Source: Oscillospiraceae bacterium
GTDB taxonomy: Bacteria; Bacillota; Clostridia; Oscillospirales; Oscillospiraceae
Reading direction: 5' to 3'
NCBI GenBank assembly: GCA_017516925.1
Contig: JAFXAQ010000064.1
Location: forward strand, 1 to 41,396
Length of the DNA stretch: 41,396 bases
The position numbers were made by a program, and so were the translations under genes. Within the stretch, counting starts at the first letter, position 1; each line of letters begins with the position of its first letter. Under the pieces are notes generated by a model. That model did not search any database. It was not told the DNA's origin and worked only from the letters and a program-made list of their open reading frames with translations. Below, in pieces: positions 1-41,396 of the stretch.

Positions 1-1
1 G

Positions 2-274
2 GGAGCAGTTCGTGTAATCCAGTTTCTGCGCTACAAAAAAGACGAATCTTATCGCGAAAAATGGGATGTGGAGACACAGGACGAGCGCAACCATTTTATC
101 CGCAACAAGGCGTGGGCATGGGCCGGATATCTGTTTGTTTTGATCGCAGCCATCTGTGCTATTGTTTTCAAGTTGCTGGGACAGGATCTGCTCTCAATAA
201 CGGCAGGCTTTGCCGTCAGCATTCTGGTGCTTCTTTACTGGGTCTGTTACTTGGTGCTGAAAAAGAAATATTGA
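2..274 (+). CDS. C-terminal part of a small integral membrane protein (DUF2178-like)
   Basis: The frame is open to the left edge, so the start lies outside the window and only the last 90 residues are visible. They contain a charged cytoplasmic stretch (RYKKDESYREKWDVETQDER) followed by two hydrophobic segments, roughly AWAGYLFVLIAAICAIVF and LSITAGFAVSILVLLYWVC, and end in a basic LKKKY tail. A GTG inside the frame at 68 could be taken as a start, but the upstream codons read as ordinary protein and the DER..I..KA motif before the first membrane helix is typical of DUF2178-like clostridial membrane proteins, where more sequence precedes it. I would therefore treat this as a truncated gene. 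Function is unknown. A strong hairpin follows at 287-317. The family assignment is from pattern memory and is only moderately secure. Confidence 0.6.
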   Translation, partial: GAVRVIQFLRYKKDESYREKWDVETQDERNHFIRNKAWAWAGYLFVLIAAICAIVFKLLGQDLLSITAGFAVSILVLLYWVCYLVLKKKY

Positions 275-286
275 TACCGTTTTATT

Positions 287-324
287 CAGCGCAGGCGGCG
301 ATATACCGCTTGCGCTGTTTGTCA
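287..324 (+). terminator. Probable terminator of the first gene
   Basis: CAGCGCAGGCGG (287-298) pairs with CCGCTTGCGCTG (306-317) with one mismatch, around an 7-base loop, and is followed by TTTGTCATT. The T-run is short, so termination strength is uncertain. Confidence 0.5.
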
Positions 325-439
325 TTCTAGAAATTAACACTTGCGCATCCCCCAAAATCAGAATTTGTCGAAAGTGAGAGGAAATTTAAAAGCGACCGGT
401 TTCGACATTTCATCTATGTCAACTTAGGGCCTCGAGCCC

Positions 440-753
440 GAGCGCTGCCGGCGGCAGATACAGCGAGGGCGCAGAGTGTGCTGTGGTCGGCAGGTGACGC
501 AGCCGTTCGCGGCAAGGAAACTGCCGGGTACCACAAACGGACAGCGGGTATGGTGTGTAAAAACCCCCTTTTTTGTGTGTTTTTGGGATGAAAACGCAAT
601 TTTTCTGCAAATTTCTTTTGTCCCTTACTTGACATCAGCGTGTCCGGCTCTCCTGTTGCGGTGCCCGATAAAATCTTCGGGCTTGCGCTTGTCCTCGATT
701 TTATCGACCGCTGCCACTCGCTCAGGTCGCTTTATCTGCCACCGGCAGCGCTC
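440..753. repeat. 0.3-kb element bounded by imperfect inverted repeats (MITE-like)
   Basis: Positions 440-489 (starting GAGCGCTGCCGGCGGCAGAT) and the complement of 705-753 (starting GAGCGCTGCCGGTGGCAGAT) match over about 49 bases at roughly three quarters of positions. They enclose about 215 bp with no convincing gene. Inside the right half is a perfect 10-bp stem, CGATAAAATC (668-677) with GATTTTATCG (697-706). The right arm ends about 8 bases before a fragment of spoIVB begins. Size and terminal inverted repeats resemble a miniature non-autonomous transposable element, but no target duplication was found. The rest of 318-760 shows nothing else I can name. Confidence 0.45.
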
Positions 754-760
754 CCATCGC

Positions 761-874
761 TCCCCCATTATCCAGAACGGCAAGCTCATCGGCGCAGTTA
801 CCCATGTTTTGGTAAATGATCCTCAAACCGGTTACGGTATTTTTATCGAGAATATGTTGGATGCAGCCAGCTAA
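761..874 (+). pseudogene. spoIVB: C-terminal fragment of SpoIVB peptidase
   Basis: This stretch reads [20 protein letters not shown] followed by [17 protein letters not shown] and a stop. That is the well-conserved end of SpoIVB, the serine protease of the PDZ/S55 type that signals pro-sigma-K processing from the forespore. The serine of SPIIQNGK corresponds to the catalytic serine motif (GMSGSPI) of the family, but the preceding GMSG residues and all upstream domains (membrane anchor, PDZ) are missing. The in-frame codons before 761 read as unrelated sequence. A full SpoIVB is about 350-430 residues, so only about a tenth remains. It has no start or ribosome-binding site of its own and is almost certainly a remnant. 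Confidence 0.75.
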
Positions 875-1038
875 AGCCTCCCTCTGATGAGGGTTGATTT
901 CCCCGTCAGCGGGGAAAATGTCCGCAAAGCGGACAAAAGGGGCCCGGGGGTGGCACGGCGAAGCCGTGACGGAGGGAGAGAATTCTCTCCCCCTGCTTCG
1001 CTATCGCTCAGCAGCCCCCTCGTCAGAGGGGGCCTTGG
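873..1038. repeat. Composite nested palindromic repeat (GTGGCACGG family)
   Basis: A dense run of palindromes: CCTCCCTCTGATGAGG, CCCCGTCAGCGGGG, TGTCCGC-aaa-GCGGACA, GGTGGCACGGCGAAGCCGTG, GGGAGAGAATTCTCTCCC and a closing CCCCCTCGTCAGAGGGGG. The ends (GCCTCCCTCTGATGAGG and CTCGTCAGAGGGGGCC) are inverted relative to each other. Simpler relatives lie at 19252-19292, 32671-32724 and 37703-37754. Elements of this look are widespread between genes in clostridial genomes. Confidence 0.7.
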
Positions 1039-1053
1039 AGAGGAGAAATAATC

Positions 1054-1268
1054 ATGGATTTCTACAAAGTTCCCATTGGGTTCGGTATGGCTTTAGCTAT
1101 GAACCATCCGGCTATGAACGCCTATGCCGCATGACCGAATCCCAAAAGCAAGCCATCCTCAACAAAGCCCACAACGTCCGCTCCGAAAAAGAAATGCACG
1201 ACTTCGTGGCATCCCTCGCAGGATGCATGCATTCTTTAGAGGATGTCCACATTCCTCAATGTCACTAA
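1054..1268 (+). pseudogene. Small conserved-type protein broken by a one-base frameshift
   Basis: A strong Shine-Dalgarno (GGAGAGGAG, 1037-1045) precedes ATG at 1054. The first frame reads MDFYKVPIGFGMALAMNHPA then MNAYAA and stops at 1132-1134. The adjacent frame continues without a gap as RMTESQKQAILNKAHNVRSE then KEMHDFVASLAG and stops at 1268. The two halves join into one plausible protein if a single base is restored near 1125-1130 (TATGCCGCATG versus an expected TATGCCCGCATG, giving NAYARMTES). The product resembles short clostridial proteins of about 60 residues with a GFGMALAxN...K motif and unknown role. The last 16 codons run into a perfect 11-bp palindrome (1258-1280) that contains the stop codon, so the original end is probably lost as well. 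A sequencing error cannot be excluded. Confidence 0.65.
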
Positions 1269-1294
1269 CTTAGTGACATTGGGGTCATGACCCC
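1258..1294. repeat. Two adjacent perfect palindromes at the 3' end of the broken gene
   Basis: AATGTCACTAA (1258-1268) and TTAGTGACATT (1270-1280) form a perfect 11-bp hairpin with a one-base centre. It is followed at once by the 14-bp palindrome GGGGTCATGACCCC (1281-1294). For the minus-strand AraC gene ending at 1309, this pair could act as a terminator-like structure, although there is no T-run. Confidence 0.7.
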
Positions 1295-1308
1295 CACCGC
1301 TTTTTATT

Positions 1309-2106
1309 CTACTCTTGCAGATAATTCTGCTGGAACTCTTTTCTGTATTTACCGGGCGTTGTCCCGGTTTCTTTTTTGAATATCCTGCTAAAGTATTGCT
1401 GACAGCCAAAGCCACAGTTTTCGGCTACGATACCAAGGGGGATGTTGGTATTCCATAATTGCTTTTTTGCTTCTGTGATGCGACAGCTGATCAGATAGTT
1501 ATGGGGAGATAAGCCGGTAACGGCTGTGAAAATATTATGAAAATAGATGGGGCTTAGGTTGACTGCGCAGGCAATATCCTGCAGACTGATCCCTCTGTGA
1601 TAATTGGCTTCGATGTATCGCTTGGCTTTCGCGATAATCTCGTAATTTTGTCCGCTTTGCAATTTAGGGATTGTTGCGTCAGAAAGGACAAGGCTCAAAA
1701 AAGATAATATCCGACTTTGCATAAGCAATTCATTGGTTTTACTTTCATTTAAAAGGATGATCTCATTTAGGAGTTCTATCATCTTTTCAGGGTGGCTGCT
1801 ATTGAAATAGGCAGGTGCCTTTGTCAATCTTTCGGCCAGCTCTCCCTCTGTAAGGAATTTCAGGTACATTGTTTTAAAGGGAAGGTGGCTGTAGCGGACC
1901 TGCCCCGGTGTCGCTATTTGAATATGATGCTTTTTTATAGTGTACGCATTGCCGTCGGCGTAGGTGGAGAATCCATCTTCAAGAAAAAATTCTATCTCGT
2001 ATTTTACCGCCCTGCGTTTGGGGGAAACCTTCAGATCTCCAAATTCGCTGCAATCGTAGTAACCGCAGGTGATATCGTAAGGAAGGGTTAGCATATTGTA
2101 CCTCAC
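1309..2106 (-). CDS. AraC-family transcriptional regulator
   Basis: The 265-residue product has the standard two-part AraC layout. Residues 1 to about 110 form a cupin-like sensor region (EIEFFLEDG, HHIQIATPGQVRYSHLPFK) and about 160-260 contain the double helix-turn-helix. The second recognition helix has the family signature GFGCQQYFSRIFKKETGTTP followed by GKYRKEF, and the first has SLQDIACAVNLSPIYFHNIF. It is divergent from the DUF5107/TPR gene with 99 bp between the starts, the usual arrangement for a local regulator, so I infer that it controls that gene in response to a sugar or glycan. The region is more AT-rich than the rest of the window, as is its partner, which suggests the pair was acquired together. 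The ligand cannot be read from the sequence. Confidence 0.9.
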   Translation of the reverse strand: MRYNMLTLPYDITCGYYDCSEFGDLKVSPKRRAVKYEIEFFLEDGFSTYADGNAYTIKKHHIQIATPGQVRYSHLPFKTMYLKFLTEGELAERLTKAPAYFNSSHPEKMIELLNEIILLNESKTNELLMQSRILSFLSLVLSDATIPKLQSGQNYEIIAKAKRYIEANYHRGISLQDIACAVNLSPIYFHNIFTAVTGLSPHNYLISCRITEAKKQLWNTNIPLGIVAENCGFGCQQYFSRIFKKETGTTPGKYRKEFQQNYLQE

Positions 2107-2205
2107 AGTAAGAAAAGATAAAAACTCCGTAATATTATTACTTTAAAAATCCAGTATATTACATTTATAATACAATAAGAAATAATAATTGTAAAGGAGC
2201 TTTTT
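2107..2205. promoter_or_regulatory. Divergent control region between the AraC gene and the DUF5107 gene
   Basis: This is an AT-rich spacer. For the plus-strand gene there is a TATAAT at 2166-2171 without a good -35 at the usual distance, as expected for an activator-dependent promoter, and an AAAGGAG Shine-Dalgarno just before ATG 2206. The complementary halves AATATT...AATATAC around 2131-2161 could be regulator sites, but I cannot define an operator. Confidence 0.45.
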
Positions 2206-5200
2206 ATGGAAAAGGTTAAAATTTACGAAAGCAAGATTGTGATCCCTACCTACCCAGAGCCTGAGCCCGAGGAATTGCCGATGTTTGCAGAAAACCGCGT
2301 GCATCAGCGATCCAGCGGCAGACCGTATCCAAACAAGGTAGTCATGCAGGTCGATCGCACCCATAAGGAAGACAGAGAATATAAGCTTGTAACGCTGGAA
2401 AACGAATATGTAAAAATTGAAATTCTTCCGCAGATCGGCGGCAGAATCTATTCCGCATACGACAAAACCACGGGTTACGATTATTTCTATAAGCAGCATG
2501 TGATCAAGCCCGCGCTGATCGGTGTGCTGGGCTCCTGGATATCGGGCGGTGTGGAGTTCAACTGGCCGTTCCATCACAGAGCCTCCGGATTTATGCCCTG
2601 CGATTTTACGATCGAAGAATTTCCGGACGGAAGTGCCGCCTGCCACCTATCTGAGCACGACCCCATTGACCGTATGAAGGGTATGGTCAGCATCATTTTA
2701 AGACCGGGAGAAACCTCCCTTGAAACAAAAATGCGCTTATACAACAGAACCGCAGCAGAAAAATCCTTCCTTTGGTGGGAAAATGCTGCCGTTCCGGTAA
2801 ACGAAAGCTATCAGATATTCTTTCCTCAGGATGTTTCCTATGTCAATTTCCATTATTTGAAATCAAGGACCACCTACCCCATAGCAGGAAACGGGGTATA
2901 TAACGGCATTCCTATGGATACCGACCGGGATATTTCCTGGCACAAGAATACCCGTCAGGCAACCTCTTATTTTGCCTGTGCATCGGATTATGATTATTTC
3001 GGCGGCTATGACCACAGCAAAGCGTGCGGTGTTGTTCATATTGGCGACCATCACATTTCCCCCGGTAAGAAAATGTTTACCTGGGCGTATTGTCAGCTGT
3101 CAAAATCCTGGGAGAATGCACTGACCGACACAGACGGCGAATATGCAGAATTGATGGCAGGCTCATACTCCGACAATCAGCCGAACTTTTCCTGGCTGGC
3201 ACCCTATGAAACCAAGGTGTTTTCCCAGCATTGGTATCCCATCGCAAAAATCGGCACGCCCACTTTTGCAAATCTGAACTGCGCCATGAAATTGGACAAA
3301 GAGAACAGGGCCTTCAAATTACAGTCTACAAAGATTTTCAAAAACGCAACTGTAAAAATCTTTGCCGGTGGGGATGTTTTTTGGGAAGCTGCTTGTGATC
3401 TGCTGCCCAACATGCCTCTGGAGCTGGCGGTGCCGCAGCTGCCGCAGTATGTAACCGTATCGGTTGTGGCCGACGGAAAAACCGTGGCACAGTATACAGA
3501 AAAGAAGCTCGATCAATTCAATATGCCCGATGTTATTACGGATATGCCGTCTGCCGCAGGTATGAATGACGCCGATGAGCTTTATCTGGCAGGCGTTCAT
3601 GTAGACCAGTACCGTGACCCCCACACCAATCCGGACAGCTATTGGAAGGAGGCACTAAAGCGGAAGGTCAACCACATCCCCTCTCTGATCGCAATGGCAA
3701 AATATGAGCTGGGAAGATATTGTCTTGACACAGCGGAAAATTTTATTAAAAGGGCAATCGATGCCATCACGGTCTATAACGAGCGTGTGCAGAGCGGTGA
3801 GGTTTATTATACATACGGTCGTATTTTGGAAGCCAAGGGTGAGATCGACAAGGCGTACAATTACTACTACAAGGCCTACTGGGCAGCCGACTGTGTAGCC
3901 AAGGCAATGACACGGATTGCCTTGCTGGACATTCGCAGTAAGGATTATCAGGAAGCTGTCCGTCACGCAAGAAATGCCCTTGACTACGGCGCAAACAACA
4001 ATCTTGCAGTGGTCGCTTTGGTGATAGCCCTCCGGGAAACAGGTATGCAGGAAGAGGCAGCTGCACTGCTCAAAAAGCAGCTTGAAAAGGACAGCCTTGA
4101 CCATCTGGCAAGATATTTGTCAGACCGGAAAGATTTTTATGCTGTAATGGATTCTGATGCAATCCAGACCTGTTTGGACATCGCCTTTGATTTGTCTGCT
4201 ATGGGCAGATACGCAGACATCATCACGCTGTTTGAAGGTGCAATCTCGCATTCCGAAAGCAACCGCAAGGTCATGGCTTATTACGCATTGGGTTACTACA
4301 AGTTCCTTGCAGGAAGCGATGGCAGCGAGGAATACAAAAAGGCAGAAACTGCCGCCTTGGGCTGTGCATATCCTGTCCGGTTCGAAGAGCAATGCATCCT
4401 GGAGGACGTGATCAAGAGGACTGGCAACAAAACCGCAAAGATGCTTTTGGGCTGTTTGCTTTACAACAAGCTGCTCTACCGTAAGGCCGCCGCCCTCTGG
4501 GAGCAGTGTGACGATTATATCTCGAGAAGAAACCTTGCGGTGGCATATTTCAGCCATTTGGGTCGGGAGGCAGATGCGCTTTCGATTATGAAGGCGCTTG
4601 TCAAGCAGCGCCAAGAGGACGAAGAGCTGCTTTATGAAACAGTTTGCCTGATGGACAAAATGGGAATATCCCCTAAGGAAAAAATCGACCTGATCACTTC
4701 CCGCAAGGTTACGCGCGACGATATTTTAACCGAGCTGAGTAAGGCATACAATCAGGCGTTTATGCCCGACGAAGCAATCGAAACACTGCTGTCGCACTGC
4801 TTTGTTCCCTGTGAAGGCGGTGAACACGCTATTGCTGACCAGTATATGTTCGCTTATCTTGTAAAAGGAAAAACCGAACTTAATAAAGGTAATTATGAAA
4901 AAGCAATCGAGTTCTTCAAAAAGGGACAGGTGCTGCCGCAGTCTTTAGGCGCAGGAATCTGGAATCATTGCAAGCGCATTCCTCTTAAATTCTATGAAGC
5001 AATTTGTCTCGAACAAATCGACGAAAAGGCAAAAGCAGATGATATATTCAACTATATTGCAACAACAGAAATTGAGTATTTCAGTAATATGCATCTTAAA
5101 GAATTGCCTTATTTCCAAGCACTTTCATTTCGTCATTTAGGTGAGGAACTGAAAGGTCAGCATCATATTACAAAGTATCTAAGAGAGTGGAGCAAAATTA

Positions 5201-5415
5201 AGGACACCCGTGATAACGGATATTTTGGCACAACGCCATTCTTCATTCCGTTTGTAGATCAGCCCGAAAAGCTCCGCAAAGCGCAGTATTTATACTTAAC
5301 AGGTCTTTGCGAAGATTATATGGGCAATCACAAAAAGGCAAAGCGCCTTTTGACAGAAAGCGTGCAGCTGAACAACGAAAATATGCTTGCGCTGTTTTTT
5401 GAGAAATTTATGTAA
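2206..5415 (+). CDS. DUF5107 domain protein with C-terminal TPR repeats
   Basis: The 1069-residue soluble protein has no signal peptide. Residues about 35-350 match the DUF5107 pattern (NEYVKIEILPQIGGRIYSAY, SWISGGVEFNWPFHHR, FTWAYCQLSKSWENALTDTD), a beta-sandwich related to the galactose mutarotase/GH-associated superfold. From about residue 470 it is helical with TPR-like repeats (YYTYGRILEAKGEIDKAYNY, YALGYYKFLAGSDGSEEYKK, NKGNYEKAIEFFKKGQVLPQ, RAQYLYLTGLCEDYMGNHKK-type units). Such proteins occur next to sugar-utilisation genes and AraC regulators and are thought to bind or process glycans, but no catalytic activity is established from sequence. The RBS (AAAGGAG) and ATG at 2206 fit well. 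The last ~550 bp are clearly more AT-rich than the first half, so the gene may be a mosaic or of foreign origin. Confidence 0.8.
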   Translation: MEKVKIYESKIVIPTYPEPEPEELPMFAENRVHQRSSGRPYPNKVVMQVDRTHKEDREYKLVTLENEYVKIEILPQIGGRIYSAYDKTTGYDYFYKQHVIKPALIGVLGSWISGGVEFNWPFHHRASGFMPCDFTIEEFPDGSAACHLSEHDPIDRMKGMVSIILRPGETSLETKMRLYNRTAAEKSFLWWENAAVPVNESYQIFFPQDVSYVNFHYLKSRTTYPIAGNGVYNGIPMDTDRDISWHKNTRQATSYFACASDYDYFGGYDHSKACGVVHIGDHHISPGKKMFTWAYCQLSKSWENALTDTDGEYAELMAGSYSDNQPNFSWLAPYETKVFSQHWYPIAKIGTPTFANLNCAMKLDKENRAFKLQSTKIFKNATVKIFAGGDVFWEAACDLLPNMPLELAVPQLPQYVTVSVVADGKTVAQYTEKKLDQFNMPDVITDMPSAAGMNDADELYLAGVHVDQYRDPHTNPDSYWKEALKRKVNHIPSLIAMAKYELGRYCLDTAENFIKRAIDAITVYNERVQSGEVYYTYGRILEAKGEIDKAYNYYYKAYWAADCVAKAMTRIALLDIRSKDYQEAVRHARNALDYGANNNLAVVALVIALRETGMQEEAAALLKKQLEKDSLDHLARYLSDRKDFYAVMDSDAIQTCLDIAFDLSAMGRYADIITLFEGAISHSESNRKVMAYYALGYYKFLAGSDGSEEYKKAETAALGCAYPVRFEEQCILEDVIKRTGNKTAKMLLGCLLYNKLLYRKAAALWEQCDDYISRRNLAVAYFSHLGREADALSIMKALVKQRQEDEELLYETVCLMDKMGISPKEKIDLITSRKVTRDDILTELSKAYNQAFMPDEAIETLLSHCFVPCEGGEHAIADQYMFAYLVKGKTELNKGNYEKAIEFFKKGQVLPQSLGAGIWNHCKRIPLKFYEAICLEQIDEKAKADDIFNYIATTEIEYFSNMHLKELPYFQALSFRHLGEELKGQHHITKYLREWSKIKDTRDNGYFGTTPFFIPFVDQPEKLRKAQYLYLTGLCEDYMGNHKKAKRLLTESVQLNNENMLALFFEKFM

Positions 5416-5436
5416 GCCAGGGGACGGCAATAAGAC

Positions 5437-5466
5437 ATCGAAAATATGCTGGATGCCGCGGCATAA
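5437..5466 (+). pseudogene. Second, very short SpoIVB-like C-terminal tail
   Basis: These ten codons read IENMLDAAA and stop, matching the IENMLDAAS end of the fragment at 845-874 (about 24 of 30 bases alike). It begins 21 bp after the DUF5107 stop codon and has no start. With so few residues the match could be chance, but the same terminal motif appears on both sides of the AraC-DUF5107 block. Confidence 0.4.
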
Positions 5467-5474
5467 AAGGAAAA

Positions 5475-5513
5475 CGGATTCCTCGATTTCGCTTTGCTCC
5501 ACTCGGAATGACA
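5475..5513 (-). repeat. Dispersed repeat of the GTCATTCTGAGCG family (inverted copy)
   Basis: GGATTCCTCGATTTCGCTTT followed by GCTCCACTCGGAATGACAC is the reverse of the element at 5553-5601. The two copies face each other and can fold back on each other. Most of the 5416-5786 gap is filled by such repeats; no gene is seen there. Confidence 0.65.
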
Positions 5514-5552
5514 CAGGTAAACGATACTTGCAGCGTCTATCCTACTTCCCCT

Positions 5553-5601
5553 GTCATTCTGAGCGACCCTGAGCGAAGTGGAAGGGGCGTCGAAGAATCC
5601 G
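5553..5601 (+). repeat. Dispersed repeat of the GTCATTCTGAGCG family
   Basis: GTCATTCTGAGCGACCCTGA, then GCGAAGTGGAAGGGGCGTCG and AAGAATCCG. Relatives lie at 5475-5513, 36033-36099 and 39668-39769. Confidence 0.7.
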
Positions 5602-5615
5602 TCCCCCTTCTCCCT

Positions 5616-5654
5616 GTCATTGCGAGCCAGTGCGCACACTGGCGTGGCAATCCG
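5616..5654 (+). repeat. Dispersed palindromic repeat GTCATTGCGAG...GTGGCAATCCG, centre CCAGTGCGCACACTGG
   Basis: The outer ends GTCATTGCGAG and CGTGGCAATCCG are shared with seven other copies in the window. The inner palindrome is CCAGTG-CGCA-CACTGG. Confidence 0.8.
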
Positions 5655-5758
5655 TCCCCCCCAAAAACAAAAGCAAGCCATCTGGTTCAAGACAGGGGAC
5701 GGTTCTGTGTCTTGAACAGGAAGATATGCAACAGCAAGGCGCATAATGCAATAACTTA

Positions 5759-5787
5759 CGGCGGGATAAACTCCCGCCGCTTTTTCT
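5759..5787 (+). terminator. Hairpin with T-run upstream of the EamA gene
   Basis: CGGCGGG (5759-5765) pairs with CCCGCCG (5773-5779), followed by CTTTTTCTT. It looks like an intrinsic terminator for transcription coming from the left and lies just before the EamA promoter. Confidence 0.6.
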
Positions 5788-5814
5788 TGCAATCTTGCCA
5801 TGTTGTGCTATGAT
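5787..5814 (+). promoter_or_regulatory. Probable sigma-A promoter for the EamA gene
   Basis: TTGCAA (5787-5792), a 16-bp spacer and TATGAT (5809-5814) with a TG one base before the -10 (extended -10, TGCTATGAT). Confidence 0.6.
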
Positions 5815-5843
5815 GGTAAGGCAATACGTCAGGAGGCTTCCAA

Positions 5844-6680
5844 ATGATCTTTTTATGTCTTGCTATTTTCAGCAGTTGTGCCATATCCCTTTTCATGCGC
5901 ATCAGCGCCAACAGGGTATCTGCCAAGCTGAGTATGCTCAGTGTCAATTATGTGATCTGCTCGCTGCTGGGCGCATCCTATGCTGGCTTTGATTTAATAT
6001 GTCCGGATGTTTCCGGCTTTTCCACCACTGTTTCGCTGGGTATTGTGGGCGGCATCCTGTTTCTTGCCTCCTTTATCCTGCTGCAGCGGAACACCGCCCG
6101 CAACGGCATTGTCCTGTCCTCTGTTTTTATGAAACTGGGGCTGCTGGTGCCTATGATCCTTTCGGTGCTGGTTTTTCGCGAGCTTCCCACCTGGAGCCAG
6201 GTCGTCGGTTTTTGCATTGCGCTGCTTGCCATCGTGCTGATCAATGTAAAAAAAGGAAATACCGCAAGCCGCTTTCACTGGGAGCTGCTGGTGCTGCTTC
6301 TGACGGGCGGTGGCGCGGACGCTATGTCCAAGGTCTTTGAAGCGCTGGGACCTGCTGCTTTGTCAAACCAGTTTTTATTTTACATTTTCGCCGTGGCTTT
6401 GGTGTTGTGCGTTGCCTTGGTGATCTACAAAAAAGAGCGCCCGGGCCTTTGGGAAGTTTTGTTCGGCGCAGCCATCGGCATTCCCAACTTCTTCTCTTCC
6501 AAATTTCTGCTGCGGTCGCTGGCAGATCTGCCGGCGGTGGTGGTTTATCCCAGCTTCAGCATCGCAACCATCCTGATTACCACCCTTGTGGGTGTGTGTT
6601 TCTTCAAGGAGCGCCTCCGGAAGCTTCAGTGGCTGGCATTGGCTGCCATCGTTGCGGCGCTTTTTCTGCTGAACATCTAA
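5844..6680 (+). CDS. EamA/DMT-superfamily transporter
   Basis: The 278-residue protein is made almost entirely of about ten hydrophobic helices in two similar halves, the drug/metabolite transporter design. Visible signs are the short helices with small residues, the loop PTWSQVVGFCIALLAIVLIN ending the first half, and its counterpart RLRKLQWLALAAIVAALFLL ending the second, each following a conserved E/R stretch (VFRELP, FFKERLR). The GGAGG Shine-Dalgarno (about 5831) supports ATG 5844, and an extended -10 promoter lies upstream. It acts in the cytoplasmic membrane as an exporter or permease of a small metabolite. Members of this family carry very different substrates, so no substrate is assigned. 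It stands alone and shares a bidirectional terminator with the convergent MATE gene. Confidence 0.85.
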   Translation: MIFLCLAIFSSCAISLFMRISANRVSAKLSMLSVNYVICSLLGASYAGFDLICPDVSGFSTTVSLGIVGGILFLASFILLQRNTARNGIVLSSVFMKLGLLVPMILSVLVFRELPTWSQVVGFCIALLAIVLINVKKGNTASRFHWELLVLLLTGGGADAMSKVFEALGPAALSNQFLFYIFAVALVLCVALVIYKKERPGLWEVLFGAAIGIPNFFSSKFLLRSLADLPAVVVYPSFSIATILITTLVGVCFFKERLRKLQWLALAAIVAALFLLNI

Positions 6681-6681
6681 G

Positions 6682-6713
6682 AAAGGACACCTCATCCGAG
6701 GTGTCCTTTTTTC
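6682..6713. terminator. Bidirectional terminator between the EamA and MATE genes
   Basis: AAAGGACACCTC (6682-6693), loop ATCC and GAGGTGTCCTTTTTT form a perfect GC-rich stem with A and T runs on both sides, serving both converging genes. Confidence 0.9.
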
Positions 6714-8061
6714 AAACAGGCAAGCTTCTTTTTTGATACCAATAATAGGGAACCAGCACAAACAGCCAGGCAAGCAACCATGCCACCGGCTCGATGTAAA
6801 ACATAATCTCCACCCCCGCAAGGTCAAACAGCGCCGTTGCCATCACCACACGGCTTGCCGATTCCGCAATGCCGGAAATCAGCGACCAGGAGGAATTGCC
6901 GATGGCCTGCAGGTTGTGCCTGTGGACGTACACCAGATACAAAACCGGCAGCGACAAAATCATCACCGTCAGATACCGGGCAGCGATTTCCACTGCCTCA
7001 GCCGCCCCCGGCTCAGCCATATCGATAAACAGCTGGGGCAGCAGCCGTCGCAGCGGCAGCGCCACCGCCGCCAACGCAGCAGCCGCACCCACCGCCAGCA
7101 CCATACCCACCTTCACACCCCTGCGCACCCGCAGGAAGTTCCCGGCGCCGAAGTTCTGGGCGGCATAGGTGGTGTAGGCGGCGCCAAGGGAAATACCGCT
7201 GCATTCCAAAAGCCCATACAGCTTATTCACCGCCGTATACCCTGCCACAAAGGCGCTGCCCTGCCGGTTCACGGCAGACTGCACCACCATTCCCCCCAGA
7301 TTGATAATCACATATTGCAGCGCCAGGGGAATGCCGAATTTTGCCATTTCCCCTGCCAGCTGACCGTCCCAGCCCCAGGCAGCCTTGTCCAGCTTCACAC
7401 AGGAAATCCGGAGAATTTTCACGGTACAGAATATAAATGCCACGCACTGACTGAGCACCGACGCCAACGCCGCGCCGAACACACCCCACCGGAACACCAC
7501 CACAAACAGCAGGTCCAGCAAAATATTCAGCGCCGCCGCGATGATCATGGCAAGCAGCGGTGTTTTGCTGTCACCGAAGGCCCGCAAAATAGCGGCAGTC
7601 AGGTTGTAAAAGGCGACGATGACAATGCCGCAGAACATGGTGGTCAGATACGTCACCGCCTGGGACAAAATATTCCCCTCCGTGGGCGTGCGGAGCAAAA
7701 CCAAAATCGGTCGTGCTCCCAAAATCCCCGCCACCATAAACACAAGGGAAATCAGCAAGGACAGATACACCGAGGTGGTAATTGCCTTGTTGATTTTCAC
7801 CGTGTCATTGCTGCCGAAATACCGGGAAACAAAGGTGGCAAAGCCCTGGGTCATCACCGCAACGCTCCACATCACCATCCAGTAGGTCCAGTCGGTACAG
7901 CCCACCGCCGCCAGGGCATCCACGCCCACACCGCGACCCACAATTGCCGCATCCACCAGCTGATACAGCTGCTGCCCCAGATTGGTCACAATCACCGGCA
8001 GCGCAAACTGCAGCATCAGCTTTGCCGGCTTTCCCCGGGTCATATTTATCTGACCGGCCAT
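6712..8061 (-). CDS. MATE-family efflux transporter
   Basis: The protein (449 residues from the start chosen here) has about twelve transmembrane helices in two halves, with the MATE hallmarks MTRGKPAKLMLQFALPVIVT at the N terminus, QLYQLVDAAIVGRGVGVDAL in helix 1-2, and AILRAFGDSKTPLLAMIIAA for helix 5-6. It would export cationic or drug-like compounds using a sodium or proton gradient. The open frame could begin at 8079 (MGWRWHMAG), but GGAGG lies 6-7 bases before the ATG at 8061, inside the longer version, so MAGQINMTRG is the better start. A promoter (TTGCAT, 17 bp, TAAAAT) lies at 8092-8120. The substrate is not predictable. Confidence 0.9.
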   Translation of the reverse strand: MAGQINMTRGKPAKLMLQFALPVIVTNLGQQLYQLVDAAIVGRGVGVDALAAVGCTDWTYWMVMWSVAVMTQGFATFVSRYFGSNDTVKINKAITTSVYLSLLISLVFMVAGILGARPILVLLRTPTEGNILSQAVTYLTTMFCGIVIVAFYNLTAAILRAFGDSKTPLLAMIIAAALNILLDLLFVVVFRWGVFGAALASVLSQCVAFIFCTVKILRISCVKLDKAAWGWDGQLAGEMAKFGIPLALQYVIINLGGMVVQSAVNRQGSAFVAGYTAVNKLYGLLECSGISLGAAYTTYAAQNFGAGNFLRVRRGVKVGMVLAVGAAAALAAVALPLRRLLPQLFIDMAEPGAAEAVEIAARYLTVMILSLPVLYLVYVHRHNLQAIGNSSWSLISGIAESASRVVMATALFDLAGVEIMFYIEPVAWLLAWLFVLVPYYWYQKRSLPV

Positions 8062-8091
8062 ATGCCACCTCCAGCCCATAGCTTTGCATTT

Positions 8092-8120
8092 ATTTTACAG
8101 AATTCTTCCCCAAAATGCAA
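8092..8120 (-). promoter_or_regulatory. Probable promoter of the MATE gene
   Basis: On the minus strand TTGCAT (8120-8115), 17-bp spacer, TAAAAT (8097-8092), about 30 bp before the start codon. Confidence 0.55.
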
Positions 8121-8200
8121 CCCCCGCCAAAGTGTATAATTGATAATGAATACTTGACAACCGCCCAATTTCGGATATCTTGCGAACTTTTCCAATTCCA

Positions 8201-8229
8201 TTGACACCGGAAAGCCCCCCCGGTATAAT
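8201..8229 (+). promoter_or_regulatory. Consensus sigma-A promoter
   Basis: A perfect TTGACA (8201-8206), 17-bp spacer and perfect TATAAT (8224-8229). Transcription from here would start near 8236, which rules out the in-frame ATGs upstream of 8264 as translation starts. Confidence 0.85.
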
Positions 8230-8263
8230 GGTTTCAAAGAAAAACCGGAAAGGGGCACACAAA

Positions 8264-9361
8264 ATGTCTGCTATTCTTGATAAGGCCTACCGTGAAAAGG
8301 TCCTGGGCTTTATAAGCTCCAACTATATGGGCAAGCCCGGACAGTACCGCTACAGCCACGCCTGTAATGTACCCACCCTGTACTCCTCCACCTATGCCGC
8401 CATGACCCTCTCCCTGTTCGGCGAGGAAATCCCGGACAAAGAGGAATGGGTCAACTACCTGTGCAGCCATCAGGATGACGAGGGTCTGTTCCGGGACCCT
8501 GCCATCTGGGATTTCGGCTGGTACAAGGGCGACCCCCTGTGGTGCGGACGGACCCACCTGACCAGCCACGTGGTCATAGCCCTTGCCTGTCTGGGCGCAG
8601 TTGCCCCCAAGGAAAACACCTATATCAAGCCCTGGGAGGACCTTGATTTTCTGGTCAAATGGATGGAAAACCAAATCTGGAATTGCAAGGCTGACATCAG
8701 CCAGACCGGCAATGCCCTGATGAACATCGGGGGTCTGTTGCAGTACGAGCGTGATTTCCACGGCAATGACCGGGCAGGCAAAGCCGTTGCCACCATGCTG
8801 GAATGGCTCAGCACCCACCACGTTGACCCCAACACAGGTCTGTGGGGCGACGATGTGGATTTAAATGACCCCAAACAGCTTTCCAACGTTGTGCAAGCCG
8901 CTTACCACTGGTGGGAGCTGTACTTCTACGACGGTGTGGAAATCCCCTACCCGGACAAGGCAGCAGAATATATTCTCAAGACCCAGAATCCCTTGGGAGG
9001 CTTCGGTCTGGGTGTCCATAACCGGGTGGAGCCTTTTAACTCCAGCGCCTGCGAGGACATTGATTCTATGTCCCCTCTGGCACGGCTGTACCGGCTGGGT
9101 ACGGTCCGCAACGACCAGGTCCGCAATGCCCTCTTAAAGGGCGCAGACTGGGTCAAGACCAACCAGACCCCCGACGGCGGTCTGCAGTTTGTCAAAAACC
9201 GGGAATTCCAGTACGGTCACCCCAATCTCTTAGGTCCTGCCGACGGCGGTGCGATGTTCCCCACCTGGTTCCGCACCCTGACCCTGGCGCTGACCGCAAA
9301 AGCCCTCACCGACGAGCCGGTGAATTTGGTCCGCTGCCCCGGTATGCAGTTCGACGTTTAA
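8264..9361 (+). CDS. Prenyltransferase/squalene-cyclase-repeat (alpha/alpha-toroid) protein
   Basis: The product is 365 residues from the ATG at 8264, which follows GGAAAGGGG and the consensus promoter; the longer frame from 8180 would start before the transcription start. The sequence is a series of helical hairpins with glycine-rich turns resembling the repeats of terpene cyclases and protein prenyltransferases: SHQDDEGLFRDPAIWDFGWY, ILKTQNPLGGFGLGVHNRVE and NQTPDGGLQFVKNREFQYGH, with WLSTHH...TGLWGDDVDL between them. No signal peptide or membrane segment is visible, so it is likely cytoplasmic. The catalytic DxDD of squalene-hopene cyclase and the prenyltransferase zinc ligands are not evident, so the enzyme activity, if any, is unknown. 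It is strongly expressed judging by its promoter, stands alone, and uses GC-rich codons like its neighbours. Confidence 0.6.
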   Translation: MSAILDKAYREKVLGFISSNYMGKPGQYRYSHACNVPTLYSSTYAAMTLSLFGEEIPDKEEWVNYLCSHQDDEGLFRDPAIWDFGWYKGDPLWCGRTHLTSHVVIALACLGAVAPKENTYIKPWEDLDFLVKWMENQIWNCKADISQTGNALMNIGGLLQYERDFHGNDRAGKAVATMLEWLSTHHVDPNTGLWGDDVDLNDPKQLSNVVQAAYHWWELYFYDGVEIPYPDKAAEYILKTQNPLGGFGLGVHNRVEPFNSSACEDIDSMSPLARLYRLGTVRNDQVRNALLKGADWVKTNQTPDGGLQFVKNREFQYGHPNLLGPADGGAMFPTWFRTLTLALTAKALTDEPVNLVRCPGMQFDV

Positions 9362-9439
9362 GAGGGTCATAGAACCCCCAAACCACCTGTCATCACCAGA
9401 CTGTAGGGGATGGGTTTCCCGTCCCATCAAGGAATGATG

Positions 9440-9500
9440 AATAAAGCCTCCGGGTTTGGCATCTCTTCTTTATGGAGTGATGCTCAATCCGGAGGTTTAT
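9440..9500. terminator. Bidirectional hairpin between convergent genes
   Basis: AAAGCCTCCGGGTTTGGCATC (from 9443) pairs with GATGCTCAATCCGGAGGTTTA (to 9499), with A/T runs on both flanks, between the toroid gene and the MBOAT gene. Confidence 0.75.
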
Positions 9501-9507
9501 ATTCTTA

Positions 9508-10941
9508 TTAAAATGCACCGTAAATGAAGGGACTTCCGCCGGTGTATGCCAAACAGATAATCAATCCACAAATCACAAAAAACAAAACCAACGGCCAAAA
9601 CTTGCTCAGGTTTAGAATCGGGTAATACCCGTCCACCAAGCTCTGATTTTGACGGTTTTGGGGCAGCACCCCATCTTTTGCGCCAATGGCTGCCACAATG
9701 CTGCCAACCAGCAACCCCCCCAAAGCAATAAACAGCCACAGATACAAGTGTACCACGCCATCACCAAAGCAGAACAGTCTGCCTAAAATCTGAAAGGCTT
9801 TGTTCACCGACTCTGCCCGGAAGAAAATCCAGCAAAACGATGTAAACAAAAAGGTGACGCTTATGGATAGCAGGTTCGATAGCCAATTATGATGTTTTTC
9901 GTTGCTTTTCGTAAGCAACATCCAAAGCTTATGGACGACCAGGGCTCCGCCGTGAAGCGCCCCCCACACAATAAACGTCCAACTGGCGCCGTGCCAAAGT
10001 CCGCCAATCACCATCGTCGCAAACAAATTCACATATGCTCGAATTTTGCCCTTCCGGTTACCGCCCAAGGAAATGTACAGATACTCCTGCAGCCACGAGG
10101 ACAAAGAGATATGCCACCGCTTCCAAAGCTCCGTAACATTGTGGGCCAGATAAGGCAGATTGAAGTTTCTGGGCATATGAATGTCCAGTATTTTTGCTGC
10201 GCCAATGGCCATATCGGAATAGCCTGAAAAATCGAAGTAAATCTGCAAAGAATAGGCCAGCACCGCCAGCCACACCGTTACTGCGTCAAACGCCAGCGGC
10301 GTCTGATACACCTGATTGACCAAAACAGAGAGTCTGTCTGCCAGCACAATCTTTTTAAACAATCCGAAACAGAATATCTGGATTCCTTCCGAGAAGCTAT
10401 TCCACCCAAGGCTTCTGGGCCTGTTGAGCTGCTCAAAAAACGTATCGCCTCTTTGGATAGGTCCGGAAGTAAGCTTCGGGAAAAAGGCAAGATACAGCGC
10501 TACATCTAAAAGTGGCATTGGCTGCAGCTTGCCCCGGTGAATATCCACCAGATAGCTGATGGCGCTAAAGGTATAAAAGGAGACTCCCAAAGGCATTATG
10601 ATGTTCAGCGCAGTAAAATCGTCTTCTCCCAACAATCGGCTAAAGGAAGCCGCAAAAAAGTTTGTGTATTTAAAAAATGCAAGGGACAAAACGGCGGCAA
10701 GCACACCATATTTTATGTAGCGCAGGTTTTTCCCGCAGAGCCAGACAATAAGTGTCAGCGCCCCCAAAACCAGGAAAAACCGGTAATCCGCATAGCACAC
10801 AAACAGGTAGCTGGCAAGTAGCAGCACCCATTTGGTGTAGTGAACCTTTTGGGAATTCTTTGTAAGCAGCTTGTTTCCAAAGAAAATAAGGCAAAAAACA
10901 GCCGCTGTCAGGCAGAAAAATGCGAAACTGAATATTTGCAT
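9508..10941 (-). CDS. MBOAT-family O-acyltransferase (AlgI/DltB-like)
   Basis: The 477-residue polytopic membrane enzyme carries MBOAT hallmarks: FPKLTSGPIQRGDTFFEQL, YFDFSGYSDMAIGAAKILDI, NFNLPYLAHNVTELWKRWHI and the histidine-bearing IGGLWHGASWTFIVWGALHG, whose His is the conserved catalytic residue. Such proteins move an acyl group, often acetyl, across or onto exopolysaccharide or teichoic acid. The upstream partner gene encodes an SGNH-like protein, the pairing seen in alginate- and peptidoglycan-type O-acetylation systems. I place the start at ATG 10941, two bases after the partner's stop; a GTG at 10947 overlapping that stop (GTGA) and closer to GAGGAGG is an equal alternative. The C-terminal hydrophobic stretch LVLFFVICGLIICLAY completes the membrane domain. 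The acceptor is unknown. Confidence 0.9.
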   Translation of the reverse strand: MQIFSFAFFCLTAAVFCLIFFGNKLLTKNSQKVHYTKWVLLLASYLFVCYADYRFFLVLGALTLIVWLCGKNLRYIKYGVLAAVLSLAFFKYTNFFAASFSRLLGEDDFTALNIIMPLGVSFYTFSAISYLVDIHRGKLQPMPLLDVALYLAFFPKLTSGPIQRGDTFFEQLNRPRSLGWNSFSEGIQIFCFGLFKKIVLADRLSVLVNQVYQTPLAFDAVTVWLAVLAYSLQIYFDFSGYSDMAIGAAKILDIHMPRNFNLPYLAHNVTELWKRWHISLSSWLQEYLYISLGGNRKGKIRAYVNLFATMVIGGLWHGASWTFIVWGALHGGALVVHKLWMLLTKSNEKHHNWLSNLLSISVTFLFTSFCWIFFRAESVNKAFQILGRLFCFGDGVVHLYLWLFIALGGLLVGSIVAAIGAKDGVLPQNRQNQSLVDGYYPILNLSKFWPLVLFFVICGLIICLAYTGGSPFIYGAF

Positions 10942-10943
10942 AA

Positions 10944-11945
10944 TCACCCCGCCTCCTCTGGTGCAAGAATATGCTTTTCCAATTCCTCGGCAATTTTGGC
11001 GTGACCGTCCGCATTGATATGTCCGGAACCAGCTTCACCTGTAATAAAGCCGTGGGGTAGCTTGTGTTCTGTGGCATACATATCCAGAAAAGGCTGTGTC
11101 ATATCCACAAAGCTGATGCCGTACTCCTGACATTTACTGCCGAACATCGCAAGGGCAGCATCGTTCTCCTGAAACGACACTGCGCCATCCTGCTGCAAAA
11201 TTCCTGTGGGGTGATACATAATGATGAGTTGCGCTTCCGTTCGCTTCAATGCTTCTTGAATATAACCGAACAGGTCATCATAAACCTTCTCCTCCGGTTG
11301 CTTTTCTGCCAGCGTCGTTGCAGGACCTGCTGTCTTTTGCGGCATAAACAAATCCAGCAAGCCGCCGGTCAGCTGATGATACACCGCCCGTGGAAAAGGA
11401 AGCTTCTGCAAAGCGCCCACCAGCCCCGAATGTTTGCTCGCAATAAAGTCCACCGTTCCGTTTAAAAGGCCGTCCACAGCCTCCCTGTCAAACATAACAT
11501 TGCCGGTTTCGATAATAATGTATTTCGCCTCAGGGTTCAATTCCGCATTTCTCGGCAAATACTTGCATACCTTCAAAAAATGATGTGCAGCAACTCCCTG
11601 ATTGTAAACCGTATACGTACCTGCAAATTTTTCGCTGAGTAGCGCTGAAAAATTCTGTGTTTGTAAAACATTCGTCGCTTCTGTGTGGGAAGAGCCCAGC
11701 ACCAGAATATCCGGATTTTCAATTACTTCCCGGTTGTTATACCCTTTTTCATCAAAGGTGCCAAAAGCCACGCCTTCCGTCATTTTGCTCCACCGGGAAT
11801 TGGCTGGCCATACATAGTCTGTATTGCCCTCCGGGTTCTCAATATGCACCGGCAACAACGAATAGGGCAACAACACGAGGCACAAAACTGCGCTTGCCAC
11901 AACTCCCGCAAGTATACATTTTAAGAGACTTTTTAGGCATTGCAT
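10944..11945 (-). CDS. Membrane-anchored SGNH-like (AlgJ/AlgX-type) partner of the MBOAT enzyme
   Basis: The 333-residue protein has one N-terminal anchor or uncleaved signal (ILAGVVASAVLCLVLLPYSL). An extracytoplasmic domain follows with SGNH-hydrolase blocks: block I as ILVLGSSHTEA (Ser near residue 84) and block V as GSGHINADGHAKIAEEL, with the His of ADGH. The nearly absent disorder and the direct overlap with the MBOAT gene support a functional pair in which MBOAT passes an acyl group to this protein for transfer to a cell-surface polymer. AAAGGAG lies upstream at a somewhat long 11-12 bp spacing, and a promoter (TTGCGA, 17 bp, TAAAAT) lies at 11981-12009. The pair is more AT-rich than the flanking LTA-synthase-like gene. 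Confidence 0.75.
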   Translation of the reverse strand: MQCLKSLLKCILAGVVASAVLCLVLLPYSLLPVHIENPEGNTDYVWPANSRWSKMTEGVAFGTFDEKGYNNREVIENPDILVLGSSHTEATNVLQTQNFSALLSEKFAGTYTVYNQGVAAHHFLKVCKYLPRNAELNPEAKYIIIETGNVMFDREAVDGLLNGTVDFIASKHSGLVGALQKLPFPRAVYHQLTGGLLDLFMPQKTAGPATTLAEKQPEEKVYDDLFGYIQEALKRTEAQLIIMYHPTGILQQDGAVSFQENDAALAMFGSKCQEYGISFVDMTQPFLDMYATEHKLPHGFITGEAGSGHINADGHAKIAEELEKHILAPEEAG

Positions 11946-11980
11946 AGTTGTTTGCGCTCCTTTCCGCAGTTTTTGCCTTT

Positions 11981-12009
11981 ATTTTACCACGAATATGTTT
12001 ATTTCGCAA
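11981..12009 (-). promoter_or_regulatory. Probable promoter of the SGNH-MBOAT operon
   Basis: On the minus strand TTGCGA (12009-12004), 17-bp spacer, TAAAAT (11986-11981). Confidence 0.55.
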
Positions 12010-12110
12010 GTTTTTAATCTACCTTTGTTCCCTTAATTTTTTTCTTCCCTTTTTTCACATTTTGTGCTATGATAATTCAAGTGTCGAAATTTTTCTTGGA
12101 GGGACCCTCA

Positions 12111-14369
12111 ATGGAATCAAATCTTTTCACCGGTGGGCGGCGCAGACTGCCGCTGCGGTTTTTGACCTGGCTGTGCTTTTTCTTTGGCAGCCTTGTATAT
12201 TGGGAGCTTCTGCTGCACCTGTGTGTGTTTCCGGAAATTTCCCTTAAATTCTTCTACGCAGTGGGCTTTTCCCTGACCCTTGCCCTGCTTTTCACCCTGA
12301 TTTTATCCTTTATCCCCAAAAAGGTCAGCTACTGGATTGCCTTTTCCCTTTCTGTTCTTTTGGCAATTCTCTATGCCAGCCAGCTGGTGTACTTTTTCGT
12401 GTTCGGCAGTCTGTACTCCGTGGGTCTGATGGGTGAGGGCGGCAATGCCATCACCTCCTTCTGGCGGGAGACCCTGAACACCATACTGACCCACCTGCCC
12501 CAGCTGCTTCTGCTGTTTGTTCCCACAGCCGGGCTGCTGATTTTCAGAAAGTTTTTCCGTTCCAAAATGAAGCCGCTGAATTATGTATGGTGGCTGCTGC
12601 TGGCATTTCTCGTTGCCTTTACATCCCTGATTAACGCTGCCTGCCTGAAAATTGAGGGCACCGGCTTCTTCAGCCCCTACTACTTCTACTATAACGAAAG
12701 CACCACCACCGACCAGGCAGCCGAAAGCTTCGGTCTGCTCACCGCCATGCGCTTAGAGCTCACCGGCGGCGAGGAGCAGGCTGCCGCAGAGGAGGAAGAG
12801 GGCGGCTACTACACACCGGACCAGACCCCCGATGACGTGCAGGACACCACCGAGGAAACCCAGGAGGAAGCGCCCAAATACAACGTGCTGGAGCTGGACT
12901 TCTCCGCCCTGAACTCCAAGACCAACAAAAAGGCCATCAAGGAGCTGAACAACTACTTTGCAGGACTGACCGGCACCCAGCAGAACGAATACACCGGAAT
13001 GCTGGCGGATTACAACCTGATTTACATCTGCGCTGAGAGCTTCTCCACCGCAGCCATCTACCCGGAGCTGATGCCCACCCTGTATAAGCTGTCCACCGAG
13101 GGCTTCATCTTCAATAATTATTACAACACCTACCCCAACGTCACCACCGACGGCGAATACACCATGTGTATGGGTATCTTCCCGGACATCACCCGGAAAA
13201 AGAGTGATGCCTCCTTCCGGGTATCCCAGGACAACTACCTGCCCTTCACCCTGGGCAACCTGTTCTCCTCCCAGCGGAACATCCAGTCCTACGGCTACCA
13301 CAACTACAAGGGCAGCTACTACGGACGGAATAAGACCCACCCCAATATGGGCTATGAGATGAAGTTTATGAACGCAGGTATGAAGTTCACCTCCTCCTGG
13401 CCCGCCTCGGATTTGGAAATGATGGAGCAGTCCATCGGCGATTACATCGGGCAGGAGCAGTTCCATGCCTACTATATGACCTTCTCCGGACATTACCAGT
13501 ACAACACAGAGGGCAACGTGATTGCCCGGCGGAACTGGGATACGGTGAAGGATTTGCCCTACTCCGAAACCGCCCGGGCATACCTTGCCTGCCATATGGA
13601 GCTGGAAAAAGCGCTGACCTACCTGATGGAGCAGCTGGAGGCGGCGGGCGTGGCAGAGAAAACCGCCATCGTCATTGCCGGTGACCACTTCCCCTACGGT
13701 CTGAAAAACAGCCAGTACTCCGAGCTGATTGGCTACGATATCGACTACTTCACCAAGCAGAAATCCTCCCTGATTTTCTGGGTAGGCGGTCTGGAGAAGC
13801 CCATCGAGGTAGACACCTACTGCTGTAACGTGGACATTCTGCCCACGGTGCTGAACCTGTGGGGCTTCCAGTATGACAGCCGGCTGCTCACCGGTACCGA
13901 CGTATTCTCCGACGGCACCCACGTGGCAATTCTCCGGGACAACAGCTTCTACACCGACAAGGTCTGGTTCAATGCCAGCAAGAACAAAATCAAGTATCTG
14001 GTGGACGAAAGCGAGGTTCCCGAGGACTACGTGGAAAATATGGTGAAGCTGATAAAAACCAAGTTCGAAATCTCCAAGGATATTCTGGATTTGGACTACT
14101 ACCGCTTTGTCTTTGACAATTCCGACGTAGGCTTCACCTCCACGGACATCGTCAACGTCTATAAACCTCCCAAGAAAAAGGTGGAAACAGAAACCCCGGT
14201 GCAAACACCTCAGGAGCAGCCCCCGGTGCAAACACCTCAGGAGCAGCCCCCGGTGGAAACACCCCAGGAGCAAACTCCGGTGGAAACACCACAGGAGCAA
14301 ACTCCGGTGGAAACACCACAGGAGCAAACTCCGGTGGAAACACCCCAGGAACAAACCCCCGCAGCATAA
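12111..14369 (+). CDS. LTA-synthase-family sulfatase-fold phosphoglycerol transferase
   Basis: The 752-residue protein starts at ATG 12111 after GGAGGG; the longer frame from 12069 lacks an RBS and spans the extended -10 TGCTATGAT at 12065-12073. It has about five N-terminal membrane helices and an acidic linker (GGEEQAAAEEEEGG). A large extracellular alkaline-phosphatase-fold domain follows with NLIYICAESFSTAAIYPELM, the TTDGEYTM motif (Thr345/346, the position of the catalytic Thr in LtaS) and the metal-binding GDHFPYGL. It would polymerise or attach glycerol phosphate to a lipid- or glycan-linked polymer at the membrane surface. The tail consists of six nine-residue repeats PVxTPQEQx (14196-14357), a flexible proline-rich extension unusual for LtaS. 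The neighbouring MBOAT pair may modify the same wall polymer. Which polymer is made cannot be stated. Confidence 0.85.
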   Translation: MESNLFTGGRRRLPLRFLTWLCFFFGSLVYWELLLHLCVFPEISLKFFYAVGFSLTLALLFTLILSFIPKKVSYWIAFSLSVLLAILYASQLVYFFVFGSLYSVGLMGEGGNAITSFWRETLNTILTHLPQLLLLFVPTAGLLIFRKFFRSKMKPLNYVWWLLLAFLVAFTSLINAACLKIEGTGFFSPYYFYYNESTTTDQAAESFGLLTAMRLELTGGEEQAAAEEEEGGYYTPDQTPDDVQDTTEETQEEAPKYNVLELDFSALNSKTNKKAIKELNNYFAGLTGTQQNEYTGMLADYNLIYICAESFSTAAIYPELMPTLYKLSTEGFIFNNYYNTYPNVTTDGEYTMCMGIFPDITRKKSDASFRVSQDNYLPFTLGNLFSSQRNIQSYGYHNYKGSYYGRNKTHPNMGYEMKFMNAGMKFTSSWPASDLEMMEQSIGDYIGQEQFHAYYMTFSGHYQYNTEGNVIARRNWDTVKDLPYSETARAYLACHMELEKALTYLMEQLEAAGVAEKTAIVIAGDHFPYGLKNSQYSELIGYDIDYFTKQKSSLIFWVGGLEKPIEVDTYCCNVDILPTVLNLWGFQYDSRLLTGTDVFSDGTHVAILRDNSFYTDKVWFNASKNKIKYLVDESEVPEDYVENMVKLIKTKFEISKDILDLDYYRFVFDNSDVGFTSTDIVNVYKPPKKKVETETPVQTPQEQPPVQTPQEQPPVETPQEQTPVETPQEQTPVETPQEQTPVETPQEQTPAA
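14196..14357 (+). repeat. Six in-frame 27-bp tandem repeats in the LTA-synthase-like gene
   Basis: The units encode PVQTPQEQP twice and PVETPQEQT four times. The last units are almost identical at DNA level, so copy number is likely to vary by slippage. Confidence 0.9.
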
Positions 14370-14375
14370 CAAAAG

Positions 14376-14432
14376 GAACGGCATCGAGGCGCACTCCGTA
14401 AGGAAGTGTCCCTCTCCGCCGTTCTTTTTTTC
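14376..14432 (+). terminator. Terminator after the LTA-synthase-like gene
   Basis: GAACGGC (14376-14382) pairs with GCCGTTC (14418-14424), followed by TTTTTTTCG. The loop is long but contains further pairing. Confidence 0.6.
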
Positions 14433-14519
14433 GTTCCTTCCCCCACGCATTGCCCAAATGCAAAATGATTGTATTTGCTCCGCAAATGATTGAAAAACAA
14501 ACATCTTACAAATTCAGAT

Positions 14520-14556
14520 GTCATTGCGAGCCGCCAATGGCGGCGTGGCAATCCGT
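14520..14556 (+). repeat. Dispersed palindromic repeat, centre CCGCCAATGGCGG
   Basis: The outer ends GTCATTGCGAG and CGTGGCAATCCG are conserved. The inner palindrome CCGCC-AAT-GGCGG differs from the other copies. Confidence 0.8.
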
Positions 14557-14591
14557 TCTCTTTTTTAATCCGTCGGCGGAGCCGACACCTC

Positions 14592-14632
14592 CACTTTGCA
14601 CTTTCCACTTTCCACTTTCCATTCTCCACTCC
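14592..14632 (+). repeat. Heptanucleotide tandem repeat (CACTTTC)
   Basis: About six consecutive 7-bp units CACTTTG/CACTTTC/CATTCTC just upstream of the ABC-transporter promoter. Confidence 0.8.
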
Positions 14633-14640
14633 AATTCCTC

Positions 14641-14669
14641 TTGCAAAATCCTTCCATATTCCTTATAAT
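14641..14669 (+). promoter_or_regulatory. Probable promoter of the sugar ABC-transporter operon
   Basis: TTGCAA (14641-14646), 17-bp spacer, perfect TATAAT (14664-14669). A second AT-rich box TGCTATATA follows at about 14679-14687. Confidence 0.65.
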
Positions 14670-14701
14670 ATATTTATTATGCTATATAAAGGGTGACGCC
14701 T

Positions 14702-15778
14702 ATGAAAATCACGCTGAAAAACCTATCGAAAATCTTTCCGCCCCAGACCAAAAAGGGCAGTCCCGTTCACGCTGTGGACAAGGTTTCTCTGGAGATTCCC
14801 GACGGCAAGCTGCTGGGACTTCTGGGACCCTCCGGCTGCGGCAAAAGCACGATGCTCAACCTCCTGTGCGGTCTGCTGACCCCCACGGAGGGAGAAATCC
14901 TCTTTGACGAAGACAACGTCACCGCCCTTGCCCCTCAGCACCGGGGAGTGGGTATGGTGTTCCAGAATTATGCCCTGTATCCCCACCTGACGGTGCTGCA
15001 AAATATCCTGTTCCCCTTGGAAAACCTGAAGGGCAAGGAAAAGCTCACCCGGGCGCAAATGCTCAGCCGGGCCCGGGAGGCAGCCGGTCTTGTGCAAATT
15101 CAGGAGCTTCTGGACCGGAAGCCCGCCCAGCTTTCCGGCGGACAGCAGCAGCGTGTGGCAATTGCCCGGGCGCTGGTGAAGCTGCCCCGGGTGCTGTTGC
15201 TGGACGAGCCGTTGTCCAATCTGGATGCCCGGCTGCGGCTGCAGACCCGGGAGGAAATTAAGCGCATCCAGAAAGCCACCGGCATTACCACCGTCTTTGT
15301 CACCCACGACCAGGAGGAGGCAATGTCCATCTGCGACGAAATCGTGGTGATGGACAAGGGACAAATTCAGCAAATGGGGCACCCCCAGAAAATCTACGAC
15401 GACCCTGCAAACCTCTTTGTTGCCAAGTTCCTGGGCACACCCCCTATCCACGTGTTCTCCGGTAACATTGCCGACAAAACACTGTACTTAGACAACGCCC
15501 CCATTCTCCCTGTGAACCTGCCTGACGGCGAGGTTACCGTTGCCATCCGTCCCGAGGGCTTCCTCCCCGACGAAACCGGCGCCCTCCAATGCCAATTCCA
15601 GGGACTTGAGGTGATGGGCAGAGACACCGCCATTTTGTGCACCCACCCTGCCTGCGCTGCCCCCATCCGTGCCATTGTGGAAAGCGGTATCGCTTGCGAC
15701 ACCGCCCGGTTCTCCATTAAGCAGGGTAAAATTTTCTTCTTCGACACCAATGGTAACCGGTTATACCTGGGGGACTAA
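14702..15778 (+). CDS. CUT1-type sugar ABC transporter ATP-binding protein
   Basis: The protein is 358 residues from ATG 14702, which has GGGTG upstream; a GTG nine bases earlier is less likely. It shows Walker A GPSGCGKST, the Q-loop VFQNYALYPHLTV, the signature LSGGQQQR, Walker B VLLLDEPLSNLD and the H-loop VFVTHDQEEA. A C-terminal regulatory beta-barrel domain (about 240-358, VTVAIRPEGF) identifies the MalK/UgpC/MsmX group. It powers the importer whose two permeases and binding protein follow directly (2-bp gap to the first permease). CUT1 ATPases serve oligosaccharide or glycerol-3-phosphate uptake; the substrate here is not determinable. The C-terminal region is somewhat shorter and less conserved than in MalK. 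Confidence 0.93.
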   Translation: MKITLKNLSKIFPPQTKKGSPVHAVDKVSLEIPDGKLLGLLGPSGCGKSTMLNLLCGLLTPTEGEILFDEDNVTALAPQHRGVGMVFQNYALYPHLTVLQNILFPLENLKGKEKLTRAQMLSRAREAAGLVQIQELLDRKPAQLSGGQQQRVAIARALVKLPRVLLLDEPLSNLDARLRLQTREEIKRIQKATGITTVFVTHDQEEAMSICDEIVVMDKGQIQQMGHPQKIYDDPANLFVAKFLGTPPIHVFSGNIADKTLYLDNAPILPVNLPDGEVTVAIRPEGFLPDETGALQCQFQGLEVMGRDTAILCTHPACAAPIRAIVESGIACDTARFSIKQGKIFFFDTNGNRLYLGD

Positions 15779-15780
15779 AT

Positions 15781-16674
15781 ATGGAAAAGAACAATTACAA
15801 AGGCTGGTTGTATCTTCTGCCGGCTGTGCTGTTTTTGGGCGTATTTCTGGTCTACCCCCTCATTGACGTATTCATTTACTCCATCGAGGAGGGCTACAAC
15901 ACCGCCAGCGGCACCAGCTTCGGTGTGGGGCTTTACAATTTCCACTACATTTTGCAGGACCCCCACTTCCTGCAAGCCCTGAAAAATACCTTTCTTCTGG
16001 TGCTGGTGACAGTACCCCTGTCCACCGGCATTGCCCTGCTGATTTCCTTGGGCTTAAGCGCTGTGAAAAAGCTGCGCAGCCTGTTCCAGACGGTGTTTTT
16101 CCTGCCCTACGTCACCAACACGCTGGCAGTGGGTCTGGTGTTTATGCTGCTGTTCCGCCAGACCCCCTACTCCCCGGGACTGTTCAACACCCTTCTGGGG
16201 CTGTTTGGCATTGCGCCGGTGGATTTCATCACCGGACCCTACTGGGCAAAAATGTTCACCCTGTGCTTTTACACCGTGTGGGTGGTAATGCCCTTTAAAA
16301 TCCTGGTGCTCACCGGGGCGCTGGCATCTGTGAAGCAGGACTATTACAATGCCGCCCGGATTGACGGCACCGGCAAGCTGCGTATCTTCACCAAAATCAC
16401 CCTGCCGATGATTTCCCCCAGTGTGTTCTACCTGATTATCACCGGCTTTATCGGCGCCTTCAAGGCATATTCCGATGCGGTTGCCATTTTCGGCACCGAC
16501 TTAAATGCCGCCGGAATGAACACCCTGGTGGGCTATGTCTACGATATGCTCTACGGCAATGCCGGCGGCTACCCCTCCTATGCCTCTGCCGCGGCAGTTG
16601 TGCTGTTTGCCATCGTGCTGACCATCACGGTGATTAACCTCTTGGTTTCCCGCAAACACGTCCACTACAATTGA
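15781..16674 (+). CDS. Sugar ABC transporter permease (MalF/UgpA type)
   Basis: The 297-residue protein has six membrane helices beginning GWLYLLPAVLFLGVFLVYPL, the standard first helix of CUT1 permeases. The EAA motif region reads YYNAARIDGTGKLRIFTKIT LP (split for length), which contacts the ATPase. It starts two bases after the ATPase stop, with GGGGGA upstream. It pairs with the second permease to form the transmembrane channel. Its stop codon TGA (16672-16674) lies inside a heptanucleotide repeat, and a 135-bp spacer with two kinds of repeat interrupts the operon before the next gene. Confidence 0.92.
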   Translation: MEKNNYKGWLYLLPAVLFLGVFLVYPLIDVFIYSIEEGYNTASGTSFGVGLYNFHYILQDPHFLQALKNTFLLVLVTVPLSTGIALLISLGLSAVKKLRSLFQTVFFLPYVTNTLAVGLVFMLLFRQTPYSPGLFNTLLGLFGIAPVDFITGPYWAKMFTLCFYTVWVVMPFKILVLTGALASVKQDYYNAARIDGTGKLRIFTKITLPMISPSVFYLIITGFIGAFKAYSDAVAIFGTDLNAAGMNTLVGYVYDMLYGNAGGYPSYASAAAVVLFAIVLTITVINLLVSRKHVHYN

Positions 16675-16700
16675 AAATTGAAAGTTGAAAATTGAAAATT
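16669..16700 (+). repeat. Heptanucleotide tandem repeat (ATTGAAA) overlapping a stop codon
   Basis: Four to five units of ATTGAAA/GTTGAAA begin within the last codons of the first permease, so the repeat provides the TGA stop. Confidence 0.8.
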
Positions 16701-16735
16701 ATTTTCCGTTCTTGAAAATCTTTCCTGTTTTCGTT

Positions 16736-16776
16736 GTCATTGCGAAGCCAGTGCGCACACTGGCTGTGGCAATCCG
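16736..16776 (+). repeat. Dispersed palindromic repeat inside the ABC operon
   Basis: GTCATTGCGAAG + CCAGTGCGCACACTGG + CTGTGGCAATCCG. The first 39 bases are identical to the coding copy at 17658-17696. Confidence 0.85.
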
Positions 16777-16809
16777 TTCCCCTATACACTCCCCCTCTAG
16801 GAGCTTACT

Positions 16810-17637
16810 ATGAAAAAACAAACCAACCCCCTAATCTACATATTCCTGACCCTCTGGGGCATTTTGGTGCTGTTCCCCTTTTACTGGATGGTGATGACCG
16901 CCTTTAAAAGCTACAGCGCCTACAATGCCGAGTTCATCCCCCAGCTGTTCGTGTCAGACCCCACCTGGGAGAACTTCACCCAGGCCTTTACTGCGGTACC
17001 CTTAGGCACCTATTTTGCCAACACGGTGATTTTTACGCTGATTACCACCGCTGTTATGCTCCTGGTAACGGTCCTTGCCGCCTTTGGCTTTTCCCGGCTC
17101 CGGTTCCCCGGACGGGATTTGGCATTTACCGTATTTCTGGCGCTGATGATGGTGCCGTCAGAATTGGTGGTCATCACCAATTTCGTCACCGTGTCCAGCT
17201 TAGACCTGCGCAACACCTTCTTAGGTCTGATTCTGCCCAGCGTCACCTCGGTGTTTTACATTTACCTGCTCCGGGAAAACTTCTCCCAGGTCCCGGACGA
17301 ATTGTACTATGCCGCCAAGGTGGACGGCACCTCCGATTTGAAATACCTGTGGAAGGTGATGCTCCCCATCTGCCGCCCCACAGTGATTACCGTCACCATT
17401 TTAAAGGTCATCGAGTGCTGGAACAGCTACGTCTGGCCCCGGCTGATTACCGACGACCAGGCATATTTTCTGGTGTCCAACGGCATTCAGGAGATTCGGG
17501 AAAACGGCTTCGGCAGAGATAACATCCCGGCAATGATGGCATCTGTGGTGGTGATTTCCCTGCCGCTGATTGTGCTGTTCCTGATTTTCCGGAAGAAAAT
17601 TATGGCAGGGGTTGCCCGGGGAGGTACCAAAGGATGA
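16810..17637 (+). CDS. Sugar ABC transporter permease (MalG/UgpE type)
   Basis: The 275-residue protein has six membrane helices, starting PLIYIFLTLWGILVLFPFYW and MVMTAFKS, as is usual for the second CUT1 permease. The EAA loop is present as LYYAAKVDGTSDLKYLWKVM followed by LPICRPT. AGGAG lies just before ATG 16810. The stop overlaps the binding-protein start (ATGA). It is flanked on both sides by identical 39-bp direct repeats (16736 and 17658), which makes the gene a candidate for loss by recombination. Confidence 0.92.
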   Translation: MKKQTNPLIYIFLTLWGILVLFPFYWMVMTAFKSYSAYNAEFIPQLFVSDPTWENFTQAFTAVPLGTYFANTVIFTLITTAVMLLVTVLAAFGFSRLRFPGRDLAFTVFLALMMVPSELVVITNFVTVSSLDLRNTFLGLILPSVTSVFYIYLLRENFSQVPDELYYAAKVDGTSDLKYLWKVMLPICRPTVITVTILKVIECWNSYVWPRLITDDQAYFLVSNGIQEIRENGFGRDNIPAMMASVVVISLPLIVLFLIFRKKIMAGVARGGTKG

Positions 17638-19247
17638 GTAAAACCCAAACACGCTCCGTCATTGCGAAGCCAGTGCGCACACTGGCTGTGGCAATCAGCT
17701 TCCTTGTTTGCCTCACTTCCCTGCTTTCCGGCTGTCACGGCAATGTGCAGCATAATGCCTTTTCCGTTCCGGACAAGCTGGACACCACCCAGCCCATCGA
17801 GATTTCCTTCTGGGCGAAAAACGATACCAACTCCACTCAGGTCAACATCTACAAGCAGGCAATCGCCGACTTTGAAAGCTACTACCCCCACATCAAGGTC
17901 AACCTGCGGCTGTACACCGACTACGGCAAAATCTACAACGACGTGATTACCAACCTGCAAACCGACACCGCCCCCAACGTGTGCATCACCTACCCGGACC
18001 ACATTGCCACCTACCTCACCGGTACCAACTCCGTGGTGCCCCTGGGCAGCCTGATGACAGACGAAAAATACGGTCTGGGCGGCTCGGAAATCCCCTTCGA
18101 CGGGGTAAAAAACGGGGAAATCGTGGAAAAATTCCTGAACGAGTGCTACCTCAACGGCAGCTACTATGCCCTGCCCTATATGCGCTCCACAGAGGCGTGT
18201 TATGTAAACCGAGATTTCGTGGAGCAGCTGGGCTTTACCCTGCCGGAGACCCTCACCTGGGACTTTATCTGGGAGGTCAGCGAGGCAGCCACGGAGAAAA
18301 ATCCCGACGGCACCTACAAGCTCAACGGACAGAAGGTGCTCATTCCCTTCATCTACAAGTCCACGGACAATATGATGATTTCCTACCTGAAGCAGACCGG
18401 CGCAGGCTACTCCAACGCTTTGGGGCAAATCCAGCTTTTCAACGATACCACCAAGGACTTTCTGGCAGACATCGCCGCCCATGCCAAGTCCGGCGCCTTT
18501 GATACCTTCAAGCGCATCGGCTACCCCTCCAACTACTTAAATGCCGGTCAGTGCATCTTCTCCATTGATTCCACCGCCGGTGCCACCTGGGTGGGCACCC
18601 ATGCGCCCCTGATTGACATTCCGGAGGATGCCCTGCAGGACTTTGAAACGGTGGTTATGGAAATCCCCCAGGTTGACCCCAATAACCCCCAGATGATTTC
18701 TCAGGGACCTTCTATGTGCGTCTTTAATAAGGAGGACCCGCAGGTGGTTCTGGCCAGCTGGCTTTTTGCCCAGTATATGCTCACCAACGACGTGCAAATT
18801 GCCTATGCCCAGACCGAGGGCTACGTGCCGGTGACCACCAAAGCCCAGGAAAGCGATACCTATCAGGACTACCTCTCCCGCAGCGGCGAGGATAACGACC
18901 TGTATTATCAGGTTAAGCTGGATGCAACCCGGCTTCTGCTGGACAATACGGATAACACCTTCACCACCGCCGTATTTAACGGCTCTGCCTCGCTTCGGGA
19001 CGCCGCAGGCCACTTAATTGAAGACGCGGTGAAATCCACCCGCCGGGGCAAAAAGGTCAATGAAGCATATCTGGACAACCTCTTTGCCGAGACCCAGTCC
19101 CTCTACCGGCTGGACACCCTGCAGACAGATGCGGGCAAAGCCAGCCTGAACCCCCTGCCACCGGCAGCCATCGCTTTGCTTTCCGCCTTGGGCGCCACCT
19201 GGCTGGGCATCTTCGCCTACCTCCTTTTCCAAAAACGCAAAAAATAA
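17634..19247 (+). CDS. Extracellular sugar-binding lipoprotein of the ABC importer, with C-terminal membrane segment
   Basis: The 537-residue protein has a lipoprotein signal ending LTSLLSGC (Cys34), so it is lipid-anchored outside the membrane. The mature part is a family-1 solute-binding protein (IEISFWAKNDTNSTQVNIYK, AIADFESYYPHIKVNL, MISQGPSMCVFNKEDPQVVL, LASWLFAQYMLTNDVQIAYA and EGYVPVT). It is longer than the usual 420-450 residues because of a tail that ends PPAAIALLSALGATWLGIFA YLLFQKRKK (split for length), a clear transmembrane helix with a basic stop. Residues 9-21 of the signal peptide are encoded exactly by a dispersed intergenic repeat (17658-17696). GGAGG at about 17620 and the ATGA overlap with the permease support the start. 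It delivers substrate to the permease pair; the substrate is unknown. Confidence 0.9.
   Translation: MSKTQTRSVIAKPVRTLAVAISFLVCLTSLLSGCHGNVQHNAFSVPDKLDTTQPIEISFWAKNDTNSTQVNIYKQAIADFESYYPHIKVNLRLYTDYGKIYNDVITNLQTDTAPNVCITYPDHIATYLTGTNSVVPLGSLMTDEKYGLGGSEIPFDGVKNGEIVEKFLNECYLNGSYYALPYMRSTEACYVNRDFVEQLGFTLPETLTWDFIWEVSEAATEKNPDGTYKLNGQKVLIPFIYKSTDNMMISYLKQTGAGYSNALGQIQLFNDTTKDFLADIAAHAKSGAFDTFKRIGYPSNYLNAGQCIFSIDSTAGATWVGTHAPLIDIPEDALQDFETVVMEIPQVDPNNPQMISQGPSMCVFNKEDPQVVLASWLFAQYMLTNDVQIAYAQTEGYVPVTTKAQESDTYQDYLSRSGEDNDLYYQVKLDATRLLLDNTDNTFTTAVFNGSASLRDAAGHLIEDAVKSTRRGKKVNEAYLDNLFAETQSLYRLDTLQTDAGKASLNPLPPAAIALLSALGATWLGIFAYLLFQKRKK
17658..17696 (+). repeat. Dispersed palindromic repeat read in frame as signal-peptide sequence
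   Basis: 39 bases identical to 16736-16774 begin exactly at a codon boundary and encode VIAKPVRTLAVAI, the n-region/h-region junction of the lipoprotein signal. Confidence 0.9.
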
Positions 19248-19251
19248 CCCC

Positions 19252-19292
19252 CTCCCCAAGGCTCCCCTTGTCAGCGAAGCTGACTGAGGGGT
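19252..19292 (+). repeat. Palindromic repeat after the ABC operon
   Basis: CCCCTTGTCAGC-gaa-GCTGACTGAGGGG hairpin directly after the stop codon. It belongs to the composite-repeat family at 873-1038 and may double as a transcription end. Confidence 0.65.
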
Positions 19293-19331
19293 AGTCACCC
19301 ATAAAAATTTTCACATTTCCGTCAAAAAATA

Positions 19332-19359
19332 TTGATTTCCTGAAAAATAGGTGTATAAT
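19332..19359 (+). promoter_or_regulatory. Probable promoter of the OB-fold-like lipoprotein gene
   Basis: TTGATT (19332-19337), 16-bp spacer, TATAAT (19354-19359), about 50 bp before the start. Confidence 0.65.
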
Positions 19360-19408
19360 AGGTCTTGTACGTTCCAAACCAACTATACTATTAAGGAGTG
19401 TAACAAAA

Positions 19409-20179
19409 ATGAAAAAGTACATTGCAATGCTTCTGGCGCTGGTTCTGGCTCTGGGTCTGATTGCCTGCGGCAACACTGACGCCCCCGAAACCACCGCCGG
19501 TACCACCGCTAGTACCACCGCTGCCGCAACCGAGGACACCACCGCCGGCACCGAGGCTGAAGTGGAATTCCCCGCAGTGATGACCTACGCTGAGTACGTC
19601 GCCGCTGAGAAGGATTCCCCTGTCACCGTGGAGTGCTACGTGCAGGCTACTCAGGGCTGGTGGGACAACTCCATCGTCATCTACGCCCAGGATAAGGACG
19701 GCGCCTACTTCTCTTACGGCACCGCTTGCTCCGAGGAAGACAGCGCCAAGCTGGTTCCCGGCACCAAGATTCAGATTCAGGGCTTCAAGACCGAGTGGGA
19801 CGGCGAAGTGGAAATCGTGGACGGCAGCTTCACCTTTGTGGAAGACGGCGACACCTTCATCGCTGAGCCTCTGGACGTCACCGAGCTGCTGACCAACGAC
19901 GAGCTGATTGAGCATATGAACAAGCGCATCACCGTCAAGGGCGCAGAAATCAAGAAGATTGCCTACAAGAATGACGAGCCCGGCGACGATATCTACATCA
20001 CCACCGCTGTGGGCGAGACCACTCTGGAGCTGTGCGTTGAGGTTTACCTCACCGGCACCGACAGCGATGTTTACAAGACCGTTGCCGACCTGAAAGAGGG
20101 CGACAAGGTTGACATCGAGGGCTTCCTGTACTGGTACAACGGCGCCAACCCCCACGTCACCAAGATTACCAAGAACTAA
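19409..20179 (+). CDS. Secreted lipoprotein with OB-fold-like domains, unknown function
   Basis: The 256-residue protein starts MKKYIAMLLALVLALGLIAC with lipobox Cys20. A Thr/Ala/Glu-rich linker (TTAGTTASTTAAATEDTTAG) places the folded part away from the membrane. Residues about 60-145 (SPVTVECYVQATQGWWDNSI, YAQDKDGAYFSYGTACSEED, VPGTKIQIQGFKTEWDGEVE) and about 165-255 (KRITVKGAEI, LKEGDKVDIEGFLYWYNGAN) look like two OB-fold-type beta-barrels, as in secreted proteins annotated with an OB-fold nucleic-acid-binding-like domain. AGGAG precedes the ATG, with its own promoter and a perfect terminator, so it is a single-gene unit. Codon use is strongly biased to preferred codons, suggesting high expression. 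No enzyme motif is visible. Confidence 0.7.
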   Translation: MKKYIAMLLALVLALGLIACGNTDAPETTAGTTASTTAAATEDTTAGTEAEVEFPAVMTYAEYVAAEKDSPVTVECYVQATQGWWDNSIVIYAQDKDGAYFSYGTACSEEDSAKLVPGTKIQIQGFKTEWDGEVEIVDGSFTFVEDGDTFIAEPLDVTELLTNDELIEHMNKRITVKGAEIKKIAYKNDEPGDDIYITTAVGETTLELCVEVYLTGTDSDVYKTVADLKEGDKVDIEGFLYWYNGANPHVTKITKN

Positions 20180-20183
20180 TTAA

Positions 20184-20218
20184 AAAAAGAGCAGGACTTG
20201 CGTCCTGCTCCTTTTTTA
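20184..20218 (+). terminator. Intrinsic terminator of the lipoprotein gene
   Basis: GAGCAGGAC-ttgc-GTCCTGCTC followed by CTTTTTT, with an A-run on the other side. Confidence 0.92.
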
Positions 20219-20220
20219 TC

Positions 20221-20442
20221 GATAGAAACCCTTTATGGGGTTTCTATCATATCGAATGCCGTAGGCATATATCGAATTTGCCGTAAGGTAAATATATCGA
20301 TTTTGCGAAGCAAAAATATCGACAAAATCATACACTCTCTGCCATACCCCTGTCGATATAAATCCCTTGCGGGATTTTCGATATGTGCTACGCACTCGAT
20401 ATTCCGCTTTGCGGATCGATATGTTTGCTTCGCAAACGAGAT
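20221..20442. repeat. Hairpin array A: two opposed modules of palindromes separated by ATATCGA / TCGATAT
   Basis: Eight short palindromes alternate with a constant heptamer. The left module has ATATCGA at 20249, 20269, 20294 and 20316, with stems GATAGAAACCC, ATGCC, ATTTGCC (one G-T pair) and TTTTGC. A 30-bp non-palindromic centre (20323-20352) follows. The right module has TCGATAT at 20353, 20378, 20396 and 20416, with stems AAATCCC, GTGC, TCCGC and GTTTGC. The four left heptamers are complementary to the four right ones in mirror order, so the whole region can fold as a stacked tree. It fills the gap between two terminators and contains no gene. Confidence 0.9.
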
Positions 20443-20478
20443 GAAAAAAGCTGCCTGAATTCTCAGGCAGCTTTTTTC
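20443..20478. terminator. Terminator of metG (bidirectional)
   Basis: AAAAAAGCTGCCTGA, short loop, TCAGGCAGCTTTTTT. It sits directly downstream of metG on the minus strand. Confidence 0.92.
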
Positions 20479-20479
20479 T

Positions 20480-22441
20480 TTAGCAAAGCTTTGCGCCGGC
20501 AGGAATAGCATCGTCCACCATCAGAAGGTTCAGCTTTTCCTCGCCTTTTTCTGTATGCACCGCCGAAATCAGCATACCGCAGGATTCTCTGCCCATCATC
20601 TTCCGGGGCGGCAGGTTCACAATCGCCACCAGCGTCTTGCCAATGAGCTCCTCCGGCTTGTAGAACTTGGCAATGCCGGAAAGAATCTGCCGGTCGGTAC
20701 CGGTGCCGTCGTCCAAAGTAAACTGCAGCAGCTTATCAGACTTCTTCACATTCTGGCAGTCCTTGACCTTCACAGCCCGGAAATCGCTCTTGCAGAAGGT
20801 GTCAAAGTCCACATTCTCCTCTGCGTAAGGCTCGATTTCAATGGGCGGCAAAGCCTCCTTGGCTTTTTCCGCGTTATAAGCGTCGATTTCCGCCAGCTTT
20901 TCTTCCATATTCAGCCGTGCAAACAAAATCTCACCGGGACCCACCTCTGTGCCGGGCACCAGCTGACCGAAGGCAGTCAGGCTCTCAAGACCGGCATTTT
21001 CGCAGTTCAGCTGCTTGAGAATTCTGGCAGAGGTCTCCGGCAGGAAGCTCTCCAGCATAATGGCAGCAAACCGGATGCTCTCTAAGAGGTTATACAGCAC
21101 CGTACCCAGCCGGGGCTTCAAAGCCTCGTCCTTTGCCAATGCCCAGGGGGTAGTCTCGTCAATATACTTGTTGGCACGGCGCAGCAGCACGAAAATCTCG
21201 TCGATGGCGTCCGCCACCTTCAGCTCCTGCATCTTGGCAGCAACCTTCCCGGGCATTGCCAGGGCAACCGCTTTCAGCTCCGCATCCACAGCCTCGGCAG
21301 CAACCGGCTCCATAATTTTCCCGTCAAAGTACTTGCCGGACATAGCCACCGTCCGGTTCACCAGATTGCCCAAAATGTTCGCCAGCTCAGAATTGATACG
21401 CTCAATGATCAGCTCATAGGTCATCACGCCGTCGGCGGCAAAGGGCATTTCGTGCAGCACAAAATACCGCACTGCATCCACCCCAAAGTGGTGCACCAAA
21501 TCGTCGGCATAAATCACATTACCCAGGCTCTTACTCATCTTATCGCCCTTAACCAGCAGCCAGGGGTGACCGAACACCTGCTTGGGCAAAGGTTCTCCCA
21601 TACTCATCAGGAAAATGGGCCAGTAAATGGTGTGGAAACGGACAATGTCCTTGCCAATCAGGTGCAAATCCGCAGGCCAGAACTTCTTGTACTGCTCAGA
21701 GTGGTTGCCGTCCGGGTCGTAGCCGCAGAAGGTGATGTAGTTGCTCAGGGCATCCAGCCACACATAGGTCACGTGACCCGGGTCCACCGTCACGGGAATG
21801 CCCCAGGTAAAGCTGGTCCGGGACACGCACAAATCCTGCAGACCGGGCTTGAGGAAGTTGTTGACCATCTCGTTTTTCCGGCTCTCCGGCTGGATAAACT
21901 CCGGATGGGTTTCAATATGCTCCATCAGCTTATCCGCATACTTGCTCATTTTGAAGAAATAAGCTTCTTCCTCGGCATCCACACAGTCTCTGCCGCAGTC
22001 CGGGCACTTGCCCTCTGCCAGCTGGCTCTCGGTCCAGAAGCTTTCACAGGGTGTGCAGTACTTGCCCACATACTTGCCCTTGTAAATATCGCCCTTTTCA
22101 TACATCTTGGCGAAAATCTTCTGCACCTTGGTGGTATGCTCCGGGTCAGTGGTCCGGACAAACCGGTCATAGGTGGTGTTCATCAGGTCCCAGATGTCCT
22201 TAATCTGACCTGCCACATTGTCCACATACTCCTGAGGGGTAATCCCGGCAGCCTCTGCCTTCTGCTGAATTTTCTGACCGTGCTCGTCGGTACCGGTCTG
22301 GAAATACACATCGTAGCCCTCCTGGCGCTTATACCGGGCAATGGCATCCGCCAGCACGATTTCGTAGGTGTTACCGATGTGGGGCTTTGCCGAGGTGTAG
22401 GCAATGGCCGTTGTAATGTAATAAGGTTTCTTCTGTGTCAT
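20480..22441 (-). CDS. metG: Methionyl-tRNA synthetase
   Basis: The product is 653 residues from ATG 22441, preceded by AGGAG; the longer frame from 22492 begins upstream of the leader hairpin and lacks an RBS. It charges tRNA-Met in the cytoplasm. Visible motifs are the class-I HIGN signature (AKPHIGNTYE), a zinc-binding knob with four cysteines (YCTPCESF...GKCPDCGRDC), KGDKMSKSLGN for the KMSKS loop, and a C-terminal tRNA-binding OB domain of the Trbp111 type (FRAVKVKDCQ...IVNLPPRKMMGRESCGM). Length fits the long bacterial form. It has its own promoter (22510-22539) and a hairpin in the short leader. No T-box was found. It lies downstream of the eut operon on the same strand but is probably independent. 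Confidence 0.97.
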   Translation of the reverse strand: MTQKKPYYITTAIAYTSAKPHIGNTYEIVLADAIARYKRQEGYDVYFQTGTDEHGQKIQQKAEAAGITPQEYVDNVAGQIKDIWDLMNTTYDRFVRTTDPEHTTKVQKIFAKMYEKGDIYKGKYVGKYCTPCESFWTESQLAEGKCPDCGRDCVDAEEEAYFFKMSKYADKLMEHIETHPEFIQPESRKNEMVNNFLKPGLQDLCVSRTSFTWGIPVTVDPGHVTYVWLDALSNYITFCGYDPDGNHSEQYKKFWPADLHLIGKDIVRFHTIYWPIFLMSMGEPLPKQVFGHPWLLVKGDKMSKSLGNVIYADDLVHHFGVDAVRYFVLHEMPFAADGVMTYELIIERINSELANILGNLVNRTVAMSGKYFDGKIMEPVAAEAVDAELKAVALAMPGKVAAKMQELKVADAIDEIFVLLRRANKYIDETTPWALAKDEALKPRLGTVLYNLLESIRFAAIMLESFLPETSARILKQLNCENAGLESLTAFGQLVPGTEVGPGEILFARLNMEEKLAEIDAYNAEKAKEALPPIEIEPYAEENVDFDTFCKSDFRAVKVKDCQNVKKSDKLLQFTLDDGTGTDRQILSGIAKFYKPEELIGKTLVAIVNLPPRKMMGRESCGMLISAVHTEKGEEKLNLLMVDDAIPAGAKLC

Positions 22442-22463
22442 AAAATCATCTCCTATATAGAAA

Positions 22464-22489
22464 ACCGTCCTTGCTTTTGCCAGGACGGT
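22464..22489 (-). promoter_or_regulatory. Hairpin in the metG leader (attenuator or upstream terminator)
   Basis: On the minus strand ACCGTCCT pairs with AGGACGGT (8 bp) and is followed by TTTTCTATA. It lies between the metG promoter and the metG RBS, so it could end eut read-through and also affect metG transcripts. Confidence 0.6.
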
Positions 22490-22509
22490 CATTCGCAGTG
22501 TACGATTGT

Positions 22510-22539
22510 ATTATACGACGAGCAGGCAGATTTTGTCAA
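22510..22539 (-). promoter_or_regulatory. Probable metG promoter overlapping the eutH stop codon
   Basis: On the minus strand TTGACA (22539-22534), 18-bp spacer, TATAAT (22515-22510). The -35 box overlaps the eutH termination codon. Confidence 0.8.
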
Positions 22540-23603
22540 GTGCTCTTTGTCAGCACCCAAGCCAGCGCCACTGCGCTGATACCTCCCGCCAGCTTTCCCA
22601 CAATCACCGGCACCAGATATTCCGGGGCAAAGGAGGCGGCAAAGCCCAGATGGTCCCCAAAGGCAAAGGACGCAGACACCGCAAAGGCAACATTGAGCAC
22701 CTTGCCCCGGCTGTCCATCTCCTTGACCTTATCCAGCGTCGCCACGGAATTGGCAAGGGTGGCAACAAGCCCGGAGGCGGAAGCGCCGCTGATACCAAGC
22801 CCTTTTCCCAGCGCCCCCAGAGGCTTTTCCAGCACCCGGGTCACCACCGCCACCAGGGGAAATGCCCCTGCCAGCACCACCGCAATACCCCCCACCGTCA
22901 GGTAGCCGTCCTCCAGAGCGCCCAGCCCCGGAAGCAGAGAAAATCCGGTAAGGCTCTTTACGATGGCAACGCCCAGACCCACCGTCACCAGCGCCACCAC
23001 CCCTTTTCCAAAGAGCACAAAGCCCCGGAGCATTGCCCTTTCCCATTTCCAAAGCCCCACCGCCACCAAGGCGCCGATGAGAGCAATGGGCAGCAAATTC
23101 CTGAGCACCATCCCCACCGGGAACCCGGCAGTCACACCCCCAACGAAAATGCCCACCGGAATGGTCACCACCCCGTAAAGGGCGCCCCGGGCGAAAAAGG
23201 GTCTGTCCTGCTCCTGCAAAATTCCCATCGCCACCGGAATGGTAAAAATCAGCGTGGCGCCCAGCATCGAGCCGGTAATAAGCCCGCCCAAAACCGCCGC
23301 CTGCGGGTCCGCCGTCAGCTCCCGGGCCAGCACTGCGCCGCCCATATCGCAGGCAAGGAGGGTTCCGGCAAACATTGCCGGGTCCGCCCCCAAAAAGGTA
23401 AACACCGGCACCACCACCGGACGCAGTACCCCGGACAGCACCGGCGCCAGGGCAATAATCCCCAGCATAGAAAGGGCAAGGGTGCCCATAGAGAGAATCC
23501 CCCGTTCAAAGGGCTCACCCAGCCCCAGCCTGTTTCCCAACACCCGGTCAATTGCCCCCAATAAGGCAAACCCCGCCATCACATAGATCAAAACAGCTTC
23601 CAT
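22536..23603 (-). CDS. eutH: Ethanolamine permease EutH
   Basis: The product is 355 residues from ATG 23603, which has AAGGGGG upstream; the much longer open frame (from 23774) runs through tandem repeats and has no RBS. It is a polytopic membrane protein with about ten helices: MEAVLIYVMAGFALLGAIDR VLGNRLGLG (split), GADPAMFAGTLLACDMGGAV and SASFAFGDHLGFAASFAPEY, which match the EutH family of ethanolamine/ammonium-related permeases. It brings ethanolamine through the cytoplasmic membrane, which matters when the external concentration or pH is low. It is the last gene of the operon, separated from eutN by 113 bp holding two opposed heptanucleotide repeats. Confidence 0.92.
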   Translation of the reverse strand: MEAVLIYVMAGFALLGAIDRVLGNRLGLGEPFERGILSMGTLALSMLGIIALAPVLSGVLRPVVVPVFTFLGADPAMFAGTLLACDMGGAVLARELTADPQAAVLGGLITGSMLGATLIFTIPVAMGILQEQDRPFFARGALYGVVTIPVGIFVGGVTAGFPVGMVLRNLLPIALIGALVAVGLWKWERAMLRGFVLFGKGVVALVTVGLGVAIVKSLTGFSLLPGLGALEDGYLTVGGIAVVLAGAFPLVAVVTRVLEKPLGALGKGLGISGASASGLVATLANSVATLDKVKEMDSRGKVLNVAFAVSASFAFGDHLGFAASFAPEYLVPVIVGKLAGGISAVALAWVLTKST

Positions 23604-23620
23604 ACACAACCCCCTTATGT

Positions 23621-23713
23621 AATTGACAATTGACAATTGACAGTTGACAATTATTTTGGATTCGTGCCGCAGGCACACCTTAATTGTCCATTGTCCATTG
23701 TCCATTGTCCATT
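23621..23713. repeat. Two opposed heptanucleotide tandem repeats around a small hairpin
   Basis: 23621-23653 is AATTGAC repeated with minor change. 23682-23713 is TTGTCCA repeated four times, the complement of a related heptamer. Between them lies GTGCC-gca-GGCAC (23664-23676). They fill the eutN-eutH spacer. Confidence 0.8.
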
Positions 23714-23716
23714 TCT

Positions 23717-23950
23717 TTATTTGTCCATATCCAAAATCGCCACAACCGCCGCATCCACCGGACAGTTCATACAAAACCGGGAAGCCGGTTCTCCCAGCAC
23801 CAGCAGCACCTTATCCCCTTTGCCGGCGCCTACCATATCTGCCGCCACCACAGTGCCCTGGACCGTGTTCACCACCAAAAAGGTCTGCCCTGACAGGCTT
23901 TCCGCCTTCCGGGTGGCCCAGACCGCCCCGGTCACTTCTCCAACCTTCAT
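23717..23950 (-). CDS. eutN: EutN/CcmL-family microcompartment vertex protein
   Basis: The 77-residue protein is of the BMC-P (pentamer) type, which caps the twelve vertices of the polyhedral shell. It starts MKVGEVTGAVWATRKAESLS and contains the family core FLVVNTV...VVAADMVGAGKGDKVLLVLG followed by PVDAAVVAILD, all typical of EutN/CcmL. It is slightly shorter than the usual 85-100 residues. The start overlaps the stop of the preceding gene (ATGA), so translation is probably coupled. With EutM and EutL it completes a minimal three-component shell. Confidence 0.95.
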   Translation of the reverse strand: MKVGEVTGAVWATRKAESLSGQTFLVVNTVQGTVVAADMVGAGKGDKVLLVLGEPASRFCMNCPVDAAVVAILDMDK

Positions 23951-24324
23951 CCAAATACCTCCTTCGCCAAGGGGGTCAAAATTGCCCCCGCCGGGGGACG
24001 CTCCCCCTGTTGCGCCATCACCCGGGCTTGCTCCGCCGTAATTACCCGGCGGCTGTCTCCATCGGTAAACACCGCCCCCCAGCTCTTCAGCTCCCGATAC
24101 CGGGCAGACAGGGCTGCCCGCAGACCCCGGTTTTGGGTCATCGGCAGTCCCGGGGTGTAAAACACCACCGGCAGTCCCGCGCTCAGCGCCTGCAAAACCG
24201 CCTCATTGTGAAAGCACAGCAGCTCCCCCAGCCCCATAGAGCCAACCACCACCGCATCATAGGGCGCCTGCTCTACAAAGCTGTAGCCAAGGGGCGGCTT
24301 TGCCCCGATACACAGCGCCTTCAT
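23947..24324 (-). CDS. Microcompartment-associated protein of unknown function
   Basis: The 125-residue soluble protein lies between eutM and eutN, starting immediately after the eutM stop with no gap and overlapping eutN by four bases, so it is part of the shell block. The sequence begins with a Rossmann-like strand (MKALCIGAKPP), then APYDAVVVGSMGLGELLCFH and ALSAGLPVVFYTPGL, and ends ITAEQARVMAQQGERPPAGA ILTPLAKEVF (split). This resembles the clostridial ethanolamine-operon protein family of about 200 residues (TIGR02536, eut_hyp, as I recall it), whose N-terminal helical leader, possibly a targeting peptide, would be missing here. No catalytic residues can be named. It may be a shell- or lumen-associated factor. 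The family link needs a profile search. Confidence 0.6.
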   Translation of the reverse strand: MKALCIGAKPPLGYSFVEQAPYDAVVVGSMGLGELLCFHNEAVLQALSAGLPVVFYTPGLPMTQNRGLRAALSARYRELKSWGAVFTDGDSRRVITAEQARVMAQQGERPPAGAILTPLAKEVFG

Positions 24325-24630
24325 TTATTTTGCCGGACCCTGGCTGCCGGAGAGCTTGCCCTTGGGCAAAATGGCATCCACCTCGGTGTGGGGACGGGCA
24401 ATCACGTGAACGCTCACCAGCTCTCCCACCTTTTCCGCCGCAGCGGCGCCGGCATCGGTAGCCGCCTTCACAGCGCCCACGTCACCCCGGACCATCACCG
24501 TCACCAGACCGCCGCCCACAGCCTCCTTGCCCACCAGCTGCACGTTGGCAGACTTGACCATAGCATCGGCAGCCTCAATGGCGCCGATTAAGCCCTTTGT
24601 TTCAATCATCCCTAAAGAATTCGTTTCCAT
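24325..24630 (-). CDS. eutM: EutM/PduA-family microcompartment shell hexamer (BMC-H)
   Basis: The 101-residue single-BMC-domain protein forms the hexagonal tiles of the shell facets. It contains [30 protein letters not shown] (split), then [30 protein letters not shown] (split) and [18 protein letters not shown], all diagnostic of EutM/PduA/CcmK. The pore loop reads [11 protein letters not shown] short tail LSGSQGPAK follows. GGAGG lies 7 bases before the ATG. It is the only BMC-H gene visible; there is no EutS or EutK. Confidence 0.96.
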
Positions 24631-24649
24631 AATAAACCTCCACTTTATA

Positions 24650-24682
24650 AATTGAAAATTGAAAATTGAGAATTGAAAATTG
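24650..24682 (+). repeat. Heptanucleotide tandem repeat (AATTGAA)
   Basis: Four to five units of AATTGAA/AATTGAG between eutE and eutM, next to a dispersed palindrome. Confidence 0.8.
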
Positions 24683-24695
24683 CCGTCCTTTCTCC

Positions 24696-24731
24696 GTCAT
24701 TGCGAGGCTGACTTTGTCAGCCGTGGCAATC
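24696..24731 (+). repeat. Dispersed palindromic repeat, centre GGCTGAC-TTT-GTCAGCC
   Basis: It abuts the eutE stop codon. The centre is the inverted form of the copy at 26174-26212 on the other side of eutE. Confidence 0.85.
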
Positions 24732-26148
24732 AGTATCCCTTATTCAATTTCTCCAAAATCTTCGCCGTTATGATTTCCACCAGCGTATCCACCGGTTGGT
24801 TTTCTTCCTTGCCTGTGTCCCAGGCAACCATCCGGATATTGATTAAATCCATAGGCGAGACATTGTTGCTGGTGGCGCTGCCGCCAATGGCGCCGCAGCC
24901 CAGGGTCAGCGCCGGGAACAAGTCGGTGCTCTGCCCGATACCCCCCAGCGCCGCGGGGGTATTCACCAAAAACCGGGACACCGGCATACAAAGGGCAAAC
25001 CGTTCCACCACAGCCGTATCCTCTGCGTGAATGGAAAAGGTATGCCCTCTGCCCTCGTGGTGCAAAATCTCCAGACACCGCTGCAGCACTGCCGCTTCAT
25101 TTTCCTCCACGAAAAAGCCCAGCACCGGACAAAGCTTTTCCTTTCCGTACCCCGGATGGCTTTTTCCGCTGCCCACCAGAATTTTGGTGCTCCCGGGCAC
25201 AGAAATTCCCGCCATTTTGGCAAGCTCCAAAGCCGTTTTTCCCACGGTTTTGGGGTTCATTGCCCCATTTTCCCGGAACAAAATTCCCCCCAGGGTCCGG
25301 CTGTCCTCCTCGGTGAGGAAGTAAAAGCCCATAGAAATTGCCGTTGCCTTGACCTTGGACACCAGCGCCTGTTCCACCACAATGCTCTGCTCCGAGGCGC
25401 AGACCGTGCCGTTGTCAAAGGTTTTGGAGCGCAAAATCTTCTTCAGCGCCCCGGCGACATCTGCCGACTTGTGGATATATGCCGGTCCGTTTCCGGCGCC
25501 TACCCCAATGGCAGGCTTTCCGGAGGAATATGCCGCCTTCACCATCCCGGGACCCCCGGTTGCCAATATGAGCCTTGTCTCCGCCGCCTGCATCAGCTCC
25601 TGACATCCTGCCAGACTGGGCACCGACAGACAGCTCACCGCCCCCTTGGGGGCGCCTGCCTGTTCTGCCGCCAGCGCCACAATTTCCGCCGCCCGGCGGG
25701 TACAGGAAATGGCCTTGGGATGGGGGGAAAATACGATGCTGCACCCGGCCTTCAAGGCAATGATTGCCTTGTAGCACACGGTGGAGGTGGGATTGGTGCT
25801 GGGCACAATGGCTGCCACCACACCCACCGGCACACCGATTTTCCATAGCTTGTCCCCATTTTCCCGATTTAATACCCCAAGGGTTTTCATATCCCGGACA
25901 GCCTGCCAAACCTCCCGGCTGGCAAAGATATTTTTTGTAATCTTATCCTCTACGTTGCCAAAGCCCGTCTCCCGGACAGCCAGCTCCGCCAGCTCCAATG
26001 CTTTCTTTTCAAATTCTGCTGCCACCGCCCGGCAGATTTTGTCCAAGCCCTCCGACCCCATAGCTTCCAGCTGCTTTTGCGCAGCTTCTGCCTGCCGGGC
26101 AAGGGTCCTTGCCTCCTGCCGGGCAAATAAATCCTGCTCCAACTCCAT
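24730..26148 (-). CDS. eutE: CoA-acylating acetaldehyde dehydrogenase EutE with C-terminal targeting helix
   Basis: The product is 472 residues from ATG 26148 (GAGAGGAAAT upstream); an ATG 30 bases earlier overlaps the repeat and has no RBS. It converts acetaldehyde, NAD+ and CoA to acetyl-CoA inside the microcompartment. It has the aldehyde-dehydrogenase fold with VAAIVPSTNPTSTVCYKAII (cofactor region), the catalytic Cys250 in FDNGTVCASEQSIVV, and LGGIGQSTDLFPALTLGCGA. The N terminus lacks the long encapsulation peptide of the Salmonella enzyme. Instead the C terminus ends with VDTLVEIITAKILEKLNKGY, an amphipathic helix that looks like an encapsulation peptide moved to the other end, as in several clostridial microcompartment dehydrogenases. 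It is flanked on both sides by palindromic repeats. Confidence 0.93.
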   Translation of the reverse strand: MELEQDLFARQEARTLARQAEAAQKQLEAMGSEGLDKICRAVAAEFEKKALELAELAVRETGFGNVEDKITKNIFASREVWQAVRDMKTLGVLNRENGDKLWKIGVPVGVVAAIVPSTNPTSTVCYKAIIALKAGCSIVFSPHPKAISCTRRAAEIVALAAEQAGAPKGAVSCLSVPSLAGCQELMQAAETRLILATGGPGMVKAAYSSGKPAIGVGAGNGPAYIHKSADVAGALKKILRSKTFDNGTVCASEQSIVVEQALVSKVKATAISMGFYFLTEEDSRTLGGILFRENGAMNPKTVGKTALELAKMAGISVPGSTKILVGSGKSHPGYGKEKLCPVLGFFVEENEAAVLQRCLEILHHEGRGHTFSIHAEDTAVVERFALCMPVSRFLVNTPAALGGIGQSTDLFPALTLGCGAIGGSATSNNVSPMDLINIRMVAWDTGKEENQPVDTLVEIITAKILEKLNKGY

Positions 26149-26173
26149 ATTTCCTCTCTCCCCCATAACACCT

Positions 26174-26212
26174 GTCATTGCGAGGCTGACAAAGTCAGCC
26201 GTGGCAATCCGT
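26174..26212 (+). repeat. Dispersed palindromic repeat, centre GGCTGAC-AAA-GTCAGCC
   Basis: It lies in the eutL-eutE spacer. It is identical to the copy at 24696 except that the three-base loop is inverted. Confidence 0.85.
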
Positions 26213-26244
26213 TCCTAATCGTCACCTGTCAATGATTCATTGCC

Positions 26245-26859
26245 CTATTTTCTGGGACTTTTGGAAACTTCCCCCACAATCCTCGCAAATTCCCCGCAAG
26301 CCGCCTCACAAGCCGACCGGCTTCCGGTGAGTAAGCCGCCGCCGAAATTGGTTGGTGACGGGGGATTGTATAGTTTACATAACTTTACCTCTGCCGCCTT
26401 CAGGGCGCCCTCCAGCGCCACCATACTCTCCAGCGGCGGGGCAATGAGATATGCCAGCGCCGACCCCACAGCCACCCCAGCCTCCTTTGCCAGAAAGCTG
26501 CCGCAGCTGCTGACGGTATGCGCCAGATACGGTACGCCCGCAGCCTCCGCAAAATCCAAGGTCTCTGCCACCGTCACCGCCCGTTCCATTCCGGCACGGA
26601 CTGCCCCGGGGGAAGCCCCTGCCAGCACCCCCAATACCTCCCCGGCATAGGGGGTGGTAGCATTGGCTGCCCCGGCATAAAAGCTGGCGCCGTACACTGC
26701 CTCCACTTCTGCTGCCTTGGTTGCCTCATCTAAGGCAATATAGGTCACATCGTCGCTGTCCGCAGTCAAAAACCCCAGACAGCGGTTTTTGGTTCCCAGC
26801 TTTTTACAAAGCCCGGGGTCTGCATTATCCAGAAACTGTACCGCCAGCACCTTACACAT
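26245..26859 (-). CDS. eutL: EutL-type microcompartment shell protein (BMC-T trimer)
   Basis: The 204-residue protein has two fused BMC domains that assemble as a pseudo-hexameric trimer with a larger, possibly gated pore, giving the shell a route for ethanolamine or cofactors. Diagnostic stretches are VTYIALDEATKAAEVEAVYG ASFYAGA (split), PYAGEVLGVLAGASPGAVRA, AHTVSSCGSFLAKEAGVAVG and NFGGGLLTGSRSACEAACGE. EutL normally has about 215-220 residues, so this one is slightly short at the C terminus. The start overlaps the end of eutC by eight bases (ATGTGTAA), indicating coupled translation. Confidence 0.95.
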   Translation of the reverse strand: MCKVLAVQFLDNADPGLCKKLGTKNRCLGFLTADSDDVTYIALDEATKAAEVEAVYGASFYAGAANATTPYAGEVLGVLAGASPGAVRAGMERAVTVAETLDFAEAAGVPYLAHTVSSCGSFLAKEAGVAVGSALAYLIAPPLESMVALEGALKAAEVKLCKLYNPPSPTNFGGGLLTGSRSACEAACGEFARIVGEVSKSPRK

Positions 26860-27754
26860 TTTGCAGCTTCACCCCGGACAGCTTGTATTTCAGCATTTTC
26901 TCAATAATTTCGCCGATTTTCTCTCCGGCAGCCTCTGCGGTAATGCCCTGGGAATGGATGTTGGACACCACGGTTCTGGCAGATTCTTCAATGCCGGTAT
27001 AGGGCTTGTAGGTGATATAGGCAGACATACTCTCGTTGGTCACCAAGCCGGGTCGCTCGCCCACCAGCACGCACACAATCTCGCATCCGGTGATATCTCC
27101 CACTGCGTCTCCGGCGCCAACCCGGCAAAACTCCACATACAGCCCCTTGCCCAGGTCAATGCCCCGGCGCTTCAGGGCGCTTTCCAGACTTTTTGCGCAG
27201 GGGATGGCATTTGCCCGGATCGCGTCGCAGGAAATGCCGTCGCCAATGACCAGCTGCACCGTAGGCTTCTGGGGCAGCTCTTTGCGAATCATCTCCCGGG
27301 TTCCCTGGTCAAAGGTACGCCCCAAATCCGGGCGGGTGAGATATTGCTCCCGGTTTTCGCACCGGGTTTTCACCGCCACAAGCCCATTTTGCCGCCCAAA
27401 ATCCTCCGGCAGCACCGCAAACACCGAATCCTGCGCCGCTGCGTGGTCTGCCCGGAACCGGAGCATAGACACCGTATTATACCGGGGACCTGCCCGTCCG
27501 GTGGCCAGCCGTGCCGGGGTCTGTTCCTTCAGCTTCAAAAACCCTGCCTTGTCCTTGGGATTTTCCACCTGATACAGCTTTCGCAAATTCAGCCGGGAAA
27601 TGTCCTCCACAAACGCTCCTGCCTGCGCCGAGCCCACATAGGCACCCCGCACCGGCTGGGTGGGCTTGTAATCCGCCCCCTTCACCGGAGGCTCCGGCAC
27701 CTGCATCCCCTGTAATATCTCCGCCACAAGGCGGCTGATTTCGTCCTTATTCAT
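26852..27754 (-). CDS. eutC: Ethanolamine ammonia-lyase small subunit
   Basis: The 300-residue protein partners EutB to form the adenosylcobalamin-dependent lyase that turns ethanolamine into acetaldehyde and ammonia. Residues 1-17 (MNKDEISRLVAEILQGM) form a short amphipathic helix followed by a Pro-rich linker (PEPPVKG), the usual microcompartment-targeting leader of EutC. The catalytic and cobalamin-contacting motifs are present: ARLATGRAGPRYNT, DHAAAQDSVFAVLP, LVIGDGISCDAIRANA and VCVLVGERPGL. AAGGGGGTG precedes the ATG, 13 bases after the eutB stop. The length fits the family. Confidence 0.96.
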   Translation of the reverse strand: MNKDEISRLVAEILQGMQVPEPPVKGADYKPTQPVRGAYVGSAQAGAFVEDISRLNLRKLYQVENPKDKAGFLKLKEQTPARLATGRAGPRYNTVSMLRFRADHAAAQDSVFAVLPEDFGRQNGLVAVKTRCENREQYLTRPDLGRTFDQGTREMIRKELPQKPTVQLVIGDGISCDAIRANAIPCAKSLESALKRRGIDLGKGLYVEFCRVGAGDAVGDITGCEIVCVLVGERPGLVTNESMSAYITYKPYTGIEESARTVVSNIHSQGITAEAAGEKIGEIIEKMLKYKLSGVKLQNV

Positions 27755-27767
27755 CCGTCACACCCCC

Positions 27768-29132
27768 TTAATACAGCAGCACCGAGCCATCTCCGGCTTT
27801 TTGGGTCAGTCTTCCGTTTTCCACAAAGCCCATCTTCTCCAGCCACCGCTGGAACTCCGGGATTGCCGTTTTTCCGGTGAGCTCTCTCAGGGTTGCCGTA
27901 TCCCGGAAGCCGGTAGACTGATAGCCCAGCATCACGTCATCCCCGTGGGGAATGCCCATAAAATAGTTGCACCCGGCTAAGGTCAGCAGCGCCGCCAAAT
28001 TCTCGTTGTCGTTCTGGTCTGCCTTCATATGGTTGGTGTAGCAGCAGTCGCAGCCCATAGAAATACCGGTGAGCTTACCCATAAAATGGTCCTCCAGACC
28101 GGCTCTTGTCACCTGACGTGCGTCATACAAATACTCCGGACCGATAAAGCCCACCACGGTATTGACCAAGAAGGGGGAAAAATGCTTGGCAAAGCCATAG
28201 CACCGTGCCTCCATAGTCACCTGGTCGGCGCCGAAATGGGCATCAGAGGACAGCTCCGACCCCTGCCCGGTCTCAAAATACAGCACATTGGGACCCTCTG
28301 CCGTGCCGGTTTTATACAGCATATCCTGAGCCTCTTTAATGGTAGAAGCGTCAAAGCCGAAGGCAGCGTTGCCCTTCTGGGAACCGGCAATGGACTGGAA
28401 AATCAGGTCGCAGGGAGCGCCCTTTTCCACTGCCTTCATCTGCGCCGTCACGTGAGCCAAAACGCAGATTTGGGTAGGAATTTCCCACTTTTCCTTGATT
28501 TCCTGGAACTTTCTCAAAATCTTCCCCACCTGCTCCGGGCTGTCCGTCACAGGGTTTAAGCCAATCACCGCATCTCCTGCCCCAAAGGAAAGCCCCTCCA
28601 GCACCGAGGCGGTGATACCTGCAATGTCATCTGTGGTGTGGTTGGGCTGCAGCCGGCAGGACAGTGTCCCCGGCAGACCGATGGTGGTGTTGCAGTGGGC
28701 AGTCACCGGCATTTTCGCAGCAGCGTAAATAAGGTCCAGATTGCTCATCAGCTTGCAAACCGCCGCCACCATCTCCGAGGTCAGTCCCCGGCGCAGCCGG
28801 GCAATGTCCCTTTGCGTGGTGGTCTCCGCCAGGATATATTCCCGCAGCTGCGCCACGGTCCAGCCCTTGATTTTCTCGTATGCCCGGACATTCACATCGT
28901 CAATAATCAGCCGGGTAACCTCGTCTTCTTCATAGGGCACCACCGGATTTTCGTATAAATCCTGCAACGTCACTGCCGACAGCACCACCTTGGCAGCCAC
29001 CCGCTCCTGGGCAGTTTCCGCCGCCAAAAATGCCAGCTTATCCCCGGTTTTTTCCTCATTTGCCTTGGCAAGCACCTGCTTTAAGTCCTGAAAAACATAG
29101 GTTTTTCCCAACAACGTGGTTTTTAATTTCAC
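27768..29132 (-). CDS. eutB: Ethanolamine ammonia-lyase large subunit
   Basis: The 454-residue TIM-barrel subunit carries the active site of the adenosylcobalamin-dependent ethanolamine ammonia-lyase. Strongly conserved stretches include LRRGLTSEMVAAVCKLMSNL DLI (split), TIGLPGTLSCRLQPNHTTDD, YFETGQGSELSSDAHFGADQ and FMGKLTGISMGCDCCYTNHM, the last containing the cobalamin-binding region. The start is a GTG at 29132 that overlaps the stop of the alcohol dehydrogenase gene (GTGA). The length equals the usual 453-454 residues. The lyase is prone to inactivation and normally relies on the EutA reactivase, which is not encoded in this window. Confidence 0.97.
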   Translation of the reverse strand: MKLKTTLLGKTYVFQDLKQVLAKANEEKTGDKLAFLAAETAQERVAAKVVLSAVTLQDLYENPVVPYEEDEVTRLIIDDVNVRAYEKIKGWTVAQLREYILAETTTQRDIARLRRGLTSEMVAAVCKLMSNLDLIYAAAKMPVTAHCNTTIGLPGTLSCRLQPNHTTDDIAGITASVLEGLSFGAGDAVIGLNPVTDSPEQVGKILRKFQEIKEKWEIPTQICVLAHVTAQMKAVEKGAPCDLIFQSIAGSQKGNAAFGFDASTIKEAQDMLYKTGTAEGPNVLYFETGQGSELSSDAHFGADQVTMEARCYGFAKHFSPFLVNTVVGFIGPEYLYDARQVTRAGLEDHFMGKLTGISMGCDCCYTNHMKADQNDNENLAALLTLAGCNYFMGIPHGDDVMLGYQSTGFRDTATLRELTGKTAIPEFQRWLEKMGFVENGRLTQKAGDGSVLLY

Positions 29133-30205
29133 CTTGCCACCCCTTCCAAAATTCGTTTCACCATATAATCCATTACCTCTGCCGGGTTGCTCTCACAGCA
29201 GGGGTCCGCTAGAATTTTCTCTGTCAGCTCTTTTTGCCGCAGCTGTATCTGCCGGGGGTCAATCCCCGCCTCCCGCAAGGACCCGGGCATCCCCAGCTGC
29301 TTTCGCAGCCGTATCAGTCCGTTTTTCAGGTTCCGCACCGCCACCGTGTCCGCAGACCCGAAAAACCCCACACTCCGGGCAAGCTGCCCGTATGCCCCGG
29401 AACAGAAGTTGGCATTGCACTCCACCACCGCCGGCAGAAGTATTCCGCAAAGCCTGCCGTGGGGCAGATGAAATTCGCCCCCCAGCACGTGTGCCATTGC
29501 GTGACACAGCCCCAGCCCCGCCTGAGAAAAGGCCATCCCTGCCATACAGGCGGCAATATGCAGCCTTTCCCGCACTGACTTGTCCCCGGCATAGCTCAGG
29601 GGCAGCTGGGCATAGGCAATGGCAAAGGCCTCCCGGGAAAGGGTTTTGGTCACTGTCCCGGCATTTTTTGCCACATAGCTTTCCAGTGCGTGGGTGAGCA
29701 CATCAAAGCCGGTGTCGGCAATGAGCCCCTTGGGCAGCGTCTCCAGCAGCCCCGGCTCCAAAACCGCCACCGCCGGGTACAGCTTGTCCGACACCACCGG
29801 GTACTTCACCCCCTGATGGCTCAGCACCGCAAAATTGGTCACCTCCGACCCGGAGCCGGAGGTGGTGGGGATGGCAACCAGCCGGGGTTCAAGCCCGGAA
29901 AAATGCACCATCGCCTTTGCCAAATCCAACGTGCTGCCCCCGCCCAGCGCCACCACCGTATCCGGCGCAAATTCCTGTAACACCTTTGTCCCCTCTGCCG
30001 CCAGCTCCACGGTAGGGTCCGGGCTGACCTTGTCAAAAACCCGGCTCTCCCTTGGCTTTGCCGCCTCCAAAATCCGATTTGTCCACCCCTGCGCCACAAA
30101 AAAGGGGTCTGCCACTATGAGTAACCGCTGACAGTCCATTTCCCCCAAACAGGAAAGGCTGTCTGTGCCGGACACCACCTGTGTCCTTACCTGAAACCGT
30201 TCCAA
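29129..30205 (-). CDS. eutG: Iron-containing alcohol dehydrogenase (EutG-like)
   Basis: The open frame extends to 30508 but its first hundred codons cross the hairpin array. The best start is TTG at 30205, with GAGG seven bases upstream, giving 358 residues that begin MERFQVRTQVVSGTDSLSCL, the normal family N terminus. It is a group-III dehydrogenase that reduces acetaldehyde to ethanol and regenerates NAD+ for EutE. Motifs are VALGGGSTLDLAKAMV, IPTTSGSGSEVTNFAVL, and the metal ligands in GFDVLTHALESYVAKN and LCHAMAHVLGGEFHLPHGRL. It is the first gene of the operon and overlaps eutB. No targeting peptide is visible. The promoter is not clear; the upstream 150 bp are mostly hairpin array. Confidence 0.88.
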   Translation of the reverse strand: MERFQVRTQVVSGTDSLSCLGEMDCQRLLIVADPFFVAQGWTNRILEAAKPRESRVFDKVSPDPTVELAAEGTKVLQEFAPDTVVALGGGSTLDLAKAMVHFSGLEPRLVAIPTTSGSGSEVTNFAVLSHQGVKYPVVSDKLYPAVAVLEPGLLETLPKGLIADTGFDVLTHALESYVAKNAGTVTKTLSREAFAIAYAQLPLSYAGDKSVRERLHIAACMAGMAFSQAGLGLCHAMAHVLGGEFHLPHGRLCGILLPAVVECNANFCSGAYGQLARSVGFFGSADTVAVRNLKNGLIRLRKQLGMPGSLREAGIDPRQIQLRQKELTEKILADPCCESNPAEVMDYMVKRILEGVAR

Positions 30206-30260
30206 AAAACCACCTCTACGCCCAGTATCTCCCGGCATTTTCAAAATATACATAACATAC

Positions 30261-30354
30261 GATGCGCCTTGCGCATCATATCGAATGCCGAAGGCATATA
30301 TCGAATTTGCCGTAAGGCAAATATATCGATTTTGCGAAGCAAAAATATCGACAA
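30261..30354 (+). repeat. Hairpin array B: a single module of palindromes separated by ATATCGA
   Basis: Stems GATGCGC (30261-30277), ATGCC (30285-30297), ATTTGCC (30305-30322) and TTTTGC (30330-30344) are each followed by ATATCGA (30278, 30298, 30323, 30345), ending ATATCGACAA. The last three stems and all separators match the left half of array A almost base for base. It lies in the divergent region between eutG and the GH2 gene. Confidence 0.9.
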
Positions 30355-30373
30355 TCTCCCAACTCCCAATTCC

Positions 30374-30402
30374 TTTACATTTCCCCCATTTGTTGCTATA
30401 AT
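30374..30402 (+). promoter_or_regulatory. Probable promoter of the GH2 gene
   Basis: TTTACA (30374-30379), 17-bp spacer, TATAAT (30397-30402) with TG one base before the -10. Confidence 0.7.
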
Positions 30403-30430
30403 CTATATAATAAATTTTGGAGGTATTTTT

Positions 30431-32662
30431 ATGCGTCAGTATACCCAACTTACAAATGCCAAGTTTTATAAACCCGGGGAAGCCCCCGTTGCAATCACCC
30501 TGCCCCACACCTGGAACAACTTAGACGGTCAGGACGGCGGCGGTGACTACTACCGGGGCACCGGCACCTACGAAATTCCCCTGCCCAACCCCACGCCCGG
30601 CAAGCGCCAGTACATCGAATTTCAGGGCGCAAACCACATCGCCAGGGTCTTCTGCAACGGCACGGAATTAGGCACCCACGAAGGCGGCTTCTCCACCTTC
30701 CGGTTCTCCCTGACCGAGGTCCTGAAGCCCGAAAACAACTTGCTCACCGTGGAGGTGTACAACGGTGAATGCCACGTATACCCCCAGCGGGCAGACTTTA
30801 CCTTCTTCGGGGGAATTTACCGGGATGTGCGCTTTATCGAGGTGGACAAGCCCCACTTTGACCTGCTGAAAACCGGCTCCGATGCGGTGTTCGTCACCCC
30901 CCAGGCCACCGGCGAAACCCAGCTGGATATCTTCCCGGTGAATGCGGAAAGCTGCGCTGTCCGGGTGCAGCTGCTGGATGCAGAAAACAACCTGCTTTAT
31001 GACCGCACCCAGGAAGCCCTGCCCCACACCCAATTTGCCGCTTACATTCCCAATCCCCACCTGTGGGACTGCGTAGACGACCCCTACTGCCACAAGGCGG
31101 TAGTGACGCTGCTGCAAAACGATACCCCTGTTGACGAAATCTCCGTCACCTACGGCTACCGCAGCTTCCGGATGGACCCCCAGCAGGGCTTCCTCCTCAA
31201 CGGCAGACCCTACCCCTTACACGGTGTCTGCCGCCATCAGGACCGGAAGGACAAGGGCTGGGCAATCTCCAGGGCGGACCATCTGGAGGATGCCACCCTG
31301 ATTAAAGAGCTGGGCGCCAACACCATCCGCCTTGCCCACTACCAGCACGACCAATATTTCTATGACCTGTGCGACCAATTCGGCTTTGCTGTCTGGGCGG
31401 AAATTCCCTACATCAGCACCCATATGGACGGGCAAAAGCCCCACGACAACACCCTCAGCCAAATGAAAGAGCTGATTGCCCAGTGCTACAACCACCCCAG
31501 CATCATCACCTGGGGCATCGGCAACGAAATCACCGTAGGCGGCGACACCGACGAAATTTACTATAACCAGTGCCACCTCCACGAATTAGCCAAAGCCATG
31601 GACCCCTACCGCCCCACCACCGTAGCCCACCTGAACCGTGTCCCCGTGACCCACCGGCAGACCCGGGTCACTGACATCCAGAGCTACAACATCTACTACG
31701 GCTGGTACGTCGGCTCTCTGGAGGACAACGAAACGGAAATGGACAAGTTCCATGATGCCAACCCGGACCGGGTCTACGGCATCAGCGAATACGGTGTGGA
31801 CAACCTGCTTACCTGGCACTCCGCCTTCCCCATCAACCACGATTACACCGAGGAGTACTCCGTCAAATACCACCAGCATATGCTGAAGGCCTTCCGGGAC
31901 CGTCCCTGGCTGTGGGCAACCCACCAATGGAATATGTTCGACTTCGCCGTGGACAGCCGCAACGAGGGCGGTGTCAAGGGTCTCAACTCCAAGGGGCTTA
32001 TTACCCACGACCGGAAAATCAAAAAGGACGCCTTCTTCCTCTATCAGGCCTGGTGGACAACTGCGCCTATGGTACATATTGCCGGACGGCGGTTTGCAGA
32101 CCGTGCTCCCGGGGAGCGCACCGTTCTGGTCTTCACCAATCAGGAGGAAGTCACCCTCTGTCTCAACGGCAAAATTTTCACCGCCAAGGCAGAGGACCAC
32201 ATTGCCACCTTCCCCGAACTGCCCCTGACGGACGGCGAAAACCGCCTGATTGCCACAGTCCCCGGCGCTGAGGATGCCATCACCTTACAGGGTGTTGCCA
32301 CCCATAACACCGCCTATGACCTGCCGGATTTGGCGGCAGCGCTGCAGATTGGCAACTGGTTCTTGGAGGAGGACGAGGAGGAAGCCACCGATTACGGTGA
32401 CGAGGGCTACCACTCTATGATGTGCTTCAAGGACCTGCTGTCCAATCCCCAGTGTATGGATATTGTCCGGGGCTGGATTATGTCCAAAAAGGATGCGGAC
32501 GTATCCCATAAATTCAAATTCACCGCCATGCTGAATAATTTCCGGGACAACCCCACCTATTATGACCGCCACCTGCGTATGATGCCCACCATGATTTCCA
32601 TGATGCAGGAGGAGGACTACGCAGTGCTGGACAAGCGCCTGCGCACCGTCAAACGCCCCTGA
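30431..32662 (+). CDS. Glycoside hydrolase family 2 (beta-galactosidase/beta-glucuronidase type)
   Basis: The product is 743 residues from ATG 30431 with GGAGG upstream; the longer frame starts inside the hairpin array. The layout is a sugar-binding jelly-roll (ITLPHTWNN, GTGTYEIPLP, NHIARVFCNGTELGTHEGGF), immunoglobulin-like domains, then a TIM barrel with the acid/base Glu366 in WGIGNEITVGG and nucleophile Glu453 in GISEYGVDN. NGRPYPLHGVCRHQDRKDKG is the family-2 signature region. There is no signal peptide, so it cleaves imported oligosaccharides in the cytoplasm. The C-terminal 70 residues (about 670-743) form a helical extension, EEDEEEATDYGDEGYHSMMC and after, not usual for GH2. The sugar preference cannot be read safely. 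No transporter gene adjoins it; the CUT1 importer is 11 kb away. Confidence 0.93.
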   Translation: MRQYTQLTNAKFYKPGEAPVAITLPHTWNNLDGQDGGGDYYRGTGTYEIPLPNPTPGKRQYIEFQGANHIARVFCNGTELGTHEGGFSTFRFSLTEVLKPENNLLTVEVYNGECHVYPQRADFTFFGGIYRDVRFIEVDKPHFDLLKTGSDAVFVTPQATGETQLDIFPVNAESCAVRVQLLDAENNLLYDRTQEALPHTQFAAYIPNPHLWDCVDDPYCHKAVVTLLQNDTPVDEISVTYGYRSFRMDPQQGFLLNGRPYPLHGVCRHQDRKDKGWAISRADHLEDATLIKELGANTIRLAHYQHDQYFYDLCDQFGFAVWAEIPYISTHMDGQKPHDNTLSQMKELIAQCYNHPSIITWGIGNEITVGGDTDEIYYNQCHLHELAKAMDPYRPTTVAHLNRVPVTHRQTRVTDIQSYNIYYGWYVGSLEDNETEMDKFHDANPDRVYGISEYGVDNLLTWHSAFPINHDYTEEYSVKYHQHMLKAFRDRPWLWATHQWNMFDFAVDSRNEGGVKGLNSKGLITHDRKIKKDAFFLYQAWWTTAPMVHIAGRRFADRAPGERTVLVFTNQEEVTLCLNGKIFTAKAEDHIATFPELPLTDGENRLIATVPGAEDAITLQGVATHNTAYDLPDLAAALQIGNWFLEEDEEEATDYGDEGYHSMMCFKDLLSNPQCMDIVRGWIMSKKDADVSHKFKFTAMLNNFRDNPTYYDRHLRMMPTMISMMQEEDYAVLDKRLRTVKRP

Positions 32663-32670
32663 TACCTTAA

Positions 32671-32724
32671 AAAAGGCCCCCTCTGACGAGGGGGCTGTCA
32701 GCGCCAGCTGACTGGGGGAGAGAA
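32671..32724 (+). repeat. Palindromic repeat between the GH2 gene and rlmD
   Basis: GCCCCCTCTGACGAGGGGGC hairpin followed by CAGCGCCAGCTGACTGGGGG. It is a relative of the composite repeat at 873-1038 and probably also acts as a transcription end for the GH2 gene. Confidence 0.7.
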
Positions 32725-32760
32725 AACAACTGCAAACCACCTTCTATTCGAGGTCTACCT

Positions 32761-34110
32761 ATGCTTACCAAAAACCAAATCTACGAAGCCACTATCTGTG
32801 ACTACACCACCGAAGGACAGGGCATTGCCAAAATCGACGGCTGCGCTGTGTTTATTCCCAATGCCCTTTTTGGAGAAAAGGTCCTTGTGAGAATCGAAAA
32901 AGCCCAGAAAACCTGGGCTTCCGGTAAAATCACGGAAATTTTGGACAAATCCCCCCACCGGGTCAACCGGGAATGCTCCGTTGCCAAGCTTTGCGGCGGC
33001 TGCAGCTTCTGGCATATGGACTATGCCGAGGAAGCCCGCCTGAAGGCAGACCGGGTCAAGCAGTGCCTGAACCGCATCGGCGGCGAAAGCCTGCAGGAGG
33101 TGCCCATTCTCCCCGCCCCCAGCTGCAAGGCTTACCGGAACAAGGCCCAGTATATGCTCTCCACCGTCAAGGGGAAAGCCGTTGCCGGGTTCTTCCGGGC
33201 AGGCTCGCATCAGGTGGTGGAAAACCCCGGCTGCCTGATTTTGCCCCCGGAGATGGACCAAATCAAGGACCTGGTGCTGGATTATGTAAACCAGCAGAAG
33301 ATAACCGTCTACGACGAAACCGCCCACAAGGGGCTCCTGCGCCATATTTACGTCCGCAAGGGCTGGGTCAGTGGCGAAATTCTTGTGTGTCTGGTTGCCA
33401 ACGGCAGAACGCTGCCCCATTTGCCGGCGCTTTTGGAGCGCCTGAAAACCGTCCCCGGCTTTACCTCCCTGGTGCTGTCCGTCAACACCCAAAAGGGCAA
33501 CACCATTTTAGGCGACGAGTGCATCACCCTCTACGGCAACGGCTATATCGAAGACACCCTCTGCGGTCTTACCTTCCGCCTGTCCCCCCAGTCCTTCTAT
33601 CAGGTGAACCACCCCCAGGCAGAGCGCCTGTACCAGGCCGCCATCGCCCAGGGAGAAATCACCAAGGACGATTTGGTGCTGGACCTGTATTGCGGTGTGG
33701 GCACCATTACCCTGTGTATGGCAAGCCATGCCAAAAAGGTCATCGGCGTGGAGGTAGTGCCTGAGGCAATCGAGGATGCCAAAGCCAACGCAAAGCGCAA
33801 CGGCATTGATAATGCAGAATTTTTCTGCGGCGATGCCGGCAAAGCCGCTTTGGAATTGGAGGCCAAGGGCATCATCCCGGACGTTGTGGTGGTGGACCCG
33901 CCCCGAAAAGGCCTGAACAGCGATACCATCGAAGCGCTGAACAGAATGTCCCCCCGCCGGATTGTCTACGTCTCCTGCGACCCGGCAACCCTCGCCCGTG
34001 ACGTCGCCCTCCTCAAAGAAAAAGGCTACGCGCTCCAAAACGCAATGTGCGCTGATTTGTTCCCACGTACTGCGCATATCGAATCAATCGTGTGTCTTAC
34101 ACACGATTGA
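32761..34110 (+). CDS. rlmD: 23S rRNA (uracil-C5) methyltransferase, RlmD/RumA type
   Basis: The 449-residue enzyme transfers a methyl group from S-adenosylmethionine to C5 of a 23S rRNA uridine. It has an N-terminal TRAM domain (residues about 1-60, YTTEGQGIAKIDGCAVFIPN), the iron-sulfur cluster motif CSVAKLCGGC plus the later NPGC cysteine, the SAM-binding LDLYCGVGTITLCMA, VDPPRKGL, and the catalytic cysteine in IVYVSCDPATLARD. The TRAM domain and length fit the Firmicutes RlmCD/RumA group. The last residues, HIESIVCLTHD, correspond to the normal HVESVVLL end but are encoded by the left arm of a 16-bp palindrome that opens hairpin array C, so the stop codon lies in the right arm. Confidence 0.93.
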   Translation: MLTKNQIYEATICDYTTEGQGIAKIDGCAVFIPNALFGEKVLVRIEKAQKTWASGKITEILDKSPHRVNRECSVAKLCGGCSFWHMDYAEEARLKADRVKQCLNRIGGESLQEVPILPAPSCKAYRNKAQYMLSTVKGKAVAGFFRAGSHQVVENPGCLILPPEMDQIKDLVLDYVNQQKITVYDETAHKGLLRHIYVRKGWVSGEILVCLVANGRTLPHLPALLERLKTVPGFTSLVLSVNTQKGNTILGDECITLYGNGYIEDTLCGLTFRLSPQSFYQVNHPQAERLYQAAIAQGEITKDDLVLDLYCGVGTITLCMASHAKKVIGVEVVPEAIEDAKANAKRNGIDNAEFFCGDAGKAALELEAKGIIPDVVVVDPPRKGLNSDTIEALNRMSPRRIVYVSCDPATLARDVALLKEKGYALQNAMCADLFPRTAHIESIVCLTHD

Positions 34111-34313
34111 TTCGTCGATATAAATTCCTGACGGAATTTTCGATATGCGCTAACGCGCTCGATATGTGCTTCGCACTCGATATGCCCTGCGGGGCAAGAA
34201 GGAATTTATATCGTCCTCGTCGCCAACGGCGACATATCGAACCGCAACGCGGTATATCGATTTTGCCGTCAGGCAAAAATATCGAGTTTGCCAACGGCAA
34301 ACATATCGACAAA
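34076..34313. repeat. Hairpin array C: two opposed modules between rlmD and the S23-type gene
   Basis: It opens with ATATCGA (34076) and a 16-bp stem (34080-34114) built on the end of rlmD. TCGATAT follows at 34115, 34140, 34159 and 34177, separated by stems AAATTCC, GCGC and GTGC, then GCCC. After a 12-bp centre, ATATCGT (34208) and ATATCGA (34234, 34254, 34279, 34303) alternate with stems GTCGCC, ACCGC, TTTTGCC and GTTTGCC. All stems are perfectly paired. The heptamers are complementary across the centre, in the opposite polarity to array A. It ends four bases before the AAGGAG of the next gene. Confidence 0.9.
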
Positions 34314-34327
34314 AAGGAGTTGTAAAT

Positions 34328-34675
34328 ATGGATAAAGACCAATTAAGAGAAGATAGCGTAACCTTTGCGCTTGCTTTCTCTGATGTATGTGACAACATAA
34401 AAGGTTGCTCTGTTTTTGTAAATCAACTTCTACGCTCGGCATCCTCAATAGGCGCAAATTTGCATGAGGCAAGGTACGCCCAAAGCCGTGCGGACTTTAT
34501 CAGTAAATTGGAAATCGCCTTAAAAGAAAGCTCCGAAACGGATTATTGGTTGGAATTATTGTATCGAAAGGGCAAATTATCTGAGGCAGCGTATAAACAG
34601 CTTCGCAATCTTTGCGGAGCTATCCGCCGCCGGTTAATCGCCTCCATCACCACCGCAAAAGAACACAAAGACTAA
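34328..34675 (+). CDS. S23-type four-helix-bundle protein (23S rRNA intervening-sequence protein family)
   Basis: The 115-residue protein begins at ATG 34328 with AAGGAG eight bases upstream. The frame is open further left only because it crosses the array. The sequence is all-helical with the conserved core LLRSASSIGANLHEARYAQS RADFISKLEIALKESSETDY (split into two) and WLELLYRKGKL, the pattern of the S23/IVP family (PF05635), whose members are often encoded within intervening sequences of 23S rRNA and are related in fold to the Avd protein of diversity-generating retroelements. Biochemical function is poorly known; nucleic-acid binding has been suggested for the fold. Here it is not in an rRNA gene but directly follows a structured hairpin array and ends in a perfect terminator. 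It is more AT-rich than its neighbours, suggesting mobility. Confidence 0.85.
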   Translation: MDKDQLREDSVTFALAFSDVCDNIKGCSVFVNQLLRSASSIGANLHEARYAQSRADFISKLEIALKESSETDYWLELLYRKGKLSEAAYKQLRNLCGAIRRRLIASITTAKEHKD

Positions 34676-34679
34676 TCAA

Positions 34680-34708
34680 AGCCGGCACCCATTATGGGTG
34701 CCGGCTTT
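34680..34708. terminator. Bidirectional terminator after the S23-type gene
   Basis: AGCCGGCACCC-atta-GGGTGCCGGCT followed by TTCATT; an 11-bp perfect stem between two converging genes. Confidence 0.85.
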
Positions 34709-34729
34709 CATTGTTCAAAAAATCAGATG

Positions 34730-35008
34730 TTACTTACTTTTCGCTATTTCTATTCTCTCCAGTTCGTGAAGCTTTTTCATATTATTGGGAAAGAAATAAA
34801 TGCTGACCTTCCCCTCCGGAATAGCGTCCACCGTATTTCCGTCCTTATCTATCCAAATCGAATTGCCCTCTCCCCAAATCACGACCTTAAACAAGACAGA
34901 GCCGTACATACTCGTTCCGTCTTCATAGGTGCCCCAGGAGATGGGAAAGCACAAAATGAGCACAAGAATGACACATATCACAAGGATAAACTTTTTCACA
35001 TCGCTCAT
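34730..35008 (-). CDS. Small single-span membrane or secreted protein, unknown function
   Basis: The 92-residue protein starts MSDVKKFILVICVILVLILC, a signal-anchor, followed by a short extracytoplasmic part (WGTYEDGTSMYGSVLFKVVI W). The DGT..Y.s.lfKVviW pattern recurs in many short clostridial membrane proteins of unknown role that are often found in pairs with other small membrane proteins. It lies six bases downstream of the SdpI-like gene, so both probably belong to the transcript that begins at nrdR. No enzymatic motif is visible and codon use is AT-richer than the conserved genes nearby. Confidence 0.65.
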   Translation of the reverse strand: MSDVKKFILVICVILVLILCFPISWGTYEDGTSMYGSVLFKVVIWGEGNSIWIDKDGNTVDAIPEGKVSIYFFPNNMKKLHELERIEIAKSK

Positions 35009-35014
35009 AACGCT

Positions 35015-35455
35015 TTACTTCCTTCTGTTTCCGTCCTTATCATAGGCCCGGTACACCAGCATATAAATCAGCACCCACACGCCAATGACCAGCACAAGCT
35101 CCACAATCACGCAGATAAGCGCCACAATCACCGTCGCCATGGCATTTTTGCCGCTGAAGAACAGGCTGATGACCAGCATCACTGCGCTTAAGCCGCCGCC
35201 CAAAATCAAATATGCCTTACCTGCTAATTTTTGGGCAAAGAGCCACGCCTCCACGCTGCCCATACCGAAATAGGTACGAAAGCCAGCCCGGTAGTTTGCT
35301 TCCTTGGGCGGGTAATAATAGTACCAAATTCCCAGCCCCAACAGCAGCAGCGGACCCAGCAGCACAAAAAACCGAATCCACCCCTCCAGGGAGTTCATAA
35401 ATTTCTCCGGCTCCGGCAACAGCTTGGCAAAGTCGAAGTCCTGAAAAAACGACAT
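35015..35455 (-). CDS. SdpI-family-like membrane protein
   Basis: The 146-residue protein has about four parts: an acidic soluble N terminus (FDFAKLLPEPEKFMNSLEGW), a first membrane helix (FVLLGPLLLLGLGIWYYYYP), a cytoplasmic loop NYRAGFRTYFGMGSVEAWLF AQKLAGK (split), and two more helices (YLILGGGLSAVMLVISLFF, ATVIVALICVIVELVLVIGV). The loop GFRT...S.EAW..A.k.AGK followed by a helix is the hallmark of the SdpI C-terminal domain, named after the Bacillus immunity protein against the SdpC toxin. Here no toxin gene is near, so an immunity role is not supported. It starts three bases after the nrdR stop. Confidence 0.65.
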   Translation of the reverse strand: MSFFQDFDFAKLLPEPEKFMNSLEGWIRFFVLLGPLLLLGLGIWYYYYPPKEANYRAGFRTYFGMGSVEAWLFAQKLAGKAYLILGGGLSAVMLVISLFFSGKNAMATVIVALICVIVELVLVIGVWVLIYMLVYRAYDKDGNRRK

Positions 35456-35458
35456 GGT

Positions 35459-35914
35459 TTATCCCTCTTTCAAAAAGGAGTTAATCTCCTGAATAAAGCC
35501 GTTCACATCCTGGAAACGGCGGTACACAGAGGCAAAACGGATATACGCAACCTCATCCAGCGGGCGAATGCGCTCCAGCACCAGCTCGCCAATCCGGTCG
35601 GTAGTGACCTCACGCTCCAGAGAATTCTGCAGCAGCTGCTCAATCTCCGTGGCAATCCGGTCCAAATCCGCAGTGGACACCTGGCGCTTGTCAAAAGCCC
35701 GGACCATACTCTGCAAAATCTTATTCCGTTCGAAATTCTGCCGGGTACCGTCACGCTTGACCACCATAATGGGCATACATTCCACCGTCTCATAGGTAGT
35801 AAACCGACGCTGGCACTTCAGGCATTCCCGACGGCGGCGAATGGAGGCGCCGTCATCAGAGTGGCGGGAGTCAACAACCTTGCTTTCCGGGTCACCGCAA
35901 AAGGGGCAATTCAT
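35459..35914 (-). CDS. nrdR: Transcriptional repressor NrdR
   Basis: The product is 151 residues from ATG 35914 (GAGGTGAG upstream), beginning MNCPFCGDPESKVVDSR, the invariant NrdR start; the seven extra codons in the longer frame have no RBS of their own. The N-terminal zinc ribbon (CPFC...RRRRECLKCQRRFTTYE) binds NrdR boxes and the ATP-cone (IMVVKRDGTRQNFERNKILQ) senses ATP/dATP to repress ribonucleotide-reductase genes. The promoter at 35944-35972 has TGGACA and an extended TATAAT. It leads a small cluster with two membrane-protein genes that have no obvious link to nucleotide metabolism. Confidence 0.97.
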   Translation of the reverse strand: MNCPFCGDPESKVVDSRHSDDGASIRRRRECLKCQRRFTTYETVECMPIMVVKRDGTRQNFERNKILQSMVRAFDKRQVSTADLDRIATEIEQLLQNSLEREVTTDRIGELVLERIRPLDEVAYIRFASVYRRFQDVNGFIQEINSFLKEG

Positions 35915-35943
35915 AAATTTCTCACCTCTTAACAATTTTTCTT

Positions 35944-35972
35944 ATTATAGCATAAATTGTCAAGCCTGTCCA
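35944..35972 (-). promoter_or_regulatory. Probable nrdR promoter
   Basis: On the minus strand TGGACA (35972-35967), 17-bp spacer, TATAAT (35949-35944) with an upstream TG. Confidence 0.7.
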
Positions 35973-35983
35973 GTTTTTTCCCC

Positions 35984-36012
35984 TTGCGCCAATGTATTCC
36001 ATCGGTTACAAT
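35984..36012 (+). promoter_or_regulatory. Probable promoter of the 4-TM protein gene
   Basis: TTGCGC (35984-35989), 17-bp spacer, TACAAT (36007-36012). A dispersed repeat then lies in the transcript leader. Confidence 0.5.
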
Positions 36013-36032
36013 GGTAGCAAATTGACACGAAG

Positions 36033-36099
36033 TGTCATCCTGAGCGAAGCCGAAGGATCCGTAAAGACGGTTTCCTCGCTACGCGCCTCGGAATGACAG
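36033..36099 (+). repeat. Dispersed GTCATCCTGAGCG-family repeat (paired copy)
   Basis: GTCATCCTGAGCGAAGCCGA then AGGATCCG on the left and GGTTTCCTCGCTACGCGCCT then CGGAATGACAGG on the right are related in inverted orientation. Confidence 0.7.
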
Positions 36100-36125
36100 G
36101 CTTTGAAACAGATACAGGAGGTACT

Positions 36126-36530
36126 ATGAAAAAACGAATCTTATACATTGTGTGGCTGTGGCTGTACCTGCTGTGCGCCGCATTGGGTCACACAGCAAGC
36201 CCCACCGCCACCCAGCAGGCCGCCATGACCTGTCTTTCCGTGATTTTCTTCATCCCCGGCTTCTGGCTGCTGATTGACTTTTGCCGCCGCCGGGACAAAA
36301 AAGGGCTAAGCTGCCTGTTTTTCATTTCTCTTGCAAGCCTTGCCCTCACCTTTCTGCTGCTCCTTGCCAACCTCTTATCCGTCACCGGTCCGGAGGCTCT
36401 GGGGAACGTGCTGTACGTGCTGCTTATCTGGCTGTCCTCGCCCATGGTCTGCAGCGGCTACTGGTTTTTGAGCCTTTTCCTCTGGGCAATCCTGCTTTTC
36501 TCCGCAATCACCTGCAAAAAGAAGCTCTAA
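36126..36530 (+). CDS. Four-helix integral membrane protein, unknown function
   Basis: The product is 134 residues from ATG 36126, placed by the strong CAGGAGGT at 36114-36121; eleven extra codons upstream lie in a dispersed repeat. Four hydrophobic helices are visible: ILYIVWLWLYLLCAALG, MTCLSVIFFIPGFWLLIDF, LFFISLASLALTFLLLLANL and YWFLSLFLWAILLFSAI. A basic loop CRRRDKKG between helices two and three points to the cytoplasm, as does the CKKKL tail. No family is recognised. It appears to be a single-gene unit transcribed away from nrdR and is followed by 309 bp without a gene. Confidence 0.65.
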   Translation: MKKRILYIVWLWLYLLCAALGHTASPTATQQAAMTCLSVIFFIPGFWLLIDFCRRRDKKGLSCLFFISLASLALTFLLLLANLLSVTGPEALGNVLYVLLIWLSSPMVCSGYWFLSLFLWAILLFSAITCKKKL

Positions 36531-36557
36531 AACCGTCATGCCCTACCGTCTTTCTCT

Positions 36558-36613
36558 GTCATTGCGAGGCTGTGTAGGGGGCGGCGACCTCGACGCCCCA
36601 CTCGTGGCAATCC
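36558..36613 (+). repeat. Dispersed palindromic repeat with a longer, different centre
   Basis: The outer ends GTCATTGCGAGG and GTGGCAATCCG are conserved. The centre contains GGGGCG-gcgacct-CGACGCCCC. The rest of 36614-36801 shows no gene or clear element. Confidence 0.7.
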
Positions 36614-36839
36614 GTCTCCCAAAAAGTATTTACTGACTGCCACGTCGGGCATTCGCCCTCCTCGCAGTGACTGGGATTTTCCCTTGCCACCCCAAGACTT
36701 TTCCCCCATTCTACCCCCGGTAGAGATGCGCTTCTACCATTCGTTTCCCCCGCCTGCCCCAATTCTCCAAATCAAGGCAAGCATTTTCCCCCGGGATGCG
36801 CTATACTGAAAGGGAATTCAAACCCCAAAGGAGTTACTT

Positions 36840-37700
36840 ATGGCTTATCAGATTATTACCGACAACTGCTGTGATATGGAACCGGCAATGTATGAAAAGC
36901 TGGGCGTCACAGTTATCAATCTGACCCTGCTGTACAAGGGCGCAGAGCACCGGAATATGGACGAACCCTTCCTGAAGGAATTGTACAACGGTATGCGCAG
37001 CGGCGAAGCCGCCACCACCTCCGCCGTCAATCCCGAGGGCTGGGCATCCGTGATAGAGCCTGCCCTGGAAAAGGGTGACGATGCGCTGGTTTTGGCATTC
37101 TCCTCCGGTCTGAGCACCACCTATCAGTCCGCCGTCATTGCCGCAACGGACCTGCAGGATAAATACCCGGAGCGCAAAATCCTTGTGGTTGACACCCTCT
37201 GCGCCTCTCTGGGGCAGGGCTTGCTTTTGTGGTATGTCTGCAAAAAGCGGGACCAGGGCTACTCCCTGGAGCAGCTGGCAGAGTACTGCACGGAGCTGGT
37301 TCCCAAGCTGAGCCACTGGTTCACCGTGGACGATTTGATGTTCTTAAAGCGTGGCGGACGTATCAGCGCAGCCACCGCTTTGGTAGGTACCATGCTGCAG
37401 ATTAAGCCTGTGCTCCACGTGGACGACGAGGGTCACCTTGTCAGCGTGGCAAAAGCCCGGGGTCGCAAAGCCTCCATTGAAGCCCTTGCCAAAAAGCTGG
37501 GGGAAACCGGTCTGCCCGGTGAAAACGAGACGGTTTTCATCTGCCACGGCGACTGCATTGAGGACGCTAAGTATTTGGAAAACCTTGTCAAAGAAAAGTA
37601 CGGTGTCAAAGAGGTCTACACCTACTACACCGGCGGTGTCATCGGCTCCCACTCCGGACCCGGCACCCTGGCCCTGTTCTTCCTGGGCTCCCAACGCTAA
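36840..37700 (+). CDS. DegV-family fatty-acid-binding protein
   Basis: The 286-residue cytoplasmic protein has the two-domain DegV fold: MAYQIITDNCCDMEPAMYEK at the start, the ligand-contacting ATTSAVNPEGW and FSSGLSTTYQSA, and VDDLMFLKRGGRISAATALV GTMLQIKPVL (split) in the second domain. Proteins of this family (FakB type) bind a fatty acid and present it to the FakA kinase for phosphorylation and phospholipid synthesis. FakA is not in the window, so the partner is inferred. The usual SSGLSGTY glycine is a threonine here. AAAGGAG lies before ATG 36840 and a TATACT -10 lies at 36802-36807. Confidence 0.92.
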   Translation: MAYQIITDNCCDMEPAMYEKLGVTVINLTLLYKGAEHRNMDEPFLKELYNGMRSGEAATTSAVNPEGWASVIEPALEKGDDALVLAFSSGLSTTYQSAVIAATDLQDKYPERKILVVDTLCASLGQGLLLWYVCKKRDQGYSLEQLAEYCTELVPKLSHWFTVDDLMFLKRGGRISAATALVGTMLQIKPVLHVDDEGHLVSVAKARGRKASIEALAKKLGETGLPGENETVFICHGDCIEDAKYLENLVKEKYGVKEVYTYYTGGVIGSHSGPGTLALFFLGSQR

Positions 37701-37702
37701 AA

Positions 37703-37754
37703 AGCCTTCTCCTCGAGGAGAAGGTGGCACGGCAAAGCCGTGACGGATGAGGTG
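37703..37754 (+). repeat. Composite palindromic repeat after the DegV gene
   Basis: CTTCTCCTCGAGGAGAAG followed by GGTGGCACGGCAAAGCCGTG and ACGG, sharing the GTGGCACGG...CCGTGACGG core with 873-1038. Confidence 0.75.
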
Positions 37755-37767
37755 TAAATAAAATTAA

Positions 37768-37805
37768 GGCGTGTTGCAAAACAGACTGCAACACGCCCTT
37801 TTATT
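37768..37805. terminator. Bidirectional terminator between the DegV and deaminase genes
   Basis: GGCGTGTTGCA (37768-37778) and TGCAACACGCC (37787-37797), followed by CTTTTATT. Confidence 0.85.
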
Positions 37806-38295
37806 ATTGATCTTCCTCTGCAACCAAATCCAGCGTAATTGCCTTGCGGCGGGGAAGCAGCCTTGTGTATTTCACACCGGCGGCATCCAGCATCCGCTTG
37901 GAGGCCACATTGCCCGGCGTGCCTGCGTACTTATCGGACAGGTACACAACCTCTTTCACGCCGCTTTGGATAATTGCCTTGGCGCACTCATTGCAGGGGA
38001 ACAGCGCCACATACACCCGGCTGCCCCGGAGGTCTCTGCCGTTGGCGTTGAGGATAGCGTTCAGCTCTGCGTGAACCACAAAGGGGTACTTGGTCTCTGC
38101 GCCCTCCCGGTCCCAGGGAAAATCATCGTCGTCACAGCCGTGGGGCATCCCATTGTAGCCGGTGGAAATGATGATGTTGTCCGGGGAGACGATGCAGGCG
38201 CCCACCTGAGTGCTGGGGTCCTTGCTCCGGTGGGCTGCCAGCTTGGCAACCCCCATAAAATACTCATCCCAGGAAATATAATCGGTTCTTTTCAT
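37804..38295 (-). CDS. comEB: Deoxycytidylate deaminase (ComEB-type)
   Basis: The 163-residue cytidine-deaminase-fold enzyme converts dCMP to dUMP, feeding thymidylate synthesis. The zinc site is complete: VVHAELNAIL (His and catalytic Glu) and LFPCNECAKAIIQSG (two Cys). SKDPSTQVGACIVSPDN and GYNGMPHGCDDDDFPW are the conserved substrate-binding segments of dCMP deaminases. The promoter at 38322-38350 (TTGACA, 17 bp, TAAGAT) and the leader before ATG 38295 fit. The length is normal. In Bacillus the orthologue lies in the competence operon comE; no competence genes are beside it here. Confidence 0.95.
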   Translation of the reverse strand: MKRTDYISWDEYFMGVAKLAAHRSKDPSTQVGACIVSPDNIIISTGYNGMPHGCDDDDFPWDREGAETKYPFVVHAELNAILNANGRDLRGSRVYVALFPCNECAKAIIQSGVKEVVYLSDKYAGTPGNVASKRMLDAAGVKYTRLLPRRKAITLDLVAEEDQ

Positions 38296-38321
38296 AGAAA
38301 AACCCCCAAAAGTTTTTCTTT

Positions 38322-38350
38322 ATCTTACCAAAAGTTCAGAAACTTGTCAA
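38322..38350 (-). promoter_or_regulatory. Probable promoter of the dCMP deaminase gene
   Basis: On the minus strand TTGACA (38350-38345), 17-bp spacer, TAAGAT (38327-38322). Confidence 0.75.
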
Positions 38351-38381
38351 ACAAAAGTATTCCTGACCGCCCTTAACCTCC

Positions 38382-38429
38382 GTCATTGCGAGGACCCTGA
38401 GCGTAGTCGAAGGGGACGTGGCAATCCGT
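38382..38429 (+). repeat. Dispersed palindromic repeat, hybrid centre
   Basis: The outer ends GTCATTGCGAGG and GTGGCAATCCG are conserved. The centre ACCCTGAGCGTAGTCGAAGG resembles the other family (CCTGAGCGAAGTGGAAGG at 5553-5601), so this copy combines parts of both families. Confidence 0.75.
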
Positions 38430-38441
38430 TCCCCAAGCAAC

Positions 38442-38472
38442 AAAAAGGCGGTGCATTGCACCGCCTTTTTAA
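38442..38472. terminator. Terminator after dnaJ
   Basis: AAAAAGGCGGTGCA-t-TGCACCGCCTTTTT; a near-perfect symmetrical stem directly downstream of dnaJ. Confidence 0.92.
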
Positions 38473-39611
38473 TCAAACAAGTCTTTAAGCATATCGAAGA
38501 ACTTTTTGCCCTTGGGGTTGGACTTTTCCTCCCAGGATTTATCCAGCTTTTTGAGAAGCTCCTTCTGCTCCTTGGAAAGCTTCGTGGGGGTCTCCACCAC
38601 CACAAAGAACCGGTGGTTGCCCCGGCGCTTGGGATTACCCACCTGGGGAATGCCCTTGCCGGGCAGGATAAATTCCTTGCCGGTCTGGGTGCCCTCGGGA
38701 ATGTCAAAGTCCACCTTACCGTCCAGGGTCGGCACCATAATCTTGCCGCCCAAAGCCGCCTGGGTAAAGGTAATGGGCACCTCGCACAGCACCTCCATCC
38801 CCTGCCGTTCAAAAATGGGATGTCGACGGATGGCAACCTCCACCAGCACATCGCCGCTGGGACCGCCGTTGGAGCCTACACAGCCCTCACCGGACAGCCG
38901 GAAGCTCTGTCCGTGGTTAATGCCCGCCGGCACCTTCGCCCGGACAGTGCGGCTCTTGCGCACCTTGCCCTTGCCACGGCACTGGCTGCAGGGATTTTTC
39001 ACAATCTTGCCTCTGCCGGAGCAGGAGGGACAGGTAGAGGTGGACTGGAATGCCATGCCCATCATATTCTGGGTCACCCGCACCTGACCGGTACCACGGC
39101 ACTGGGAGCAGGTCTCAATCACACCGTCATCGGAGCCGGAGCCGTTACACTTGCCGCAATTTTCAATGCGATAGTAAGTAAGCTCCTTGTCCGCGCCGAA
39201 AGCCGCTTCCTCAAAGGTTATCTCCAGCCGGACACCGATGTCCTCGCCACGGCGGGGAGCATTCTGACTGCGCCGGGAGCTGCCACCGCCAAACACCTCG
39301 CTGAAAATATCCCCGAAGCCCCCAAAACCGCCGAAGCCACCGAAGCCGTCAAAGCCGGCACCGCCGCCACCAAAGTTGGGGTCCACACCGGCAAAGCCAA
39401 ACTGGTCATACTTGCTGCGCTTGTCGTTATCGGACAGCACCTCGTATGCCTCGCCCAGCTCCTTGAACTTCTCCTCCGCCTCTTTATCCCCGGGATTTCT
39501 GTCCGGGTGATATTTCATTGCGCTTTTGCGGTAGGCTTTTTTAATTTCCTCGGCGCTGGCATCCTTCTTGACCCCCAGCACCTCATAATAATCACGCTTA
39601 TTTTCTGCCAT
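38469..39611 (-). CDS. dnaJ: Chaperone DnaJ (Hsp40)
   Basis: The 380-residue type-I Hsp40 stimulates the ATPase of DnaK and delivers unfolded clients. It has the J domain with His35-Pro36-Asp37 in [10 protein letters not shown], a Gly/Phe-rich linker ([20 protein letters not shown]), four CxxCxGxG zinc motifs ([32 protein letters not shown]) and the C-terminal client-binding domains ([20 protein letters not shown]). It follows dnaK on the same strand, the usual order, but the 169-bp spacer carries a dispersed repeat. A weak GGCGAGG lies before the ATG at 39611. Confidence 0.97.
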
Positions 39612-39667
39612 AATTTCCTCGCCAAAACCAACTTAGGGGCGGATAGTATCCGCCCGTCGTTTCCGCT

Positions 39668-39769
39668 GTCATCCCGAGCGTAGCCGAGGGATCTACGCAC
39701 CAAGCGCCTGTACAGCACCTGAATTTATGCGCAGATTCTTCGACTCGCTAACGCTCGCTCAGAATGACA
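39668..39769. repeat. Paired GTCATCCCGAGCG-family repeat in the dnaK-dnaJ spacer
   Basis: GTCATCCCGAGCGTAGCCGA then GGGATC at the left and GATTCTTCGACTCGCTAACG then CTCGCTCAGAATGAC at the right are opposed copies that can fold back on each other within the operon. Confidence 0.7.
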
Positions 39770-39780
39770 ATCTTTATATC

Positions 39781-41396
39781 TTAGTCCACAGTCTCGTAGT
39801 CAGCATCCACCACACCGTCATCGCCGGGCTGCTGTGCGCCGGGCTGACCGCCCTGGGGATTTGCCTGCTGATACAGCTTTTCGGAAACCGCATAGAAGGC
39901 CTTCTGTACTTCCTCGGAAGCGTCCTTGATGGCCTGAATGTCGGTACCCTTATTCAGCTCCTTGAGCTTGTCAACAGCGGTCTGGATGGTAGCCTTTTCC
40001 TCCTCGGAAATCTTGTCGCCCAGCTCGCCCAGGGTCTTTTCCGTCTGGTAAATCAGGTGCTCTGCGTTGTTGTGGGTGTCCACCTCGTCCTTGCGGGCCT
40101 TGTCCTCGGCAGCGTACTGCTCCGCTTCCTTCACAGCCTTGTCGATGTCCTCCTGAGACAGGTTGGTGGAGGCGGTAATGGAAATCTGCTGCTCCTTGCC
40201 GGTGCCCAAATCCTTGGCAGAAACCTTCACAATGCCGTTGGCATCGATATCGAAAGCAACCTCAATCTGGGGCACGCCACGGGGCGCCGGAGCAATGCCG
40301 GTGAGCTGGAAGCGACCCAGCGTCTTATTGTAAGCAGCCATCTCACGCTCACCCTGGAGCACGTGGACCTCAACGGAGGTCTGGCCGTCAGCGGCGGTAG
40401 AGAAAATCTGGCTCTTGTGGGTGGGGATGGTGGTGTTGCGCTCAATCAGCCGGGTGAACACGCCGCCCATGGTCTCAATACCCAGAGACAGGGGGGTAAC
40501 GTCCAGCAGAACCACGTCCTTCACGTCGCCGGTAAGCACACCGCCCTGAATGGCAGCGCCCAGCGCCACACACTCGTCAGGGTTGATGCCCTTAAAGCCT
40601 TCGCTGCCGGTAATGCCCTTAACCGCCTCCTGCACCGCAGGAATACGGGTAGAGCCGCCCACCAGCAGAACCTTGTGCAGGTCGGAAGCCTTCAAGCCGG
40701 CATCACTCATAGCCTGCCGGACAGGCTTCATGGTGCGTTCCACCAAATCGGCAGTCATTTCGTTGAACTTGGCACGGCTGAGGGTCACATCCAGGTGCTT
40801 GGGACCGGTGGCGTCAGCGGTGATATAGGGCAGGTTGATAGCGGTGCTGGTCATACCGGACAGCTCAATCTTTGCCTTTTCCGCAGCCTCCCGGAGGCGC
40901 TGCATAGCCATCTTGTCATTTGTCAGGTCGATGCCCTCAGCCTTCTTGAACTCGGCTACCAGGTAGTCCACAATTCTCTGGTCGAAGTCGTCGCCGCCCA
41001 GACGGGTGTCACCGGCAGTGGCCAGGACCTCCACGATGCCGTCGCCGATTTCCAGAATGGAAACGTCGAAGGTACCGCCGCCCAGGTCATACACCATAAT
41101 CTTCTGCTCGGTTTCCTTGTCCAGACCGTAAGCCAAAGCGGCTGCGGTGGGCTCGTTGATGATACGCTTAACCTCCAGACCGGCAATCTTGCCTGCGTCC
41201 TTGGTTGCCTGACGCTGTGCGTCGGTGAAGTATGCGGGAACGGTAATAACCGCTGCGGTAACAGGTTCGCCCAGATATGCTTCTGCGTCAGCCTTCAGCT
41301 TCTGCAGAACCATTGCAGAAATTTCCTGGGGAGAGTAGCTCTTGTTATCTACGGTTACGCGGTAGGAAGAGCCTATTTCACGCTTGATGGAAGAGA
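39781..41396 (-). CDS. dnaK: Chaperone DnaK (Hsp70), N terminus beyond the window
   Basis: About 537 residues are visible; the frame stays open to the right edge (reading [32 protein letters not shown], split), so the true start and the first 80 or so residues of the nucleotide-binding domain lie outside. Present are [56 protein letters not shown] (phosphate loop), [13 protein letters not shown], the interdomain linker region [20 protein letters not shown] and the C-terminal lid ending [13 protein letters not shown] with a Gly/Gln-rich tail ([12 protein letters not shown]). It is the ATP-driven hub of the protein-folding machinery with DnaJ downstream. GrpE and HrcA are expected upstream, outside the window. 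Confidence 0.97.

Follow-up and report, generated by a model that had tools for sequence, protein, structure and literature searches.

Arrays of hairpin-separated heptamers in gut Clostridia are linked to S23 genes and probably belong to a mobile element

Results

Array A and related arrays

The stretch of DNA analysed in this work, further called the window, comprises 41,396 nucleotides (positions 1-41,396 of contig JAFXAQ010000064.1) of an Oscillospiraceae bacterium (assembly GCA_017516925.1, the source genome). The repeat array described here, array A, lies in it between two genes that converge and that each end in a terminator-like hairpin: an uncharacterised one at 19409-20179, without a Pfam family at E 0.001, and metG. 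Judging from their sequence, both hairpins adjoin the array, the one of the upstream gene being followed by a T run (20189-20217, + strand) and the one of the metG 3′ end carrying A/T runs (20443-20478, − strand). The array itself, read on the + strand, is composed of an outer palindrome 5′ of the first heptamer (20221-20248, GATAGAAACCC.../...GGGTTTCTATC), a right-form module with four ATATCGA heptamers (20249, 20269, 20294 and 20316), three hairpins and a closing C (20249-20323), a 28-nt centre without an ORF (20324-20351), a left-form module in which a G is followed by four TCGATAT heptamers (20353, 20378, 20396 and 20416) and three hairpins (20352-20422), and a final hairpin, GTTTGC-TTC-GCAAAC (20423-20437); the outer palindrome and the final hairpin are extra palindromes on either side beyond the heptamers. 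The preliminary description of this locus was correct in the positions of all eight heptamers, in the stems, including a single G-T pair, and in the 30-nt segment separating the last ATATCGA from the first TCGATAT. The outer bases of this segment, C20323 and G20352, are able to extend the trunk by one pair. In contig C40 of a related genome (G055, locus L048) the position matching the centre is occupied by an S23 gene.

A single right-form module with its own outer palindrome (30261-30354, + strand) repeats the first half of array A almost unchanged at a distance of 10 kb: 20246-20325 and 30275-30354 are 97.5% identical over 80 bp, though the palindromes preceding them (20221-20248 and 30261-30277) are unlike. 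Further downstream lies a left-first array (34115-34310, + strand), with TCGATAT at 34115, 34140, 34159 and 34177 and ATATCGA at 34234, 34254, 34279 and 34303, the centre of which (34200-34213) is the exact complement of 34115-34128. It is preceded by an edge palindrome (34080-34114, + strand), whose outer arm is rlmD coding DNA and whose inner arm is an inverted copy of it, and directly followed by a gene for a 115-aa S23 protein (34328-34675, + strand; PF05635, E 6.4e-20) with Glu at position 62.

The pattern ATATCGA-N8-25-ATATCGA was found 51 times in the source genome, in 10 array places including array A, and the reversed pattern used as a control gave 0 matches there; the pattern also recurs in related genomes, both within the genus and within the order, where the preliminary description had proposed to look for it. 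Some match is present in 38 of the 60 related genomes, many of the single ones being chance-like, and among the matches listed clear ATATCGA arrays are seen in G055, G054, G033, G031, G028 and G029. Arrays of the same anatomy with other heptamers, the reverse complement being placed in the opposite half, occur in gut Clostridia; those with GTGAAGT gave 18 matches in the source genome and 56 in G016. Scanning of named genomes gave real arrays at 39 loci among the 80 titles listed, all 39 titled Clostridia, Oscillospiraceae, Ruminococcaceae or Christensenella, and the scan of genome contigs gave them in 54 of 118 loci among the matches listed (two-palindrome rule). Array-like repeats with the words ATGAATT and GCGATAT were also seen in the source genome (L549 11486-11593 and 13439-13546; L550 7421-7583 and 13940-14102; G000:C1 3978-4097), which, together with the GTGAAGT arrays, means that several word families coexist in this genome, many of them on contig C41.

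The observed anatomy of the family is that of two modules in opposite orientation, each with 3-4 hairpins and about four heptamers, either the right-form first, as in array A, or the left-form first, as at 34115-34310. In left-first arrays the centre often contains the complement of the first heptamer and the first hairpin arm; such a complement of at least 9 nt was present in 20 of 66 oriented entries (elements were entered in both orientations, chance loci included), against a mean of 2.7 and a maximum of 8 when first hairpins were re-dealt. The arm varies by element (AAATCCC, AGCTCCC, AAATTCC, AAATTTC, GAATTC and others) and the centre varies along with it.

Hairpins and folding

Within the window ATATCGA is repeated 15 times at a distance of 8-25 nt around a palindrome, and only two other heptamers flank palindromes likewise, once each. 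Perfect end-anchored stems of at least 4 bp were found in 86 of the 99 distinct ATATCGA-delimited spacers collected from the window and 20 fetched loci, compared to a mean of 5.07 palindromic spacers (maximum 11, 200 trials) after re-dealing the 3′ halves. The 86 hairpins have 63 distinct 5′ arms, and the view that we deal with a structured family, in which stems are kept paired while their sequences change, is borne out. On the right-form strand GNA is present in 25 of 53 three-base loops and GNNA in 14 of 25 four-base loops, with a C-G closing pair in 76 of 86 hairpins; for window-wide hairpins of either strand form the counts are 19/86 (GNA) and 16/65 (GNNA). Loops of these types are very stable in DNA, and they carried no weight in our deciding between explanations.

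Complementarity of the left-form and right-form modules allows one strand to form 7-bp trunk segments, with hairpins emerging at every junction. When DNA parameters are used, the fold of lowest free energy for array A is the tree proposed in the preliminary description plus one apical pair (−55.4 kcal/mol; −53.4 for the tree as drawn), while with RNA parameters the tree (−81.0) gives way to a different, better fold (−90.1). Array A folds strongly as RNA, with z = −9.33 and 0 of 200 shuffles equally good. Neither the stems (9 G-U v 6 A-C; 13 other) nor the heptamers (25 v 19; 79 other) display an excess of G-U over A-C, and selection at the RNA level is therefore neither supported nor excluded by this comparison.

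S23 genes linked to the arrays

PF05635 is present in 37 of the 60 relatives, and 79 S23 places, of which 74 are distinct, were read; the window S23 protein itself has one match among solved structures, 2rld. The genes fall into two classes: class 1 is closer to the window protein and usually has a hairpin array upstream, and class 2 is closer to the second S23 of the source genome and has short repeats without hairpins. Our array rule, which used a list of 20 words drawn up after viewing the regions, was passed by 39 of 51 class-1 regions and failed by 12. A word-and-complement score using no preset words reached at least 3 in 28 of 50 array-class S23 neighbourhoods versus 9 of 219 stretches used as controls, other arrays being present in some of the latter. 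Altogether 15 words were found among the 39 S23 loci, the copies inside one element mostly agreeing and the opposite half being the reverse complement.

For 23 distinct hairpin-less S23 genes the best repeat period was 7 upstream in 20 and downstream in 21, in a comparison of periods 3-12 made with no shuffled control and on flanks that are complementary. The second S23 of the source genome (L058, G000:C54, about 1498-1842) lies between ruvC and ruvA and has inverted period-7 repeats of the AATTGAA type, without hairpins, on both flanks; in other genomes, where the heptads are different, S23 is seen either at ruvC-ruvA or in the purH-purD interval. Arrays also exist without any S23 found for their word. 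This includes the source genome (assembly about 84% complete), which has GTGAAGT arrays, yet both S23 genes found in it go with other words.

Between genomes, the identity of S23 proteins is 0.680 for pairs with the same word (55 pairs) and 0.494 for pairs with different words (662 pairs), a difference reached in 0 of 2000 permutations. Same-word pairs from different families (0.663, 44 pairs) exceed different-word pairs from one genus (0.512, 91 pairs), and the closest S23 from another genome has the same word in all 33 of the 39 loci that have a same-word partner. Judged by these identities, S23 similarity tracks the heptamer more than the host.

The co-variation was also observed at a single residue. 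At position 62, numbered on the window S23, Glu goes with T as base 5 of the left-form word (19 loci), and Gln or His goes with A (20 loci), without exception in 39 loci; the register of the words was set by hairpin borders and by base 4, which is A in 39/39, with L075 and L076 adjusted by eye. On the tree of these 39 loci residue 62 and base 5 switch together, three times. The rule was then applied to 86 held-out S23 ORFs, taken from further genomes of this order and read by automatic word detection fixing only base 4. Verdicts were obtained for 17 ORFs under strict and 33 under relaxed conditions, and the rule was obeyed in 17/17 and 33/33 of them, respectively. When 56 loci are taken together the switches are still three; the rule draws its strength from about three concordant tree switches, not from independent loci.

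Array sites and probable mobility

A presence/absence difference was observed at metG, which is adjoined by array A in the source genome and by no array in the 29 further metG loci that were compared (the criterion was one of 12 words occurring four times within 450 nt; one of these loci has only 30 nt of sequence, one has three copies and some are paralogues or partial). S23 proteins are 92% identical between host families (G031/G046 and G046/G059); rlmD of the source genome and of G046 are only 51% identical. Of nine pairs of S23 elements compared, five have DNA similarity that stops no more than 5 nt from the stop codon of S23, different genes following, and in three it stops about 12-27 nt before this codon; in the ninth, G030 and G009, which share a chromosomal site, it continues past the stop, and G030 differs from G009 by one more array, itself S23-less, located after S23 and ahead of the next terminator. 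Comparison of a G028 array with G031, G030, G033 and G029 gave similarity only from downstream of the array, with no empty-site junction.

Rfam detected tRNA genes in 8 of 12 S23 loci, several of them immediately 5′ of the array with its terminator palindrome. Of 33 distinct loci read at the rlmD 3′ end, 11 carry a word in four or more copies, four different words being involved, in a set that is enriched because several loci came from array or S23 searches; for loci from the rlmD search with readable downstream sequence the count is 4 of 24 (the source genome, G016, G012 and G046). The rlmD edge palindromes use each host's own rlmD coding DNA, several being imperfect; ungapped scores range from 6 to 18 among the 11 carriers, ten of them exceeding 6, and do not exceed 6 in the 22 others. 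A like palindrome is found at the end of a response-regulator gene in G033. The inverted host DNA at rlmD suggests that insertion involves DNA synthesis primed by folding back of a hairpin. Of selection on structure and palindrome-making copying, both offered in the preliminary description, the latter is favoured, for the insertion edges at least, by those palindromes that consist of host coding DNA. In L258, L260, L261 and L263 the rlmD frame continues into an extra C-terminal stretch, alike by eye.

In G033:C69, G016:C90 and G016:C101 either S23 or small passenger genes are enclosed by direct repeats of arrays with 95-100% identity. The scan comprised 33 rows from 26 loci, and the rows of L114, L130, L141, L154, L178 and L182 were excluded as evidence since these loci failed the two-palindrome rule. 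A passenger ORF of about 95-100 aa, alike by eye in L052, L259 and L551 (1669-1956), was seen at rlmD ends and in array cassettes, and in L259 (G017) an rlmD-3′-end-like piece is repeated after it.

The arrays also occur in phage genomes. In viral contigs an array separates the terminase gene from the portal gene (L297) or an unknown ORF from the gene of a major head protein (L347), and arrays with an S23 match were found in L491. The viral locus L451 (13093-13400) has a tRNA end, a terminator palindrome and a GTGAAAT array, followed by what by eye is an S23-like frame with an internal deletion; tblastn gave no S23 match in it. Under the two-palindrome rule, the viral scan yielded real arrays in 6 of 96 loci for ATATCGA and at least four among the 120 loci listed for GTGAAAT.

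As for candidate movers, reverse transcriptase is present in 4 of 8 carrier genomes, with no RVT_1 match in the source genome (about 84% complete), and Y1_Tnp in 7 of 8, some matches being fragments, with two matches in the source genome and none found in G012 (78% complete), which has an S23-linked array. Both were rejected as a general mover, and since neither was found throughout, no mover common to the carriers emerged. A RAYT-like (Y1 transposase) ORF was noticed by eye downstream of ruvA near the second S23 of the source genome (L058, about 2500-2990).

Discussion

We consider it probable, from the sequence comparisons presented above, that array A belongs to a mobile element linked to S23, as a copy that lacks the S23 gene, and that its heptamer is a recognition word read by S23. 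The palindromes between the words would serve as a scaffold, whose sequence drifts and whose hairpins persist. Copies are located next to terminator palindromes, close to tRNA genes and at the 3′ ends of a few genes, rlmD among them, and direct repeats of arrays would then bracket S23 or passengers as cassettes. We infer direct binding of S23 to the heptamer, be it as RNA or as DNA, a single-stranded intermediate and movement in trans. The preliminary description, although right about a structured family, did not include the variation of the heptamer, the S23 partner, the mobile and cassette behaviour, the half-array 10 kb away or the relationship to Gut-1.

According to another explanation, the array is a non-mobile RNA structure inherited vertically, being an extended terminator, an mRNA-stability element or a 5′ leader that regulates S23 and its neighbours. 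It would agree with arrays located at gene ends and right upstream of S23, with strong RNA folding (z of −9.33 and −7.65) and with the related Gut-1 being classed as sRNA by Rfam, but a near-identical module is present at two sites 10 kb apart, the metG array is absent from all 29 other metG loci, S23 elements are 92% identical across families, arrays stand beside phage head genes, G-U pairs are not in excess and the RNA minimum-energy fold of array A differs from the tree. This makes it unlikely in our opinion.

Still less probable is a REP/REPIN-like element moved by a Y1 (RAYT) transposase, S23 being a bystander. Hairpin substrates fit Y1 transposases, Y1_Tnp was found in most carriers and a RAYT-like ORF lies near the second S23; however, G012 has an S23-linked array and no Y1_Tnp was found in its 78% complete assembly, the stems of the hairpins vary in sequence (63 kinds of 5′ arm among 86), and it is S23 that co-varies with the word. 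Just as improbable is that the palindromes are by-products of template switching, with S23 and the heptamers kept together by descent only and no recognition: edge palindromes do copy host DNA, and shared descent would also give the few word and protein changes on the tree, but copies in one element agree, the opposite half matches, words differ between elements, period 7 is found around hairpin-less S23 genes too, and the switches of residue 62 and of base 5, about three, coincide.

Returning to the S23-linked mobile element, we would extend it tentatively, with chances somewhat short of even, to the whole family: PF05635/S23 proteins may be sequence-specific readers of heptamers which, together with the arrays, form a class of mobile elements of their own, in which a small protein without known catalytic activity and its word co-diversify and non-autonomous hairpin trees and gene cassettes spread through a single-stranded, fold-back-primed intermediate, and of which Gut-1, rRNA intervening sequences and period-7 repeats would be parts. 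The comparisons bring together an orphan RNA (Gut-1), the intervening sequences of rRNA genes and hairpin arrays dispersed in gut Clostridia. Many natural protein-word pairs also become available for the study of the joint change of a binding protein and its site. As the heptamer preference is predicted from one residue, the function of S23 is directly testable.

Comparison with known systems

CRISPR arrays have unique non-palindromic spacers and repeats in one orientation. The preliminary description had set this system aside, rightly, and we rejected it as well: 86 of 99 spacers are palindromic here and the repeat orientation inverts at the centre. REPIN/RAYT systems consist of dispersed, palindromic, non-autonomous copies with a conserved palindrome sequence. 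A Y1 transposase is indeed encoded in the source genome, but the stems of the arrays are not conserved (63 arms in 86 hairpins) and the co-varying protein is S23. Integron attC sites are structured repeats in direct orientation around small genes, a feature shared with the array cassettes, in which the repeat anatomy differs.

Avd of diversity-generating retroelements is said to be homologous to PF05635 (PMC10053308); such retroelements have a reverse transcriptase, and the source genome (about 84% complete) gave no RVT_1 match. S23 itself has been known since the early-1990s work on intervening sequences (Ralph and McClelland 1993), is described in passages of PMC3936711 and PMC4990558 as still of no known function, and 18 of its genes were reported in cas loci (PMC3936711); in the open-licence literature we found no paper joining S23 genes with hairpin arrays. 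The intervening sequences of 23S rRNA genes have an S23-family ORF with inverted repeats; in that of Coxiella the S23p ORF is reported to be preceded by heptameric repeats in tandem, and the terminal stem to measure 28 bp (PMC4990558). Array A has stem-forming inverted terminal repeats (four ATATCGA against four TCGATAT), but its 28-nt centre is without an ORF and it lies between an uncharacterised gene and metG, not in an rRNA gene; the family as a whole differs in arrays outside rRNA genes, hairpin-separated heptamers, S23-less copies, passengers and word-specific S23 lineages.

At the gathering score Rfam has no match in the window, and its matches to FinP, RcsR1 and CsrC over array A, below gathering, were rejected as generic-terminator-like hairpins. 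The best candidate for a relative is Gut-1 (RF01706), to which 20351-20427 aligns with 20.4 bits (E 4.8), below the gathering score of 50 that marks membership; at gathering, Gut-1 gave five matches in 4 of 12 S23 loci, on both strands in L088. Passages of PMC2864571 dealing with Gut-1 list it as a certain RNA, not cis-regulatory and only in human gut sequences, and give no partner or function for it there; no paper joining it with a protein was found in the open-licence literature. Gut-1 is a partial known relative that the preliminary description, whose author knew of no described family of this form, did not take into account. Like array A, Gut-1 has three hairpins separated by one constant heptamer, but its 77-nt model is equal to half an array and its word is GUGAAAU, not ATATCGA. 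By sequence and layout, then, Gut-1 corresponds to half of one subfamily of these arrays, namely a single module with the word GUGAAAU.
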